A stretch of DNA of 64,000 bases from Shewanella cutis. GTDB lineage: Bacteria > Pseudomonadota > Gammaproteobacteria > Enterobacterales > Shewanellaceae. Below are positions 1 through 64,000 of this stretch, piece by piece. The stretch spans positions 1-64,000 of the forward strand of contig NZ_JACSDI010000015.1 in NCBI RefSeq assembly GCF_022410515.1, written 5' to 3'. Numbering within the stretch: the stretch's first letter is position 1; the number at the start of each line of letters is the position of its first letter. The position numbers were made by a program, and so were the translations under genes. The notes under the pieces are model-generated. The model did no database searches, was not told the origin of the DNA, and saw nothing but the letters and a program-made list of their open reading frames with translations.

Positions 1-299
1 GCAATATGCAGCTAGAGCAATGCAATAAATTAACTTATCCGCCTCTTGGGAGCATGGGGCGGAAACCTTACGACGATAAAGAGAAGCCTTACTATGGCAT
101 TAATACAGGAATGACTACGTGAAATGAACAGCTAATGCATGAGTGAATGAACTAGCAAGAAAGGTGGCATAAGAAAAACTATAGGAATACGATGATCCAA
201 AAGCTTCTTAGAGCTATGGCTCTAACGCGGTTTGGGGCAAAAGCTTTTTAGCTGCACGAACAGTTAGAGAGATACTTAAGATTGTCATTGTTGCATCTG

Positions 300-365
300 T
301 GACCGTTGGCGGCATGGATGCCGCCGTCGAGCCCTTAGGGATGAGTTTATGGCGTGTCACAGGGG
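300..365. repeat. Hairpin-bearing dispersed repeat fragment
   Basis: A perfect inverted repeat GGCGGCAT-GG-ATGCCGCC (308-325) is followed by GTCGAGC and then GCGTGTC about 20 bases later. The same order, a GC-rich hairpin around ATGGA, then GTCGAGC, then GCGTGTC, occurs near 50636-50685. This suggests one repeat family. The match is by eye and is interrupted. Confidence 0.45.
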
Positions 366-455
366 AAAAAATGACAATTCATCCTACACAACTGACGACA
401 AACTGATCTCGCTTTGGGGCATTTCTTAGTTAGAGACTTTGGAAGTAAGAGGTTG

Positions 456-482
456 AATAGAAGCATTACTGCTTCTATTTTT
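456..482 (+). terminator. Rho-independent terminator-like hairpin
   Basis: The 9-bp stem AATAGAAGC / GCTTCTATT has a 6-nt loop and is followed by TTTTTAT on the plus strand. It would end a plus-strand transcript entering from the left. No gene is seen immediately before it. Confidence 0.55.
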
Positions 483-648
483 ATGGATTTGTCAGACAAT
501 ACTTCAGCACCAGTGTAAATCATTAATTTAATTGGTGTTGTGTTTTATTTGTAAATTACAGAACCCCATTTTATGTCAAAATATGCTTTAAATTTGTCAA
601 TCTATGGGTTCAGCGACAGCTATATCGATTTAATACTCAGCTTATCGC

Positions 649-1407
649 CTACTTCATTGCCGATTTCACATAGACATCGAAGCGGTTTTTCTTGGTCTCG
701 ATAACCATGCTGGGCTTAACGCCTGCTAAGTCTTCGGCATAATCGGGGCGCTTAACCACCACACGCTTACTGGCTAACGCCATGGCGGGAGCGAGCAAAC
801 CATCAGCATCGAGGTCCGCACCAACTAAAGTTTGGAATACCCGCATTTCCTTTTTAACCAACGCTGATTTGTCACGGTGAGGATACATTGGGTCGAGATA
901 CACGACATCGACCTCTTGCTCCAGTTTAGCGAGTGCTTCGAGGCTAGAACCATGGAAAAGCTGCATACGTTCACGCATCCAATCGCCGATTTCGGCATCT
1001 TGATAGGCACGGCGTAGCCCGTCCTCTAACAAGGCCGCCACCACAGGATGGCGTTCCACCATAGTCACTGTGCAACCAAGGCTTGCCAGCACAAAGGCAT
1101 CACGCCCCAAACCCGCAGTACCATCAACCACTTTTGGCGTGACGCCCTGCTTTAACCCCACAGCCTTGGCAATTGACTGACCACGACCGCCACCAAACTT
1201 TCGTCTATGGGCAACCGCGCCAGTGACAAAGTCCACCACAATACCATCAAGCTTAGGCTCATCACGTTTATGCAGTGATAAGGTATCTGATTCAAAACGC
1301 AATTCGAAGGTTGCATTCGCATCGTAGACTAGTTGCCAGCGGGCACAAATGTCCACAAGAGTTGGGTATTGCTGATTAAAAAAGACTTGGATAGGCAATG
1401 GGATCAC
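649..1407 (-). CDS. rsmJ: 16S rRNA m2G1516 methyltransferase RsmJ
   Basis: Predicted SAM-dependent methyltransferase that modifies guanosine 1516 of 16S rRNA in the small subunit. The 252-aa length fits the family (about 250). The SAM-binding loop DGTAGLGRD is at residues 95-103, followed by the acidic VERH strand end (117-120) and the catalytic-type DPMYP motif at 172-176, as in E. coli RsmJ. The start is GTG; the upstream ribosome-binding signal is weak. It is divergent from rlmJ, another rRNA methyltransferase, with about 180 bases between them. Nothing looks truncated. Confidence 0.93.
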
Positions 1408-1585
1408 TGTTTAACGGACATAAATTGTGGTCATTATGCCAAAAGCCACCGGACCTGAATACTGCCTTGCAGGGCTAATTATTAGTAGCTGATAGTGCAG
1501 CTAATTTACCCAAAGGGGGATTGCCCCTATAATTGCCCCATCAAATGTGGGTACCTCACCCGCACAGCTCACCTTGGAAGATCCC

Positions 1586-2431
1586 ATGTTAAGTTACCGC
1601 CACGGTTATCACGCCGGCAATTATGCCGATGTGTTGAAACACGCAATGTTGCTGCAAACCCTGCAGTTAATGCATAAAAAAGACAAACCTTTGGTGTATA
1701 TCGATACCCATGCCGGTGCGGGCGGTTATGCGTTAACGGATGAGTTTGCCCAAAAGACGGGTGAGTATCTCGACGGTGTGGCTAAATTGTGGAACAAAAC
1801 CGATCTACCCAAATCCCTGCAGGATTATGTCGATGCAGTGCGCCACTTTAACGAAGACAATCCAGAAGAGCTGAACTTCTACCCAGGATCACCGGCCTTT
1901 ATCGATATGGATCTAGGGCCAAAGGATCGCATGGTGCTGCACGAATTACACGGCACCGATCATCTGCTGCTGGACGAATATTTCGAGCAAGATAAGCAAG
2001 TGAAAGTGATTAAGGGCGATGGCTTAAAAGGGCTGATTGCCGCAGTACCGCCGTTAGAGCGCCGTGCACTGGTGCTTGTTGACCCAAGTTATGAGATTAA
2101 AACCGACTATCAAACAGTGGCCGACACGCTAATCAAGGCGCATAAACGCTTTGCCACTGGCGTATTTATGCTTTGGTATCCGGTGGTCAACCGCGCGCAA
2201 ACTGAAGAAATGCTGTCTCGCTTAGCCAATAGTGGCATTAAGCGCCAGTTGCGCATCGAGCAGGCCATCAAGCCTGATTCTAATGAGTTTGGCATGACAG
2301 CCGCAGGTCTATGGGTGATCAATCCACCGTGGCAACTTGATGAAATCGCTAACGAAATGGTTGATTACTTAGGTAAAACCTTAGGCCAAGCTGATGGTCA
2401 TGTTAGCGTAAAATGGGAAGTAGGCGAATAA
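1586..2431 (+). CDS. rlmJ: 23S rRNA m6A2030 methyltransferase RlmJ
   Basis: Predicted N6-adenine methyltransferase acting on A2030 of 23S rRNA. I chose the ATG at 1586, giving 281 aa starting MLSYRHGYHAGN, because this conserved N-terminus matches E. coli RlmJ (280 aa) and GGAAG lies 7 bases upstream. An in-frame start at 1547 would add 13 unlikely residues. THAGAGGY (41-48) is the SAM loop and DPSYE (about 166-170) is the catalytic motif; most homologues have DPPYE, so Ser replaces one Pro. Single gene with its own terminator. Confidence 0.94.
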   Translation: MLSYRHGYHAGNYADVLKHAMLLQTLQLMHKKDKPLVYIDTHAGAGGYALTDEFAQKTGEYLDGVAKLWNKTDLPKSLQDYVDAVRHFNEDNPEELNFYPGSPAFIDMDLGPKDRMVLHELHGTDHLLLDEYFEQDKQVKVIKGDGLKGLIAAVPPLERRALVLVDPSYEIKTDYQTVADTLIKAHKRFATGVFMLWYPVVNRAQTEEMLSRLANSGIKRQLRIEQAIKPDSNEFGMTAAGLWVINPPWQLDEIANEMVDYLGKTLGQADGHVSVKWEVGE

Positions 2432-2469
2432 CTTCTGCCTGATTGCGATTTAACATTGCGCTATCGCCT

Positions 2470-2508
2470 AAAGCAGCGAATACCTTATTTGGCTCGCTGC
2501 TTTGTTTT
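2470..2508 (+). terminator. rlmJ terminator
   Basis: The 10-bp stem AAAGCAGCGA / TCGCTGCTTT is followed by GTTTTTAAA. It lies 39 bases after the rlmJ stop codon and just before the end of the convergent transglycosylase gene. Confidence 0.75.
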
Positions 2509-2539
2509 TAAAGACCAACACCTTAAGTTGTGGCGAACC

Positions 2540-3259
2540 CTAAACCTTGGTATCACGGTAACGCTTGAGCAGAATTTGCACCCGTTCCACATAGGCCTGG
2601 GTTTCTGGATAGGGCGGAATGCCATTATATTGGGTCACAGTTGTCGGCCCAGCATTATAGGCCGCGCAGGCCAACGCAATATCCCCATTGAACTGTTTTA
2701 GCATTTGCGCCAAATACTTACTGCCACCTAAAATATTCTCTTCCGGCAAAAAAGCATTAGTCACTCCCATATCTTTTGCGGTTTCAGGCATCAGTTGCAT
2801 CAGCCCCATTGCACCCGCGCGGGACACGGCTCTGGCGTTAAATGCTGATTCTGCATGGATAACTGCACGGATTAGTGCAGGATCTAATTGATGTTTATCG
2901 GCGGCCTGGCTGATTAAACTATCATAATTACGGGTAAATAACCGAATGCCATTCCAGTCGATATCGGAGTCTGGGCGGCAAGCAAAGCACTCGTACAGTA
3001 AGATCTGATAATCAGTGCTCGTTGGTGCCTTATCGGTAAAAACAGTGACACCGTTAGCCTGTTGATATTGATAAACCTTGAATTTTTCTTGGCCTTCACT
3101 GCTCATGATGCCAGTGTCGGAATAGCGTGCCACTATACGGGGTTTAGGCTTTGTCTCTTCAGCAAACACGGTTGCAAGACTTCCCCAAGCCAACAATAAG
3201 CCCAACCCCAATAGGGCAATCGACTTAAGGTTAATTGGCGGTTGGTGCGCTGCGATCAT
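2540..3259 (-). CDS. Lytic transglycosylase, SLT domain
   Basis: Predicted periplasmic murein lytic transglycosylase cleaving the MurNAc-GlcNAc bond of peptidoglycan. An N-terminal signal segment (about residues 11-33, ending VFA) precedes a spacer with a short Cys pair, then the SLT fold: HAESAFN with the catalytic Glu at 137, MGLMQLMPET at 151-160 and AAYNAGP near 195-201. The start is the ATG at 3259, which overlaps the upstream gene's stop as TGATG, so the two are translationally coupled. It is the last gene of a lemA - DUF3137-like - transglycosylase operon, suggesting envelope maintenance. The general class is clear; the exact subfamily is not. Confidence 0.88.
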   Translation of the reverse strand: MIAAHQPPINLKSIALLGLGLLLAWGSLATVFAEETKPKPRIVARYSDTGIMSSEGQEKFKVYQYQQANGVTVFTDKAPTSTDYQILLYECFACRPDSDIDWNGIRLFTRNYDSLISQAADKHQLDPALIRAVIHAESAFNARAVSRAGAMGLMQLMPETAKDMGVTNAFLPEENILGGSKYLAQMLKQFNGDIALACAAYNAGPTTVTQYNGIPPYPETQAYVERVQILLKRYRDTKV

Positions 3260-4317
3260 CAAAGTCCCGTGTATTCGTTTAGTTTAAGTACTTCAATAAT
3301 AGCAAAGAGTTGCTTCATCTCACGGTTTAACTGACTAAATTCTGCAGAAAAGGTTGCACCGTGGAAAATCGATTGTATTTGGAAATTTGTTCTGCGATTT
3401 GGTAGAAACATAATCAACTTATTACGAAAGAATGCACATTGAATTGCTCCGTCAAAATGCTTGGCAAGTTCCAGTAAGCGTTCCATAAATGCGGTGTTAA
3501 GCAAATAACGAGATTCCACTTGATCCGTTGAAAACACATCAAACTCTTTTTCAAATTGCGGATCTTCAAGTTTGACCCGAACCAGCCCAGCATGGCTATC
3601 AGACAAAAAATTGGCTAAACCACCGCGATCCCTAAGCACCACAGTGTGTCCAACAAAGGCTTTATGGCTGCTCAGCTCAACCACTAATCCTCTAAACTGA
3701 TTTTCCGTGCGGGTCACGGTTTTGCGTCGATTGGTGCTGACATCCAGTTCTTCGACTTGCACATTCTTGGTCAGGGTGAGTTCATTGACTGTCAACTCGA
3801 TGCCTTTGTAGTGGCCTTGAATATAATCACCAAAACTGGCTTTATCATAATTTGGCAATACTTTAGCTGCCGAGAGCCGATTCATATCGAGGCGCATCTC
3901 CCGGTTATACACAAAATCCTCACCGAAATATTTAAACATCAGCGGATAAACATCCCGCTGAGCCAAATGGGTAAACTCCCGAGTTGGCGCAAAACTCCAC
4001 CAACTCAACCCAATTAACGCAAGAAATGGCAAAGGAGGGAAATAGGCTTTACCGCTGTAAAAACCGATAACTGTCAATAAAGTCAACCCAAGCACTATCA
4101 TAAAGCTTAAATATAAGCGTTTACGCGCCGCCTTAAGACAGGCCACACGCTTAGTTTCATATTTACGGCTAATGGGTGCTATGTGTTCTTCATAATATTT
4201 TTCGAGTTGAGGCAGTTCATCCAAATCCGCAGACAAGCCCACGTGTCCACGATATGTCCGAATCGGACTACCTAAAATAAATGTAAAAATATTCATATTG
4301 ATATCATAGTATTGCAA
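3259..4317 (-). CDS. DUF3137-type membrane protein
   Basis: A 352-aa protein with a charged N-terminal segment, two closely spaced hydrophobic segments (about residues 70-110), and a long soluble C-terminal part. This layout and its place directly after lemA match DUF3137 proteins, whose function is unknown. The 1059-bp frame starts with TTG at 4317; an ATG at 4296 is the alternative and would shorten it by 7 residues. Neither has a strong ribosome-binding site. It sits between lemA (28 bases upstream) and the transglycosylase (1-base overlap). Confidence 0.72.
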   Translation of the reverse strand: MQYYDINMNIFTFILGSPIRTYRGHVGLSADLDELPQLEKYYEEHIAPISRKYETKRVACLKAARKRLYLSFMIVLGLTLLTVIGFYSGKAYFPPLPFLALIGLSWWSFAPTREFTHLAQRDVYPLMFKYFGEDFVYNREMRLDMNRLSAAKVLPNYDKASFGDYIQGHYKGIELTVNELTLTKNVQVEELDVSTNRRKTVTRTENQFRGLVVELSSHKAFVGHTVVLRDRGGLANFLSDSHAGLVRVKLEDPQFEKEFDVFSTDQVESRYLLNTAFMERLLELAKHFDGAIQCAFFRNKLIMFLPNRRTNFQIQSIFHGATFSAEFSQLNREMKQLFAIIEVLKLNEYTGL

Positions 4318-4345
4318 GGTGATAACTCACCCTGCACTGATAAAG

Positions 4346-4912
4346 TTATAGGTAATCGCTTGCATCTATGGGGGCTTTTGCCGCTTCGCTTACCTCATAA
4401 AATGGCATGACTTTTATGCTCGCCATCGAAGCGATAATTGATCCTGGGAATATCTCAACGGCGGTATTTAACTCAGATACCGCGGAATTATAAAAACGGC
4501 GGGCAGCAGAGATATGGGCCTCGACCTCGTTATAGGTTTGCATCGCCTCAAGCATGGTATTGTCGGACTTTAGCTCGGGATAGTTTTCAACACTCACCAT
4601 CAACGCGGTCATTTTGTCGTTTAGCTGCTCGGCCTGAGCGATATGCGCTTTAACCGCATTGGGGTCAGCTTTATTGTATTGGCGGGTTAACTGCGTGCGA
4701 AGCTCAGTGATTTCTGTCAGTAATGATTTTTCATGACCCATAAATCGCTTAGCGATTTTAAGGATATTGGGCACTAGATCGGCGCGTTTGGCCAGCTGAA
4801 CATCGATACCCGACAGAGCCTCAAGGGCGGTATTGCGTTTTTTGACTAGGCTGACGTACCAAAGATAGGTCACGATAAAAATCAGCGCTAATCCTAATAA
4901 TAGTTTTTCCAT
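4346..4912 (-). CDS. lemA: LemA family membrane protein
   Basis: A 188-aa LemA family protein: one N-terminal transmembrane helix (residues 3-22), then a helical bundle containing the family pattern R-A-D-L-V-P-N near 43-49, which is the best conserved part. LemA proteins are small inner-membrane proteins with an extracytoplasmic helical domain and no settled biochemical role. It is first in an apparent three-gene operon with a DUF3137-like protein and a lytic transglycosylase. Length is normal. Confidence 0.9.
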   Translation of the reverse strand: MEKLLLGLALIFIVTYLWYVSLVKKRNTALEALSGIDVQLAKRADLVPNILKIAKRFMGHEKSLLTEITELRTQLTRQYNKADPNAVKAHIAQAEQLNDKMTALMVSVENYPELKSDNTMLEAMQTYNEVEAHISAARRFYNSAVSELNTAVEIFPGSIIASMASIKVMPFYEVSEAAKAPIDASDYL

Positions 4913-5376
4913 CTTCCATCCTTAGTTCTTCTTGTTGCTTTTAATGGCTACAGCTAATCATAAATAGACAAGAATTTCATCTAAAGCGTTAGCTAATGCA
5001 ATCTAATATGAGTGCTCACCATGGTGGTCAGAGCATCGACTACATTTTTCGTTACAACATGATTGAAATTATTCAGCTTGGATACAGAAAATCTGAGCTA
5101 TAGTTAATTTGCACAACGTTAGGAGCAACCTTTTTGCTCGTGAATACTGGACTCCTCGTGAGTCCATTTTTTTATCCTAAATCTACCCTCGCCCCGCTTT
5201 AGCCAAACCTTAGGTTCATTTAAAGCAGAACTACCATAGGTTGCGGCCAATTTTTACTTTTACCTTAGCGTAAATCCAACAACTTGTAAGTGATGGATTT
5301 TACTGTTGATGTCAGCTAATTTGAGAGGAATTATCAGGGAATTTCGACGCTCTTTTTAATGGATTTACTTAATGGG
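4913..5376. other. Intergenic stretch between lemA and a small membrane protein gene
   Basis: No protein gene is seen. On the plus strand the right half holds a promoter-like pair, two adjacent hairpins and a T-run, annotated separately as a candidate small RNA (5105-5173). The remainder shows nothing recognisable. Confidence 0.5.
5105..5173 (+). ncRNA. Candidate small RNA with terminator
   Basis: Two hairpins lie in tandem on the plus strand: GAGCAA-CCTTT-TTGCTC (5123-5139) and TGGACTC-CTCGT-GAGTCCA (5148-5166). The second is followed by seven T residues, a standard Rho-independent terminator. Upstream, TATAGT (5099-5104) is a good -10, with a TTGGAT-like -35 15-16 bases before it. No gene precedes it on this strand, so the terminator would otherwise have nothing to end. 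The predicted RNA is about 60-70 nt. It does not match an RNA family I recognise. Confidence 0.4.
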
Positions 5377-5697
5377 CTAGTCGTATAACCATTCCATTAA
5401 AAAGCTACAAATCAGCAAGAAAACGCCAAGGTTAAATACTAAGGTCTGCAATTTTGCCTTAGGTGATTTATCGTCGGCTTGAGTCATGACCTGGTTTAGC
5501 GGAGTAAAAAACATATTGGGTTCGAGCCCCATGCCAATAAAAAATACCGCCACGGCAAGGCTGCGGATGAGCTCAGGGACGATAAGCTGCTCAAGATAAA
5601 ACTCATAGGCACCATAGGCTAAAATGCCAATAGCGATACCATGGCAAATCATCGCCACAACAAGTTGCTTAGTGATAAGACTGCTCACCGATGACAC
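5377..5697 (-). CDS. Small membrane protein, unknown function
   Basis: A 106-aa protein with three hydrophobic segments (about residues 10-32, 42-58 and 85-102) and a short polar linker containing QADDKSPKAK. I do not recognise the family. The start is GTG, with AGGAG 8 bases upstream (CTTAGGAGCAAAATA before the codon). It lies 32 bases after another small membrane protein gene on the same strand, so the two are probably co-transcribed. Confidence 0.65.
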   Translation of the reverse strand: MSSVSSLITKQLVVAMICHGIAIGILAYGAYEFYLEQLIVPELIRSLAVAVFFIGMGLEPNMFFTPLNQVMTQADDKSPKAKLQTLVFNLGVFLLICSFLMEWLYD

Positions 5698-5729
5698 TAT
5701 TTTGCTCCTAAGCCAACACTATGCATTGA

Positions 5730-6017
5730 TTATGGACGAGATTTTCCGCGCAGTTTATCTCTTCTGTGATTTAACTGCATCCACATTGTCCAGCCAAATA
5801 GCACGCCACATGCGGGATAAATATACAGCGCGACTTTTAACGCCTGCCAAAATGGTATCTCTGAGGTGAAGTATTGGAACCCTGCCACTAAAAGTGAAGT
5901 CATACTCCCCCAATACAGTACGCCAATCACCAAGATAAAGTACCATTTACCCTTCGCGAGGAACTTCTCTAATAGAATGAGTGTATCGGACTGAATCTCT
6001 TGTTCTTGTATAGACAT
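5730..6017 (-). CDS. Small membrane protein, unknown function (2TM)
   Basis: A 95-aa protein starting MSIQEQEIQSD, with two hydrophobic segments (about 27-48 and 58-80) and a basic tail. A longer frame begins at 6101, but the extra 28 residues come partly from a mobile repeat (6047-6170). The ATG at 6017 has AGGAG 7 bases upstream (6025-6029 on the opposite strand), which settles the start. It is upstream of, and probably co-transcribed with, the membrane protein at 5377-5697. Function unknown. Confidence 0.65.
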   Translation of the reverse strand: MSIQEQEIQSDTLILLEKFLAKGKWYFILVIGVLYWGSMTSLLVAGFQYFTSEIPFWQALKVALYIYPACGVLFGWTMWMQLNHRRDKLRGKSRP

Positions 6018-6046
6018 CACCTGACTCCTGTTGGTTATTGTCATTA

Positions 6047-6170
6047 GGGCGTGTGACGTATCAGGGTTATTTTTGCAGCAGTTTGGCTGGCTTTTATGCA
6101 AAGCAAAGTCCGTGCAGTGTAGTTATTCTACTTAAACGGACGATAACGCGGCAGAAACGTCAACACGCCC
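6047..6170. mobile_element. MITE-like element, copy 1
   Basis: This 124-bp element has terminal inverted repeats GGGCGTGTGACGT and ACGTCAACACGCCC and is flanked on both sides by TA, as expected for a TA target. The interior has an imperfect hairpin (GTCCGT ... ACGGAC around GTAG-TTATT-CTAC). No transposase is encoded. A second, longer copy lies at 34257-34530 with nearly the same first 110 bases. It is inserted about 30 bases before the start of the small membrane protein gene at 6017. Confidence 0.75.
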
Positions 6171-6396
6171 TAATCAATATGCCAAATTTAACTAAGCCAA
6201 GCTATCCATCTTAGTAATGAGAACGAAAAACTACTCACTTGCTTAGGAGCGAACTGGCATGGGGATTTGAGGACTAAACAGGTACATAGCAACATACTCA
6301 GAAAGAAATCGTCGCGTTAGCAGAGCGACTCTGCAACTCATGAACCCACACCGCAGAAATATGCGCCGCAAAGCGCCACCCTTCATAAAACTCAGA

Positions 6397-6478
6397 TATA
6401 AAAAATCAGCCGCAACTTATGTTGCGGCTGACGATGGGGCGACGGCAAGACGGTGTAAATAAACTAAACCATCAGCAA
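6397..6478 (-). repeat. Repeated 3' untranslated element (copy 1)
   Basis: About 80 bases downstream of cytochrome c4, including its terminator and the adjoining sequence up to AAATAAACTAAAC, resemble 34803-34886 downstream of the RND pump gene. Identity is roughly three quarters by eye. Confidence 0.5.
6400..6431 (-). terminator. Cytochrome c4 terminator
   Basis: The perfect 11-bp stem TCAGCCGCAAC / GTTGCGGCTGA with a 4-nt loop is followed on the minus strand by six T residues. It lies 84 bases after the cytochrome stop codon. Confidence 0.85.
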
Positions 6479-6514
6479 TATGTTAACGCCACTTTTTACG
6501 TTTTAAGCTGAGCC

Positions 6515-7138
6515 TTATTTCAGGCTAGCGAGATATTTAGATAATGCATCAATATCGCTGTCATTTAACTTTTTAGCGACGTCTTGCATCATGCCGTTTA
6601 GGTCGTTATGACGGCCTGCATCACGGAATTTAGTCAGTTGGAGCTTGATATAGTTTGCGTGTTGGCCGGCTAATGCAGGGAAACCAGCTGACTCAGCACC
6701 TTTACCATCTGGGCCATGACATGCCATACAAGCTGTAATCCCACGAGAAACATCGCCGCCTTTATAAAGTTTTGCGCCTAACTCAGGAACGTCTTTGACT
6801 TCAGCAACTTGGATTTTTTGAGTCGAAAAATATGCTGAAATGTCGAGAATATCCTGATCACTAAGAGGCATTGCCATACCACTCATGATAGGATCCATAC
6901 GACCATCTTTACCGCCAGATTGGGCAGCACTGCGGAAATCATGTATTTGCTTTTGGAGGTATGTGGCATGTTGGCCCGCAAGCTTAGGGTACATATCGAT
7001 CATACTGTTACCGTCCATACCGTGGCAGGCAGAACAAACGATAATTTTAGTTTTTCCCGCTTCAGCATTACCTTCAGCAATCGCAGGTGAAGATATGGCG
7101 GCAACTACAACAGACAGCGCAAGAGCTAACTTTTTCAT
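6515..7138 (-). CDS. Cytochrome c4, dihaem
   Basis: A 207-aa periplasmic electron carrier of the cytochrome c4 family. The signal peptide (residues 1-21, ending AIA) exports it for haem attachment. Two class I cytochrome c domains each carry CxxCH: CSACH at 35-39 and CMACH at 137-141. Likely distal haem-ligand Met residues are present in both halves (for example PIMSGMAM near 83-90 and GMMQD near 183). The tandem design, length and place next to engB match c4 of other gammaproteobacteria. It is a single gene with a strong terminator and is divergent from engB. Confidence 0.93.
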   Translation of the reverse strand: MKKLALALSVVVAAISSPAIAEGNAEAGKTKIIVCSACHGMDGNSMIDMYPKLAGQHATYLQKQIHDFRSAAQSGGKDGRMDPIMSGMAMPLSDQDILDISAYFSTQKIQVAEVKDVPELGAKLYKGGDVSRGITACMACHGPDGKGAESAGFPALAGQHANYIKLQLTKFRDAGRHNDLNGMMQDVAKKLNDSDIDALSKYLASLK

Positions 7139-7307
7139 GGCGTTCCAACTTCTGGTTAAGATTATTATCCTGAGCTTACTAGGGTGACCCGCAAGCGTGG
7201 TAAAATATGGTTAATGTGATCGGGGTAATATTTTACACGAAAACGTGGAAAAGTAAGCAATTCTTCATAAATTATGGTATTGCGCAGTAAATATATTGGA
7301 GTAAATA

Positions 7308-7967
7308 GTGACTGAATCTCATATAGATTTTCGCAGGGCGAAGTTTTTAATCAGTGCACCAGACATCGCACATTTGGATCAATATCTGCCCGGCGACGTT
7401 GGTGTTGAGATTGCTTTTGCTGGCCGCTCCAACGCTGGAAAATCGAGTGCTCTCAATGCATTAACTGAGCAAAAAAACTTGGCACGTACCAGTAAAACAC
7501 CTGGACGCACTCAGCTTATTAACGTGTTTGAACTCGATGCACAGCGCCGATTAGTCGATTTACCAGGCTATGGTTTTGCCCAAGTACCATTAGCCATGAA
7601 GATGAAGTGGCAACAATCCCTAGCAGAGTATTTGCAAAAGCGTGCTTGCTTAAGTGGCGTTGTAGTATTGATGGATATTCGTCATCCGTTGAAAGATCTG
7701 GATATGCAGATGATCGAATGGGCGGTTGCGAGTGAAATTCCCGTGTTAGCACTGCTGACCAAGTCGGATAAACTGGCTCAAAGCGCGAAGATGAAAACCG
7801 TTAACGAAGTTCGCAAAGCCCTCGCTGAGTTTGGCGATTGGGTACAAGTCGAGTCTTTTTCTGCCCTTAAAGGCACGGGGAAACCCAAAGTATTGAGCAT
7901 TTTAAATGAATGGTGTCATCCACAATGGCTGGCCAATGAGTTAGATAATCAAGATAACGCAGAGTAA
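7308..7967 (+). CDS. engB: Ribosome biogenesis GTPase EngB/YihA
   Basis: A 219-aa TRAFAC-class GTPase required for large ribosomal subunit assembly. G-box motifs are G1 GRSNAGKS (39-46), G2 in the TSKTPGRTQ region (61-69), G3 DLPGYG (84-89) and G4 TKSD in the second half. The start is GTG at 7308 with TTGGAG 7 bases upstream. The order engB - Spot 42 RNA - polA with convergent transcription is the same as in E. coli. The gene ends at a strong hairpin terminator. Confidence 0.96.
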
Positions 7968-8338
7968 GCCTCTCTTTTACATGGTCGAATGCTCTAAACA
8001 CATTCGGCCATGTTTTCCGTTCGCCCCCCTTATAACTCCCTCTAAAACTAACGCCTTCCAATCCTTAAATTTCAGGCAAAAAAATAGCCGATAACAATAG
8101 TCACCGGCCAAAATTTTAGCTCTTTTGGGGAGAAGCTAAATTCAACAAGACTCAAGCACCATCAAATTACCTTCAATGGTTCTCAATGAAGACAGCATAC
8201 ATCGAATTTACCTCTTATTAAAGTAAATACTCTAAAATTTATCAACCTTAGTTTAATTGTTGGAGTCATTACACTCTCCAACAAGAGTTTGCAAAGGATT
8301 AACGTCATTTAGGACGGGTCAGAGGCTGAAAAAAGAGC
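7968..8338. other. Intergenic stretch between engB and spf
   Basis: It contains the engB terminator (7979-8016) and an inverted repeat TGTTGGAG ... CTCCAACA (about 8257-8284). No reading frame or recognised RNA is seen in the rest. Confidence 0.5.
7979..8016 (+). terminator. engB terminator
   Basis: A 13-position stem, ACATGGTCGAATG against CATTCGGCCATGT with one T-G pair, is followed by TTTT. It begins 12 bases after the engB stop codon. Confidence 0.8.
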
Positions 8339-8444
8339 AAAAAAAAGCCCCAGCAAACAAGTTGCTGGGGCGCCAGAATTTGGCTCGTCACTATAAGTGA
8401 AATAAAGGTCTGAAAGATAGAACATCTTAACCTCTGTACCCTAC
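8339..8444 (-). ncRNA. spf: Spot 42 small RNA
   Basis: The minus-strand RNA begins GTAGGGTACAGAGGTTAAGA and continues GATGTTCTATCTTTCAGACC, almost identical to the 5' half of E. coli Spot 42. It ends in GCCCCAGCAA / TTGCTGGGGC plus eight T residues. Spot 42 is an Hfq-dependent antisense regulator of carbon metabolism mRNAs in enterobacteria and vibrios. It lies between polA and engB and is transcribed in the polA direction, the same position as in E. coli. The middle differs from E. coli, as is normal between genera. Confidence 0.96.
8347..8371 (-). terminator. Spot 42 terminator
   Basis: The perfect 10-bp stem GCCCCAGCAA / TTGCTGGGGC with a 5-nt loop is followed on the minus strand by eight T residues (8339-8346). 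Confidence 0.93.
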
Positions 8445-8451
8445 GCAGAGA

Positions 8452-8480
8452 ATAATACGCTATTTATCTTTAATTGGAAA
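8452..8480 (-). promoter_or_regulatory. Spot 42 promoter
   Basis: TATTAT (8452-8457 on the complement) lies 7 bases before the conserved first G at 8444. A TTTCCA -35-like hexamer (8475-8480) is 17 bases further up. In E. coli spf is repressed by CRP-cAMP; I see only a poor half-site (AGTGA) further upstream and do not call it. Confidence 0.65.
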
Positions 8481-8940
8481 ACAGTTTTTTTGAAAAAGTG
8501 ATAATTGTGTGCGGAAGATCTCAACTTATAGGTGAAAAAAGCAACTACGTTTGATCATCAAATTTCAAAAAATGATTTTAAGCTGCTGATTTAACTCATT
8601 TGAATGTATTTTTAGTACAGAATTGATCAATTTTTATGATTTAATGTTTTTACTCTATTAAGGTGATTGTTCCTAGTTGCGTCCTTCAGAGAACGATTGT
8701 TTAGTATGATTTGCTGATATCGATTTGCACACACTGCTGTAAAGCTAAGCCAAAACTGCAGGCAAAATTAGATGATGAGGAGCTGACGGGTAACTTTATG
8801 CTTATTCAAGGTGCAATCTATCTAGTGGGCGAGATCATGGCTCGATGAGGATGATTAATTGGGCATTTTTTAGGTTATTGTCTTACCGTCTCTTTGCTGT
8901 TGCTGTTGCTGGCGTTATCTCTTTCCACATCAAAAACAAC
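8481..8940. other. Intergenic stretch between polA and spf
   Basis: AT-rich sequence with several short frames lacking good starts. No gene, RNA family or repeat was recognised apart from the polA terminator at its right end. Confidence 0.45.
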
Positions 8941-8967
8941 AAGGCCCATCGGTCAAAGATGGGCCTT
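8941..8967 (-). terminator. polA terminator
   Basis: The perfect stem AAGGCCCATC / GATGGGCCTT with a 7-nt loop is followed on the minus strand by GTTGTTTTTG. It lies 41 bases past the polA stop codon. Confidence 0.85.
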
Positions 8968-9007
8968 AGCGTGAGTTAAAAAATGTTAGCGACTAGCCAT
9001 TTAAATT

Positions 9008-11776
9008 TTAGTGGGCCTCATCCCAGTTATCGCCAATCCCCGCTTCAGCTAGGAGTTCCACATCCAGATTGGCCGCTTTAGCCATAAGTTCGCACACTTT
9101 TTGTTTGAGCGTCTCGGCTTTATCGGCATCGACCTCGAACACCAATTCGTCGTGGACTTGCATGATCATGGCGATTTCACCTTGAGTATCGGTTTTAATC
9201 CAATCGGCAATACTGATCATCGCTTTTTTAATGATGTCCGCAGCAGTACCTTGCATTGGCGCGTTAATAGCCGCCCTTTCGGCAGCTTGACGACGCATTG
9301 CATTGCGATCGCGAATTTCGGGTAAATAGAGGCGACGACCGAATAATGTTGATACGTAACCGAGATCAGCCGCACTCGCTCGCGTTTCTTCCATATACCT
9401 TAACACTCCAGGATAACGGGCGAAGTAAGTGTCGATATAGGTTTGCGCCTCGTTGCGAGGAATATCGAGCTGGCGCGCCAATCCAAAAGCCGACATGCCA
9501 TAGATAAGGCCAAAGTTAACAGCCTTAGCACGGCGACGCTGTTCTGAGGTGACACTATCAAAGTCGGTGCCAAATACTTCAGCGGCGGTAGCTCTGTGAA
9601 TGTCTTTACCTTCGGCAAAAGCGTTAAGTAGGCCTGCATCTTGGGATAAATGCGCCATGATCCGCAATTCAATCTGCGAATAGTCGGCGGCTAAAATCTT
9701 ACGTCCCTGCGGAGCAATAAAGGCTTGGCGAATACGACGGCCTTCTTCGGTGCGGATCGGAATATTTTGCAGGTTTGGCTCGCTCGAGGATAAACGTCCC
9801 GTCGCGGCATTGGCCTGATGATAGCTTGTGTGTACTCGGCCGGTTTTAGCGTTCACCATTAAAGGTAACTTATCGGTATACGTGCTCTTTAATTTGGTCA
9901 GACTACGATGCTCAAGGATCACCTTAGGCAGAGGAAAATCTAATGCCAATTCAACCAGCACTTCTTCGGCTGTGGATGGTGCACCCTTAGGTGTCTTTTT
10001 GATAACCGGATAACCCAGCTTTTCAAAAAATAGTACTTGAAGCTGTTTTGGGGAGCTTAAGTTAAATTTTTCACCAGCAATATCATAAGCTTTTGTCTCT
10101 AACTCATCAATTTTACGCGCGAGCTCGTCACTCTGTTGACCGAGCAACACACTATCGATAAACACACCTTGGCGTTCAATATCGGACAAGATTTGGATCA
10201 GTGGCAGTTCAATATCGGTAAAGACCGAGGCTAATTCAGCTTCTTTTTCGAGTCTTGGCCACAGGTGTTGATGGAGGCGTAGGGTAATATCGGCATCTTC
10301 TGCGGCATAGGGCGCAGCTGTCTCTAATGGAATTTGGTTAAAGGTCAGCTGTTTCGCCCCTTTACCGGCGATATCTTCAAAGGCGATATTTTTATGGCCT
10401 AGGTATTTGAGTGCTAAACCGTCCATATCATGGCGTGAAGCAACAGAATTAAACACATAGGATTCGAGCATGGTGTCGAACGCAACACCTTGGAGTGTAA
10501 TGCCCGCGTTGGCCAATACGCTGATGTCATATTTAAGGTTTTGACCGACTTTTTTAACCTTGGCATCTTCTAAAATGGGGCGTAATTTTTCGAGCGCGAA
10601 CTGCTTATCTAATTGTTGAGGTGCGCCAACATAATCGTGGGCTAAAGGCAGGTAAGCAGCTTTACCCGCTTCTACGGCAAAGGACATACCAACCAGTTCG
10701 GCGACCATATAGTCGAGGCTCGTGGTCTCGGTATCCACGGCGATCAGTGATGCTTGTTTTAGCTTGGAAATCCATTCATCAAGCTGAGCTTCGGTCAAAA
10801 TCGTGTCGTATTGAGTTTCAATGGTGACGGTTGGCGTAGAATCTTCTTGAGTTTCAACTGTGGCAGCAGCCGTCACTAGGGTTGCTGGCACTTTATTATC
10901 TAAGACTTCGGCAAGCCAGCGTTTAAACTCCATCTCGCCGTAGCATTTGATCAGTTCGTCTCGATCTGCGGGTTTGGCGGTGAGTTCATGCCAATCTTGC
11001 TCAAGCTCTACATCGGTTTTAATGGTGGCCAGCTCATAGGACAGCTTTAGCATGTCGGCATTGTCGATGATCTTCGCCGCCATGGTTTTTGCGCCCCTAA
11101 AGCCTAATTCGGTGACTTTTTCGGGTTCTGCAAGCAAATTGGCGACACTGCCTGCCCCTGTGAGCATGGCTAATGCGGTTTTTTCACCTACACCGGGTAA
11201 ACCGGGAATGTTATCTGCCTTATCGCCCATCAGAGCCAAGAAATCGATAATTCTGTCTGGGCCAACACCATATTTAGCCGCAACCTCTTCAGGACCCATA
11301 ATGGTATCTGTCATGGTGTTGATCAGCGTGATATTTTCATCAACCAGCTGTGCCATATCTTTATCGCCAGTGCTGATCAGTACGGCGCGGTTTTCGCGGC
11401 TCGCTTGGCGAGCGATCGTGCCTATAACATCATCCGCCTCTACACCTGGAATGGAGATTAAGGGCAAGCCCAAGGCACGGATAATACGGTGCAGGGGTTC
11501 TATTTGTGAGCGCAGATCATCCGGCATTGGTGGACGATGCGCTTTGTATTCTTCATATAAGTCATTGCGAAAGGTTTTGCCTTTAGCGTCAAACACCACT
11601 GCAATATGGCTAGGTTGATAACGGCTTAATAAACTGCGGAGCATATTCACTACGCCATAAACAGCACCAGTAGCTTCGCCCTTTGAGTTTGTCAGGTGAG
11701 GAGGCGCATAATAGGCGCGATATAAATAAGAAGATCCATCCACAAGGACAAGTGGGTTATTGGCTATGGTCGGCAT
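9008..11776 (-). CDS. polA: DNA polymerase I
   Basis: A 922-aa family A DNA polymerase for repair and Okazaki fragment processing. The order is an N-terminal 5'-3' nuclease (about 1-290), a 3'-5' exonuclease domain retaining VDTETTS with its metal-binding Asp and Glu (about 346-352), and a polymerase domain. Polymerase motif A DYSQIELR is near 698-706, the O-helix [13 protein letters not shown] near 747-759 and motif [10 protein letters not shown] near 876. Length matches E. coli (928). All key residues seen are intact. The gene is transcribed alone toward spf. Confidence 0.97.
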
Positions 11777-12161
11777 AAGTAATTTTCGTTTATCGATGAC
11801 TTAGATGACGCTAAGCATGCCACAGATGCAGTGTTTCAGCCACGGCAAATTGACTCTCAGCCTGTGGATAACTCTGTGAGTGAAAATGTCAACTGTGAAT
11901 AATGGCGATAATTACGGCTTGGTGCGATATTTTTAAGTTGTTGATTTTTATGTTTTTATAATATTTGTGTGAGTTCAATACTGTTTCTTGAAAAATCTTC
12001 CTGATTTGTGGATTTCTTCTTGACTCCGTAAAATACCTAAAAGCTGGCTTAAATTTCACCGACCCTTAGATTCGACGAACTAAGTTAGCACGATTTTTAA
12101 GCAGATCAACCATTTTGTTTACAGTTTGTTAAAACTAAATGACATAAGAAGGATATTTATA
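11777..12161. other. Intergenic stretch between polA and elbB
   Basis: This divergent region of about 385 bases must contain the promoters of both genes. No operator, repeat or RNA was recognised with confidence. Confidence 0.4.
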
Positions 12162-12818
12162 ATGAAAAAAATCGCAGTATTGCTCAGTGGGTGCGGTGTC
12201 TTCGATGGAACAGAGATCCATGAATCGGTTTTAACCTTATTATCTCTGTCGAAAGCCGGGGCTCAGTATCAGTGTTTTGCTCCTGATATCAATCAAATGC
12301 ATGTTGTTAATCACTTCACGGGCGAAGTAGACAAGACTGCGACACGAAATGTGTTGGTTGAATCGGCACGCATCGCCCGTGGTGAAGTAAAAGCAACCAC
12401 CGAACTCGATATAACCGATTTCGATGCACTGGTTATCCCTGGCGGGTTTGGGGCGGCGAAAAATCTGTGTAACTTCGCTACCAATGGCAGTGAGTGTGAA
12501 GTGAATCCACTCGTGACTGATTTTATTAATGAATTTATTCTGGCGAAAAAGCCCGTCGGCTTTATTTGTATCGCGCCTATGATGATCCCGCGCTTATACG
12601 GACACGGCGCTAAGGGCACTATCGGTAATGATGTTGATACAGTAGCAGCCTTTAATCTGATGGGCGGCCATCATCAGGCGGCGACTGTGCACGATATCGT
12701 GGTAGATGAGGCGAATAAGATTGTTAGTACACCAGCTTATATGCTGGCGGGTAATATTGCAGAGGCCCACTCTGGGATTGAAAAGCTGGTCGCCAAAATG
12801 TTAGAGCTTGCCAAGTAA
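12162..12818 (+). CDS. elbB: Isoprenoid biosynthesis glyoxalase ElbB
   Basis: A 218-aa DJ-1/PfpI superfamily protein. ElbB of E. coli (217 aa) is reported to have glyoxalase activity and has been linked to isoprenoid synthesis; the physiological role is unsettled. Seen here are MKKIAVLLSGCGVFDGTEIH at the N-terminus, the ALVIPGGFGAAKNL loop near 93-106 and FICIAPMM with the nucleophile-position Cys. The ATG at 12162 is preferred over 12126 because AGAAGGA lies about 8 bases upstream and the family starts here. Confidence 0.92.
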   Translation: MKKIAVLLSGCGVFDGTEIHESVLTLLSLSKAGAQYQCFAPDINQMHVVNHFTGEVDKTATRNVLVESARIARGEVKATTELDITDFDALVIPGGFGAAKNLCNFATNGSECEVNPLVTDFINEFILAKKPVGFICIAPMMIPRLYGHGAKGTIGNDVDTVAAFNLMGGHHQAATVHDIVVDEANKIVSTPAYMLAGNIAEAHSGIEKLVAKMLELAK

Positions 12819-12884
12819 CAGCACCTAAACGCGGCAGGGTAGGCCTTAAATTTTTAATCGAGCATGGAAGCTATCGCGGTGAGA

Positions 12885-13727
12885 TTAGCGAGTGGTTTTA
12901 CTGCGACTATCGAACCAGCCTTGGGCGAGACCAATCAGTAATCCGCCAATATGGGCGCCATTCGCAACTGACACACCTAAGAAATCCGTAAAGCCTAACA
13001 CCAGCCAAATCAGCATAAACCCCATATAGGATGGCGGTAAACCTATACCCGCCTCTGGTTTACGTAGTCCCATGACCCAAGTGTAACCGGCGACGGCATA
13101 CACTACGCCCGACAGACCACCAAAGTTGGGGCCGCTAACATAGTATTGGACGATATTAGGCAAAGTGCCTGCCACCAGCAAGAGGATAAGGAGTGGGGCT
13201 GTGCCTATTCGTGTCTCGATTTTCCCACCCAGATACCACCACCAAAGTAGGTTGAAAATGATATGCATGGCCGAAAAGTGTAACAAGCTTGGGGTAAACA
13301 CGCGCCAGAATTGATTAAAACCAGTGTCAGGCACCGCGCCAAAATAGGAGAGCGCTTGGTAAACGGGGCTGGCGAAGCCTAAATTCATCGCAGCATAAAT
13401 CAGTACACAGAGGCCAAAGATGATAAGAGTGATTGGGCCTGCGCCAGTGATAAATTGGGTAAAAAGTTGTAATGATGGCGCGCCATAATCAAGCTTTGTA
13501 TTGGTATCACCATGCTCCCATGAGGCTTGTAAGTATTTGTTATCGTAAGGATGAGCGATAAAATGGGCAAATTCTTTACGGGCTTGCTCGGCATCTTGCT
13601 CGCGGATAACCAGAATGGCGACTCCCTGTGGCAATGGCTGAATTTGGCAGTCTATCTGTTCACCTTTAAGGTAATCGACAAAGGCCTGCGCGGCTCTGCT
13701 GTTGGGGAGTCTGCCAATTTCTATCAT
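12885..13727 (-). CDS. glpG: Rhomboid intramembrane serine protease GlpG
   Basis: A 280-aa rhomboid protease cleaving transmembrane substrates within the inner membrane. It has a cytoplasmic N-terminal domain (about 1-85), then six hydrophobic segments. The catalytic Ser is in GLSGVVYA (about residue 204) and the His in NGAHIGGLL (about 259), matching Ser201/His254 of E. coli. Its start overlaps the glpE stop by four bases (ATGA), so the pair is translationally coupled. The glpR repressor that follows in E. coli is absent here. Confidence 0.95.
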   Translation of the reverse strand: MIEIGRLPNSRAAQAFVDYLKGEQIDCQIQPLPQGVAILVIREQDAEQARKEFAHFIAHPYDNKYLQASWEHGDTNTKLDYGAPSLQLFTQFITGAGPITLIIFGLCVLIYAAMNLGFASPVYQALSYFGAVPDTGFNQFWRVFTPSLLHFSAMHIIFNLLWWWYLGGKIETRIGTAPLLILLLVAGTLPNIVQYYVSGPNFGGLSGVVYAVAGYTWVMGLRKPEAGIGLPPSYMGFMLIWLVLGFTDFLGVSVANGAHIGGLLIGLAQGWFDSRSKTTR

Positions 13728-14029
13728 GCATTGGCCTCATGCCAAGCACTGAAGCCACCATCGAGACTATACACATCATCAAAGCCTTGCTCGCAGAGAT
13801 ACTGCGCGGCATTTTGGCTACTGATGCCATGGTAACAAACCACCACTAAGGGGCGATCCATATCTGCTTGGCCAATAAAGTGTGCCAGATTCTCGTTATT
13901 CAAATTAAATGCGCCGTCAATATGGCCATTGTTAAAGCTGTTTCCATCGCGAATATCGACGATTTGTACTGGCTTTGACTCGGTCATTTGTACTAACTGA
14001 TTGACGCTTAAGTGTTTAAAAGAAGACAT
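13724..14029 (-). CDS. glpE: Thiosulfate sulfurtransferase GlpE
   Basis: A 101-aa single-domain rhodanese that transfers sulfane sulfur from thiosulfate to acceptors such as cyanide or thioredoxin. The active-site loop is CYHGISSQ, with the catalytic Cys near residue 64-65, equivalent to Cys65 of E. coli GlpE. I chose the ATG at 14029 (MSSFKHLSVNQL), with AGGG about 8 bases upstream; a longer frame from 14116 adds a hydrophobic non-homologous segment. It overlaps glpG by four bases. Confidence 0.92.
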   Translation of the reverse strand: MSSFKHLSVNQLVQMTESKPVQIVDIRDGNSFNNGHIDGAFNLNNENLAHFIGQADMDRPLVVVCYHGISSQNAAQYLCEQGFDDVYSLDGGFSAWHEANA

Positions 14030-14127
14030 AATAAACCCTGAAATAACGAAAAATGGATAAGCGATAGGATTAGTGTGCAACATGAGGCTGCATGTGTACA
14101 GCCCCGTGATTGGCATAGCTAAGGGAA

Positions 14128-15153
14128 TTAATCCCAGCTGAGGATAACTTTGCCCGACTGGCCCGAGCCCATAGCGTCGAAGCCTTTTTGGAAATCATCA
14201 ATTTTGTAGTGGTGGGTGATGATGGGCGAAATATCTAAGCCAGATTGGATCAGGCTTGCCATCTTGTACCAGGTTTCGAACATTTCACGGCCGTAAATGC
14301 CTTTAATGACCAAACCTTTGAAGATCACTTTGCTCCAATCAATCGCCATTTCGCCACCCGGAATACCGAGCATCGCGATTTTGCCACCGTGGTTCATGGT
14401 ATCTAACATGGCGCGGAAGGCAGAAGGTACGCCAGACATTTCTAAGCCGACGTCAAACCCTTCGGTCATGCCGAGCTCTTTCATCACATCTTTGAGGTTT
14501 TCTTGAGCAACGTTTACGGCGCGGGTGGCCCCCATTTTACGGGCCAACTCTAAGCGGTATTCGTTAACGTCGGTAATAACCACATGGCGCGCACCAACGT
14601 GGCGACATACTGCAGCCGCCATAATACCGATAGGACCCGCGCCAGTGATTAACACGTCTTCGCCCACTAAGTCGAACGACAGCGCTGTGTGCACTGCATT
14701 ACCGAATGGATCGAAGATAGAGGCTAAATCGTCGCTGATATCATCGGGAATTTTGAAGGCGTTAAACGCTGGGATAACCAAATATTCGGCAAATGAACCT
14801 TCGCGGTTTACACCCACACCTGAGGTGTTACGACATAAATGCGTGCGACCAGCCCGGCAGTTACGGCAGTGGCCGCAGGTGATATGGCCTTCGCCAGAAA
14901 CGCGGTCACCAATGTTAAATCCGCGAACTTCTTGTCCGATATCAACCACTTCACCCACATATTCGTGACCTACCACCATAGGCACTGGAATGGTTTTTTG
15001 TGACCATTCGTCCCAGTTGTAGATGTGCATGTCGGTGCCACAAATGGCGGTCTTTTTAATCTTGATCAGTAGATCGTTATGGCCCATCTCAGGCTTAGGC
15101 GCATCAACTAACCAAATGCCTTTTTCGGCTTTTAACTTGCTTAGTGCTTTCAT
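14128..15153 (-). CDS. tdh: L-threonine 3-dehydrogenase
   Basis: A 341-aa zinc-dependent medium-chain dehydrogenase that oxidises L-threonine to 2-amino-3-ketobutyrate with NAD+. The catalytic zinc site is CGTDMHIY (near 38-45) with GHEYVGEV (63-70). The structural zinc site is [15 protein letters not shown] (about 93-107). The Rossmann nucleotide loop is GAGPIG. Length equals the E. coli enzyme. It lies 11 bases after kbl, whose product converts the ketobutyrate to glycine and acetyl-CoA, forming the usual kbl-tdh operon. Confidence 0.97.
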
Positions 15154-15164
15154 TTTGTAGGGTC

Positions 15165-16358
15165 CTAAATAATCGCCATTTCTTTAGCAATACGGGTAAA
15201 GGCTTCAATCGCTTTGTCGAGTTGTTCACGGGTGTGAGCCGCCGACATTTGCGTACGGATACGGGCTTGTCCCTTCGGCACCACAGGGAAGGAGAAGCCA
15301 ATCACGTAGATATGTTCTGCTAATAAGCGGTTAGCGAAGTCGCTTGCCAGTTTGGCATCGCCAATCATCACTGGGATAATTGCGTGGTCGGCGCCACCTA
15401 AGGTAAAGCCTGCCGCGGACATTTTTTCGCGGAAATATCGGCTGTTTTCCCATACCGATTCGCGTAGCGCTTGGCCTGATTTGAGCATTTCTAATACATG
15501 GATAGACGCTGTCACAATCGAAGGCGCTAATGAGTTAGAGAATAGGTAAGGGCGAGAGCGTTGACGTAACCAGTCGATGACTTCTTTTTTACCTGAAGTG
15601 AAACCGCCAGATGCACCGCCTAAGGCTTTGCCTAAGGTGCCAGTGATAATATCGACACGGCCCATCACGCCACAGTGTTCGTGGGAGCCGCGACCATTTT
15701 GACCAACAAAACCGACAGCATGAGAGTCATCAACCATCACGAGTGCGCCGTATTTATCGGCTAAATCACACACGCCTTGCAGGTTGGCGATCACGCCGTC
15801 CATTGAGAATACGCCGTCAGTGGCGATCAAAATATTGCGCGCGCCAGCTGCTTTTGCGGCGATCAATTGCGTTTCTAAATCCGCCATATCGTTGTTAGCG
15901 TAACGGAAACGTTTGGCCTTACATAAACGCACACCATCGATGATAGAAGCATGGTTTAAGGCGTCGGAGATAATCGCATCTTCGGCATCTAACAGGGTTT
16001 CAAACAGACCCGCGTTGGCGTCAAAGCATGAAGAATACAAAATGGTGTCTTCCATGCCGAGGAATTCACTCAGGCTGGCTTCGAGCTGTTTGTGAATGTC
16101 TTGGGTGCCGCAAATAAAGCGTACTGACGCCATACCAAAGCCGTGGCTATCTAAACCTTGTTGGGCGGCTTTGATGAGTTCTGGATGATTGGCTAGGCCT
16201 AGATAGTTGTTAGCGCAAAAGTTAACAACTTCTTGGTGATTAACTTGAATGGCAGTCTGTTGCGGTGAAGCAATAATGCGCTCGCTTTTATATAAACCTT
16301 CGGCTTTAACATCAGCAAGCTGTTGATTAATTTGTGCGTAGAATGAGGTTGAGGCCAC
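15165..16358 (-). CDS. kbl: Glycine C-acetyltransferase (2-amino-3-ketobutyrate CoA ligase)
   Basis: A 397-aa PLP enzyme of the alpha-oxoamine synthase family, cleaving 2-amino-3-ketobutyrate with CoA to glycine and acetyl-CoA. The PLP lysine lies in [10 protein letters not shown] (about residue 243). Other seen motifs are [10 protein letters not shown] (50-59) and DDSHAVGF with the cofactor-binding Asp and His. Length matches E. coli (398). It is first in the kbl-tdh operon; an unlinked TetR gene lies upstream on the same strand. Confidence 0.97.
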
Positions 16359-16584
16359 CTGATATCTCCTTAGTTAACTTTATTCTGATTCTGGGAGTTG
16401 CGGCATTCTAACGCTAAACCCTATCGGCCTACAGCCTTTTTTTCATGCAGCTTAGCCAGAGAAATTAGTTTAGGGCTAAAGGCGTTGTTACATTATAAAA
16501 ACTAATGTTTAACATTATTTGCAGCACTGTGGTTTTATTTGATCGTGAGAAATGATAGGGATTAACGATGGCAAGCAATAAGGC

Positions 16585-16627
16585 CGCATTTAGCACGTTT
16601 AACCTGTTGAGTTTAGTGCTAAATGCG
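16585..16627. repeat. 12-bp perfect inverted repeat
   Basis: CGCATTTAGCAC (16585-16596) and GTGCTAAATGCG (16616-16627) are perfect complements separated by 19 bases. It lies between the tetR stop and kbl. There is no T-run, so it may be an mRNA structure or a regulator site rather than a terminator. Confidence 0.55.
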
Positions 16628-16642
16628 AAATGGCGGAATTGT

Positions 16643-17290
16643 TTAAAGAGACTCTTGAGTTGCGAGCTCATGATAATGCTGCTCTAGGCGACTAAAGGTC
16701 GCTTGAGATGTCGGCGTGGCATAAGCTTTAAAAATCATCAATACCCGCAATACACCTTCGTACAAAATGCCTTTAGTGATGGTGGAAGTGCTTGATTGGG
16801 TAAGTTGATAACCAATCCAAAAGCTCACAATCATCTTGATGGTATCGGCAAGTGAAGTGATTTTATCGTTATCGATATTTAAAAAACCATCCTGCTTGAG
16901 TTTACCAAGCACATGACTCGAGCGTGTTAGCACTTGCTGCTGAGCATGTAGATAACGACTCTTTAATTCTTCATCGCGGGCCAGAATATCGGCCAAATTG
17001 GCGTACATAAAACGGAATTGCCACAGGGTGTAAAACATCGCATCAAAATAGCCAATCAGTTGCTCTACATTGACTTGCTCGCCCTCATAGGGCTGAAAAC
17101 CCGATTCGAGGTGCGCCTCGTAGAGACTGAAAATCGAGCGAATAATATCTTCCTTATTACGGAAGTGATAATAAAGATTCCCGGGACTCATATTCATGTG
17201 AGCGGCAATATGATTGGTGGTGATATTTCGTTCGCCATGTTCATTGAATAGCTCAAGGCTGGCGTAAATAATTTTGTCGCGGGTTTTCAT
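16643..17290 (-). CDS. TetR family transcriptional regulator
   Basis: A 215-aa regulator. The N-terminal helix-turn-helix is typical: KIIYASLELFNEHGERNITT (5-24), then HIAAHMNMSPGNLYYHFRNK. The C-terminal two thirds form a helical ligand domain with no family I can name. It lies upstream of kbl-tdh on the same strand, but with 284 bases and an inverted repeat between them. It may instead relate to the divergent waaA. The ligand and targets are unknown. Confidence 0.85.
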   Translation of the reverse strand: MKTRDKIIYASLELFNEHGERNITTNHIAAHMNMSPGNLYYHFRNKEDIIRSIFSLYEAHLESGFQPYEGEQVNVEQLIGYFDAMFYTLWQFRFMYANLADILARDEELKSRYLHAQQQVLTRSSHVLGKLKQDGFLNIDNDKITSLADTIKMIVSFWIGYQLTQSSTSTITKGILYEGVLRVLMIFKAYATPTSQATFSRLEQHYHELATQESL

Positions 17291-17591
17291 ATGTTTTCCA
17301 AGTGGCTAGTGAACGCTATATCCCCAAAAAAACCTGAAGATGCTGCAACTCGTACCTTTAGGTTATTTGGATATAAAATTGATTAAAGAAGGCTAACCAA
17401 CGACCGCTACACTGCTGGTAAATTATCCCTAATTTAAAATCGCATGGATTGAGCTCAACGAACAAAAATTCAATACGATTGGTATACGCAAACAACTTCG
17501 AGAGGCTTAAACTCGTATCTTGAAGTCGTTTGGGCATATTATGCTAACATTGCCACTATTCATCAGGCAAAAACTCATAAGCACGATTTTT
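17291..17591. other. Intergenic stretch between tetR and waaA
   Basis: Divergent promoter region. No clear operator, repeat or RNA was recognised. An in-frame extension of waaA from 17520 is possible but unlikely. Confidence 0.4.
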
Positions 17592-18866
17592 ATGAATCGA
17601 TTTTTTTACAGTGCGCTGCTTTATCTTCTATCTCCACTACTTCTCGCCTATTTGGCTTTTCGAGCCATTAAAAGCCCCGATTATCGTGGCCGTTGGGGCG
17701 AACGCTTCGGATTAGCCCAACTTAAACCGACGGATTTACTGATCCATTCGGTGTCGATGGGGGAAACGCTCGCGGCTATTCCCTTGATCCGTTTGATTAT
17801 GCAAACGCACCCTGAGCTAAGCATTACGGTTACCACCACCAGTCCCACGGGTTCTGCCGAGGTGCGTAAAGCCTTTGGTGATCAAGTGCAGCACTGTTAT
17901 TTGCCCTTCGATTTGCCTTGGTGTGTGAGCCGTTTTCTGCGCCAGTTATCCCCTAAATGGTGCATCATAATGGAAACTGAGTTATGGCCGAATCTGTTGG
18001 CACTGGCGGCTAAGCGCGGCGTGCGCTTGATGCTCGCCAATGCTAGGCTGTCGGCTAAATCGGCGGCGCAGTATGCCAAGCGTTCGCAATTAAGCCGCCC
18101 CATGTTGCAACGCTTAGATGTGATTGCGGTGCAGACCCAAGCCGAGGCGCAGCGATTTATCGACCTTGGAGTGCCAGCTGACAGAGTGACTGTTTGCGGC
18201 AGTTTGAAGTTTGATTTAAGTATTACCCCTGAACGCTTAACCCTAGCGCAAGCGCTACGGCAAACTTGGGGGCGTGAGACGGCGCCCGTGTGGGTGGCGG
18301 GCAGTGTTCACCCCGGTGAGTTTGATGCCATGTTGAGCGCCCATAAGCAGCTGCTCGCTAAATGGCCTGAGGCGTTATTGGTGATTGCGCCACGTCATCC
18401 TGAGCAGTTTGCGGCGGTGGCGGATATTGTCGCCAACCAAGGTTTTGAATTTGTGCGCCGCAGTGACGCTCAAGCGATTACTGCCACAACTCAGGTGCTA
18501 GTGGGCGATACCATGGGTGAGTTGTTAACCTTTTATGGCGCTGCCGATCAAGCCTTCGTCGGCGGTACTTTGATTGAAAATGGTGGTCATAACCCCTTAG
18601 AACCCGTGGCCATGGGCGTACCAGTGATGGTAGGGCCAAATCATTGGGACTTTGCCCAAATTACTCAAATGTTGGCGGACGCGGGTGCCCTGCGGATTGT
18701 GAGTTCAGGCCAAGTGCTGGGGGATAATTTAATTCAGTATTTTGAGCAGCCTGCGTTACGTCAACAAGCCGCTGAAGCTGGCCTTGCCGTGGTAGAGGCC
18801 AATCGCGGAGCTTTGCAGCGTCAGTTTGCTCTTGCGCAATCACTACTCAAGTGCAAAACAGCCTAA
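17592..18866 (+). CDS. waaA: KDO transferase WaaA
   Basis: A 424-aa 3-deoxy-D-manno-octulosonic acid transferase that adds KDO from CMP-KDO to lipid IVA at the inner membrane, the first LPS core step. An N-terminal membrane anchor (about 3-22) is followed by the KxPxYRGRWGERFG-like segment near 29-42. Other conserved parts are SVSMGETLAA, TETELWPN-like METELWPNLL and the C-terminal GGHNPLEP donor site. The ATG at 17592 gives the family N-terminus and length (E. coli 425); the frame is open from 17520. It is convergent with kdkA. Confidence 0.95.
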   Translation: MNRFFYSALLYLLSPLLLAYLAFRAIKSPDYRGRWGERFGLAQLKPTDLLIHSVSMGETLAAIPLIRLIMQTHPELSITVTTTSPTGSAEVRKAFGDQVQHCYLPFDLPWCVSRFLRQLSPKWCIIMETELWPNLLALAAKRGVRLMLANARLSAKSAAQYAKRSQLSRPMLQRLDVIAVQTQAEAQRFIDLGVPADRVTVCGSLKFDLSITPERLTLAQALRQTWGRETAPVWVAGSVHPGEFDAMLSAHKQLLAKWPEALLVIAPRHPEQFAAVADIVANQGFEFVRRSDAQAITATTQVLVGDTMGELLTFYGAADQAFVGGTLIENGGHNPLEPVAMGVPVMVGPNHWDFAQITQMLADAGALRIVSSGQVLGDNLIQYFEQPALRQQAAEAGLAVVEANRGALQRQFALAQSLLKCKTA

Positions 18867-18881
18867 CGCTGTCTGGTATTG

Positions 18882-19634
18882 TTAGGCTTTAGGGACTACT
18901 GCGTGATAACCCTCGAGCAATGCCGCCCAGTTGGCAGGCGTAAAGGCAAGTGTTGGCTGTTTACCTTGTTCTTTATTGAAGGAGCGTAGCAGCCTATCAA
19001 GGTTCGCCTTCTGCCATTGGGCATTGGACGTTTTAAGTTCACCCCTGTCAAAGTCGATCAGGTAGAAGCGCTCTTGTGAACCATTTTCTTGCTGCGGCTG
19101 CCACAAAATATTCTTCGCGTTCAAGTCGGCATGGTAAACGCCGCGGCGATGAAATTGGGCAATAGTGGCGCCGAGTGCTAGCCATTGCTCTGGAGCCATA
19201 GATCCTTTGGTTAACTTGGCGACTAAATCTTCGGCACCATCGACTCGTTCAATAATAATATCGGCACGGTAAAATAAGCCATCGCGCACAATATTGGCGG
19301 CGATAGGTTTAGGCACGGCAAATTGTTCGCGGTAAAGCACATCGAGCAACCTTAATTCGCCCATGGCTCGAGTTTTTTCAAGGCCCGTAAAGAAGTAAGC
19401 ATCTTTACTGAATTTCTCCATCATGCCGCCGCGCCAGTAATGCCGCAGTACCCAATGACTGTGCTCAAATGCTACAAACCAAGTGGTATAGCGGCCCTTG
19501 GATGAACCCACAACTGCGGCTTTTTCGCGCCAAAAATCGACCGAGAACCAAGCCGGCGTGATGTCCTCTGGCGTATCTTGGCAAAGTGCCATATAGCCAT
19601 TGGCAGTATTTATGATTTTGATTTGTGCGTTCAT
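18882..19634 (-). CDS. kdkA: KDO kinase KdkA
   Basis: A 250-aa protein kinase-like enzyme that phosphorylates the lipid-A-bound KDO residue using ATP. This is known from Haemophilus and Vibrio, whose core has a single phosphorylated KDO. The kinase catalytic loop is HADLNAKNI (about 165-173) and the metal-binding DFDRGEL motif follows (about 192-198). VVGSSKGRYTTWF and HWVLRHYWRGG occupy the N-terminal lobe. It is convergent with waaA, whose product makes its substrate. Confidence 0.93.
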   Translation of the reverse strand: MNAQIKIINTANGYMALCQDTPEDITPAWFSVDFWREKAAVVGSSKGRYTTWFVAFEHSHWVLRHYWRGGMMEKFSKDAYFFTGLEKTRAMGELRLLDVLYREQFAVPKPIAANIVRDGLFYRADIIIERVDGAEDLVAKLTKGSMAPEQWLALGATIAQFHRRGVYHADLNAKNILWQPQQENGSQERFYLIDFDRGELKTSNAQWQKANLDRLLRSFNKEQGKQPTLAFTPANWAALLEGYHAVVPKA

Positions 19635-19743
19635 GGGAGATTTGTTGACTTAAGCGTGGCACCTGCGGCCATTCTACATTAAGATCCCAAGCTTGCGCCA
19701 AATAACCTTAAGGGCTATTCGCTTGAGTTTAGATATTAACACC

Positions 19744-20772
19744 ATGAATTCTCTCTGCCTGTTGAGGCTATCGGCTATCGGTGACGTCTGTCATGCCGTG
19801 GCGATGGTGCAGGCCATTCAGCGCCAATATCCCCAGCTCAAAATCACTTGGGTGATAGGCAAACTTGAATATCAGTTACTAAAGCACTTGCCCGGTATTG
19901 AGTTTGTGATTTTCGATAAATCCCAAGGCTGGCGTAGCTATTTTCATCTGCATAAGGCATTGAAAGGCCGTCGCTTTGATGTCTTGCTACACATGCAAGT
20001 CGCGCTACGTGCGACCTTAGCTTCCCTCGCTATTTCGGCCAAAGTGCGGGTTGGTTTTGATCGCGCCCGCGCCAAAGAAGGTCAATGGCTGGTCACAAAT
20101 CATAGGGTTGAACCTTTAGCTCAGCCCCATGTATTAGACGGATTTATGGGTTTTGCCAAGGCGATTGGCGTAAGCGATCTTACGCCTCACTGGAATATTC
20201 CGGTGCCCAAGGCGGACACTGAGTTTGCCCAAAGCCATATTGCCGAGGGTGAAAAGGTATTGATTATTTGCGCTGCGGCCAGCAAAGCCGAGCGTAATTG
20301 GTTGCCCGAGCGTTATGCCGCGGTAGCGCAGCATGCGAACAACAAAGGCTATCGGGTAATACTATGTGGCGGCCCTACCGCGCTCGAAAAAGCCTTAGCT
20401 GAACAAATTCTGCAGGCATGCTCGGCTAAACTCGATAATTTAGTCGGCAAAACCAGTTTGACTCAATTACTTGCCCTGCTGAAACGCGCCAGTTTAGTGT
20501 TAGCGCCCGATACGGGCCCTGCGCATATGGCGGTCACACAAGGGACGCCTGTTATCGGTTTATATGCCCATTCTAATCCTGGCCGCACCGGACCGTACCT
20601 ATCGCAGCAATATGTGGTGAGCGCCTATCAGGAGGCCATCGCCTCACAACAAAGCGGTGAGGTGAAATGGGGCACTCGCGCCAAGGGAGAACACCTAATG
20701 GCGCTAATAAGTGTTGAAGCAGTGATAGACAAATTTGAGTTGGTTGTGAGTGACACCCAAACCTCAGCATAA
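19744..20772 (+). CDS. Glycosyltransferase family 9 (heptosyltransferase-like)
   Basis: A 342-aa ADP-heptose:LPS heptosyltransferase family protein, probably acting in inner-core LPS assembly at the cytoplasmic face. LLRLSAIGDVCHAVAMVQAI at the N-terminus is the typical acceptor-side motif. The C-terminal LVLAPDTGPAHMAVTQGTPV is the ADP-heptose binding motif with Asp in DTGP. The ATG at 19744 is chosen over 19693 because it starts the family sequence. Whether it is heptosyltransferase I or another family-9 enzyme is not decided by the sequence. Confidence 0.85.
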   Translation: MNSLCLLRLSAIGDVCHAVAMVQAIQRQYPQLKITWVIGKLEYQLLKHLPGIEFVIFDKSQGWRSYFHLHKALKGRRFDVLLHMQVALRATLASLAISAKVRVGFDRARAKEGQWLVTNHRVEPLAQPHVLDGFMGFAKAIGVSDLTPHWNIPVPKADTEFAQSHIAEGEKVLIICAAASKAERNWLPERYAAVAQHANNKGYRVILCGGPTALEKALAEQILQACSAKLDNLVGKTSLTQLLALLKRASLVLAPDTGPAHMAVTQGTPVIGLYAHSNPGRTGPYLSQQYVVSAYQEAIASQQSGEVKWGTRAKGEHLMALISVEAVIDKFELVVSDTQTSA

Positions 20773-20795
20773 CGGTATTTGGATATAGGTTAATT

Positions 20796-21863
20796 ATGGC
20801 AGCGCAAAAGGCCCCTAAGTTATTGTTTATACCCGTCTCATCGGCCGAGGGGATCGGTGAGTATATGCGTTCGATGATTATTGCCGATGAGGTTAAGCGT
20901 AATTGGCCGCATGCTGATATTAAGTTTATTTTGAGTAAACATGCACCTTATGCTGCCCAGTGTCCTTATAACGCAGTGTTACTTGATGATACGCCGACGA
21001 AACAAGTCAAAGCCGTGAATCAAATCATCACTGAATATTTGCCAGATATAGTGATCTTTGATGCATCAGGTCGTAAATCGCAATTAGCTCATGCACATAA
21101 ACTGGGCGCAAAAGTAATATTCATTAGTCAGCATAAGCGCAAACGTAGCCGCGGTATGAAAATCGGCCGCGCATTGGTTACAGACTGTCACTGGGTGGTG
21201 CAACCTGAGTTTGTTATTGGTCCGATAAGTGGATTAGAGCGCTTAAAGCTTAAGCTGATCAATAAACCCATTCCGTGGAATATTGGTCCTGTATTCACTC
21301 AGCCTGATGAAGCTTGCCAAGCCGGATTACTGGTTCAATTTCAACTGACAAAAAATGAGTTTGTATTATTTAATGCTGGCTCTGGTGGTCACAAAGTGAA
21401 TGGTGAATTAGCCGCCGATATTTTTGCTCACGCTGCTTATGAAAGCTATAAAGCCTCAGGAATCGTGAGTGTTATGGTTTTTGGCCCGAATTACCCCAAT
21501 CCTCTGCCTGAACTAGAGGGGGTTGTTGTGATCCCGCAATTGAATAATCAGCAATTTATCAATTTATTAGCCGCATCTAAGGCCGCCGTACTGAGCGGTG
21601 GTGATACTTTATTACAAGCGATAGCGCTGCACAAACCGACATTAGCGGTTCCAGTATCCAAGGATCAACCGCCAAGGATTGCAGCATGTGTGGCTAAAGA
21701 GTTGGTATTGAGTTGTGAGACGGCATTGGAACCAATGAAAAATGCCCTTGCAACACTGTTGTCTGAAGAGCAGATGCTGCATCTGTGCACTAAATTGGCA
21801 TTAAGCGAACAGTTAAATGGATTGGATATGGCAATCAAACAGTTAAGACTATGGCTCAAATAG
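20796..21863 (+). CDS. Predicted GT-B glycosyltransferase
   Basis: A 355-aa protein I cannot assign to a named enzyme. Its N-terminus, LLFIPVSSAEGIGEYMRS, resembles a GT-B Rossmann start. FNAGSGGHKVNG mid-protein and VLSGGDTLLQAIALHKPTLA near the C-terminus resemble the donor-binding half of MurG-like transferases. It starts 24 bases after the family-9 gene, with an AGG-containing site upstream, so an LPS core or O-antigen-related sugar transfer is likely. Base composition falls between the LPS genes before it and the AT-rich genes after it. Confidence 0.65.
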   Translation: MAAQKAPKLLFIPVSSAEGIGEYMRSMIIADEVKRNWPHADIKFILSKHAPYAAQCPYNAVLLDDTPTKQVKAVNQIITEYLPDIVIFDASGRKSQLAHAHKLGAKVIFISQHKRKRSRGMKIGRALVTDCHWVVQPEFVIGPISGLERLKLKLINKPIPWNIGPVFTQPDEACQAGLLVQFQLTKNEFVLFNAGSGGHKVNGELAADIFAHAAYESYKASGIVSVMVFGPNYPNPLPELEGVVVIPQLNNQQFINLLAASKAAVLSGGDTLLQAIALHKPTLAVPVSKDQPPRIAACVAKELVLSCETALEPMKNALATLLSEEQMLHLCTKLALSEQLNGLDMAIKQLRLWLK

Positions 21864-21916
21864 CCGCTTAAAGAGTGGTAGTTTACTTATTGCATTGAAA
21901 TATTTGAGGTTGTTGT

Positions 21917-22912
21917 ATGGTACAAGTTAATGAAATAGCATCGAATTATGATGAGTTTAAAGTAGACATTACGACATTTGATGAGCCGAGAAAACCAGGC
22001 ATCAGTGCGATTTTGCGTATAAAGAATGGTGCCGAATTTTTGAGATCCAGTATTGAGACTCATATTCCTTATTATGATGAAATTATAGCCTGCTATAATG
22101 ATTGCACAGATAATACAGCTGAAATATTACATGAATTAAAAGATAAGTACCCTGAAAAAATAAAGGTTTTTGAATATTTACCTAAAGTGCACCCCATTTT
22201 TTCTGATGCACACAATAGTTGCGCAACTGATAATGTCCATAGTTTAGCAAATTTTTACAATTATACTCTTTCAAAAACCAGCTATAAAATAGCCACAAAA
22301 TTAGATGATGATCATATTGCTATTGATCGAAATTTAATTCCGGCAATAACAGCGATTAGACGCGATATGTTATTAGGTGTTAAGAAGATATATACATTTT
22401 CCGGTGTCAATCTAGCATTCGACACGAATGAGAAATTAGGGGTTTATAAAAGAGAGCCTCTTGTTGGTACAGGCGATCATATGTACTTCCCTGTTTCTTC
22501 TGAAATTTATTTCTCACAAGAAAAAAATGTTGAGGCATTTAGATTCGTTGGTAGAAAAATTGAGAAAAAATATATGGGGATTATGTATTTCCATCTAAAG
22601 TATTTAAAAAATGGTTATGGCTTTTTAAATTTATCACAGGAGAAGCGTGATGAAGTTGTTAAGGAGCATGTTTCAAATACAGATGTTGTTGACTTAGATA
22701 ATTTTATTAGCAAAGATTCTATAAAGGGTCTACGTAAGTATCATAACGTTATTGAGTATTGGTTGCGGACACGAAAAACTTTCAATGCTATCATTTACGT
22801 ATTATTTAAAAGAAATCCACCATTAAGAATTGCACGCTTGCATCAACTTTATCAGGATTTAAATGGTATTGATTTAGATGAATGTATTGTTAAGCGTTTG
22901 AGAAAATTCTAA
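21917..22912 (+). CDS. Family 2-type (GT-A) glycosyltransferase
   Basis: A 331-aa predicted GT-A transferase. ISAILRIKNGAEFLRSSIET starts the nucleotide-binding fold. NDCTDNTAEIL follows where family 2 enzymes have their DGS(x)D(x)T segment, and KLDDDHI (near 127-133) supplies the Asp-x-Asp metal site. The codon use is markedly AT-rich compared with waaA and coaD, suggesting acquisition with the neighbouring surface-sugar genes. The sugar and acceptor are unknown. Confidence 0.7.
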   Translation: MVQVNEIASNYDEFKVDITTFDEPRKPGISAILRIKNGAEFLRSSIETHIPYYDEIIACYNDCTDNTAEILHELKDKYPEKIKVFEYLPKVHPIFSDAHNSCATDNVHSLANFYNYTLSKTSYKIATKLDDDHIAIDRNLIPAITAIRRDMLLGVKKIYTFSGVNLAFDTNEKLGVYKREPLVGTGDHMYFPVSSEIYFSQEKNVEAFRFVGRKIEKKYMGIMYFHLKYLKNGYGFLNLSQEKRDEVVKEHVSNTDVVDLDNFISKDSIKGLRKYHNVIEYWLRTRKTFNAIIYVLFKRNPPLRIARLHQLYQDLNGIDLDECIVKRLRKF

Positions 22913-22941
22913 TCTATGGTTAGTTTTTGTACGGAGATGTT

Positions 22942-23691
22942 ATGAGTGACAACACAGTTTCACTGGTTATCACAAGTTGTAATCGTTTTGACTTACTTGA
23001 GAAAACAATTGAAAGTTTTTTAAAGTATAATACTTATCCTATATCACAATATATTGTTATAGAAGATAGCCATAATCGCGATAAACTTGAAAATACCTTA
23101 GCAAAATTCAAAGGAGTTGATTTTGTTATGGTTAATAATGATCCTCAATTAGGGCAAATGAAAAGTATCGACAAAGCCTATTCATTAGTCACTTCTGAAT
23201 ATATTTTCCATTGTGAAGATGATTGGGAGTTTTATCGTACAGGGTTTGTTGAAAATTCGCTTAAAGTGTTGCTTTCAGATAAAAAAATTGTAACCGTCTG
23301 GCTGCGTGAAACAAGTGATACTAATGGGCATTCAGTATTAACTGAGTTATATTCTTGTTCTACCGATGAGTCGTTAAAGTATCAAATAATGCATACAAAT
23401 GACTTACTTCATGGTGTCTATTGGCATGGTTTTACTTTAAATCCAGGTTTAAGGCGTTTAGCTGATTATCAGTTGATTGCTCCAATTGCTCAATATTTGA
23501 GCGAAGGTGGTACAGGCAATAAATACTATGAATTAGGATTTAAAGCTGCAATTTTCCCTGAAGGGAGTGTTAGGCATATAGGTTATCATAGAGGTATTCG
23601 TTACAAACCTAATATAGCTAAATGGCGAAAAGATCTTAATGTCGCATTTAGAAAATTTAAATCTAAGATACATAAAACACTAAAAAATTAA
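22942..23691 (+). CDS. Family 2 glycosyltransferase
   Basis: A 249-aa GT-A transferase. SLVITSCNRFDLLEKTIESF is a family 2 N-terminus, QLGQMKSIDKAY a typical donor-side helix, and FHCEDDWEF (about 87-95) the Asp-rich metal site. The ATG at 22942 has GGAG 7 bases upstream; an earlier start at 22927 is not needed. It is AT-rich like its neighbours, probably co-transcribed with the gene at 21917, and convergent with the family 4 gene. Confidence 0.78.
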   Translation: MSDNTVSLVITSCNRFDLLEKTIESFLKYNTYPISQYIVIEDSHNRDKLENTLAKFKGVDFVMVNNDPQLGQMKSIDKAYSLVTSEYIFHCEDDWEFYRTGFVENSLKVLLSDKKIVTVWLRETSDTNGHSVLTELYSCSTDESLKYQIMHTNDLLHGVYWHGFTLNPGLRRLADYQLIAPIAQYLSEGGTGNKYYELGFKAAIFPEGSVRHIGYHRGIRYKPNIAKWRKDLNVAFRKFKSKIHKTLKN

Positions 23692-23697
23692 TTTGAT

Positions 23698-23730
23698 AAC
23701 CAGAGTAGTTTTTTCTAGCTCTGGTTTTGA
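23698..23730. terminator. Terminator between convergent glycosyltransferases
   Basis: The 8-bp stem AACCAGAG / CTCTGGTT (23698-23705 and 23719-23726) lies directly between the ends of two converging genes and is followed by TTGATAT. The loop is T-rich on the plus strand. Confidence 0.6.
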
Positions 23731-23736
23731 TATGTG

Positions 23737-24849
23737 CTATTGTTTATTAATTAAATCTATCCAATCTTTTCCCCACTTTTCTTTGCTACATGGATAAGCG
23801 ATCGAGTTTAAACCATTTTGTGCAAGTTTTTTGCAAAAATCAAAATCATCTAGTGCAGTAAAAAGTGCCAATTCCATTTCTTGTGAATTAGGCATGGCTA
23901 ATAAACCATTGTATCCATTAATAATGAGATTAGATAGTCCACCGATATTAGAACTGATCACCATACAACCTGCAGCCATAGCCTCAATCATTGAGAGAGA
24001 TGTACCTTCAGAGCCTAAAGTCGGAATGATAGCTATGTGATGCTCTTTATGTATTTTGAAACTTTCAGATGGGCCATATTTAGTTATTTTAACGTTAGAA
24101 TGAATAGAAAATAATGATTCTAAGTATGGTTTTAGAGGGCCATCACCTGCAAAATTGACTTCTATTCTATATTGATTTGATAGTTTGCTTATAATTGGAG
24201 CAATCAATGCAATCCCACGGTAGTCAACAAAACGACGAGCAATAATTATTTTAATTACACGGTCATCACTCCATTTTTTGTCAAAATCAGATTGATTAAC
24301 TTTTTCAGTATAGAAATTATATATTACTTTTACATTTTTTTTGCCAACATTAAACCAAGTACGATACCAATTTATAAAATTATGATCTACGCACACTAAT
24401 GTTGAATTATTTTTTATGTAAGATAGATATTTAAATTGATTTAATAGCGAAGATAGAAATTGAATAACGGTATTTTTATTTTTCCTTGGTTTATCCCAAG
24501 AGATACCATGTTGAATCGCTATTTGTTTATAACCTTTCAAATTGACCGAATATGAGTCTGTTGCATAAATTATAATGTCAGTCTTCTTATTTGCATTTTT
24601 TTTAACCCAATTTGCAAGAGCATACTTTTTTAGATTACCACGAAAGTATCCTGTATTTACGCCATGAACATTCATATGTTCATTTTTTATAGAAAAAGAA
24701 TCTTTTGCGGGTTGTACTAGATGACAAATCCACCCATTACGAGATAAAATCTCAGCTAAACTAATAATGTAATTTTCGATACCGCCTACAGTTGTTAATG
24801 CTCCTTCCGAATTATACATAGAGCGATAAATTATATAAATATTTGACAT
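23737..24849 (-). CDS. Family 4 glycosyltransferase
   Basis: A 370-aa GT-B transferase. The family 4 donor region is clear in the C-terminal half: IIIARRFVDYRGIALIAPII, VNFAGDGPLKPYLESLF and GSEGTSLSMIEAMAAGCMVI, the last with the Glu-containing EX7E-like motif. The N-terminus (TVGGIENYIISLAEILSRNG) has the usual glycine loop. Its start overlaps the wecB stop as TAATG, so it is coupled to a supplier of UDP-ManNAc and may build a ManNAc- or GlcNAc-containing glycan. AT-rich. Confidence 0.82.
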   Translation of the reverse strand: MSNIYIIYRSMYNSEGALTTVGGIENYIISLAEILSRNGWICHLVQPAKDSFSIKNEHMNVHGVNTGYFRGNLKKYALANWVKKNANKKTDIIIYATDSYSVNLKGYKQIAIQHGISWDKPRKNKNTVIQFLSSLLNQFKYLSYIKNNSTLVCVDHNFINWYRTWFNVGKKNVKVIYNFYTEKVNQSDFDKKWSDDRVIKIIIARRFVDYRGIALIAPIISKLSNQYRIEVNFAGDGPLKPYLESLFSIHSNVKITKYGPSESFKIHKEHHIAIIPTLGSEGTSLSMIEAMAAGCMVISSNIGGLSNLIINGYNGLLAMPNSQEMELALFTALDDFDFCKKLAQNGLNSIAYPCSKEKWGKDWIDLINKQ

Positions 24850-25970
24850 TATTTTACCTGATAATGAAGTTTGATAATATTAAGTATTCTTTGGCATGCA
24901 TGCCCATCACCATAAGGGTTAACCGTCTCACCAAATGCCTTTTGGTTTTTTATCAAAATATTAACTTCAGATACTATTTTATCAACATCAGTTCCTACTA
25001 ATCTAACCGTTCCTGCAGACACAGCTTCAGGTCTTTCGGTTTTATCACGTAAAACAAGCACTGGTTTTTTTAAGGATGGAGCTTCTTCCTGTATTCCTCC
25101 TGAGTCAGTGAGAATAATATCAGCTCGATCCATTAATGTTACAAAAGACTGATAATCCAAAGGATCAATCAGATGGAAATTATCTAACCCGCCTAAGTGT
25201 TTGAAAACAGGTTCTTGTACTTTAGGGTTTAAATGTACAGGATAAACTAACTCCCAATCTTTGTTCTCTAATGCAATTGTTTTTAGTGCAGTACAAATAT
25301 TTTCGAATCCAACACCAAAATTCTCCCTACGATGTCCAGTAATTAGAATAACTTTTTTTCCGTCCAATATATTTAGTAAGTCTTTTAATGCATCTGTGTG
25401 GGGGAAATCGTCTTTCTTTGTTATAGATAATGTTTGAAATAAAGCATCAATCACAGTATTCCCCGTAACATAGATGCTTTCAGGAAGATAACCTTCATTT
25501 TTTAAATTTTCAGCTGAGGAAGGGGTTGGAGCAAAATGCAAGGACGATAATACAGCTGTTAATTTTCGATTTGCTTCTTCTGGCCAAGGTGAAGTTATAT
25601 CACCAGTACGCAAACCCGCTTCAACATGACCGACATCAACCTTTTGATAAAATGCCGCCAAAGCAGCAGAAAATGAAGTGGTAGTATCCCCATGAACTAA
25701 AACCAGTTGAGGTTGAAATTCTTTAATGACCTTCCCTACACCCTCAACAATTGCGCCAGTTAACCATTCTAAGGTTTGATTTGGCTTCATCAGATTCAAA
25801 TCGTAGTCAGGGGTCAGTTCGAAAATACTTAGCACTTGGTCAAGCATATGGCGATGTTGTGCTGTAACACAAATTTTGACATCTAATTGAGGGTCGTTGG
25901 CTAGCATTTTTGCCAAAGGACACATTTTTATTGCTTCAGGTCGAGTGCCAAATACGAGGAGAATTTTCAC
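24849..25970 (-). CDS. wecB: UDP-N-acetylglucosamine 2-epimerase (non-hydrolysing)
   Basis: A 373-aa enzyme interconverting UDP-GlcNAc and UDP-ManNAc in the cytoplasm. ILLVFGTRPEAIKMCPL starts the fold, GDTTTSFSAALAAFY and HVEAGLRTGD form the active site, and GHRRENFG and TDSGGIQEEAP bind nucleotide. The start is GTG at 25970 preceded by GGTAGGT, giving the family length (376 in E. coli). A frame open to 26054 adds 28 non-homologous residues. It is coupled to the family 4 glycosyltransferase by a one-base overlap. Confidence 0.93.
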   Translation of the reverse strand: MKILLVFGTRPEAIKMCPLAKMLANDPQLDVKICVTAQHRHMLDQVLSIFELTPDYDLNLMKPNQTLEWLTGAIVEGVGKVIKEFQPQLVLVHGDTTTSFSAALAAFYQKVDVGHVEAGLRTGDITSPWPEEANRKLTAVLSSLHFAPTPSSAENLKNEGYLPESIYVTGNTVIDALFQTLSITKKDDFPHTDALKDLLNILDGKKVILITGHRRENFGVGFENICTALKTIALENKDWELVYPVHLNPKVQEPVFKHLGGLDNFHLIDPLDYQSFVTLMDRADIILTDSGGIQEEAPSLKKPVLVLRDKTERPEAVSAGTVRLVGTDVDKIVSEVNILIKNQKAFGETVNPYGDGHACQRILNIIKLHYQVK

Positions 25971-26216
25971 AATAAAACCTACCCAAGTTAAGATCAGAAA
26001 GTAGTCATTGTTTAGGTGTGCTATTGATTCATTAATTAACAGCTGCCATATCACAATTTTCGAGTCAGTATTCTACCTTTTAGGCTGTCTTTTGGCTATG
26101 GCATACCGAGTTGGATTAAATGCTATCGGTCTATATCTAATGCTTTGAAGAGTGTATGAAAGATACTTTGCTTAGCTGTGTAAGCGGGTGATAAACTTTT
26201 ATATACCGTAGCTTAA

Positions 26217-26726
<510 letters not shown>

Positions 26727-26791
26727 TTAGGCTTAACTTTTTTCGTGAAACTATGGGGCATTGCCCTCATTGTGATAATGAAAAGGATTTT

Positions 26792-28276
26792 ATGAAGGAT
26801 GTTATGAAGGCTTTATTGACCCCCACTCTCCTCGCAGCTAGCGTTGCATCTGGTTTATGGTTTTCATCGACGGTTGCTGCCGCCCCTTGGGTGGATGCCT
26901 CAGATATTTATCTTCGAGCCGATATTCAAGCGCTTGCAGATGCTGGCGTGATCCGTGTGCCTGTGAATACCTTTCCATTAATGTGGTCAGGGATTGGTGG
27001 CGATTTAGCAAAAGTAGAGCCTGAATTGCTTTCTCCAAGATTAGTGCAAGCCTTTGCTCGGGTTAATTTTTACTATCAAAATGCTGTCGATAATCGCGGT
27101 AATGCGAGGGTTAAAGTCTCGGGCGCGACCGATCCGGCTCGTTTTCAGCACTATGGATCCGACTATCGTGAAAAGGGTGAGGTTAAAGGTTCCTACGAAT
27201 ATTTAGGCTCGCGTGTGGCCTATAAAACCACGGTTGCAGAGACTTACGATCCGCAAGATAACAAAAACTTCCGCCTCGATGAGTCTTATTTTGCGGTGAT
27301 CATGGGCAACTGGATTGCAACTTTGGGTACAGTAGAGCAATGGTGGGGCCCAGGATTTGATTCATCACTCCATCGCTCAAATAATGCCCGTCCCATGCAG
27401 TCCCTGTCGCTCAGCCGCAATAATGCCGCTGCCTTTGAAACCCCATGGTTATCTTGGATTGGGCCTTGGACCTTCAAGACCGGTTTTAGCATGGCAGAAA
27501 AAGAGCGTGCCGTGCCTAAAACGGCAGAATGGGATATGCGCTTTACTGCCAAACCGATTAAACAATTAGAGGTTGGTCTGTCTTGGTCGACACTCTTTTG
27601 CGGTGAAGGGCAGAATTGCGACTTCGATTCCTGGTGGGATTCAGTCGCTGGCAATGCTGTTTGTATTGATGGCTCAGATTCTTGTCTTGCTGAGCAGCGG
27701 CGTGACGCAGGCCATAAAACCCAAAGCATCGATTTACGCTATGCCGACACTTGGCAGGATATTCCCGTTGGTTTGTACCTTGAGCATAGCTGTGAAAACG
27801 GCAGCGATTGCGGCTCACTTTGGGGGATAGATACTCATTTCGGCACAGCGGGTAAACAATTCAAGCTGTTTATGGAGTATTCAGACACCTTTGTCGAGTG
27901 TGATGGCAAGGCAAATTGCTTCTATGAAGATCCTGTCTATTTAAGTGGAGCGCGTTACTACGGCAGAGCTTTAGGCTCGACCTATGATAGTGATGCACAA
28001 GTCTTTGTATTGGGCTTGGTGGGACAGTTCCATAACAGTCGTGGATTCACTTCATTATTGCGCTATGCCAAATTGAATAAAGATGGCACCAATGTGGCGA
28101 CCACTTGGGCCCCGCAGCCGCCGAAGGAAGATTTACTGATGCTGGAGCTTTCATACCGTATGCCCGTTTGGAAGGGCATGTGGAGTGTCGGTGGCACAGT
28201 GTCGAGATCAGAATTTGAGGTACAAGATAACGATACCAACGCAACCTTCTTTAGCAGTTTTGAATATCGTTTTTAG
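26792..28276 (+). CDS. Wzi-like capsule assembly outer-membrane protein
   Basis: A 494-aa outer-membrane beta-barrel of the capsule assembly Wzi family, which anchors capsular or surface polysaccharide in E. coli. The signal peptide ends near TVAAA. The mature N-terminus WVDASDIYLRADIQALADAG is a typical family segment, followed by alternating barrel strands and a terminal aromatic EYRF. Several Cys pairs (CGEGQNC, CENGSDC, CDGKANC) sit in probable surface loops and could form disulphides. ATG 26792 (AAGGA upstream) or 26804 are both possible starts. The neighbouring ugd and epimerase genes fit a polysaccharide role. Confidence 0.85.
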   Translation: MKDVMKALLTPTLLAASVASGLWFSSTVAAAPWVDASDIYLRADIQALADAGVIRVPVNTFPLMWSGIGGDLAKVEPELLSPRLVQAFARVNFYYQNAVDNRGNARVKVSGATDPARFQHYGSDYREKGEVKGSYEYLGSRVAYKTTVAETYDPQDNKNFRLDESYFAVIMGNWIATLGTVEQWWGPGFDSSLHRSNNARPMQSLSLSRNNAAAFETPWLSWIGPWTFKTGFSMAEKERAVPKTAEWDMRFTAKPIKQLEVGLSWSTLFCGEGQNCDFDSWWDSVAGNAVCIDGSDSCLAEQRRDAGHKTQSIDLRYADTWQDIPVGLYLEHSCENGSDCGSLWGIDTHFGTAGKQFKLFMEYSDTFVECDGKANCFYEDPVYLSGARYYGRALGSTYDSDAQVFVLGLVGQFHNSRGFTSLLRYAKLNKDGTNVATTWAPQPPKEDLLMLELSYRMPVWKGMWSVGGTVSRSEFEVQDNDTNATFFSSFEYRF

Positions 28277-28295
28277 ATTTTTATTTTTATAAACA

Positions 28296-28323
28296 AAGGC
28301 CTGCTAAAATGCAGGCCTTTTTT
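28296..28323. terminator. Bidirectional terminator, wzi-like / epimerase
   Basis: The perfect 9-bp stem AAGGCCTGC / GCAGGCCTT with a TAAAAT loop has T-rich flanks on both strands. It lies between two converging genes. Confidence 0.85.
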
Positions 28324-28339
28324 ATGTCTTACAGGAAAA

Positions 28340-29347
28340 TTATTGCGCGTAAAAATTGCGGTACCACTCCACAAATCTTGCCACGCCAGTATCAATATCA
28401 ACTTGGGGTTTGTATCCCACGGCCTTAAATAGATCTTCGGTATCTGCCCATGTGGAATGCACATCGCCGGGTTGCATGGGTAAAAATTGCTTTTTCGCCT
28501 CGATGCCTAGCGCGCGCTCAAGTGCGGTAATAAAGTCGAGCAATTGCACTGGGCTGCCATTACCTATGTTGAATACGCGATAGGGGGCGCTACTGTTGGC
28601 TGGCGTCCCCGTTTCAACACGCCAGTCTGGAGTTGGGCTAGGTGGCTTGTCTTGCACCCTGATGATGCCCTCAACGATATCATCGATATAAGTAAAATCA
28701 CGGCTAAGATCGCCATGGTTATACACATCAATCGTTTCACCGGCGAGAATCGCTTTAGTGAATTTAAACAAGGCCATATCGGGCCGCCCCCAAGGGCCAT
28801 ACACGGTAAAAAAACGCAGGCCTGTTGTGGGTAACTGGTACAAATACGAGTAAGTGTGCGACATCAATTCGTTAGCTTTTTTGGTCGCCGCGTAAAGGGA
28901 AATCGGATGATCGACGCTGTCTTCAGTCGAAAACGGCATCTTTTGATTCAAGCCATAAATTGAGGATGAGGAGGCATACACAAGGTGTTCAATCTTATGG
29001 TGGCGACAACCCTCTAATATCGTGAGATGTCCGACTAAATTACTATCGGCGTAGGCAAGGGGGTTCTCTAATGAGTAACGGACCCCTGCTTGTGCAGCAA
29101 GGTGGATCACACGTTGAAATCCCTCTTGCGCAAACAGTTTTGCGATGCCTTCTCTATCGGCGAGATCCAGTTTGATAAAACGAAAGTTGCTTAACGCTTC
29201 GAGCGGTGCGAGTCGAGCTAATTTGAGCTCTACATCATAGTAGTCATTGAGGTTATCAATCCCGACCACCTCATGGCCCATTGCGCAGAGACGCTTACTG
29301 ACGTTGGCGCCGATAAACCCTGCCGCGCCTGTGACTAAGTATTTCAT
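28340..29347 (-). CDS. NAD-dependent epimerase, UDP-glucuronate 4-epimerase type
   Basis: A 335-aa extended short-chain dehydrogenase. VTGAAGFIGANVSKRL (5-20) binds NAD. The catalytic Ser is in YASSSSIYG and the Tyr-Lys pair in YAATKK (about 151-156). RFFTVYGPWGRPDMA is characteristic of uronic-acid epimerases, which make UDP-galacturonate from UDP-glucuronate. ugd, immediately upstream on the same strand (24 bases), supplies UDP-glucuronate, which supports this substrate. No catalytic residue is missing. Confidence 0.88.
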   Translation of the reverse strand: MKYLVTGAAGFIGANVSKRLCAMGHEVVGIDNLNDYYDVELKLARLAPLEALSNFRFIKLDLADREGIAKLFAQEGFQRVIHLAAQAGVRYSLENPLAYADSNLVGHLTILEGCRHHKIEHLVYASSSSIYGLNQKMPFSTEDSVDHPISLYAATKKANELMSHTYSYLYQLPTTGLRFFTVYGPWGRPDMALFKFTKAILAGETIDVYNHGDLSRDFTYIDDIVEGIIRVQDKPPSPTPDWRVETGTPANSSAPYRVFNIGNGSPVQLLDFITALERALGIEAKKQFLPMQPGDVHSTWADTEDLFKAVGYKPQVDIDTGVARFVEWYRNFYAQ

Positions 29348-29371
29348 GGTAAACCTTGGTGTTGGGGACGC

Positions 29372-30535
29372 TTAGTCGTGGTGGAACAGATCTCGAGTGT
29401 AAACCTTATCGGCAACATCTTCGAGTTCACTGGCCATGCGATTTGTAACGATGACATCGCACATGGCTTTAAATTCATCCAAATTGCGGATAACGGTTGA
29501 TTTAAAGAATTCGCTTTCCTTAAGAACGGGTTCATAGACCACGACTTCAATCCCTTTAGCTTTAATGCGTTTCATCACGCCTTGCACCGCAGAGGCGCGG
29601 AAATTGTCCGACTCTGACTTCATGATCAATCGGTAAATCCCCACCCGCTTAGGCTGCTTACTGATAATGGCATCGGCAATAAAATCTTTACGAGTAGTGT
29701 TGGAATCGACAATGGCGCTGATCAGATTGTTAGGCACATCGTTATAGTTTGCGAGTAATTGCTTAGTATCCTTTGGCAGGCAATAACCACCATAACCAAA
29801 AGAAGGATTGTTGTAGTAATCACCAATGCGAGGATCGAGACATACACCCTCGATAATCTGACGAGTGTTGAGTCCTCGGCTCTCGGCATAGGTATCCAAC
29901 TCATTAAAATAGGCGACGCGCATCGCTAAAAAGGTGTTAGCAAATAACTTAATTGCCTCAGCTTCGGTGCTGTCGGTGAGCAAAATTGGGATATCTTGTT
30001 TAATAGCAGCATTAGCAAGAAGGGTCGCAAAGGTTTGGGCGCGAGCTGAACGTTCACCCACAATGATACGAGAGGGGTGAAGGTTATCGTAAAGAGCTTG
30101 GCCTTCGCGTAAAAACTCAGGTGAGAACAGAATGTTCTCGCTATTTAATCTGGTTCTCAAACTCGCAGTAAAGCCAACGGGTACTGTCGATTTAATAATA
30201 ATCGTCGTGTCGGGATTCAGGGCGAGGACTTCCTTGGCGACATTTTCGACCGATTGAGTATTAAAGTAGTTGGTTTGCGGATCATAGTCAGTCGGGGTGG
30301 CAATAATGACAAAATCGGCGTCTTTGACTGCGTTTTTGTCCATCGTGGCGCGCAGATTTAAGGCACTATTGCGTAGATATTCTTCAATCAGGTTGTCGGC
30401 GACTGTTGATTTTCGGTCATTGACTAATTTGACACGTTCAGGCATCAGATCAATAGCCGTCACTTGGTTTTGCTGCGCGAGTAACACCGCATTTGATAGG
30501 CCAACATAGCCCATTCCAACCACAACTATGTTCAT
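29372..30535 (-). CDS. ugd: UDP-glucose 6-dehydrogenase
   Basis: A 387-aa enzyme oxidising UDP-glucose twice with NAD+ to UDP-glucuronate. [18 protein letters not shown] at the N-terminus is the NAD loop, [10 protein letters not shown] is the substrate segment and [12 protein letters not shown] contains the catalytic Cys (about 250; Cys253 in E. coli). The ATG at 30535 gives the family start and length. An upstream in-frame ATG, with an AGG-like sequence before it, would add the residues MPNFIKS. Probably an operon with the epimerase. Confidence 0.94.
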
Positions 30536-30769
30536 AGATTTAATAAAGTTTGGCATGTAGTTCTCTAACCTAGCATTTTCTGCGGCGATAAAATATGTCA
30601 TTTCAATGAAATCCACAGTTCCAAATTAAGCACTCTTTTCTCGCATTTTACGCCTATACAATACTGGACTTGCATTCGGTTTAAGTCATAACACCCTATC
30701 AATATAGATTTTTATTTTGCAACAATCCTATGTTACCGTATTTATGGTCATAAACGCTGGAGTATTAAT

Positions 30770-31501
30770 GTGATTTCAGTTGTCATCCCCGCAAAAGACG
30801 AGGTGGGCAATATTGGCCCATTAATGAAAGAGATATGCCAAGCCCTGCAAGGTGTGACAGAGTTTGAAATTCTGGTCGTCGATGACGGTAGCCAAGATGA
30901 CACCTTTGGTGAAGTCATACATACCGCTGAGGTGATGCAGTGCAATGCAAAAGCCATTCGTCACGAGCGCAGTACTGGCCAAAGCACTGCGATATCTACA
31001 GGTGTTTTACATGCACGCGCTCAATATATCGTGACGTTAGATGCCGATGGGCAAAATGATCCCGCGGATATTCCCGCCATGTTGGCCCAATTGCCGCAGA
31101 TCCATGCTGAACATTTTTGTATTGCTGGTTACCGTAAAAATCGCAAGGACACAGCATGGAAGCGATTCCAATCACGCCTTGCCAATAAAGTTCGCGATGC
31201 GCTGTTGCATGATGGCGTGCCCGATACCGGCTGTGGCTTAAAACTCTTCCCCCGTGAAACCTTCCTTCGTATGCCTTACTTCGACCATATGCACAGATAT
31301 ATCCCAGCATTAGTGCGCCGAATGGGGGGAGAAGTATTTATTGCTGTGGTAAATCATAGGGATCGCCAAGTTGGGGTGTCTAAATATACCGCTTGGAATC
31401 GGGTCTGGGTCGGCATTGTCGACATCATGGGCGTAATCTGGCTTGGGCGCAGGGCGAAAATCGCTAAGGTCGCCCGCAGCGAAACCCGCTGGCACGATTA
31501 A
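30770..31501 (+). CDS. Family 2 glycosyltransferase (polyprenyl-phosphate sugar synthase-like)
   Basis: A 243-aa GT-A enzyme like dolichol-phosphate mannose synthase or ArnC. SVVIPAKDEVGNIGPL, VVDDGSQDDTF and TLDADGQNDPADIP are the canonical motifs, the last holding the metal-binding Asp-x-Asp. It ends soluble, lacking the usual C-terminal membrane helices of ArnC. The start is GTG with TGGAG 8 bases upstream. It begins a three-gene set with a TVP38-like and an ArnT-like protein, so it probably charges undecaprenyl phosphate with a sugar used by the latter. Confidence 0.85.
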   Translation: MISVVIPAKDEVGNIGPLMKEICQALQGVTEFEILVVDDGSQDDTFGEVIHTAEVMQCNAKAIRHERSTGQSTAISTGVLHARAQYIVTLDADGQNDPADIPAMLAQLPQIHAEHFCIAGYRKNRKDTAWKRFQSRLANKVRDALLHDGVPDTGCGLKLFPRETFLRMPYFDHMHRYIPALVRRMGGEVFIAVVNHRDRQVGVSKYTAWNRVWVGIVDIMGVIWLGRRAKIAKVARSETRWHD

Positions 31502-31502
31502 G

Positions 31503-32162
31503 ATGAAGCGACTCTATAAGGCGATGTTTATCGTCTTTATTCTGCTGGTGTTAATGTTTGCATCCCAGCAAGGGCTGTTCGAGCATGTGACCGATAGCAA
31601 TTGGGTGGCGCACTTTATTAAAGCAGAAGGAAACTATGCACTAATGGCTTTGCTGGCAGTGGGCGCGCTATTTACTGCTGTAGGTGGGCCAAGGCAAGTG
31701 ATCGCCTTTGTGTTTGGTTTTGCTTTAGGTGGTATTTATGGTGGTCTCTTCTCAACGTTGGCGGCTTTGCTTGGCTGTGTGCTGGCGTTTTATACCGCGA
31801 GATTAACCATTCGAAGCAGTCTGCAACGACGTTTTGGCCATCGTTTACAAAAATTTGAGGCGCTGATCATTCACCGGACTTGGTTAAAAGTCTTAATGAT
31901 CCGTCTGTTGCCCGTAGGTAGTAATCTGCTGACAAACCTGTTTGCGGGCGCGACCCATATTTCCCCTGGGGGATTTTTATTTGGCAGCATGCTCGGTTAT
32001 TTACCGCAGATGCTGATTTTTAGTTTTGCGGGCGCGGGTATCGGCTTGTCTGATCATAATCAACTGGGGATCAGTATCGGGCTGTTTATTGTCTCTAGTC
32101 TTATCGGCGCTTACCTGTACCGTTCGAGCCTGCGTAAGCAGGTGGATGAATTGGAACACTAA
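31503..32162 (+). CDS. TVP38/TMEM64 family membrane protein
   Basis: A 219-aa inner-membrane protein with about six hydrophobic segments and the conserved loop GGPRQVIAFVFGFALGG (about 63-79), typical of the TVP38/TMEM64 (VTT domain) family. Members related to DedA have been implicated in recycling or flipping of lipid carriers. The ATG at 31503 lies one base after the upstream stop codon; an extension to 31443 is out of keeping with the family. Placed between a lipid-sugar synthase-like and an ArnT-like enzyme, a lipid-carrier role is plausible but inferred. Confidence 0.82.
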   Translation: MKRLYKAMFIVFILLVLMFASQQGLFEHVTDSNWVAHFIKAEGNYALMALLAVGALFTAVGGPRQVIAFVFGFALGGIYGGLFSTLAALLGCVLAFYTARLTIRSSLQRRFGHRLQKFEALIIHRTWLKVLMIRLLPVGSNLLTNLFAGATHISPGGFLFGSMLGYLPQMLIFSFAGAGIGLSDHNQLGISIGLFIVSSLIGAYLYRSSLRKQVDELEH

Positions 32163-32175
32163 ATAGGGATTAGGA

Positions 32176-33900
32176 ATGGATGCATTAAATCGTCGTTTCA
32201 ATAGCGAAGATTATTACCAAGTTCTCTGGCCGCTGCTGTTGATGAGTTTGCTTATCTTGCTCGTTGGCATCGGTTTTCGCTCCCCTTGGCCCGCCGATGA
32301 GCCGAGGTTTGTGGAGGTCGCACGGGAAATGGTCGCCTCGGGCCAATGGTTATTCCCAACCCGAGGAGGGGAATATTATCCCGATAAGCCGCCTGTGTTT
32401 ATGTGGGCCATTGCCCTGTTTTATCAACTCACGGGGTCGTTAAAACTCTCCTTCTTACTCCCCAATGCTCTTTGTGGCTTGCTAACCGTTTTCTTAGTTT
32501 ATGATCTCGGCGCTAGGCTGTGGAATGTGCGGATTGGGCGCAATGCCGCCTTATTGCTCCTTATCGTGCCGCAATTTTTAATGCAGGCGAAAAATGCCCA
32601 GATAGATGCCATGGTGACGTGTTGGATAACCGTGGGATGTTACGGATTAATCAGACATTTTATGCTTGGGCCTAAGTGGCATTGGTATTTTATTGGCTGG
32701 GCATTTATGGGGCTTGGGGTGATCACTAAGGGGGTTGGTTTCTTGCCCTTGTTGTTGCTCATTCCGATAGGGATTTACGCCTTCAAAGATAAGACCCGTT
32801 TTGAGGGGCGCTTAACTTGGCTTTGCCTCGCGGGGCCTTTGGCCATGCTCGCCGTGATTGCCTGTTGGTTAGTGCCAATGGTGCTCACGGTTCAAGCCCA
32901 TGGCACTCCCGAGATGGTCGCCTATCAAAATAACATTTTGTTTAAGCAGACGGGCGAGCGTTACGTCAATGCTTGGCATCATATTAAACCTTGGTATTTC
33001 TTCGTGCTGAGCGTGATCCCTTGGATGTGGTTTCCTATTACTTTGCTGGTAATCGCCTATTGGAAACTGTGGGTGCAAAAGGTGAAAGCCGATCCCACCA
33101 TTGCGATTCTGCTGATTTGGGTCGGGCTAGTGGTACTGTTTTTCAGCATAAGTCCGGGCAAGCGCAACGTGTATATTCTGCCCGCATTACCTATGCTGGC
33201 CCTTGCAGCATCGGCGGTATTAACGGGCGCATCACCCAAGGTATGGTTTGAAAAACTAGTTAGCGGCGTGCTCTGGTTCTTAGGCGCACTCGTGTTCGTC
33301 GCAGGAGTGCTGGCATTTATTCATCATCCTGCGTTGGTTAAAGCACTTAAGGACTATACCGACGATCTTACGGCTATTGGTTACCTGTTTATGCTGCTTG
33401 GCTTGCTCTGGTGTGCGCTGCTATGGCTGGCGCGCAGTCAGTTTGCCTTGGTGAAGGTAGGGCTAGTTTCAGCCTTGGGCTGGGTATTGGTGAGCACTTG
33501 GGGATATTCATTGCTCGATGAAATGCGTACACCCAAAAGCCTAATGCTGCACACCGCGGAGGTGATTGGTGAGGATGCCGAACTTGGGTTAGTGAACTTT
33601 AAAGAGCAATTTATCCTGTTCTCCCCCATGAGTGTGACCCACTTTAGTTATCTCGCGCCAGTAGAAGAGCAAGAGCGCAACGCCTGGCAATGGATGCAGG
33701 AGAACAAACAGCGTTATGTGTTAGTACCGAGCGGCGCAGAGCTAAGTTGTTTCGATATCAAAGGCGGCAACAGCATGGGGATTGCCCACCGTGACGAATG
33801 GATTTTGTTATCCGCTGCAGAACTTAAGCCACAGTGCCAAGCGCCAAAGCGTGAGTACCGTTACTTTACCGACCACCCTGGGCGTTGGTTAAAAGAATAA
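32176..33900 (+). CDS. ArnT-like polyprenyl-phosphate glycosyltransferase
   Basis: A 574-aa integral membrane transferase of the PMT/ArnT superfamily (GT-C). The first periplasmic loop contains WPADEPRFVEVAREMVASGQ, with the acidic D-E-P-R motif that binds the lipid-sugar donor, followed by FPTRGGEYYPDKPPVFMW. About twelve membrane segments and a soluble C-terminal domain follow. It probably moves a sugar from undecaprenyl phosphate to an envelope acceptor such as lipid A. The aminoarabinose-specific arn genes are absent, so the sugar is not known. Confidence 0.85.
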   Translation: MDALNRRFNSEDYYQVLWPLLLMSLLILLVGIGFRSPWPADEPRFVEVAREMVASGQWLFPTRGGEYYPDKPPVFMWAIALFYQLTGSLKLSFLLPNALCGLLTVFLVYDLGARLWNVRIGRNAALLLLIVPQFLMQAKNAQIDAMVTCWITVGCYGLIRHFMLGPKWHWYFIGWAFMGLGVITKGVGFLPLLLLIPIGIYAFKDKTRFEGRLTWLCLAGPLAMLAVIACWLVPMVLTVQAHGTPEMVAYQNNILFKQTGERYVNAWHHIKPWYFFVLSVIPWMWFPITLLVIAYWKLWVQKVKADPTIAILLIWVGLVVLFFSISPGKRNVYILPALPMLALAASAVLTGASPKVWFEKLVSGVLWFLGALVFVAGVLAFIHHPALVKALKDYTDDLTAIGYLFMLLGLLWCALLWLARSQFALVKVGLVSALGWVLVSTWGYSLLDEMRTPKSLMLHTAEVIGEDAELGLVNFKEQFILFSPMSVTHFSYLAPVEEQERNAWQWMQENKQRYVLVPSGAELSCFDIKGGNSMGIAHRDEWILLSAAELKPQCQAPKREYRYFTDHPGRWLKE

Positions 33901-34149
33901 AAAGCAAATGCCCGCTATCGCGAGTAGCCTTGTTATTTTAATAACTTAACAGGGTGATTGAGCACAGCTCCGAGATAGCGGTATTTTAGCTGTACTAGCT
34001 CCATACACTTCAGACGGAGCGCGCCAGCTCCCAGCTAGTCCATATAGGATTAAAAACACTGCATTGATGCAGGATTTTAAGTCAATATAACACGGGCGTG
34101 GGAGCCTGTGTGGCTCCCAAAGGGCGGCTGATGTTTACTGCATGGCAAC

Positions 34150-34225
34150 GCGCTTTATACTGCGTTCAAGGCTTTTGACAGAGCACCACGATACCTTCAT
34201 CAAGCCTTCACCTTGTATAAAGCGC
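34150..34225. repeat. Nested inverted repeat
   Basis: GCGCTTTATAC (34150-34160) pairs with GTATAAAGCGC (34215-34225). Inside, AAGGCTT pairs with AAGCCTT, giving a stem-loop of about 76 bases. There is no T-run. It could be an integration or structured repeat unit; no family recognised. Confidence 0.5.
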
Positions 34226-34256
34226 ATTAAACTTCCGCTAAATGAACAGATATTTA

Positions 34257-34530
34257 GGGCGTGTGACGTTTCAGGGTTATTTTTGCAGCAGTTTGGCTGG
34301 CTTTTATGCAAGGCAAAGTCCGTGCTGTGTAGTTATTCTACATAAACGGACGATAACGCGGCAGAAAAGCCAGCCAAATGCTGCCCAAAGGAGTCGCCTG
34401 GCAAGCCCTTGCGCTTACTTTCTGTCATAAGAGTCGCTCGTCATTTGAGTAAACTACACATCATTCCTCGTTTCGCGAGCACGTGCTTGCCAGAACGAAC
34501 AAAATCTAATCTCGAGACGTCAACACGCCC
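34257..34530. mobile_element. MITE-like element, copy 2
   Basis: A 274-bp copy of the element at 6047-6170, with the same ends (GGGCGTGTGACGT and GACGTCAACACGCCC) and TA on both flanks. The first 110 bases match copy 1 closely. About 150 further bases follow in this copy before the right end. No transposase frame is present. Confidence 0.75.
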
Positions 34531-34802
34531 TAATACGATTGGTATTATTCCCACTATCTGACATTGTCTTAACACACTGGTTAGCAAACCTAGTGCAAGT
34601 CTTCAATGAGGCCTCCCCGACGACGCAGGCTGTGATGATTACCACTCCTTTGGGGAAAGTATAAGAATTAACCGCAGGCTAAGTTGACCCAAGGCAAGAT
34701 GCTAGCTACAGAGTCTCACTATGGAAATATCGGCCACAAAGGTATTAATAAGGTTCGCCCTTAAAACTCAACGATAACAAGCACTACCTTGGTTTGCTCA
34801 GA

Positions 34803-34886
34803 CATAAAAAATCAGCCGCAACATAGGTTGCGGCTGATGAGGCTACTGCAAGATGGGTCAAATAAACTAAACAATCGGTATTAAGC
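34803..34886 (-). repeat. Repeated 3' untranslated element (copy 2)
   Basis: This resembles the stretch behind cytochrome c4 (6397-6478): the same terminator stem, then GCAAGA and AAATAAACTAAAC. It lies at the 3' end of the RND pump gene. Confidence 0.5.
34806..34837 (-). terminator. RND operon terminator
   Basis: The perfect 11-bp stem TCAGCCGCAAC / GTTGCGGCTGA with an ATAG loop is followed on the minus strand by six T residues. It is 82 bases after the pump gene's stop codon. Confidence 0.85.
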
Positions 34887-34918
34887 CAATACAGGATGTT
34901 GATCTAATCAACCCGAGC

Positions 34919-37900
34919 TTAATCCGTCGATGTAGGCATTTTCTCTTTTGCTTTTCGCTCTCGTTTACTGAAGATCCGCTCAACAATGACGAAGAACAGT
35001 GGCACGAAGAAGATACCTAAGAAAGTCGAACTCATCATACCGCCGAGTACACCGGTACCAATGGCGTTCTGACTGCCCGACCCCACACCTGTACTAATGG
35101 CTAGCGGTACAACGCCTAAACCGAATGCAAGCGATGTCATTAAAATCGGACGTAAACGCACTCGAACCGCATGTAACGTCGCCTCAACCAGACCCGCCCC
35201 CTTATCGTAGAATTCTTTTGCGAATTCCACAATCAAGATGGCGTTCTTGGTTGCCAAACCAACCGTTGTTAACAGACCCACTTGGAAGAACACATCGTTA
35301 GGCAAGCCACGGCCATTCATCGCCAATAGGGCACCGATAATACCCAATGGAACGACAAGGATAACCGCAAACGGTACTGACCAGCTTTCATACAAGGCTG
35401 CCAAGACCAGGAATACCACCAAAATCGACAACGCATACAAGGCTGGTGCTTGGTTACCCGATAAACGTTCCTCGTAGGATAAGCCGTTCCACTCGATACC
35501 AAAGCCAGGAGGTAACTGCTTAACTAAGTCCTCCATGATAGTCATAGCAGCACCCGTACTAAAGCCAGGTGCAGTTGCGCCTTGAATATTCACCGCTGGT
35601 AAACCGTTAAAACGCTCTAGACGCGGTGAGCCGTATTCCCAAGAACCTGTTGCAAAGGCCGAAAATGGCACCATGTCACCCTTGTTGTTACGCACGTACC
35701 AAGTGTTAAGGTCTTCAGGCTGCATACGGTATTGGGCATCACCTTGCACAAATACCTTTTTCACACGCCCGCGGTCGATAAAGTCGTTAACATAGGAACC
35801 ACCCCAAGCAGTTGCCAACACACTGTTAACGTTAGCAATATCGATGCCTAATGCACTCAGCTTGGCATGGTCAATATGTAATTGATAGATTGGCGCATCT
35901 TCTTGACCATTAGGGCGAACACCCATTAGGTTTGGATTCTGAGCCGCCATACCCAGCAATTGGTTACGAGCCGCAATTAACTTATCGTGGCCTTGACCGT
36001 TCTTATCTTGCAGATACATGTCAAAACCATTCGCCGTACCCAGCTCAATAACCGCAGGTGGTACGAAGGCAAATACGAAGGCGTCTTTAATTTGACTAAA
36101 GGCTCCCATAGCGCGACCCGCAATAGACTGCACATCCATACCAGGTGCTTCACGCTCTGACCAATCCTTCAAACCAACGAAGGCAATACCCATGTTTTGG
36201 CCTTGACCAGCAAAACTAAAGCCTGCCACACTGAATACCGATTTAACGCCCTCTTCAGCCATGAAGTGATCTGATACCTTCTCCAACACTTTGAGGGTGC
36301 TTTCTTGTGTCGAGTTTGTTGGCAAAATCGCCTGCGAAAACAAGATACCTTGGTCTTCATCGGGTAAGAATGCAGTTGGCATACGCATGAAGATCCAACC
36401 AACAGCGACCACTAAAGCCACATAAATCATCATGACTCTAAAGCCACGCTTCACAATACCCGCCACACTGGATTCGTAACGGTTAGTTAAACGATCAAAG
36501 TTACGGTTAAACCAACCGAAGAAGCCGGTTTCAATATGGCCATGCCCCTTCTGCACTGGCTTTAACATGGTGGCACAAAGTGCCGGTGTTAAAATCAATG
36601 CCACTAATACCGACAATGCCATCGCTGACACGATAGTGATCGAGAACTGACGGTAAATCACCCCAGTAGAGCCCGACATAAATGCCATTGGCACGAATAC
36701 CGCTGATAACGTTAAACCAATACCGACTAGGGCACCCGTGATTTGATCCATCGATTTGCGGGTCGCCTCAAGTGGGCTCAATCCTTCTTCCGACATCACC
36801 CGCTCAACGTTTTCAACCACCACAATAGCGTCGTCCACCAACAGACCAATCGCCAGCACCATAGCAAACATGGTGAGAGTGTTGATAGAGAAGCCCGTGG
36901 CCGACAAAATCGCAAACGTTCCCAGCAAGACCACAGGTACCGCAATCGTCGGAATTAAAGTCGCACGGAAGTTTTGCAGGAAGAGGTACATGATGACAAA
37001 CACCAGCACAATCGCTTCGAGCAGGGTGTGTACCACGCCTTCAATCGATTTATCAACGAATGGCGTAGTATCGTAGGGATAGACCACATCTAACCCTTGC
37101 GGGAAGAAAGGTCGCAACTCTTCAACTTTGGCTCTAACCGCTTCCGCGGTATCCAAGGCGTTTGCGCCTGTTGCCAGTTTAATCGCTAAACCAGAGGCTG
37201 GTTGGCCATTGTATAGTGAGACAACGGCGTAACTCTCAGAACCTAACTCTACACGTGCCACATCACCGAGGAACACATTCGCACCCGAAGTATCTGACTT
37301 CAGTATAATTTTGCGAAATTCTTCAGGGGTTTGCAGACGGCTTTGCGCCGAAACAGTCGCGTTAAGTTCTTGTCCTTGAATTGACGGCGTGCCGCCCAAC
37401 TGACCCGCCGACACCTGCGCGTTTTGAGCACGAATCGCCGAGAGCACCTCTAAACTGGTCAAGTTATATTGGGTCAGTTTTAAAGGATCTAGCCATATGC
37501 GCATCGCATATTGGGCACCAAACAGCTGAATTTCACCCACGCCTGGTACACGGCTCATGGGATCTTGTACGTTTGCACCCACGTAGTCGGCGATGTCGCC
37601 TTTATCCAAGGAACCGTCAGTCGATACGAAAGCTAGCACCATCAAGAAGCCAGAACTGGATTTGTTAACGTTAACCCCTTGAGCCTGTACCTCTTGTGGT
37701 AAAAGCGTCATCGCCCCTTGCAACTTGTTCTGAACCTGTACCTGAGCAATATCAGGATCAGCCTCAGCGTTAAAGGTTAAGGTAATCGATGCGTTACCAA
37801 AGCTATCGCTGGTTGAGGCGATATAACGTAGGTGATCGATACCCTTCATGCGTTGCTCAATCACCTGAGTCACAGAGTCTTCAACAATCTTGGCCGATGC

Positions 37901-38053
37901 ACCTGGGTAGTTAGCACTGATCACCACTGTTGGAGGTGCAATACTTGGATATTGAGAAACGGGCAGGGAGCGAATTGAGAGCACCCCCGCCAACATAATA
38001 ATTAAGGCGATCACCCACGCAAAGATGGGACGATCAATAAAAAAACGTGCCAT
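34919..38053 (-). CDS. RND multidrug efflux pump, inner-membrane subunit (AcrB-like)
   Basis: A 1044-aa HAE-1 family proton-driven drug exporter. [20 protein letters not shown] starts the protein, as in Acr[19 protein letters not shown] in the fourth membrane helix carries the paired Asp residues of proton relay (Asp407/408 in AcrB). Two sets of membrane helices flank two large periplasmic loops, and length matches AcrB (1049). It is second in the operon, 9 bases after the membrane fusion protein. No outer-membrane TolC-like gene or local repressor is adjacent, so it probably uses a shared channel. Confidence 0.94.
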
Positions 38054-38062
38054 AGCTATGCC

Positions 38063-39211
38063 CTATTGTGCTTGGGTTGCTGAAATAACTTTGGGAGTGA
38101 CTGGCGCACCTGGGCGGATTTTTTGCAATCCTTCCACAATAACCTGATCACCGACGGCAAGACCTGATGTCACACGCCACTGATGATTAATCACCTCAGC
38201 AGTAGTCACAATTTTGGCTTCGACTTGACCTTGCGTATTGACCACCATAGCCACAGCCTCTCCCTTAGCGTTACGGGTAATCGCTTTTTGTGGTACGAGA
38301 ATGGCCTGTGGATCTGTACCCGCATTCAACATAGCGCGAACATACATGCCGGGTAACAAAATCCCGTCAGGGTTGGGGAATTCAGCACGCAGAATGACTG
38401 AACCAGTATTTTGATCCACACTCACTTCAGCAAATTGCAGCTTACCGGTATGGCCGTAGACAGTGCCATCTTCCAGAACGAGCTGCACATCAGCATTATC
38501 AGCCGCTAACAATTTACCCTGCTTTAATTTCGCTTTTAGGCGCAGTAATTGCGCACTTGATTGCGCAATATCTACATTGATAGGGTCAAGTTGCTGAATC
38601 GTCGCCAAGGTTTGACTTTGGTTTGCCGTCACCAGCGCCCCTGCTGTCACACTAGACTTACCGATACGGCCTGAAATAGGGGCCAAGACTTCGGTGTATT
38701 CAAGATTGATTTTTGCCGTATTGATCGCCGCTTCTGCAACCGTGACGCTCGCCAACGCTTCTTTATAAGCGGCTTCAGCTTCATCAAAATCTTGTTTACT
38801 GATGGCGTTAGTTTTCACCAATTGCTGATAGCGAGCGGCCTTTGCCTTAGCCGAAGCTAGACTTGCGTTTGCGCGTGCTAGGTCAGCGTTTGCGCTCACC
38901 AATGCGGCTTTATAGGTAGAAGAATCAATTTGATAGAGAGATTCACCCTGCTTAACATTGCCACCCTCAACAAAGCTGCGTTTAGTGATAATGCCATTTA
39001 CCTGAGGACGAACTTCGGCCTCAAGGAATGCCTTGCTACGGCCTGGTAATTCGACTTGGATAACCTGTGGCTTAGCTTCCACTTTGATTACCCCAACCTC
39101 CATGCTCTGCGGCCCTGCACCGCCATGAGCGGCTTTATCCTCTTGAGGGCTACAAGCTGCCATCCACAACGCCACGCTGATTACTGAGGCAAGTTTAATT
39201 GTCTGCCGCAT
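38063..39211 (-). CDS. RND efflux membrane fusion protein (AcrA-like)
   Basis: A 382-aa periplasmic adaptor lipoprotein. The signal peptide ends in a lipobox-like LWMAAC with the lipidated Cys at 20. The lipoyl/hairpin/beta-barrel order is normal: VEVRPQVNGIITKRSFVEGG-like EAEVRPQVNGIITKRSF, a long coiled-coil hairpin rich in Ala, then APISGRIGKSSVTAGALV. The ATG at 39211 has a perfect AAAGGAG 5 bases upstream; the frame is open to 39247. It begins the operon and connects the pump to an outer-membrane channel. Confidence 0.94.
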   Translation of the reverse strand: MRQTIKLASVISVALWMAACSPQEDKAAHGGAGPQSMEVGVIKVEAKPQVIQVELPGRSKAFLEAEVRPQVNGIITKRSFVEGGNVKQGESLYQIDSSTYKAALVSANADLARANASLASAKAKAARYQQLVKTNAISKQDFDEAEAAYKEALASVTVAEAAINTAKINLEYTEVLAPISGRIGKSSVTAGALVTANQSQTLATIQQLDPINVDIAQSSAQLLRLKAKLKQGKLLAADNADVQLVLEDGTVYGHTGKLQFAEVSVDQNTGSVILRAEFPNPDGILLPGMYVRAMLNAGTDPQAILVPQKAITRNAKGEAVAMVVNTQGQVEAKIVTTAEVINHQWRVTSGLAVGDQVIVEGLQKIRPGAPVTPKVISATQAQ

Positions 39212-39984
39212 GAGAACTCCTTTAAATTTTAACGCCACCGTGTTCACACAACATGGGTGATTGCACGGCCATAATTATAACTAAAATTAAAGCTATTACT
39301 TATCGTATACCCTATAAGGATCAACAAGAAAGATAAACAAACAAAAGTGTAAACTAATGAAAATATTCACACCTTTATCAATACCTTATTAGTGGAATTG
39401 TTATCCTATTTAAAAACTATGTTAACAGTAGATAAGATTGTTAGCGTTATACAATACAAACCCCTTATTCAGCCTACTCTATATCTAAAATGTTGCAAAC
39501 ATGTTTGATGACACAAATGTTTATCATCTCATCATGAGTAAACGTTCAATTGATAAAGCTAGAGCGTATTGGCATAGGTACTTATCTATATGATTTGCAG
39601 CATATGTAATCCTCACCCTGTAGGGTAAACCATGGTGATTGGCCACATTTTGCCATCCGAATCCATATAATTTTTATGTAAACCCTTGTTACACAAACAA
39701 GTCTAGTAAATGGATAGATATTCAAGCACTTGGACGCGACATTTTATGACCAAGTGTTGTTTAGGGCAAATCGGATATTACATTTTGCACTTCGTTTAAT
39801 GAAACTCTGCTTCCCAAAAAACGCATTTTTAAAATTACGCTTCCTTGATTCGATTATTTCTCTGCTTATTCATATTCATTCATATCTTTTCGTTATTGGT
39901 TCATCCCAAGCAACACGGCCATTAACAACTTATTTTTACGATAAACATGCGCTAACCATTCCAAACTCCTTTGAGATGATGATT
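39212..39984. other. Divergent intergenic region, RND operon / TorF-like gene
   Basis: About 770 AT-rich bases. The left part must hold the RND promoter. An in-frame upstream extension of the next gene reaches 39730 but has no family sequence. No operator or RNA was recognised with confidence. Confidence 0.45.
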
Positions 39985-40722
39985 ATGAAGACTCGTACTA
40001 AATTTCTGCTAACAGGGGCGTTACTTTCTTTGGCTGCCAGCTCCCACGCTGCTGAAGATAATCAACTCTTTGGTGGCACAATTAACGGTAATGTTAATTT
40101 TGCTTCTGATTATGTGTTTCGTGGTGAATCCGAAACCTTAGACGGTGATATTCCCGTTATTCAAGGCACGTTAAGCTGGAACCACAATCAAGGCTGGTAT
40201 GCGGGAGTCTTTAGCTCCAACATCAAGTTTGCCGACCCAAATTTAGAAATTGTGACCGCACCTTTTATTGGTAAAGCGGGAGAGTTTGGCGACTCAGGCT
40301 TTACCTATGATGTCATGCTGTTTTCGTACCTTTATCCCGGTGCATCCTATTCCAACTACACCGAATTATGGCTAAAAGTGGGTAAACAATTCGGCCGCGC
40401 CAATCTGCAACTTGAAATCACACCAACGGTGGATGACTGGTTTGGTGTTGATGGCTGGCACGGGGTGAACTACGCCCTACACCCAAGCTATAGCTTTGAC
40501 AACGGTGTTAAAATCTCAGCATCTGTGGGTTATCAAGACCTAACGGGTGATGACGCCGAAGGTTGGGGCCACTGGAACATCGGCCTCAGCAAAGCTTACT
40601 ATGGCCTAAACTTCGACCTACGTTACCACGCCAGCACCGTAGACAGTGACCATAAAGTCTATGGCACCCAAACTGAAATCTTCGATGATCGAGTCGTCAT
40701 TGGGATCAGTAAAAGTTTTTAA
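39985..40722 (+). CDS. TorF family putative outer-membrane porin
   Basis: A 245-aa exported protein. The signal peptide runs MKTRTKFLLTGALLSLAASS to HAA. The mature start, GGTINGNVNFASDYVFRGES, is the hallmark of the TorF/Gcw-chp family (SDYVFRG). The rest is alternating barrel strands ending in KSF, an outer-membrane sorting signal. The ATG at 39985 is preferred; 39976 is also possible. The frame is open to 39730 but the signal peptide fixes the start. Function unknown beyond a likely outer-membrane barrel. Confidence 0.85.
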   Translation: MKTRTKFLLTGALLSLAASSHAAEDNQLFGGTINGNVNFASDYVFRGESETLDGDIPVIQGTLSWNHNQGWYAGVFSSNIKFADPNLEIVTAPFIGKAGEFGDSGFTYDVMLFSYLYPGASYSNYTELWLKVGKQFGRANLQLEITPTVDDWFGVDGWHGVNYALHPSYSFDNGVKISASVGYQDLTGDDAEGWGHWNIGLSKAYYGLNFDLRYHASTVDSDHKVYGTQTEIFDDRVVIGISKSF

Positions 40723-40792
40723 TCTTTTTTTGCTTGCACGTTCATCCCGCTGCTTCCCTGCAGCACTCCAATTGCTTGATTTATCGAGCCTT

Positions 40793-40820
40793 GACCAGCC
40801 ATATTGGCTGGTCTTTTTTT
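40793..40820 (+). terminator. TorF-like gene terminator
   Basis: The perfect 8-bp stem GACCAGCC / GGCTGGTC with an ATATT loop is followed by seven T residues, 70 bases after the stop codon. Confidence 0.88.
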
Positions 40821-40825
40821 ATCTA

Positions 40826-41051
40826 AATAACCTGAACTCGGGGTAACGAGTACCGGAAGATCTAAAGTTAACAAACTAACTCAATGCTATAAATGATTAT
40901 TGTTAAAAGGAAAAATATATTTTTTGACTGAATGCGCATATCAAGGCGCTCTGTCGTACGCCATAGCGAGCTATGGTGAGACAGAGCAACGCAGAGAGGC
41001 TCGAAAAGATGCCTATTCAGCGGCTCTGCTTATCCCGAGCTCAGGTTAAAT
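40826..41051. mobile_element. MITE-like element with 18-20 bp terminal inverted repeats
   Basis: Left end AATAACCTGAACTCGGGGTAA-like and right end TTATCCCGAGCTCAGGTTAA are inverted copies with about two mismatches. The interior holds a cruciform: GCTCTGTC / GACAGAGC enclosing CCATAGC / GCTATGG (40948-40987). There is no coding capacity. The right end supplies the stop codon (41046-41048) of the neighbouring glycosylase gene. Unrelated in sequence to the other two MITE-like elements. Confidence 0.7.
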
Positions 41052-41735
41052 ACGATTATCACCAACACTGCAGGCTAACACGCGGCTAATATCGGCAAGA
41101 CAACGACCTGATTCCTGCTGCCATTGATTGAACACAGCTTGCACCTGTTTTAACGCCGTTTGTGAGCTAAAACCTGCATCAACTAACTTGTGTGCTTTAA
41201 AATAACCTTGCACATCATCGGTTAACAAAAAAGTATCCTTGCCAATTCCCCTCAAGAAATATGGCCCAGTATTGCCGCCGAGGCGAGCGCCGCGCTTTTT
41301 CAATAACGCCCAGAGTCCGACTATATCTTCGGTAGGCCACTCGGCAATCAGCTTAGCCAAGCTGCCATGTTCGCGGGCAATATCGTGGATCATCAGCGCA
41401 TTGTCATAAATCGCTTGGGTCTTCTTTAAATGGCGAATTAAGGTCGCATCCGCCGCTCGAGCTTGGATCTGCTCAGGCGATAACATCAATACCTTTTCGG
41501 GTACAAAATGAAAGAAAGACTGCTCATAGGCTGGCCATTTATTATCAACCACACGCCAGACAAAACCGCTCTGAAACACCTGTCGGCTCATCGCGGAGAG
41601 CAGCGTAGCATCATCGTACTGGCGAATGTCTGTGCGCGTTAGGCAGCCAGGAAGCAAAGCTTCGAGCCCCTTTTTACCACCTTTACGCTCACTCGCTCTG
41701 GCATAGATGGATGAGAAACTTTCTAACTGACTCAT
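41046..41735 (-). CDS. DNA-3-methyladenine glycosylase I family protein
   Basis: A 229-aa protein resembling Tag (base excision of 3-methyladenine) in its helical core: AMSRQVFQSGFVWRVVDNKW corresponds to Tag's FEAFQAGLSWITVL segment, and GGNTGPYFLRGIGKDTFLLT and DDVQGYF follow. It is longer than E. coli Tag (187) and lacks the clear C/H zinc snap, so it is a divergent member of this family. The stop codon lies within a MITE-like terminal repeat, so its last one or two codons may have changed on insertion. Confidence 0.72.
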   Translation of the reverse strand: MSQLESFSSIYARASERKGGKKGLEALLPGCLTRTDIRQYDDATLLSAMSRQVFQSGFVWRVVDNKWPAYEQSFFHFVPEKVLMLSPEQIQARAADATLIRHLKKTQAIYDNALMIHDIAREHGSLAKLIAEWPTEDIVGLWALLKKRGARLGGNTGPYFLRGIGKDTFLLTDDVQGYFKAHKLVDAGFSSQTALKQVQAVFNQWQQESGRCLADISRVLACSVGDNRI

Positions 41736-41938
41736 GCTGTTACCTTTGATTGTCGACGGTTCACTGGTTTTCTAAGCGTTAATAGTACTGAATTTTAGCC
41801 CGCAGGGACATTCCGCATGGCAAACCACTTTTACGCCATTTCCGTTACTTTCAAAGAAAATTCCCACAGCAATCGTATTGATAACGACTAAAGTTAAGGC
41901 GTAGAGTCAAAAAATTAGCGGTTGCGGGGTCGACGTCT

Positions 41939-42586
41939 ATGGAGCTTTTCTATCATCCATTATCACGATATTCACAGAAGGTGCTGATCGCTCTCTATGA
42001 GAAACAAGCTAACTTCTATCCGCGGATTACCGATCTGCGCGACCCATTTGCTCGCCAAGCATTCCAACAATTTTATCCACCCGCAAAGTTGCCACTGCTT
42101 AAGACCCAAGACAGTCAACTGATCCCCGAATCCAGCATTATTATCGAATATTTAGATAGGCATTTTAGAAACAGCACAGAGCTGCTACCCACTGAGCCAG
42201 AACGCAACCTAGTAGTACGCTTATTTGATCGCATTATTGATAACGATATCAATAACCCACTATTTCAATTAGAAAAACTAAAGTATGCCCCTGAAGGACG
42301 TGAGTTCGAAATTAAGCAGCTTGAAAAGCAGATGTTTGCCCAATTCCAACGTTTAGATAACCATCTTAGGCAGAATCATTGGGTTTGTGGTGACAGCTTT
42401 ACCTTAGCAGACTGTGCACTTATCCCCTGTTTAAGCTACAGCTTTGCCCACTTAAATCTATTGGATTTAGATGAATTAGTGCGTTATTGGCAACAGGCGC
42501 AGCTTCGCGGCGCCTGGATGCTCGTACTTGAAGAGGTGTTACTGGCCGAACTGGAAGAAGACACTGGGATTAGGAGTATTCCCTAG
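41939..42586 (+). CDS. Glutathione S-transferase family protein
   Basis: A 215-aa GST-fold protein. The N-terminal thioredoxin-like domain starts MELFYHPLSRYSQKVLIALY, with SRYSQK in the catalytic-Ser position. The cis-Pro segment is AKLPLLKTQDSQLIPESSII (about 49-68, with ESSIIIEYLD). A helical C-terminal domain follows, with HWVCGDSFTLADCALIPCLS near 149-168, the usual N-capping motif. The substrate is unknown. The gene is convergent with the thioesterase, 12 bases apart. Confidence 0.87.
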   Translation: MELFYHPLSRYSQKVLIALYEKQANFYPRITDLRDPFARQAFQQFYPPAKLPLLKTQDSQLIPESSIIIEYLDRHFRNSTELLPTEPERNLVVRLFDRIIDNDINNPLFQLEKLKYAPEGREFEIKQLEKQMFAQFQRLDNHLRQNHWVCGDSFTLADCALIPCLSYSFAHLNLLDLDELVRYWQQAQLRGAWMLVLEEVLLAELEEDTGIRSIP

Positions 42587-42598
42587 CACCAACAAGCA

Positions 42599-43129
42599 CT
42601 AAAGATTGCGTTCTTTTTTCAACTGTAAAAACGCTTTCCATTTAACCACTTCTGGCGGTAACTCTGGAGCCGGATCGGTATAGCCAGCTTCTTTAACTAA
42701 TACCTCTAAAGGCACTTGCTTACCTTTACACACAAACACACCACGCACATGCACGATACAATGCAGGCCGCGCTCACTGATAAAGCGTTGTTCAATATAG
42801 AAATATTTTTCATCCCAGCCCACGACCTTGGTTTCAATCTCAAACTTTTTTAAGGGCTTGATATCGCGGATATAGGTAAATTCGGCGGCGTTAACAATTG
42901 GCATCCATTTTAATTTGAGGAAACGCTTCAGCAACCCCATTTCGGCCAACATATAGGTGCGGGCCAGATCCATAAACGCTGGGTAACGGGAGTTAGTGAG
43001 ATGGAAATTGATATCGCAATCACTGGGCAACGCGCGATAAGTAATGCGGCTCGTCCCCAAAAAATCAATCTTACGGCAATGGCGCGTGCGCCAAAATAAC
43101 AACCAAAACAAACGGAAATACAGATTCAT
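42599..43129 (-). CDS. Acyl-CoA thioesterase-like hotdog protein
   Basis: A 176-aa protein of the hotdog-fold thioesterase type. SDCDINFHLTNSRYPAFMDL (about 38-57) is the conserved acyl-thioester site with Asp and the Asn-x-x-Tyr pattern. Seen also are FEIETKVVGWDEKYFYIEQRF and the C-terminal VPLEVL. The ATG at 43129 has GGGCGAC upstream; the frame is open to 43186. It may hydrolyse acyl-CoA or acyl-ACP; no specific substrate can be assigned. It is transcribed after prlC, but a gap and a terminator separate them. Confidence 0.78.
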   Translation of the reverse strand: MNLYFRLFWLLFWRTRHCRKIDFLGTSRITYRALPSDCDINFHLTNSRYPAFMDLARTYMLAEMGLLKRFLKLKWMPIVNAAEFTYIRDIKPLKKFEIETKVVGWDEKYFYIEQRFISERGLHCIVHVRGVFVCKGKQVPLEVLVKEAGYTDPAPELPPEVVKWKAFLQLKKERNL

Positions 43130-43203
43130 ATGCAGTCGCCCTAAAAAGAAGAGCCACAGGCTAACAGAGGTCATACCACAGGGCAAGCGAGATCTGGCTC
43201 ACA

Positions 43204-43229
43204 AAAAAGGCGCCATTCGGCGCCTTTTT
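43204..43229. terminator. Terminator between prlC and the thioesterase
   Basis: The perfect 11-bp stem AAAAAGGCGCC / GGCGCCTTTTT with an ATTC loop is bidirectional in form. It ends prlC, which is read on the minus strand. Confidence 0.88.
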
Positions 43230-43257
43230 ATGCTCAAGCACAGCTATTTAGTATGGC

Positions 43258-45297
43258 TTAAGCGGCAATCCCAGAGTGGCGCAGTAGCGCATCGATACTC
43301 GGCTCGCGCCCCATAAACTGCTTAAATAAATCCATCGGCTCCGCCGAACCGCCCATCTCAAGGATATTGTGCAGGAAGCTACGGCCCGTGTCAGGATTGA
43401 ATATGCCTTCTTCTTCGAAGCGAGAAAACGCATCCGCCGACAGCACTTCGGCCCACTTGTAGCTGTAATAACCCGCAGCATAGCCGCCGGCAAAAATATG
43501 CGCAAAACCATGTTGGAAACGGTTAAATACTGGCGGAATTAACACGGCCACCTGACGACGCACTTCGTCCAAGGTCTGTTGAATACGCGCGCCTTTTGCA
43601 GGGTCGTATTCGTGGTGCAGTCTAAAATCGAACAGTGAAAACTCGAGCTGGCGCAACATCATCATGCCGGATTGGAAGTTTTTCGCCGCTAACATCTTAT
43701 CTAACATCGCTTTAGGTAAAGGCTCACCGGTTTCATAATGTCCGGAGATCTCCGCTAAGGCTTCTTCCTGCCAGCACCAGTTTTCCATAAATTGGCTAGG
43801 TAACTCGACTGCATCCCAAGGCACACCGTTGATACCAGACACGCCAGCAACATCGATTTTGGTCAGCATATGGTGAATGCCATGACCAAACTCATGGAAT
43901 AACGTTGTCACTTCATCGTGGGTGAAAAGTGCAGGCTTACCATCAACTGGACCATTGAAGTTACAGGTGAGATATGCAACCGGTTTTTGTAGGCCATTGG
44001 CGGTTTGACGACGCACGCGGCAATCATCCATCCAAGCGCCGCCGCGTTTACCAGTGCGGGCATATAAGTCTAAATAAAAACTGCCTCTGTGCTCGCCCGT
44101 TTCGTCGAAAATATCGAAGAAACGTACATCCTTATGCCAACGGTCAAACTCGGTTTGCTCAACAATCTTCAAACCAAAGAGACGTGAGACAGTGTAAAAC
44201 AAGCCAGATAGCACTTTATCTTCAGGGAAGTAAGGGCGCAGTAACTCTTGTGAAATCTCATACTTATGTTGCTGTAACTTCTCAGCGTAGAAACTTAAGT
44301 CCCAAGAAGCCATTTCAGTCACGCCATATTGTTCCTGCGCAAAGGCTTTTAGCTCAGCAAGTTCGGCTTTAGCTTGATCTTTAGAACGCAGTGCCAATTC
44401 ATTTAAGAAAGCCATCACCTGCGCGGGCGTTTCAGCCATTTTAGTGGCGAGTGATTTTTCGGCAAAGCTATCAAATCCTAATAACTGTGCCAGTTCATGG
44501 CGCAGCGCGAGGATTTCATCCATCAAAGGACCGTTATCAAATTGGCCTGCATTCGGGCCTTGATCCGATGCGCGAGTTACAAAGGCGCGATAGCACTCTT
44601 CCCTTAGCTCACGGTTTTCACTGTAGGTCATCACAGGTAAATAGGAAGGGAAATCTAAGGTAAACAACCAGCCATCGAGTTCACGGGCCTCGGCCATTGC
44701 TTTCGCTGCTGCCTTGGCAGAATCTGGCAAGCCAGCGAGTTCAGCCTCATCGGTAATCAACTTAGTCCACGCTTGGGTCGCATCCAGTAATTGATTGGAA
44801 AAGCCGCTGGTAAGTTCAGAAAGACGCTTAACGATTTCACCATAACGCACTTTTTGCGCGTCATCTAAGCCGATACCCGAGAGCTCGAAGTCACGCAAAC
44901 TGTGCTCAATCACCATTTGCTGCGCTTGGCTTAATTGGTCAAACTCTGGTGATGCACGCAGGGATTTATATGCCTCATATAGCCCTTGGTGTTGACCAAC
45001 GTAAGTGCCATATTCGGATAAAAGAGGTAAACAAGCATCGTGGGCAGCGCGCCATTCATCTGTGCTAGTGACAGAATTCATGTGGGAAACGGGCGACCAA
45101 ATTTGGCTTAGCTCATCGTCCACTTGCTCAAGAGGAGCTACCAGGTTTTCCCAAGTATAAGGCCCTGGATTTTGCAGCACCTCATCGATTTTGGCGCGGC
45201 ACTGAGCAATAGCATGCTCAACGGCAACTTGAATATGTTCAGGTTTAATCTGTGAAAAAAGCGGTAAGCTTGCGCCGTTAAGCAAAGGGTTGCTCAT
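43258..45297 (-). CDS. prlC: Oligopeptidase A
   Basis: A 679-aa M3 family zinc metallopeptidase that degrades oligopeptides, including cleaved signal peptides, in the cytoplasm. The zinc motif is HEFGH (about residues 468-472), followed by the third ligand Glu in the downstream helix (VELPSQFMENW). FAHIFAGGYAAGYYSYKWAE near the C-terminus is a conserved substrate-binding part. Length equals E. coli OpdA (680). Single gene with a strong terminator. Confidence 0.96.
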   Translation of the reverse strand: MSNPLLNGASLPLFSQIKPEHIQVAVEHAIAQCRAKIDEVLQNPGPYTWENLVAPLEQVDDELSQIWSPVSHMNSVTSTDEWRAAHDACLPLLSEYGTYVGQHQGLYEAYKSLRASPEFDQLSQAQQMVIEHSLRDFELSGIGLDDAQKVRYGEIVKRLSELTSGFSNQLLDATQAWTKLITDEAELAGLPDSAKAAAKAMAEARELDGWLFTLDFPSYLPVMTYSENRELREECYRAFVTRASDQGPNAGQFDNGPLMDEILALRHELAQLLGFDSFAEKSLATKMAETPAQVMAFLNELALRSKDQAKAELAELKAFAQEQYGVTEMASWDLSFYAEKLQQHKYEISQELLRPYFPEDKVLSGLFYTVSRLFGLKIVEQTEFDRWHKDVRFFDIFDETGEHRGSFYLDLYARTGKRGGAWMDDCRVRRQTANGLQKPVAYLTCNFNGPVDGKPALFTHDEVTTLFHEFGHGIHHMLTKIDVAGVSGINGVPWDAVELPSQFMENWCWQEEALAEISGHYETGEPLPKAMLDKMLAAKNFQSGMMMLRQLEFSLFDFRLHHEYDPAKGARIQQTLDEVRRQVAVLIPPVFNRFQHGFAHIFAGGYAAGYYSYKWAEVLSADAFSRFEEEGIFNPDTGRSFLHNILEMGGSAEPMDLFKQFMGREPSIDALLRHSGIAA

Positions 45298-45556
45298 AAT
45301 GATTCCTCAACAATCTGTGTAGCTAATAAATAAGGGCTTATGTTCGATTTATCAAGGCGGGAAAATCGATTGCCATCTTCGCCCGTACGCTTAACGACAT
45401 TCTACAAAGAAAAAAGTGAGCCAGTTCTCAATTAGGATTTACACCAAATTTACCCTTTGAATCTTGACGGCTTGATCGCAAATCAAATCCATTCTCATTA
45501 ATGATGATGTTCATATGGGCTAATATCTACGCATATTCAATCAAATTGGCTTAACT

Positions 45557-46342
45557 ATGGCGGTTTCAGTTAAATCCATCATTAGCGCCTTAGGCGTCAT
45601 TAGCTTAGTGTGCTTAAGCCATCTGTGCTTAGCCAACGAAAGCTTAACCCAAACCGAAGGGGCCTCAAGTAACCCATTATCGGCAGCAACAGACCCTTTA
45701 ACGACAAACATCGATGTCGGCTGGGATAGCAAGTATGTTTCGCAAGGGCGCAATAACTTAGCAGAGGGCGGAATTTATTGGATGAATGCCAGCGTCCAAT
45801 ACGGCAATCTCACCACCTACGCCCTCGTGGGCCGCGGTGATAGCCAAGCTTATACCGAGTGGAATATCGGCCTAGAATACGCCCTAAACTTGAGTGAACA
45901 CTTAGAAGCAAATCTTGGATATCAACGCATTGAAGGCTATAGCGATAGCCGCTGTCAGGATAACGAACTGTTTGCGGAACTGGCTTACACCGCCGCGCCT
46001 TGGCTAGTGCCTTCAGTGAGTTATGTCTATTCCACCGAGGCGGCAGGCTATTTTGTAGAGCTGAGTCTACACAGCTATTGGCAACTTACAGAGCAATTTA
46101 CGCTTTCACCCTATGTAACACAAGGTCTTGATTTTAAATATCGAACAGAAGAACACAATGGCAAAAATCATCTCCAATTTGGGCTAGAAGCAAGCTATAA
46201 CCTCGCCGAAAATATCGTCATTAGCGGTCATATTAGCCACAGTATTGCGCAGGCCGATATCGAGCAAGAAGCTGTCGCAAATGGCGACTTTAGCTCACAG
46301 GATCAAACTTATGCGGGTATCCATTTCAATATGAGCTTCTAA
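45557..46342 (+). CDS. Putative outer-membrane beta-barrel protein
   Basis: A 261-aa exported protein. The signal peptide ends CLA (about residue 26). NIDVGWDSKYVSQGRNNL is like the TorF-type S-x-Y-V-(F/S)-x-G-(x) signature. The body alternates aromatic and glycine-rich strands, and the last residues, HFNMSF, form an outer-membrane sorting signal. It resembles the TorF-like protein at 39985 in layout but is a different sequence. It is followed, about 95 bases on, by a secreted hypothetical protein. Confidence 0.75.
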   Translation: MAVSVKSIISALGVISLVCLSHLCLANESLTQTEGASSNPLSAATDPLTTNIDVGWDSKYVSQGRNNLAEGGIYWMNASVQYGNLTTYALVGRGDSQAYTEWNIGLEYALNLSEHLEANLGYQRIEGYSDSRCQDNELFAELAYTAAPWLVPSVSYVYSTEAAGYFVELSLHSYWQLTEQFTLSPYVTQGLDFKYRTEEHNGKNHLQFGLEASYNLAENIVISGHISHSIAQADIEQEAVANGDFSSQDQTYAGIHFNMSF

Positions 46343-46437
46343 GTTTTATTGGCCTCACTACCGCTTGGCAAACTATCACACGCCTAACTACACTCAAGAT
46401 GTCGATGGAACGACCTTGATTTAGCGAGGAACTGGGC

Positions 46438-46971
46438 ATGTTGATTCATCCGTTAAAAGTGCGTGCTAACACATTTATCATATTGACCTTGTGCAGTCTG
46501 CCATCCTTAGCCGCAGTACCTGAGAGTGAGCCTGAATTAGTATTCGAATCCCTCTCAAAAACTACCACTACTGACCCACTGCCATTGGGAACGCTGCTCG
46601 ACAGCGAAGGTAAGCCGCTGACCATTCCCGCAGAGCAAAGCGCTTTGGATTATTCGCCACCCCCAGTAAATATTGATAATGAGTCACCCAAAGCAAAGAC
46701 CGACAAAACGCAATCCACTAAAACTAAAAAGAAAAAACTGAGCCGCAAGCAACAACTCGCCAGCCGCGAAAAAGTCGCTAACGATCCTAGTTGCCGCTGG
46801 CTTGATGCTCGGATGTCACAACTCGAAACGCAGATCCGCACTAAGCAAGACAAAGCTGCCAACTATCAAAGCGATGAGCTCAGCGCTCGCAGGCAAGAAT
46901 GGCAATGTCTTAAATGCGGTGTTGAAGGACCAAACCAAGACGATCACCACCGCTGCCAATACCGCCGTTAA
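46438..46971 (+). CDS. Secreted hypothetical protein
   Basis: A 177-aa protein with a signal peptide (ending near SLAA). A Pro/Ser-rich part follows, then a strongly basic linker KTKKKKLSRKQQ (about 98-109) and a charged C-terminal coil (MSQLETQIRTKQDKAANYQ). The C-terminus has CLKCG and CQYRR. I do not recognise the family. The C-terminal Cys residues could be paired or metal-binding. It lies between an outer-membrane barrel gene and gor. Confidence 0.6.
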   Translation: MLIHPLKVRANTFIILTLCSLPSLAAVPESEPELVFESLSKTTTTDPLPLGTLLDSEGKPLTIPAEQSALDYSPPPVNIDNESPKAKTDKTQSTKTKKKKLSRKQQLASREKVANDPSCRWLDARMSQLETQIRTKQDKAANYQSDELSARRQEWQCLKCGVEGPNQDDHHRCQYRR

Positions 46972-47147
46972 GCTTCCGATGAATGAACTGGTAGTTAATT
47001 CGTTTGATATCAGGCTGATTGAGATTTTTTGCGGCAAACCAAGGTCTATAGCAAGGCAACTTAATAGGCTGGTCTGCAAACCCAATCCAACCTACAATGG
47101 CCTTCTGCTATTAAGCACCTCATTCTTAGGATTAGACGGAGAAACTC

Positions 47148-48503
47148 ATGGCCCAACATTTTGACTATATCTGCCTAGGCGCAGGCAGCGGCGGTATCGC
47201 CTCAGCTAACCGAGCTGCTATGCGTGGCGCTAAAGTGCTACTCATCGAAGCAAAGCACGTTGGTGGCACCTGCGTAAACGTGGGCTGCGTGCCTAAAAAA
47301 GTCATGTGGTATGGCGCGCACATCGCTGAAGCCATGAACCTCTACGCCAAAGATTATGGATTTGATGTTTCGGTCAACAAATTCGACTGGAACACCTTAG
47401 TCAACAGCCGTGAAGCCTATATCGGTCGCATCCATGAAGCCTACGGCCGCGGCTTTACCAATAATAAAGTCACCTTACTCAATGGCTACGGCCGCTTTGT
47501 GAATGGCAACACCATTGAGGTGAATGGCGAGCACTACACTGCTGACCATATCCTCATCGCCACCGGTGGCGCGCCAACCATCCCAAACATTCCTGGTGCG
47601 GAATATGGCATTGATTCCGATGGTTTCTTCGCCCTGCGCGAACAACCTAAACGTGTCGCTGTAGTCGGCGCTGGCTATATCGCCGTTGAAGTCGCGGGCG
47701 TGTTACACGCACTCGGCAGTGAAACTCATCTATTTGTACGTAAACATGCACCGCTGCGTAACTTCGACCCTATGCTAATCGATGCCCTCGTCGATGCCAT
47801 GAAGACCGAAGGCCCAACCCTGCACACCAACAGCGTCCCACAATCCGTAGTCAAAAATGCCGACGACAGCCTGACTCTAAACCTTGAAAATGGCGAAAGC
47901 GTGACCGTCGATTGCCTGATATGGGCGATTGGTCGCTCACCAGCAACAGGCAATATCGGCCTAGAAAACACCGAGGTGCAACTGGATAGCAAAGGTTATG
48001 TGATTACCGACGCACAGCAAAATACCACCCACAAAGGCATTTATTGCGTGGGTGATATTATGGCGGGCGGTGTGGAACTGACCCCAGTTGCGGTTAAGGC
48101 GGGTCGTTTACTCTCCGAGCGCCTATTCAACGGCATGAGCAATGCCAAAATGGATTACAGCCAAATCCCAACCGTGGTCTTTAGCCATCCACCGATTGGC
48201 ACTATGGGCTTAACCGAGCCAGAAGCCCGCGCGCAATATGGTGATGATAATGTGAAGGTTTACACCTCCACCTTCACCTCCATGTATACCGCCGTCACGA
48301 GCCACCGCCAAGCCTGTAAGATGAAGCTGGTCTGCGCCAGTAAAGAAGAGAAAGTTGTGGGTATTCATGGAATTGGCTTTGGCATGGATGAGATCCTCCA
48401 AGGCTTTGGCGTCGCCATGAAAATGGGCGCCACCAAAGCCGATTTCGATGCCGTTGTCGCCATCCACCCAACTGGCGCAGAGGAATTTGTTACGATGCGT
48501 TAG
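47148..48503 (+). CDS. gor: Glutathione reductase
   Basis: A 451-aa FAD disulphide reductase converting oxidised glutathione to GSH with NADPH in the cytoplasm. [13 protein letters not shown] (11-23) binds FAD. The redox-active pair is in [13 protein letters not shown] (Cys42 and Cys47). [15 protein letters not shown] binds the nucleotide, followed by KHAP, where glutathione reductases show Arg residues for NADPH. The active-site His-Glu pair is in HPTGAEEF near the C-terminus. Length matches E. coli Gor (450). It has its own terminator. Confidence 0.96.
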
Positions 48504-48882
48504 TGTAGAAAACCCACCTACACACGTTCGTACTGTAGAAAAACTGCAAGGCCAGAGCACCTTTCTCTGGCCTTTGTTTATTGACCTCATTGATACACTG
48601 GCGTTTCTAAAACATTTTGCCCCTTTGTGTGTTTAGGCTCATTAGCTCAAACGAAAATTCCCACATCTACTGCCATACAAATTCTTATCTATTTGCCTAT
48701 GTTTGGCCTTATCAGAAATCGACTAACAATGTATGGCTATATAGTCATATTTAAATTTAGATACTTTTGTGTGATTTTAAGACAATATCAGTGCGCATTA
48801 ACTCCATCTTTATCAAATAAAATTCTATAAAATCAAACAATTATAGCAGCTTAGCTTTAGTTAATAGGTTTGAAAAACGCGC
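48504..48882. other. Intergenic stretch between gor and the integron cassettes
   Basis: It holds the gor terminator (48548-48578) and AT-rich sequence. No attI or upstream attC was recognised. The left cassette boundary may lie at ATG|TTAGCC (48900/48901), which matches the G-TT recombination rule, but this is a short motif and not proof. Confidence 0.45.
48548..48578 (+). terminator. gor terminator
   Basis: The perfect 10-bp stem AAGGCCAGAG / CTCTGGCCTT with a 7-nt loop is followed by TGTTTA-type T-rich sequence, 44 bases after the stop codon. Confidence 0.82.
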
Positions 48883-49881
48883 ATGCGCACTAATAACATG
48901 TTAGCCTTCAAGCAATATCTTCAACATTTGGGAATAGTGATGAAATGTGAGAAATGTTCTGAATTTCGTGAGTTGCCATTACATCTACATGAACTATATA
49001 TGTTTTGCGATCTACTGAGAAATAAGTCAGATGTGTATAAGCTTTCAAAGAATGAACTAAAACAAGAAACAGAGGCTCATACCGAAAGTATTGCTAAGTG
49101 GTTAAAATTAGCTAGTCAGTTGGATAATGTTCAACTGAACCCATTTCGTTATGAAGAAGCGCATTATTGGTGTGAGTCAGCTGGAGATGAGCTAGATTCT
49201 GATGCATATCATAATAGTTCAATCATTACACCGCTCACGCGCTTCTTGTTCATTTCAAATGCGCTTGAGGAGACGTACCGTTTTACTAACTCACAATATG
49301 AGTTCCATTATGCTCGTGCTCAACTAAAGAATAACTCACTCGAACGAAAAAGGAATTACTCAGCTCAAGCAGCATGGTTACTTGATGAAGTTTATAGTGA
49401 TTTGGAAGTCCCGTTGCACTATGGTCACAAAGTCGACGGTTACCTAGCTCAAGTTAAGGAATATCAAAAAAGGTTCGATAATAGCTTTGACATTCAGTTG
49501 GAAAACAATGGAAAACTTTCATTTGGTCTTTCGCTTGTAAGAAATATTAGAAACCACATAGCACATGGCGTTTTTCCAATAGTAGATAACCCAGAATATA
49601 GCCACGAATGTTTTAACCCAAAAACGAAGAATCTTATTCTGAATATCTTAGGTTTTTCATCTCGTATAGCCACAATGAATATACAAATAATTTTAAATGC
49701 TACTCACCATGGATTTGAATCAGAGTTTTATCGTTATCTATGTGGAGACCCTGACTTTGGACATAAGTTAGAGCAATGCATTACTCCAGAATACCTCCGG
49801 CGTTTACATCTAAAGCAGGATTTTGGCTTAAATGAGAGCTCACAATGGGCAATACGTTCGACATGGGAAGAGGAAGGCTAA
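48883..49881 (+). CDS. HEPN-motif protein in an integron cassette
   Basis: A 332-aa helical protein of no family I recognise by name. The segment LSLVRNIRNHIAHG carries Arg220-Asn221-x3-His225, matching the HEPN RNase motif (R, polar residue, then H at +5). A CxxC (CEKC) lies near the N-terminus. The stop codon (49879-49881) is the first three bases of the attC site, as in mobile gene cassettes. The ATG at 48883 lacks a clear ribosome site; ATG 48940 (residue 20) has GGGAA upstream and may be the true start. AT-rich composition differs from gor. An RNA-cleaving toxin or defence role is inferred only. Confidence 0.68.
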   Translation: MRTNNMLAFKQYLQHLGIVMKCEKCSEFRELPLHLHELYMFCDLLRNKSDVYKLSKNELKQETEAHTESIAKWLKLASQLDNVQLNPFRYEEAHYWCESAGDELDSDAYHNSSIITPLTRFLFISNALEETYRFTNSQYEFHYARAQLKNNSLERKRNYSAQAAWLLDEVYSDLEVPLHYGHKVDGYLAQVKEYQKRFDNSFDIQLENNGKLSFGLSLVRNIRNHIAHGVFPIVDNPEYSHECFNPKTKNLILNILGFSSRIATMNIQIILNATHHGFESEFYRYLCGDPDFGHKLEQCITPEYLRRLHLKQDFGLNESSQWAIRSTWEEEG

Positions 49882-49998
49882 CAAACGCTTCAAGAGGGAC
49901 AGCCAACGCATGGCATTTTTACTATGCGTTGGTTTTCGTGGTTACGGTGTTATGCGAAAAGTTAGTAATAGCGTTGGCTGCCCCTTAAGCGGGCGTTA
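49879..49998 (+). other. attC site 1 (integron cassette recombination site)
   Basis: A 120-bp imperfect palindrome. The left part is TAACAAACGCTTCAAGAGGG then ACAGCCAACGC; the right part is GCGTTGGCTGCCCC then TTAAGCGGGCGTTATG. Complementary arms, the TAACAAACG left end, the CGTTA right end and the length match Vibrio-type attC repeats. It overlaps the HEPN gene's stop codon. Confidence 0.88.
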
Positions 49999-50482
49999 TG
50001 TTTTTTGAAAAGTTTAGCGTAACTGAAAGAAAATGGTGCGGGTCAGGGGAATCGAACCCCTCGGCAACTATTGGATAATGTCTAAGTGAAAATTCCCCGT
50101 ATTCGCAATGTCATAGTCAGACCCGCAGCGCCGTACCGCACCATACAAATACTGTAATCATTTCCATAAAATATGACCCCATAGTTGTATATAGAAAAAA
50201 GCATACGGTCACGAGGTCTGCCAAGACAGATAGAATACTGGTGAACTTCCAGCTATGGGACATTATTGAGTCCAATGCTGAACAAACTTAGATAAAAGTT
50301 CGTTAAAATTCATTGCGTTAAAGTTTACCCTGTTTTAAGTTGGCTGTAAAGGAAAACATAACAAACGCTTTAAGGCGGATTCGCAACGCTTGGTATTTTT
50401 ACTATGCGTTGCGTTTAGTGTTTAGTGTTTAAGGTGGTATGCGGTGGCGTCTGTATTGCGTTGCTCACACCTTAACAGGGCG
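49996..50482. mobile_element. Integron gene cassette without ORF
   Basis: Between the G|TT cut points of attC 1 (49995/49996) and attC 2 (50482/50483) lies a 487-bp cassette. Its body (about 50000-50358) has no reading frame of use, but holds a tRNA-like RNA on the minus strand. No integrase gene lies in the window, so this is a cluster of attC sites lacking an integrase as far as can be seen. Confidence 0.75.
50034..50126 (-). ncRNA. tRNA-like RNA in integron cassette
   Basis: Read on the minus strand, the 93-nt sequence starts GCGGGTCTG and ends GACCCGCACCA. It has a perfect 7-bp acceptor stem (50120-50126 with 50038-50044), discriminator A, encoded CCA (50034-50036), T at position 8 and a perfect 5-bp T stem with loop TTCGATT (50045-50061). 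The 56-nt middle has no G-G D loop, no D stem and no 5-bp/7-nt anticodon arm I can find, so no amino acid can be assigned. It could be a decayed tRNA, an unusual class II tRNA, or a deliberate acceptor/T-arm mimic like the tRNA domain of tmRNA. Confidence 0.6.
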
Positions 50483-50485
50483 TTA
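50359..50485 (+). other. attC site 2
   Basis: A 127-bp imperfect palindrome of the same type as attC 1. It has left end TAACAAACGCTTTAAGG, inner arms GCAACGC and GCGTTGC, shared centre TATTTTTACTATGCGTTG, and right end CCTTAACAGGGCGTTATCG. It closes the RNA-only cassette. Confidence 0.86.
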
Positions 50486-50531
50486 TCGCCATATAAATTT
50501 TAATCCGAAACTCAAAAATTAGAGTTCAAAA

Positions 50532-50769
50532 TCTACCACGCTTTTGTCCCCAAGCGTGCTGATTAAGGTTATTAAGTCTACAGGCTACGACAATGCTAAA
50601 TAGGTGGGCCATGGTGATTAGCGAGACGACCGTCCGCCCCATGGACGGGGCTGTCGAGCATCCAAGGAAGGACTTGCTGCGTGTCGTTGAGCAAATACCA
50701 TGGGTCGCCCTTAAATATGGCCTGCATTTAATAACCAAGCAGTGATATTGGCTTTTCTATATTTAAGGC
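50532..50769. repeat. Tandem intergenic repeat, copy A
   Basis: About 238 bases from TTTTGTCCCCAAGCGTGCT to TATATTTAAGGC. It includes a hairpin GCCCC-ATGGAC-GGGGC (50636-50651) and the block GGTGGGCCATGGTGATTAGC that recurs almost exactly in copy B. It encodes no protein I trust. Confidence 0.75.
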
Positions 50770-51129
50770 TCTTCTGTCCCAAAGCCTGCTGCCTTGGGTT
50801 TTTAAAAATCTACAGGCTACGTCAGTGCTAAATAGGTGGGCCATGGTGATTAGCGAGACGACCGTCCGCCCCATGGCCGCTTTTTTGCATCCATGCCATC
50901 GCTGCATTCGTGAATCCATTCACATCAGACGGGCGGCCCTGCATCCAAGGATGGGCTTGAACAACATCCGTGTTTAACAGCCAGTTCGCCATCCATAGCT
51001 CTCGTTCATAAGCTCAGAAACCCTAGGTTTCTATTCACAGTGTCGTTGAGCAAATACCATCGTTCGCCCTTAAATATGGCCTGCATTTAATAACCAAGCA
51101 GTGATATTCGCTTTTCTATATTTAGCGCC
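50770..51129. repeat. Tandem intergenic repeat, copy B with internal insertion
   Basis: The first about 105 and last about 90 bases match copy A nearly base for base, including AAATATGGCCTGCATTTAAT near 51073-51092. About 160 unrelated bases (roughly 50878-51040) replace the hairpin-and-GTCGAGC middle of copy A. Confidence 0.72.
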
Positions 51130-51273
51130 CTTCAATATTTAACGCCCTTCTATCCATTCACTTTTGTGTACTACAGAGGTCATCGTCTAGCCATGTTGGA
51201 TACTTCTTATAAAATAAAAAGGCGGCGCGCTATTGAGGTGAGCGTGCTTAACCTCAATCCCCTCTGCAACATC

Positions 51274-52806
51274 TTACTCTTTCACATCACACTGCGATTT
51301 ACCCGCTTGATAACAGCTGGGTTGGCGTGGGCAGACTGCGCCGCGAGAGCAAATCAGGCGGGCATCGTTTTTAATCCCGCGTTCAATCCAGTTGATATTC
51401 AATATCTTAGCAATGCTGACTAAGTCACTTTTGATATGCTTAGGGATCGCCACTGAGCCGCCACCCGCAACACAGGCTGATTTTAGATCATTGGCGATAG
51501 AGAGGGCATCTTTGCCTTGAGCTTCAATGGCCGGATTGAGATCAATGCCAGCACAGAGCACATGGGGGTTGCCCGCAGAATCTTCGACCTTGATCGATTC
51601 GCAGCAATAAATTCGCGGTTCATTACCCACATTTAAAATCGAAATCTGCGCCGATGTCCCAACTGAAGGTTCACTGATCATTCTAAACACCGCCCAGTGT
51701 TGGCAAGGATCTTCCACCAGCCGCATATTGCCCCAAGGCAGGGGAATACCATTGCCGCGGTAAACGGCTTTAAGCTTGCCCGGCGCGTAGGCATCAAAAT
51801 AATGCCAATGGGGATAAGGCGATACCACGGTCATCCGCCGCATAGCAACCGAGGCCGACACTTGTAGCTGTTTATGCACCTCAATTTCGTAGCCGTGGCG
51901 GTCGAGTAATTGCCGATAAGGCACTTTAGGGCATAACAGGGCTCCGGCGAAAAAGCTGGACTCAAACTCACGCCATGCATGCAAAATATCCTGTGCGTTC
52001 AGGGTATTAGATTGCATTGTTACTTCTTCATCCATCTGCAATTTACGGCCGGAGATCATCACACTCTTAAGCCCATCCTTATTGTGTAACACACAATGGC
52101 CGATATGGGCGGCGAGATCGTACTTAAGCCGACTGGGGCGGTTTTTAAGCATTTTATTGATATAAATCGTGCTGGGTGGCTCAAAAAAAGACGTGACTAA
52201 CTGATGCGAACTGACACCACGCTCATCAATCACTTCCTGTGGAGTGCTATCTATCCACTTGATTTTCAAACCTACTCCCTTAGCAATATCCAGCATTTCA
52301 TCGAGGGATAAGGGCATACGCTTCAACCCTACCTCTTCGGCGGCACGTTCAAGGTCGGGGAAATGGTTTTGATGATGTTCTTGATGGGCGCGGATTAACA
52401 AATGGGCAAATTGTCGGCCTGAGATCCCGGTCTGCGACAACATTTCTGGTATGGCAATTTGCAAAATATCATTTGAAAACAGAAAACTGGGTTCAAGCGC
52501 CATACCGCTAATCCCACCACGGCGGCCTTTGTCTGGCGTGATGGCACTCTCTTCGGGCACATCGTCTAAAAACCAGTCAACGTCCTTTTGAAACACTGTC
52601 GCAATCACCGCCAGCATTTCGGCACTGGGCACGCGCTTACCACGCTCGATCATCGATAAATATGACACCGATGGCGCACTACTCGCATCGACGCGGATGC
52701 AGCGTGCCGATAAATCTTCCATGGTTAAATTATTACGTTTCCGTAGGTTACGTATTTTGGTGCCAAGGAAATGTGACTTTCTCATCAAGCTCTGGTCATT
52801 GCGCAT
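51274..52806 (-). CDS. XRE-family regulator, DUF3612 type
   Basis: A 510-aa regulator. The N-terminal helix-turn-helix is KIRNLRKRNNLTMEDLSARC then SYLSMIERGKRVPSAEMLAV (about 17-70). The middle has YDLAAHIGHCVLH, resembling the zinc-peptidase helix of ImmA/IrrE proteins but without the HExxH Glu, so probably inactive. The C-terminus ends in a Cys-rich tail (CSRGAVCPRQPSCYQ). This architecture is like the RamB/short-chain acyl regulators; DUF3612 members often neighbour glyoxylate-cycle genes. The start is ATG 52806 or 52785 (MRKSHFLG); no strong ribosome site separates them. It is divergent from the gene at 53018. Confidence 0.82.
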   Translation of the reverse strand: MRNDQSLMRKSHFLGTKIRNLRKRNNLTMEDLSARCIRVDASSAPSVSYLSMIERGKRVPSAEMLAVIATVFQKDVDWFLDDVPEESAITPDKGRRGGISGMALEPSFLFSNDILQIAIPEMLSQTGISGRQFAHLLIRAHQEHHQNHFPDLERAAEEVGLKRMPLSLDEMLDIAKGVGLKIKWIDSTPQEVIDERGVSSHQLVTSFFEPPSTIYINKMLKNRPSRLKYDLAAHIGHCVLHNKDGLKSVMISGRKLQMDEEVTMQSNTLNAQDILHAWREFESSFFAGALLCPKVPYRQLLDRHGYEIEVHKQLQVSASVAMRRMTVVSPYPHWHYFDAYAPGKLKAVYRGNGIPLPWGNMRLVEDPCQHWAVFRMISEPSVGTSAQISILNVGNEPRIYCCESIKVEDSAGNPHVLCAGIDLNPAIEAQGKDALSIANDLKSACVAGGGSVAIPKHIKSDLVSIAKILNINWIERGIKNDARLICSRGAVCPRQPSCYQAGKSQCDVKE

Positions 52807-52807
52807 T

Positions 52808-52845
52808 TTGTAAAATTCACATTGTAAAATTTTTATTGTGAAATT
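52808..52845. promoter_or_regulatory. Triple direct repeat, candidate operator
   Basis: TTGTAAAATT (52808-52817), TTGTAAAATT (52822-52831) and TTGTGAAATT (52836-52845) recur every 14 bases directly upstream of the XRE gene. TTCACA ... TGTGAA within it is also an inverted pair. It is a plausible autoregulatory site. Confidence 0.55.
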
Positions 52846-53017
52846 GTAGTAAAAAATACACTAGACTACAAATCAAGCAATCGAGGAAAGGTTATCCGCC
52901 CGATACTGCTTAACCATTAACGCTGTCGGACAAGCCAAATTGAAGACGAATGTTGAACAATTAGATGTGAAATCAAGGCCCTAATTTTTTAAATTGGAAA
53001 GTGTAGAGGAACTAGCG

Positions 53018-53581
53018 ATGAATATGTCAATTATCAAGAGCCACCAGATCCAACCGAATCTAAACAGCTTCATCGCCGAAGAAGTACTTGCCGTCGCCAA
53101 AGTGAATGCGGCAGAACATGAAAAACTCGCCCATGCGAAGCAATTCCTCGACCGTCATTTCCCGCTGGATTCGGGTTCACACCAAGAGGTGATCAGCTAC
53201 GTAGTTTACTACCAACACCTGCTGGCTTTTTTTGCCGACGGTAGTCACAGCGGATTACGTCAAGCCAAACAGTTTGTGGCCTTTAATGGCACAAAGGACG
53301 CACCTAGCGCCATAGTGTTACAGGATCAAGGTTGCCATGTAGAGCTATGTTTTGACCGCACAGGTATGATTGGCGCACGGGATTTGGCTAATTTAGAAGA
53401 TGTGCAAATCGAAACACCAATGGAACTCACTGCAGAGCCAAAGACGACACGTAACACCACATCTCGACACTGGTTAAGCCTGTTACATGCAGGAATGCCA
53501 AGCGCAAACGATATTCAAGACAAGCTGTTTACCGCTAAGGATGGTGGAGACTACAGCCTACAAAGTATCGTAAACCTCTAA
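53018..53581 (+). CDS. Hypothetical protein with malate-synthase-like motif
   Basis: A 187-aa protein divergent from the DUF3612-type regulator. The segment GCHVELCFDRTGMIGARDLANLED (about 103-126) resembles the LHIEI-x-ID-x3-PIG-x-D-x-AG-x-D region of malate synthase G, but the protein is far too short to be that enzyme and no catalytic barrel is present. The rest is helical. The ATG at 53018 has AGAGGA 7 bases upstream; the frame opens at 52994. It may be a stand-alone domain or an inactive relative. Its neighbour makes regulation by an acyl or C2 metabolite plausible, which is inference. Confidence 0.62.
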   Translation: MNMSIIKSHQIQPNLNSFIAEEVLAVAKVNAAEHEKLAHAKQFLDRHFPLDSGSHQEVISYVVYYQHLLAFFADGSHSGLRQAKQFVAFNGTKDAPSAIVLQDQGCHVELCFDRTGMIGARDLANLEDVQIETPMELTAEPKTTRNTTSRHWLSLLHAGMPSANDIQDKLFTAKDGGDYSLQSIVNL

Positions 53582-53597
53582 AACCGCTCTATGCTCA

Positions 53598-53633
53598 GAG
53601 GAGAAACACCGCTCGGTGGTTCTCCTCAACTTT
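53598..53633 (+). terminator. Terminator after the malate-synthase-like gene
   Basis: The stem GAGGAGAA / TTCTCCTC continues through CACC / GGTG with one mismatch and a GCTC loop, and is followed by AACTTTT. It lies 17 bases after the stop codon. Confidence 0.75.
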
Positions 53634-53846
53634 TAATTACCATCGTCAGCTAGTCAGTCAGATAAATTGACTCTAAGAATAAGCTTAATTGATTCTAAAG
53701 ATAAATTTAATTGATTTTATTGATGATTAATTTAGCCGCTATAATACCCGCTTTTATCAGCGTCCAAGTTCTGCTCAGATGACCGCCATATTGCGAGTCC
53801 TGCTGTAGTGAGAACGATAGGATTGTGTCGCTCCCCCTAAGGCGTT

Positions 53847-54797
53847 ATGAATTTTTCATCAATATTCTCACAACTTAAAGATCCCCATCGCCTTATTTTT
53901 ATCTGCGCTGCGTTGCTATGTCTCACGCCATTTATGTCATCTCCCATGGCGCTTGTACTCGGCTTTACCTTAGCCAGCCTTGGATGGGTACCTAAAGACT
54001 GGAATATCGCGGCACTCACCAAAAAATTACTGTCTTATTCGATTATTGGCCTAGGGTTCGGCATTAACTTAACCGCTGCGATTGAGGCCAGTAGCCACAA
54101 CTTAGGGCTCATTATCGGCTCAATTATTTTCACGCTGATTTTAGGCTTTATCGTCACTCGAGCACTGAAGTTTGACCCTATTACAGGGCACTTGATTGCC
54201 TCCGGCACAGCCATCTGTGGAGGAAGTGCTATTGCAGCCGTGGCACCTGCTGTTAATGCCAAAGCCGATCAAACCGCTACGGCATTAGCCTGCGTGTTTG
54301 TACTTAATTCGGTAGCTTTGTTTTTATTCCCCGCCCTTGGGCATTTACTCAATATGAGCCAATATGATTTTGGCGTGTGGAGTGCTATTGCGATTCATGA
54401 CACTTCCTCCGTGGTGGGCGCAGCCTCCGCCTACGGTGATGAAGCGCTAAAAACTGCGACGACCATTAAACTGGCACGCGCACTGTGGATTATTCCTATT
54501 GCCCTTATCAGCGCACTGATCTTTGGTGGTGATAAGCGCAAACTTAACCTACCGTATTTTATCGGTTTTTACTGTTTAGCCATTGCTATCGCCCATTGGT
54601 TGCCGCAATTCCAACCGCTCTACGACACCTTGTTTATGGTATCGAAGCACACGCTAGTGCTGTGTTTGTTCTTGATTGGCGCGGGGATTACAGTACAAAA
54701 AATGCGCGCAAGTGGCCCAAAACCATTGCTGTTAGGGGTAATTTTGTGGATGGCGATCGGGGCAACATCTTTAGCTTATATTATTTATTTTCAATAA
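53847..54797 (+). CDS. YeiH/UPF0324 family putative membrane transporter
   Basis: A 316-aa inner-membrane protein with about ten hydrophobic segments. The conserved [20 protein letters not shown] (about 115-134) and [12 protein letters not shown] (about 184-195) blocks define the UPF0324 (YeiH/PSE) family, proposed to export sulfate or sulfonate-type anions; the real substrate is not settled. AAGG lies 6-8 bases before the ATG. It is convergent with the small membrane gene at 54807. Confidence 0.85.
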
Positions 54798-54806
54798 ATT
54801 GTAGGC

Positions 54807-54953
54807 TTATTCGGCATTAGGCTTTATCCGCCAAGCCAAACCCAGCACACCTAAAAAGGCCGAAAATTCGATAAACGACCGAAGTAGTCCAGAGGTTTGC
54901 GTGGATGCAACTAGGGCAATAAGACAAAACACAATCAGCAGCGAGTTTTTCAT
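54807..54953 (-). CDS. Small hydrophobic protein, 48 aa
   Basis: A 48-aa frame starting MKNSLLIVFCLIALVASTQT and ending RIKPNAE. Residues 4-17 and 30-41 are hydrophobic, so one or two membrane helices or a signal anchor are likely. A strong TGGAGGA lies 6-8 bases before the ATG at 54953, with normal codon use. It is convergent with the YeiH-like gene, 9 bases from its end. Function and homologues unknown; too short for ordinary gene finding. Confidence 0.55.
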   Translation of the reverse strand: MKNSLLIVFCLIALVASTQTSGLLRSFIEFSAFLGVLGLAWRIKPNAE

Positions 54954-55163
54954 TTGCATCCTCCAGCATAGTTAGGGGATGCTCAGTATTCTTTAGAACC
55001 AAAAAACCGGCCAATATCGATTTAAAATAACAAATAGCTATAACAACTAAGCCAGTAAACCCGTGTTTAGGTGACAGCATGAATGGAATCCCCCTTGTAG
55101 GCAAACCGCTCGCTAATCACAGAAGACATATGGAGTGAGTAGCTCAGTATCCCCTTCAATTTG

Positions 55164-55799
55164 CTACAGAATAGGTGTGGGCCGACGCACTAAGTAACCA
55201 CTTACAATCGATAGGATGCAGTAAGCGGTAAAGAAATAGAATCCGCTCTCAAATTGTGCCTGCGTCTTGAGTATTTCCCCCATACCGCCCGAAGCATTGC
55301 CCGCCAAAAAGGTAATGATCAAGGCCACCACAAACACATCGGCCATAGACCACTTAGCAAGCAAATCGACAATATGATGAATACGCCATTGTAGCGCAAT
55401 CGAACTTACGCTTTGCTGTGCCAACATTAAGCTAAGTTTAATGGCGGGGATAATAATACTAAATAGCATCACTAGCCCTGCGACTAAGCCATTGCCTGTA
55501 TTATATAATTCAGTGACTGTGCTCCAAATACTGCGGGTCTGTTGCAATACTTGCACCTCACCTTTGAGAGTGTTCAGCCCCAGTAGACCACTGACCATAT
55601 TTAACATGCCACGGGCACTGTTATGCCCTAAATCCTCATCAAAACTGCGCGCTACTTGTTCGATGCCCTGCTCGGTAAGTTTGGCCTTATCTATGCTGCC
55701 GTTAATGCTCAAAATAGGTTGTGTCACACCTGGGATCAACAGTGCTAAAGACAGCAGAATGACGAGAATGGGTAAAATTGATTTCCGTATATTATTCAT
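55164..55799 (-). CDS. Paraquat-inducible protein A-like membrane protein
   Basis: A 211-aa protein with an N-terminal hydrophobic segment (about 7-27), a periplasmic region, and three more membrane segments. SVSSIALQWRIHHIVDLLAKWSMADVFVVALI is like the conserved PqiA core (K-W-S-M-x-D-V-F). It is much shorter than PqiA, resembling one half of it. The ATG at 55799 is chosen; the frame reaches 55865. PqiA-type proteins act in envelope lipid transport with MCE proteins, but no MCE gene is adjacent. Confidence 0.75.
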   Translation of the reverse strand: MNNIRKSILPILVILLSLALLIPGVTQPILSINGSIDKAKLTEQGIEQVARSFDEDLGHNSARGMLNMVSGLLGLNTLKGEVQVLQQTRSIWSTVTELYNTGNGLVAGLVMLFSIIIPAIKLSLMLAQQSVSSIALQWRIHHIVDLLAKWSMADVFVVALIITFLAGNASGGMGEILKTQAQFESGFYFFTAYCILSIVSGYLVRRPTPIL

Positions 55800-55903
55800 A
55801 ACTGAGCTCAATATAAACGTTAGCTCAGTGTAAGACCTTAAACGCCGCAAGTACAATGAATGCACCTGACATCATGGCCGATATCAGGTACTACAAAGAC
55901 TTA

Positions 55904-57088
55904 TCAATAAAAAGGGGTTGGATCTATATCTAAGGAGCTTGGCGACACACCACGTTCAATGTGTAGTTCTGACTTGAGCAGATCAACCATGACCACCTCT
56001 GTGTAACGCTTTGCTTTTAGAGAATAAAAACATTTAACGATTGGGTGTAATGCATCTCTATCCTTCGAAGCCCAAACAATACCCACACGTCCATCGGATA
56101 ATTCCACCAACGAACCAACAGGATAAACCCCGATACAACGAATAAAATCGTAGACTAACTGCTGATCTAAGTGGAATGGCGTCAAACTCAGCAATATCTT
56201 AAAGGCAGCCGCAGGACTCATAGCCTCTTTGTAACAGCGCGTGGCGGTTAAAGCATCAAAAATATCGACAATACAACTCATGCGTCCATGGAGCGGGATT
56301 TCATCACCCTTTAATCTCCTTGGATAACCTCGTCCATCCAACTTTTCATGGTGCATTAGACACACGTCTTTACTGATCTGGGAAAGGCCTTTTGTTTCGC
56401 TCATAATTTCAAGCGCATACACTTGATGCAACTTCATATGCTCGAATTCTTCAGGCGTAAGCTTGCCCGGTTTATGCAGGACTTTATTATCGACCTTAAT
56501 CTTGCCGATATCGTGCAAAATGCCACCAACGGCCATTTCTCTTAGCATGCTGCGGTCAAGTTTTAGATATTTGCCAAAAGTGACTAAAAGAAAAGCAACA
56601 TTTACTGAGTGTTCAAGTAGATAAGCATCTTTAGTACGCAGTGCTGACATGCACTTTAGGGCATCTTCATCCAAAAGCACGGACTCGATCATGCTATCTG
56701 CCAAGGCTTCGAATGGTGCGACTTCTATCGCTTTACCCTCGAATGTTTCAGAGAGCACTTTCCGAATCAAATCCTTAGCCTCAGTCAAAATAACCTGAGC
56801 CTGCTCCTGTTGTTTTTCACGGGTTACGATGGGTTTTTTAACTTGGCTATCGTTGCTGGCTTTGCGTTTAAAACCACAATGTTCAGCCGAGCGTTCAGTA
56901 TCAACCCAAACATATTTGATGCCATTTTTAGTTAATTTTAGAATCGCGTCCTTGTGTTTGATTTGCCCAGCATTTGCAATAGCCAGCCGACCTTGATCAT
57001 TTTTATCAATTGCCGAGACAAACATTCCCAGAGTCAATTTCGACACTGGCAATTTGATTAGGTCAACCGATTCTGCCGACTCACTCAT
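55904..57088 (-). CDS. HD-GYP domain phosphodiesterase
   Basis: A 394-aa predicted cyclic-di-GMP phosphodiesterase. The N-terminal part (about 1-100) is like DUF3391. The HD-GYP domain has LLEHSVNVAFLL, then HDIGKIKVDNKVLHKPGKL (about 190-208) with the metal-binding His-Asp, and HEKLDGRGYP (about 247-256) with the GYP signature intact. Because the catalytic residues are present, activity is likely. The ATG at 57088 is preferred to 57127. A single gene; its role in biofilm or motility control is inferred from the family. Confidence 0.93.
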   Translation of the reverse strand: MSESAESVDLIKLPVSKLTLGMFVSAIDKNDQGRLAIANAGQIKHKDAILKLTKNGIKYVWVDTERSAEHCGFKRKASNDSQVKKPIVTREKQQEQAQVILTEAKDLIRKVLSETFEGKAIEVAPFEALADSMIESVLLDEDALKCMSALRTKDAYLLEHSVNVAFLLVTFGKYLKLDRSMLREMAVGGILHDIGKIKVDNKVLHKPGKLTPEEFEHMKLHQVYALEIMSETKGLSQISKDVCLMHHEKLDGRGYPRRLKGDEIPLHGRMSCIVDIFDALTATRCYKEAMSPAAAFKILLSLTPFHLDQQLVYDFIRCIGVYPVGSLVELSDGRVGIVWASKDRDALHPIVKCFYSLKAKRYTEVVMVDLLKSELHIERGVSPSSLDIDPTPFY

Positions 57089-57305
57089 AACTGCAACCCC
57101 AAGGTGTAAAAATATTGCCGCAATCAATTACGAAACATTCCGCACTGTTGGGTGCGCGATGCTGTTATTTACTTCCTGAAAGTATAAGGACAGTATAACC
57201 CGCATTTTATGCTGAGGGAGGTTAAAGCACCATCTGCTTTGATGATAACTATCAAACAACAAGGCAAAAACTGAACAAATTTCTCAATTATTATTCTAAA
57301 AAAAT

Positions 57306-57548
57306 CTAATAGACTAATAATAAAGCACTTTTAAACATTACACATTCAAAGCTTGTCACCACCCAACGACGATATTGGCAGTTATAACAAGAGCGAACTT
57401 CATCATCGATCTGCTCATCCTCATCGTCAGGCACAAAGCGAGAACACAGTTGTGCCGTTCGCCTCGCCTCAGGATATTGCTGCAAACCTGCTCGAAAAAT
57501 CCAACGTTCGCTCTCGTATTCAAACTGCCGAAGAAGTTCTTGATTCAT
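57306..57548 (-). CDS. Small Cys-containing protein of the uptake operon
   Basis: An 80-aa protein, MNQELLRQFEYESERWIFRA onward, with a very acidic stretch (DDEDEQIDDE) and then CYNCQYRRW. CYNC with an upstream and a downstream single Cys could bind a metal. The ATG at 57548 has GAGGTG 3-4 bases upstream, and the IDDTD gene stops only 7 bases before, so it belongs to the same operon. A frame reaching 57608 is rejected because it overlaps the previous gene. Unknown family. Confidence 0.62.
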   Translation of the reverse strand: MNQELLRQFEYESERWIFRAGLQQYPEARRTAQLCSRFVPDDEDEQIDDEVRSCYNCQYRRWVVTSFECVMFKSALLLVY

Positions 57549-57555
57549 CTTCACC

Positions 57556-58293
57556 TCAATAGCTCTGTAGGACTTGTTTGCCGGCATTACGCCACTGCCC
57601 ACCGTCACGGCTAACTAGCAATACAAATTGATGCTCAAGATAGACGGCCTTCACTTTGCCTTTGAGTAGAACCCTTTCATCCGCCGCTAAAGGGGTTTTG
57701 TCTGTGCTCATTACCGCATCGAGGCCTGTCTGCTCGAGAATGTCAGCAACCGTTAATTCAAGGGATACTTCTTCAAGCTGACCGAGTTTGATTTGCCCCT
57801 TCACACGTCCATCATTGCCAGTTAAACGCAGCCCTAATCCCGCCAAAGCACCAATCACGCCTAGGCCAGTACCACCGTGCTCAGTGAGTTGGATCTGTAA
57901 CTGCTCGGCAAACTGATAAGCGGCCGCTTTGGTGATCACTTCACGCTTGGCTCTGAGCCCAAAGTCTATTAGCGCGTTCACATCATAGTCGGAATCGACA
58001 TCCAAAATTGCAATCCCAGGATCTGCCTTAGGTGCAGACTCCGCGACTAAATGCGCTACCGCCAGACGATGGATCTCCGCCTGCGATAACGGCGACTGCA
58101 ACGCAAAACACATGGCGCTATTGTGGGAGGTGTAAGGAATATCAGGATGCACAAATAATTGGTGCCGGGTGACAAAAGAAGCCTTGCCACCCGAGTTTTG
58201 CGCGAGCAAATGTGCAATTTCCTCGGCTATCTCGCCTGTGCCTTTAGTGCCAATGTCGTCGGTATCATCGATACAAATAAGCCAATTTTTCAT
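57556..58293 (-). CDS. IDDTD-motif protein of the uptake operon
   Basis: A 245-aa protein with WLICIDDTDDIGTKGTGEIA at its N-terminus. IDDTD-type starts also occur in archaeal TiaS, which activates agmatine on tRNA-Ile2, and related nucleotide-binding proteins, suggesting ATP or phosphate chemistry. The body includes EHGGTGLGVIGALAGLGLRL and an OB-like tail (VLLKGKVKAVYLEH). It has none of the zinc-ribbon part of TiaS. It is in the six-gene transporter operon, 15 bases after the S-like gene, so it may modify the imported substrate. Function unknown. Confidence 0.68.
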   Translation of the reverse strand: MKNWLICIDDTDDIGTKGTGEIAEEIAHLLAQNSGGKASFVTRHQLFVHPDIPYTSHNSAMCFALQSPLSQAEIHRLAVAHLVAESAPKADPGIAILDVDSDYDVNALIDFGLRAKREVITKAAAYQFAEQLQIQLTEHGGTGLGVIGALAGLGLRLTGNDGRVKGQIKLGQLEEVSLELTVADILEQTGLDAVMSTDKTPLAADERVLLKGKVKAVYLEHQFVLLVSRDGGQWRNAGKQVLQSY

Positions 58294-58308
58294 CGGTATT
58301 CCTAGCAG

Positions 58309-58851
58309 TTAAAACTTATCACGGTGAAGGAGATCATGAGCCTTAAGCCTATGCAGCACAGGCGGCACCAGTAATGCACCTAAGGTGGCAAAGAATCCGC
58401 CCTTAAGTACGCTTGCGCCCCATTGGATCAGCACAACATCGAAGGCCATACCAGCCAGCACATTAGAGAGTGCCACTTTAACCGCCCACGCCATACAGCC
58501 AACAATGCCTAAAATCATGCAGCGCCAGTGCAGGCTTAAGGTGAGAGGTAGCAACAAGGCCACCAGATCCATCGCGATAGCAGGTAAAATAAACTTCAAT
58601 AAAATCATCGGGCCGCCCTTGCCAACACCGAGCGCCATCGCGACTAGACCTGCAATTCCGCCACAGGCAATCATGCTGCCAAAACGCCCTAGTACGCCGT
58701 AGCAAATCAAATAGAAGAAACTCATCAAAAACATGCTATGGCCAGAAATCCCGAGCTTAAGCCTTAACATACTCGTCAATGCCACCAACAAAGTGGCGCA
58801 AAAACCAATAAACAGCGAGTCCTGCAAACTCAGAGGAAGTTTTTTCTTCAT
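58309..58851 (-). CDS. Small membrane protein, candidate ECF S component
   Basis: A 180-aa integral membrane protein with five to six hydrophobic segments (about 7-30, 37-57, 62-77, 84-110, 115-135, 145-165). This fits the size and topology of substrate-binding S subunits of ECF transporters, but I cannot match it to a named S family. The ATG at 58851 overlaps the EcfT-like gene's stop as ATGA; an upstream ATG at 58875 is in frame. It follows an EcfT-like permease and a fused EcfA pair, which is the main reason for the call. Confidence 0.6.
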   Translation of the reverse strand: MKKKLPLSLQDSLFIGFCATLLVALTSMLRLKLGISGHSMFLMSFFYLICYGVLGRFGSMIACGGIAGLVAMALGVGKGGPMILLKFILPAIAMDLVALLLPLTLSLHWRCMILGIVGCMAWAVKVALSNVLAGMAFDVVLIQWGASVLKGGFFATLGALLVPPVLHRLKAHDLLHRDKF

Positions 58852-59549
58852 TTTTTGTCTCTCGGTGAGTGCCAATGGGTGACACGCGTACTCTTGCCAA
58901 AGTGACGACTCTGGGCCGCAACCGCCATCTGGCGAGATAATTTAAGTAATTGGATTAATACAGGAAATAGCACGCAATACACTAGCTCAGGCCAATTTTT
59001 AGGATTTCGCAGCGCCTTAGGAGTAATACGCGCGCCGCGTAGACATTGGATCTGGTAAATCTCGCGCACTTCCTCCGCCATATAGGGCAGCAAACTCAAA
59101 GATGCGGCCACCACAAAGGCCCATTTGCTCGGCAAAAAGGCACTTAATACTTCGCCAATGCGCTCGGGTGCCGCTGTGATACACAACCACCAGCCAGGAA
59201 TAGTCGCCAACATAATCCGCCCGACCACCACAGCGCCTTGAGCTAAATGGCCAACACCATAGAGCAACAGATAAAGACTCAAAGTAATCGTCAGTTGAAT
59301 CACACCGAGTTTAACCACGCCCATGATACTACCGCGGCGCGCTAAGCCATGGAGCACTAAAAAGCCGTTAATCGCCGCTAGCGGCAACAATAAATCGACG
59401 GGCAATACAAAAGCGCAGGCTGAAAGTATGCACACGAAAAACAGCGACAACGCACACAACATGGTTTCTTGGCATTCTCGACTCCAACATCTGCGCACGA
59501 ATAGTCGCCATCGACTACAACTAACCCACATCGCGCTCATCCATCGCAA
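58848..59549 (-). CDS. EcfT-like permease
   Basis: A 233-aa protein with an N-terminal hydrophobic half and a C-terminal cytoplasmic part. The two Ala-Arg-Gly-type coupling motifs expected of EcfT are suggested by QCLRGARITPKAL (about 173-185) and AAQSRHFGKSTRV (about 213-225), which would dock on the ATPase. Overlap with the ATPase gene is 29 bases; later starts (59540 or 59531, overlapping the ATPase stop) are possible. It should be the energy-coupling membrane subunit. Confidence 0.75.
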   Translation of the reverse strand: MRWMSAMWVSCSRWRLFVRRCWSRECQETMLCALSLFFVCILSACAFVLPVDLLLPLAAINGFLVLHGLARRGSIMGVVKLGVIQLTITLSLYLLLYGVGHLAQGAVVVGRIMLATIPGWWLCITAAPERIGEVLSAFLPSKWAFVVAASLSLLPYMAEEVREIYQIQCLRGARITPKALRNPKNWPELVYCVLFPVLIQLLKLSRQMAVAAQSRHFGKSTRVTHWHSPRDKK

Positions 59550-60888
59550 AAATGGTTTCCGTCAGTAGACCGTTATATAAACTTAGTTGCCTAGACACCG
59601 CGCTATGCTCCACAACTCTATGACTGCTCATAAGAATCGCGCAGCCTTGAGCGCTGAGACGCTTAAGTAGATACCAAACTTTTCCATAGTAATGTTTATC
59701 CATACCCGCGAGCGGATCATCAAGTAGCAGCACCTTAGGCTGCAAACATGCTAACGAAGCTAAGGCGATAAGATGCTGTTGACCGTACGACAATTTATGG
59801 GGTGACTGCTCGGCAAGCATCATTAACCCAAGTTCTGCCAGCATTTGCTCGGCACGCTCTTTCGGAAGACCAAAACGATGGAGGCTAAACTGCATTTCAG
59901 TCAGTACACTGGTTTCAAAGAGTTGTCGGTTTGACCTTTGCAACAATAGCCCTAACTCGCCACCATAGACACCTAATTTAGGCTTACGACCTAATACTTT
60001 GAGCGGTATTCGCAGCTTTAAGCTAAGTATCCCCGCGATAGATTTTAATAAGCTGGTTTTACCTGAACCATTGGCCCCTACTAGCGCCACGATCTCGCCA
60101 GCATGTAACTGAAATCCCTGCGGACAACGAAACAATGGCTGGCAACCATCAAAACAAAAATCAAATGCTTCAGCGCTGACCAGCACTTTGCCCTGATGGC
60201 TAGCACTCCCCCTATATCGAGTCGGTTCATCATGCATTGGGGTATCTCTCACGGTATAAATCCCCGCAGATAATCGGCCTGCCTCTAATTGCCAATAATG
60301 ATTGATAATATCGGTAAAGGCCGCTGCATTATGCTCAACCAACACCAAGGCCATGCCTTCGGCAATAAGGTCGCGCAGAACGGTCAATAGTTCACTTACA
60401 CCATGGTCATCGAGCTGCGCCCATGGCTCATCAAGCAAGAGTAAGTGCGGCTCACAAACGAGTTGGGCGGCAATCATCAAACGGTATTTTTGACCAAGGG
60501 AAAGGGTACTCACCGGAGTATCAAGCCGTAAAAACAGCCCTACACGTCGCAGGGCTAGCTGTACTTTAGGCAACATATTCTCGGCGGGTATACCGAGATT
60601 CTCTAAGGCGAAGGCGACTTCGGCACCCACTGTTTGCCTAAGTAGCTGAGTTTGCGGGTCCTGCATCACTAAGCCAGTGATCAGCTCGGAGTGGCGCCAA
60701 ATTTCACCCTCATGCGGGCGATTCTGTACGCCCGCCAGTAGATTTAATAGGCTCGATTTACCCGAGCCAGTTGGCCCACTCACACAATGGCATTGGCCTG
60801 CGCCAATCGAGAACTTAAGCTCCTGTAAAACTGGGGCTAGCTGGCTGCCATAGTTAAAGCTGACACCGTCGAGCTCGAGTAATTTCAT
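59521..60888 (-). CDS. Fused double ECF-type ABC ATPase
   Basis: A 455-aa protein with two complete ABC ATPase domains in one chain, like fused EcfA1-EcfA2. The first has Walker A GPTGSGKS (38-45), signature LSLGQ and Walker B LLLLDEPWAQLD. The second has GANGSGKTS (about 270-278), LSYGQQ and VLLLDDPLAGMD. Both catalytic sets look intact, though the second Walker B has Asp in place of the usual Glu after the first Asp, which may weaken hydrolysis. The start is 1 base after the TonB receptor's stop, so the genes are one operon. Confidence 0.88.
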   Translation of the reverse strand: MKLLELDGVSFNYGSQLAPVLQELKFSIGAGQCHCVSGPTGSGKSSLLNLLAGVQNRPHEGEIWRHSELITGLVMQDPQTQLLRQTVGAEVAFALENLGIPAENMLPKVQLALRRVGLFLRLDTPVSTLSLGQKYRLMIAAQLVCEPHLLLLDEPWAQLDDHGVSELLTVLRDLIAEGMALVLVEHNAAAFTDIINHYWQLEAGRLSAGIYTVRDTPMHDEPTRYRGSASHQGKVLVSAEAFDFCFDGCQPLFRCPQGFQLHAGEIVALVGANGSGKTSLLKSIAGILSLKLRIPLKVLGRKPKLGVYGGELGLLLQRSNRQLFETSVLTEMQFSLHRFGLPKERAEQMLAELGLMMLAEQSPHKLSYGQQHLIALASLACLQPKVLLLDDPLAGMDKHYYGKVWYLLKRLSAQGCAILMSSHRVVEHSAVSRQLSLYNGLLTETIFAMDERDVG

Positions 60889-60889
60889 C

Positions 60890-63007
60890 TTAAATCTGCC
60901 AGTTCACACCCACGAAGAACTGACGGCCAGCCTGAGGCAGGGCTTCACTCTGGTAGTAGTTCTCATCCAATAGGTTAGTGGCGCGCAGATACACTTCTAA
61001 CTTATCGGCGATCAGCGGCTGCACTAAGTTGATATCCACTAAGGTGTAGTTATCCAGCGATTGTTTTTGGTACTGGCTCTGCCCGTTTACCTTCACTTGT
61101 GTTGCATACACCTGATCGAGGATACGCTCTACATTCAGGTGGATTTGCGTCTCGAAGGGGAACTGGTAGCTCATTTGCCAACGTAACTGATGACGAGGAC
61201 GGTATTGCAGCGTATCTAAGGTATCGTCGCCTTCCATTTCTTTTGAATCTAAGAAACTGTAGGAGAAGCTCAGATCTAAATGCTCAATCGCATGGTTATT
61301 AATTTGGAAATCAATCCCTTTGAACTCATAGCGCCCCATATTTTGGTAGAATCCATTCGTATCTTTGGCGATATAGTTCTTCGCATCCGTGTAATAACCG
61401 TAGAGCGAGAAGTCGGTGCTAGCCGGTATGTTTTGCTCAAGACCTAGCTCGACATGCTTAGATTCTTCCGCTTCTAACTCACTATTACCCGATGATTGCG
61501 AGTACAAGTTCACCATAGAGGGGAAACGCACCTTACGAGCAACACTCAGGCTCAAACGTGAATCAGGTACCACCTGCCAGTAGCTAGAAGCCATTGCCGA
61601 GTAGTTATCATCCGTACTATCTGAGGTATCGAGAGAATGGAAGGCGCCGCCGAAGGTAAAGCCATAGTTATGCTCAGATTGATACTGATATTCGGCCGCT
61701 GCGGTATATAGCCACGCAGAATCGTTTAGATTTTCAGCGCCGCCGGAACCGCCGCCACTACCAGTGCCACCGCCAGAACCAGTTCCACTACCAGTTCCAC
61801 CACCACTACCAGAGCCACCGCCAGAACCTGTTCCACTACCGCTGCCTGAGCCGCTGCCAGACCCAGTGCCAGAGTTATTCCCGCTACCACTGCCTGTATT
61901 GCTTGAGTAAGTATCTACGACTGACTTCCAACTCTGTTCCTCTGCAATCACAGAGGTGGTTAACAGCCCGGCCTTATGAAAATCAGTGATCAGCTGTAAA
62001 TTGACCCCTTGAACCACGGAGCGACCGTCTTGAGTTTGCGTTAATGCCAAATAAGTTTCATCGGCATAAGCGGCTTCTAAGGTATCGCTTTGATTGTGAT
62101 AGCCAAAACCACGCAGGGTAAAAGTATCGTCGAACTGATGGGCTAAGCCGAGCTGGAAGGTATGTGAATCGTAATCGTCGGTGCGCTCATACTTAAGTTT
62201 GCCACTGCCAGTTCCATCACGGGCAGGTTTGCCCCATTCGCCATTACGCAGTGCCGCGTTGGCAATCAGTTGGGTCTTATCCGATAACCAGTAACTACCT
62301 TGGGCATAAACGTTGGTGACTTCTTTATCTGAGTTGGCACGCAGTTCACCGTCTTGATATTTGGTCGGCTCGAAATCGTTCGACATCGGGAAACCATCGG
62401 TCTGCTGGCGACTAACACTCACCAATCCCTGCCAATCCTCACCCGAGCCAGCGGCGCTGATATCACCATTAAAGGTATTGTCTTTACCCGCTTCTAAACG
62501 GCCTGACAAAGCCGGCGCACTTCTGCCTTGTTTGGTAATGATATTGATCACCCCACCAGCACCGCTTGGACCATAGAGAACCGATGTTGGTCCAACTGAC
62601 ACTTCTACCGAGGCAATTTGACTGGTGGGGATCACGCTCGGGTCGAACTGACCATCATCGGCACTGCTCATGGGCACGCCGTTGACCAATAAAGTGACAT
62701 GGCGAGTCTTAAAACCACGAATATCGACTCTAGGGGTGCCATCTCCGCCAACACGGATATAGACTCCGGGCACATTTTTCAGCACTTGGTCTAAGGTCTG
62801 TGCACCCAAGGCGCGGATTTCGGCCTCATCTATGCTCCAATGGGTGGTCGCCAATTGTTCCGCGTCAGCGCCTTCGCCGTGGACGACAATCACTTCATTC
62901 ACATTTAGCAGGGGATCACGAGTGATTTCATCGGCATGGCTAGTAAAAATGAGTCCAATCGCAAATGCCAAGGAAGACACTCTAACGGCGGTATTTCTGG
63001 TAATCAT
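60890..63007 (-). CDS. TonB-dependent outer-membrane receptor with Gly/Ser tract
   Basis: A 705-aa receptor. The signal peptide (about 1-25) is followed by a TonB-box-like NEVIVVHGEG, a plug domain (TLDQVLKNVPGVYIRVGGDG, YGPSGAGGVINIITKQG) and a 22-strand-type barrel ending FVGVNWQI. Between about residues 369 and 424 lies a Gly/Ser-rich stretch, made of GSGSG and GTGSGGG units, in what should be an extracellular loop. Receptors of this class import siderophores, cobalamin, haem or other scarce compounds. The substrate is unknown; the linked ECF genes point to a vitamin- or metal-like compound rather than a siderophore. Confidence 0.9.
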   Translation of the reverse strand: MITRNTAVRVSSLAFAIGLIFTSHADEITRDPLLNVNEVIVVHGEGADAEQLATTHWSIDEAEIRALGAQTLDQVLKNVPGVYIRVGGDGTPRVDIRGFKTRHVTLLVNGVPMSSADDGQFDPSVIPTSQIASVEVSVGPTSVLYGPSGAGGVINIITKQGRSAPALSGRLEAGKDNTFNGDISAAGSGEDWQGLVSVSRQQTDGFPMSNDFEPTKYQDGELRANSDKEVTNVYAQGSYWLSDKTQLIANAALRNGEWGKPARDGTGSGKLKYERTDDYDSHTFQLGLAHQFDDTFTLRGFGYHNQSDTLEAAYADETYLALTQTQDGRSVVQGVNLQLITDFHKAGLLTTSVIAEEQSWKSVVDTYSSNTGSGSGNNSGTGSGSGSGSGSGTGSGGGSGSGGGTGSGTGSGGGTGSGGGSGGAENLNDSAWLYTAAAEYQYQSEHNYGFTFGGAFHSLDTSDSTDDNYSAMASSYWQVVPDSRLSLSVARKVRFPSMVNLYSQSSGNSELEAEESKHVELGLEQNIPASTDFSLYGYYTDAKNYIAKDTNGFYQNMGRYEFKGIDFQINNHAIEHLDLSFSYSFLDSKEMEGDDTLDTLQYRPRHQLRWQMSYQFPFETQIHLNVERILDQVYATQVKVNGQSQYQKQSLDNYTLVDINLVQPLIADKLEVYLRATNLLDENYYQSEALPQAGRQFFVGVNWQI
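61741..61900 (-). repeat. In-frame Gly/Ser repeat tract in the receptor gene
   Basis: About 160 bases of imperfect 6- to 18-base repeats encode alternating Gly-Ser, Gly-Thr and Gly-Gly. All units are multiples of three, so slippage would change loop length without breaking the frame. Confidence 0.8.
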
Positions 63008-63426
63008 ATTATTGTTGTCATACAGGAAATTTAAGATGTGACCCCTATTGTGGCCTCTAATATTTCCGTCTCAACCTTTAAAAAACCAAAAACCAACCTA
63101 GATCAACCAATAGAAACAAATGGAAAACGCATTCCCCGTAAAGCAGACAAAATGTCTAGCACATACCACTATATCGACAAAAAGACCCATCTTAGTCACA
63201 TTTTTGTACGTCTCAAAATGAGACTATGGTAAAAGTCACACACTCGCGGGTTGCATCTTGACACTGAAGAGCTCGGCCTTTAATTTGAGCGAAAGATTCT
63301 TATTTACACGCACTCAACCACTTGGTGTAAATAACTTTAAATTGACGACATTAACTTGGTTCATATTCACCGCTGAGACCGCTAACTTCAGCCAGCCCCT
63401 TCATTTCGTTACCTTTGGAGTTTTAC
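63008..63426. other. Divergent promoter region, uptake operon / menF
   Basis: No gene or recognised riboswitch is seen. The inverted repeat GTCTCA-AAA-TGAGAC (63210-63224) is annotated separately. No Fur box or cobalamin element was recognised. Confidence 0.5.
63210..63224. promoter_or_regulatory. 15-bp inverted repeat, candidate operator
   Basis: GTCTCA and TGAGAC are perfect complements around AAA, about 200 bases before each divergent gene. It could be a regulator site. No regulator gene is adjacent. Confidence 0.4.
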
Positions 63427-64000
63427 TTGCCTGCTCACGCCCTGTCTGAAGACCTCAAGTCTCTCATCGACAAACTTATTCAAATGAAACAGGTTCCCGC
63501 GACGGAGCTGATAGTGCAGTTATCCTTAAAAACTGTCTCTATCCCTTTGATTTCATGGCTGGCATCACAAACCCTCTATCCGCGCATCTACTGGCATGGA
63601 CGTGACAAGGTTGAAGAAGTTGCGGCCATTGGTGCATGTAAAGACTTCAAATTCGAAACTGGCGTCGACGATAAGGCATTAGCCAATGTTTACGAGCAGC
63701 AACGCATGTTGTCTAGCAATCCTGACATTCGTTACTATGGTGGTGTTGCCTTTGATCGCAGTATCGAATCTTGGCCCGAGTTTGGTAATACCCGCTTTGT
63801 GTTACCCAGAATTGAGTTTAGACGCAGCGCAAATCAGTTTAGTTTGCGGGTGAATCTCAATTTTGCCGATAATAATCCTATCGATGAAATCGACCTCGCT
63901 ATCGCCGCCATTGAAGCTGTTATGCCTGCGCGCCCCTTGGCGCCACCAAACAAACTTACCCTAATAAGCCGTCAGGATGTTCCTGACTTTCCGCGTTGGA
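63427..64000 (+). CDS. menF: Isochorismate synthase MenF, N-terminal part
   Basis: The first 191 codons of a menaquinone-pathway isochorismate synthase, cut by the window end. The frame begins at TTG (63427), with TTTGGAG 6 bases upstream; no ATG fits. The visible part, LPAHALSEDLKSLIDKLIQM then PRIYWHGRDKVEEVAAIGAC, YYGGVAFDRS and LPRIEFRRS, matches the N-terminal half of MenF/EntC-type enzymes. It lacks the C-terminal catalytic half only because of truncation by the window. Menaquinone is a major anaerobic quinone in Shewanella. Confidence 0.92.
   Translation, partial: MPAHALSEDLKSLIDKLIQMKQVPATELIVQLSLKTVSIPLISWLASQTLYPRIYWHGRDKVEEVAAIGACKDFKFETGVDDKALANVYEQQRMLSSNPDIRYYGGVAFDRSIESWPEFGNTRFVLPRIEFRRSANQFSLRVNLNFADNNPIDEIDLAIAAIEAVMPARPLAPPNKLTLISRQDVPDFPRW

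Follow-up and report, generated by a model that had tools for sequence, protein, structure and literature searches.

What is imported by an operon in which a TonB-dependent outer-membrane receptor is encoded together with an ECF-type transporter? The question is raised by six genes predicted at positions 57306–63007 of the window, the whole 64,000-nt stretch of the Shewanella cutis genome analysed here. All six ORFs lie on the minus strand and encode, in order, the receptor, a fused double ECF ATPase (EcfAA), EcfT, a small membrane protein (S), a protein named IDDTD, and the cysteine-containing protein CYNC. A six-gene operon had been proposed for this region in an earlier note; the six genes were found in order on one strand, the neighbourhood is conserved across genomes of the genus, and the operon is real. 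The intergenic gaps are +1 (receptor to EcfAA), −29 (EcfAA to EcfT, which starts with a TTG at 59549), −4 (EcfT to S), +15 (S to IDDTD), and +7 or −53 (IDDTD to CYNC), the last depending on whether the ATG at 57548 or the GTG at 57608 is taken as the CYNC start. The ATG is probably the true start; most of the 16 aligned CYNC orthologues begin near it, so the previously given gap range of −29 to +15 is reasonable, and the longer frame is also present in a close relative (L028). The operon is adjoined by menF, beyond which a sigma-54 regulator and TupABC-like genes are located.

The receptor (60890–63007, 705 aa) contains a Plug domain (PF07715, 4e-24) and, near residue 367, an inserted Gly/Ser repeat. 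It shares the plug and barrel architecture of TonB-dependent siderophore and B12 receptors, whereas its scores remain under their curated cut-offs, e.g., 140.9 against 599.7 bits for the vitamin B12 receptor BtuB (TIGR01779). A search of the S. cutis genome with the receptor from the distant IDDTD locus L027 gave the window receptor as the best hit (5e-51), and the next receptor reached only 3e-13 among 21 match rows; the window receptor is thus nearer to this distant protein than is any other receptor of its own genome.

The next two genes encode what is predicted from their sequences to be an ECF energy module. EcfAA (59521–60888, 455 aa) matches PF00005 in two stretches (5e-44), comprising the two ATPase units of Group I ECF transporters. 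Across 18 sequences, both halves carry the Walker A Gly-Lys and LSxGQ motifs, E154 is invariant in the first half, and D391 is invariant in the second, where the Walker B Glu is replaced by Asp. EcfT (58848–59549, 233 aa from the TTG) is a dedicated EcfT of the CbiQ family (PF02361, 1.1e-10; 41.9 bits, cut-off 25), in which R171-G172 and R215 do not vary among 18 sequences. The S protein (58309–58851, 180 aa) has no Pfam match at E-values up to 1, belongs to no named Pfam or NCBIfam family, and by sequence is not a member of the CbiM/NikM metal S-component family; its profile found no sequence relative in the PDB, the weak matches (E 0.11 and up) being antibodies. Its AF2 model (pLDDT 81.3) nevertheless displays the six-helix fold of ECF S-components. 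The top five Foldseek hits were S-components, but at E-values of 0.024–0.58, none below 0.001; the top 16 rows of VIA were all S-components (Z 13.9–10.8), and the fold is shared with the NikM-type entry 4m5b (Z 10.3). The joint occurrence of a receptor and ECF subunits noted previously is borne out: the ECF module is complete and is accompanied by a protein resembling an S-component. Co-encoding suggests that S, EcfT, and EcfAA may work as one complex.

IDDTD (57556–58293, 245 aa) is modelled as the kinase domain (TCKD) of archaeal TiaS, the tRNA(Ile2) agmatinylcytidine synthetase. Its AF2 model (pLDDT 93.1) superimposes on TiaS (4rvz) with a Z of 22.4 and 1.8 Å over 152 residues; its profile matches TiaS chains at 8e-10, and the Pfam TiaS_TCKD model gives 22.4 bits, under the cut-off of 27. 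The two proteins share the kinase domain fold and the DDTD motif, and the invariant T19 of IDDTD aligns with T18 of TiaS. In contrast to TiaS, IDDTD is bacterial, is linked to transport genes, and matches confidently in the kinase domain only, as the profile match stops at position 154 and the full-length model scores 26.6 against 600 bits. The best NCBIfam match of the domain is methanogenesis marker protein 11 (TIGR03280, 1.2e-9), which falls short of its cut-off (37.7 versus 255.8 bits) and leaves the first 132 profile positions unmatched. Matches of the model to HPPK and ribosomal S6 were set aside as common-fold similarities. CYNC (57306–57548) has no meaningful family match; an alignment of 16 sequences revealed a DDEDE stretch and four invariant cysteines (C55, C74, C77, and C89, numbered from the GTG at 57608). 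Besides the genus itself, CYNC was found in a further genus of the family (L141) and in a single genome from a different gammaproteobacterial family (L126/L142). It presumably takes part in uptake, possibly as a zinc-binding helper. Both proteins had been suspected of modifying the cargo; the TiaS-type domain lends this idea substance for IDDTD, while CYNC is an extra of limited spread.

The IDDTD gene was detected in 21 of the 60 genomes searched, all within the 36 genomes of the genus (21/36). Homologues of S, EcfT, and CYNC lie beside it in all 21 carriers, CYNC in one of them (L019) only at an E-value of 0.001. A comparison of operon composition across genomes, as the earlier note had advised, recovered the receptor, EcfAA, EcfT, S, and IDDTD together in 15 of 17 larger genus loci and all six genes in L141. 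In two genus loci (L033 and L038), no receptor was found across the excised 14 kb, even by tblastn, and in L042 the receptor is split into two ORFs on the other strand. Viral contigs gave 82 pattern matches and no relatives, and plasmids one partial match covering 39% of the query.

Further afield, 82 loci (L045–L126) were compared, namely the best-scoring 80 of 497 relatives plus L125 and L126, which is not a random sample. Near-identical maps were all kept (L060/L085/L088, L092/L095/L104, L103/L105, and L119/L123/L124); L113 is apparently the same record as L027, itself outside the 82; and neighbour counts are low for L057, L090, L091, L102, L125, and L126 because these loci are shorter than 6 kb. 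Within this selected set, S is the next gene downstream of IDDTD on the same strand in 68/82 loci and lies within five genes in 71, the receptor is found within five genes in 59, and both occur in 56, so that the IDDTD–S pair is conserved across phyla. The kinship of the window S protein with this distant S family is indicated by profile matches, since a single-sequence tblastn against the 82 loci found only L125. Nine loci were assigned to single-membrane phyla and 21 to Bacteroidota from record titles and the general biology of these phyla; on this assignment, the former contain the receptor in 0/9 and S in 6/9, and the remaining loci contain the receptor in 59/73. EcfT was matched in only one of the 82 selected loci, L125, from the same family as the host. 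Among 40 distant carrier genomes, those of the first 40 of the 80 best-scoring loci, any CbiQ/EcfT match is wholly absent from 29. ECF coupling thus lies outside the widespread core of the system.

These neighbourhoods provide a clue to the cargo. These clusters hold ModE regulators, molybdopterin genes, tungstate-type transporters, and aldehyde ferredoxin oxidoreductase (AOR). Within five genes of IDDTD, the tungsten/molybdenum (W/Mo)-type labels in the 82 loci, one representative of each checked by HMM, are ModE (26), HTH-PBP_like (12), AOR (10), MoeA (8), ThiF (7), and TupB-like (5); at least one such gene is present in 42/82 of these selected loci and none in 40/82. At the genome level, AOR, searched for with PF02730, which also matches the control E. 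coli, is present in 33 of the 40 distant carriers. In Bacteroidota, it occurs in 21/21 carriers examined versus 2/147 other genomes (Fisher 9e-25, without tree correction), and IDDTD is found in 0/147 of the latter. In Gammaproteobacteria, the proportions are 3/3 carriers outside the genus versus 48/365 non-carriers (p 0.0025), or 3/4 carriers when the S. cutis genome, which lacks AOR, is included (p 0.009); within the genus, they are 7/21 versus 1/15 (p 0.064). AOR presence is no proof of tungsten, and an anaerobic lifestyle and kinship could lie behind part of the co-occurrence. S. cutis also has genes for the TupABC-like transporter, MobA, MobB-MoeA, and MoaA, the nearest of them 8 kb away from the receptor start, and another genome of the genus has a PF12727 regulator two genes upstream of the operon. 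The link of the system to W/Mo, as judged from gene neighbourhoods, is well supported. The earlier interpretation is partly supported; the substrate need not be left unknown as it had been, because relatives of IDDTD, S, and the receptor lie with W/Mo genes and the carriers are enriched in AOR.

What the computations show is how the genes are arranged, an ECF module, folds of the S-component-like and TiaS kinase types, and an association with W/Mo. The reading favoured here, with a probability of roughly 60%, is that the operon serves to acquire tungsten, or tungsten and molybdenum, across both membranes. Binding or transport of these metals is a prediction from genomic association. Energised by TonB, the receptor would carry the metal across the outer membrane in some scarce form, probably bound to an organic ligand. 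At the inner membrane, S would bind this cargo, and in this lineage EcfT with EcfAA would power its import. Once the ligand is in the cytosol, IDDTD may act on it with ATP through a kinase site of the TiaS type, either trapping it or releasing the metal so that it can enter the molybdopterin pathway. We infer that the cargo contains the metal, that it is a complex, and that IDDTD acts on it. Counting against this reading, S. cutis lacks AOR, and bare tungstate probably has an import route in this genome already, because a TupABC-like importer is present. A more specific version can be offered only tentatively: a tungstophore, i.e., an organic tungsten complex made by the cell or by others, would enter via the receptor and S under a lineage-specific ECF drive, its ligand being processed by a TiaS-derived small-molecule kinase.

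Uptake of a siderophore or haem, with the W/Mo neighbours reflecting general metal metabolism, is improbable. The top NCBIfam model for the receptor is that of TonB-dependent siderophore receptors (TIGR01783), but the 146.5 bits fall below its cut-off of 223.5, and the enrichment of AOR among carriers does not suit iron. When the sequence upstream of the receptor was scanned in 16 loci for Fur and ModE consensus sites, each set against 100 shuffles, Fur-like sites of 14/19 were found in three relatives (reached by 2–4 of 100 shuffles); these were not assigned to the operon because of their position some 300 bases upstream, on the side of menF. The best Fur-like site in the window is only 12/19, reached by 54/100 shuffles, and its ModE-like site (87/100) is likewise not beyond chance upstream of the receptor; in other relatives, one Fur-like site of 13/19 was reached by 7/100 and one ModE-like score by 9/100. 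Rfam matched only Spot 42 in the window, with no riboswitch, and only a SAM riboswitch and tRNA in nine distant loci. In S. oneidensis, menF is presumably near SO_4713. In published accounts of S. oneidensis, the receptor SO_4743 is iron-regulated and the name SO4718 is given to a sigma-54 regulator concerned with tungstate transport. SO_4743 would favour iron if it were the counterpart of the window receptor; it is probably another locus, because the present operon lies near menF, a sigma-54 regulator (cf. SO4718), and TupABC-like genes. It is equally doubtful that the ECF system carries some other scarce compound, such as cobalt, nickel, or an unnamed vitamin, and merely lies near W/Mo genes. 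The CbiQ-family EcfT, the S protein without a named family, and the 40/82 selected loci without a W/Mo-labelled neighbour would agree with this, but the same gene associations recur in several phyla and AOR co-occurs at the genome level.

Cofactor salvage, in which a molybdopterin or tungstopterin compound or fragment is imported and re-phosphorylated by IDDTD, is somewhat less remote, though still unlikely. S-components of known structure carry vitamins including folate, IDDTD weakly resembles the pterin kinase HPPK, and a PpnP-family gene is nearby in 10 of the 82 selected loci. However, the HPPK likeness (Z below 8) is at the common-fold level, and the carriers probably make the pterin themselves, since MoaA (PF06463) is matched in 39 of the 40 carrier genomes, 37 over the cut-off, and MoeA, MoaA, or MoaC genes lie inside some clusters. 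A molybdopterin-binding look, noted by eye, of lipoproteins upstream of IDDTD in Chloroflexi and Actinomycetes was dropped because four of six, when scanned, had no significant Pfam match. Least probable is that IDDTD modifies tRNA as a TiaS does and has nothing to do with the transporter; the kinase domain is clear, but the truncated match, the low full-length score, and the adjacency of S in most of the selected loci speak against it. W/Mo import fits better than uptake of a siderophore, salvage of a cofactor, or modification of tRNA.

The tungstophore version would amount to an outer-membrane route for tungsten and would put the TiaS kinase fold to work on something other than RNA. If correct, W/Mo import by this operon would explain how tungsten-using Gram-negative bacteria gather trace tungsten, point to a biological tungsten ligand worth seeking, and reveal what an unnamed family of S-components does. 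It would also furnish a starting point for the related methanogenesis marker 11, the model of which carries the type "hypothetical equivalog". The system is directly testable because many genomes have been finished for the genus in which the complete version occurs.

In the literature searched, no outer-membrane tungsten receptor and no ECF tungsten system were found, and the available portion of a tungsten review (PMC10221389) describes only ABC importers of oxyanions. The operon resembles the oxyanion importers TupABC, ModABC, and WtpABC in its linkage to the same W/Mo genes. Those systems use a binding protein and a permease, whereas the operon employs an S-component and EcfT, with no substrate-binding protein gene among its six genes. 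For comparison with Group I ECF importers, CbiMNQO, NikMNQO, and BioMNY are taken here as representatives. The operon resembles them in its dedicated CbiQ-family EcfT, two ATPase halves, S-component-like fold, and single-operon arrangement, but differs in the lack of a named family for S, the fusion of the ATPases, and the co-encoding of a TonB-dependent receptor and a TiaS-like kinase.

At 57306-63007, the - strand carries a tandem array of six genes, in the order receptor, fused ATPase (EcfAA), EcfT, S protein, IDDTD protein (with a TiaS-type kinase domain) and CYNC protein (a small Cys protein). The six-gene operon proposed in the earlier note stands as described, while the substrate it left unknown is most likely tungsten or molybdenum (W/Mo), as indicated by gene neighbours and co-occurrence with aldehyde ferredoxin oxidoreductase (AOR). 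A link between the substrate and one of these metals can be held with good confidence, and a W/Mo acquisition route comprising the receptor, S protein, ECF module and IDDTD kinase is given a probability of roughly 0.6; that the cargo is an organic complex, with a kinase step, is a tentative idea. An HD-domain (HD-GYP-like) gene follows CYNC, and the gene divergent from the receptor matches isochorismate synthase MenF (5e-16) in its in-window part. Spot 42 RNA (8339-8454) is the sole Rfam match at gathering score within the window.

EcfT matches CbiQ above the cut-off, and the receptor carries a Plug domain (Pfam). Across all 18 aligned sequences of the fused ATPase, each half retains a Walker A Gly-Lys and an LSxGQ motif; the first half has the catalytic Glu (E154) and the second an Asp (D391) in its place, again in 18/18, which makes unequal sites probable. 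The S protein has no Pfam match. Its AF2 model (pLDDT 81.3) has six helices, and its five best Foldseek matches are ECF S-components (E 0.024 to 0.58; 0/233 under 0.001). By VIA, where Z below about 13 may reflect the common arrangement of helical bundles, the top 16 rows are all ECF S-components (Z 13.9-10.8), followed by ammonia/methane monooxygenase subunits (10.6-10.3), a transition-metal S-component (10.3) and Lnt (8.6). The agreement of all top rows and the genomic partner EcfT support an S-component fold. Near residue 367 (61730-61900), the receptor has an insertion of Gly/Ser/Thr/Asn repeats, shared by 15 of 16 aligned sequences, the window included; its length varies strongly among the Shewanella loci, exceeding 200 residues in one (L035), and it is a predicted hypervariable loop.

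The IDDTD gene was found in 21 of 60 related genomes, own included, all among the 36 of Shewanella, and in 4/369 Gammaproteobacteria and 4/398 Pseudomonadota, own included in both. A comparison of operon composition across genomes, as the earlier note had suggested, placed S, EcfT and CYNC homologues beside IDDTD in all 21 Shewanella carriers, and all six genes in a second genus of the family (L141). Two Shewanella loci (L033, L038) retain ECF, S, IDDTD and CYNC genes, but the 14 kb extracted for each gave no receptor match; in another (L144, 4708-6656), the receptor gene lies on the other strand from the ECF genes as two overlapping ORFs and is probably inverted and broken. A genome-contig scan gave at least 588 pattern matches and at least 497 relatives; the 80 best of these were analysed further and, judged by record title, include Bacteroidota, Gamma-, Alpha- and Betaproteobacteria, Cyanobacteria, Chloroflexi, Acidobacteria and Actinomycetes. 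One cluster (L047) sits in a record labelled Klebsiella pneumoniae MAG, a label suspected to be misassigned.

Clustering of all ORFs from 82 loci (these 80 and two more) revealed a membrane protein of ~191 residues near IDDTD, on the same strand in 73/73 members at a median offset of +610 bases. Its profile recovers the window S protein among 18 genus S proteins (E 2.6e-7), the reverse profile finds its best distant match among 4035 ORFs at 2.9e-7, and the profile-profile probability is 92.6%; judged by these matches, the two are the same family. With overlapping ORFs removed, the S gene is next downstream of IDDTD in 68/82 loci; a distance of five genes or fewer holds for S in 71, for a receptor in 59 and for both in 56. 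A distant receptor (L027) used as query found the operon receptor (5e-51) far ahead of the next own-genome receptor (3e-13; 21 match rows), which indicates conservation with the distant loci. Nine loci belong to phyla that we ourselves assign to the single-membrane type; these have the receptor in 0/9 and keep S in 6/9, against a receptor in 59/73 others, as an outer-membrane step predicts. EcfT was matched in only one of the 82 loci (L125), and 29 of 40 distant carrier genomes lack a CbiQ match, so there S must act alone or via another partner; this family of bacteria appears to have added EcfT and EcfAA to the operon. G712, from a different gammaproteobacterial family, has the order S, receptor, IDDTD and CYNC homologue, with no recognised ECF gene nearby.

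At least one W/Mo-labelled gene lies within five genes of IDDTD in 42/82 loci (39 without the binding-protein label) and none in 40. The labels, each checked by HMM on one representative, are ModE (26 loci; ModE_repress 1.7e-22, 79.4 bits, below the cut-off of 98.5), HTH-PBP_like (12; PBP_like 1e-57), binding protein (11; SBP_bac_11 7e-9, against TupA only 6.6e-4), AOR (10; AFOR_C 5.8e-95), PpnP (10; Ppnp 3e-34), MoeA (8; MoeA_N 1.3e-41), ThiF (7; 2.8e-35), ABC (6; ABC_tran 2e-31), TupB-like (5; BPD_transp_1 1.3e-9), MoaD (5; ThiS 7e-8), MoaC (3; 2.6e-52) and MoaA (2; Radical_SAM 2e-32, Mob_synth_C 5e-9, just below cut-off). YqeC (PF19842), presumably a molybdenum-hydroxylase maturation gene, occurs in L025 and L045. 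Of all genes, a fraction of 0.116, 0.119 and 0.114 carries a W/Mo label in the three 2-kb bins nearest IDDTD, and 0.049 in the 6-8 kb bin. Past the window end, the own genome encodes a histidine kinase, a sigma-54 type regulator, a TupA-like protein, a permease, an ABC ATPase, a MobA-type protein, MoaA and MobB-MoeA (1076 bits); the TupA-like gene, starting 8 kb from the receptor start, matches at 9.6e-67, but its 225 bits fall short of the cut-off of 400. In another Shewanella genome (G028), the operon is closely preceded by an HTH_17-PBP_like gene (PF12727, 1.4e-42) and a sigma-54 type regulator. At L127, a gene (5777-6436) read from its sequence as VUT/YhhQ-like membrane protein lies between menF and the histidine kinase/sigma-54 regulator genes. 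In Bacteroidota clusters (L056, L058, L063, L074, L083, L092, L095, L104), a lipoprotein gene immediately precedes the receptor and many have a PpnP-family gene; many of these genomes have a short MoaA of about 266 residues that matches PF06463 in part. In Chloroflexi and an Actinomycete (L061, L067, L081, L093, L097, L114), IDDTD is closely preceded by a small lipoprotein-like gene, and the four of these genes that were scanned matched no known family.

AORs are tungsten enzymes. AOR (PF02730) was found in 33 of 40 carrier genomes (21/21 Bacteroidota, 12/19 others); in a draw of 148 Bacteroidota with one carrier, the other 147 lack IDDTD and only two have AOR, which can hence exist without the IDDTD system. 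Among Gammaproteobacteria, AOR occurs in 51/369, comprising 3/3 carriers outside Shewanella and 48/365 non-carriers; within the genus, it occurs in 7/21 carriers versus 1/15 non-carriers (p 0.064). The enrichment in carriers, yet absence from the own genome (PF02730 search) and most Shewanella carriers, suggests that the system accompanies AOR without serving it exclusively. The same search was positive in the control E. coli, which, with the TupA-like score below cut-off, slightly weakens two supports without shifting the probabilities. Less probably, the operon might salvage cofactor, with a molybdopterin or tungstopterin compound or fragment as cargo; against this speaks MoaA, matched in 39/40 carriers (37 above cut-off). 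No TonB or ECF system for tungsten or molybdenum was found in the literature searched, which covered few subscription papers and no preprints. The accessible part of PMC10221389 presents tungsten import as the work of ABC transporters for oxyanions and uses neither the word TonB nor the term outer membrane; in the portions available, PMC13119186 concerns a cobalt ECF, PMC13396061 employs ModABC and TupBCA, and PMC11734730 refers to a TonB receptor that serves an iron siderophore.

CYNC occurs in Shewanella, L141 and G712, and tblastn found no homologue in the remaining 80 of the 82 loci. The G712 homologue has the same four Cys and DDEDE stretch, which helps as added support; these Cys, invariant in CYNC, are suggestive of metal-ion binding. 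As a guess, CYNC might supply in trans a part like the ZRD of TiaS, which we take to be a zinc ribbon. TiaS includes a ZRD according to the title of structure 3au7. A PDB search with the IDDTD profile (E up to 1) returned four sequences, all TiaS (8e-10 to 1e-8; 3u02 among them), the match spanning positions 2-154, the kinase domain, and the AF2 model (pLDDT 93.1) matches TiaS at Z 22.4 and 1.8 A over 152 residues. D9, D10, T11, D12, G18, T19 and G20 do not vary among 56 sequences. T19 aligns with TiaS T18, presumably its autophosphorylated threonine. In a Nitrobacter locus (L087), a second, interrupted IDDTD copy lies in two ORFs (6656-7428) near the full-length one. IDDTD has the kinase domain in common with TiaS and scores far below the TiaS cut-off; it also scores against methanogenesis marker 11, but far below that model's cut-off, and is therefore related to both without belonging to either family.
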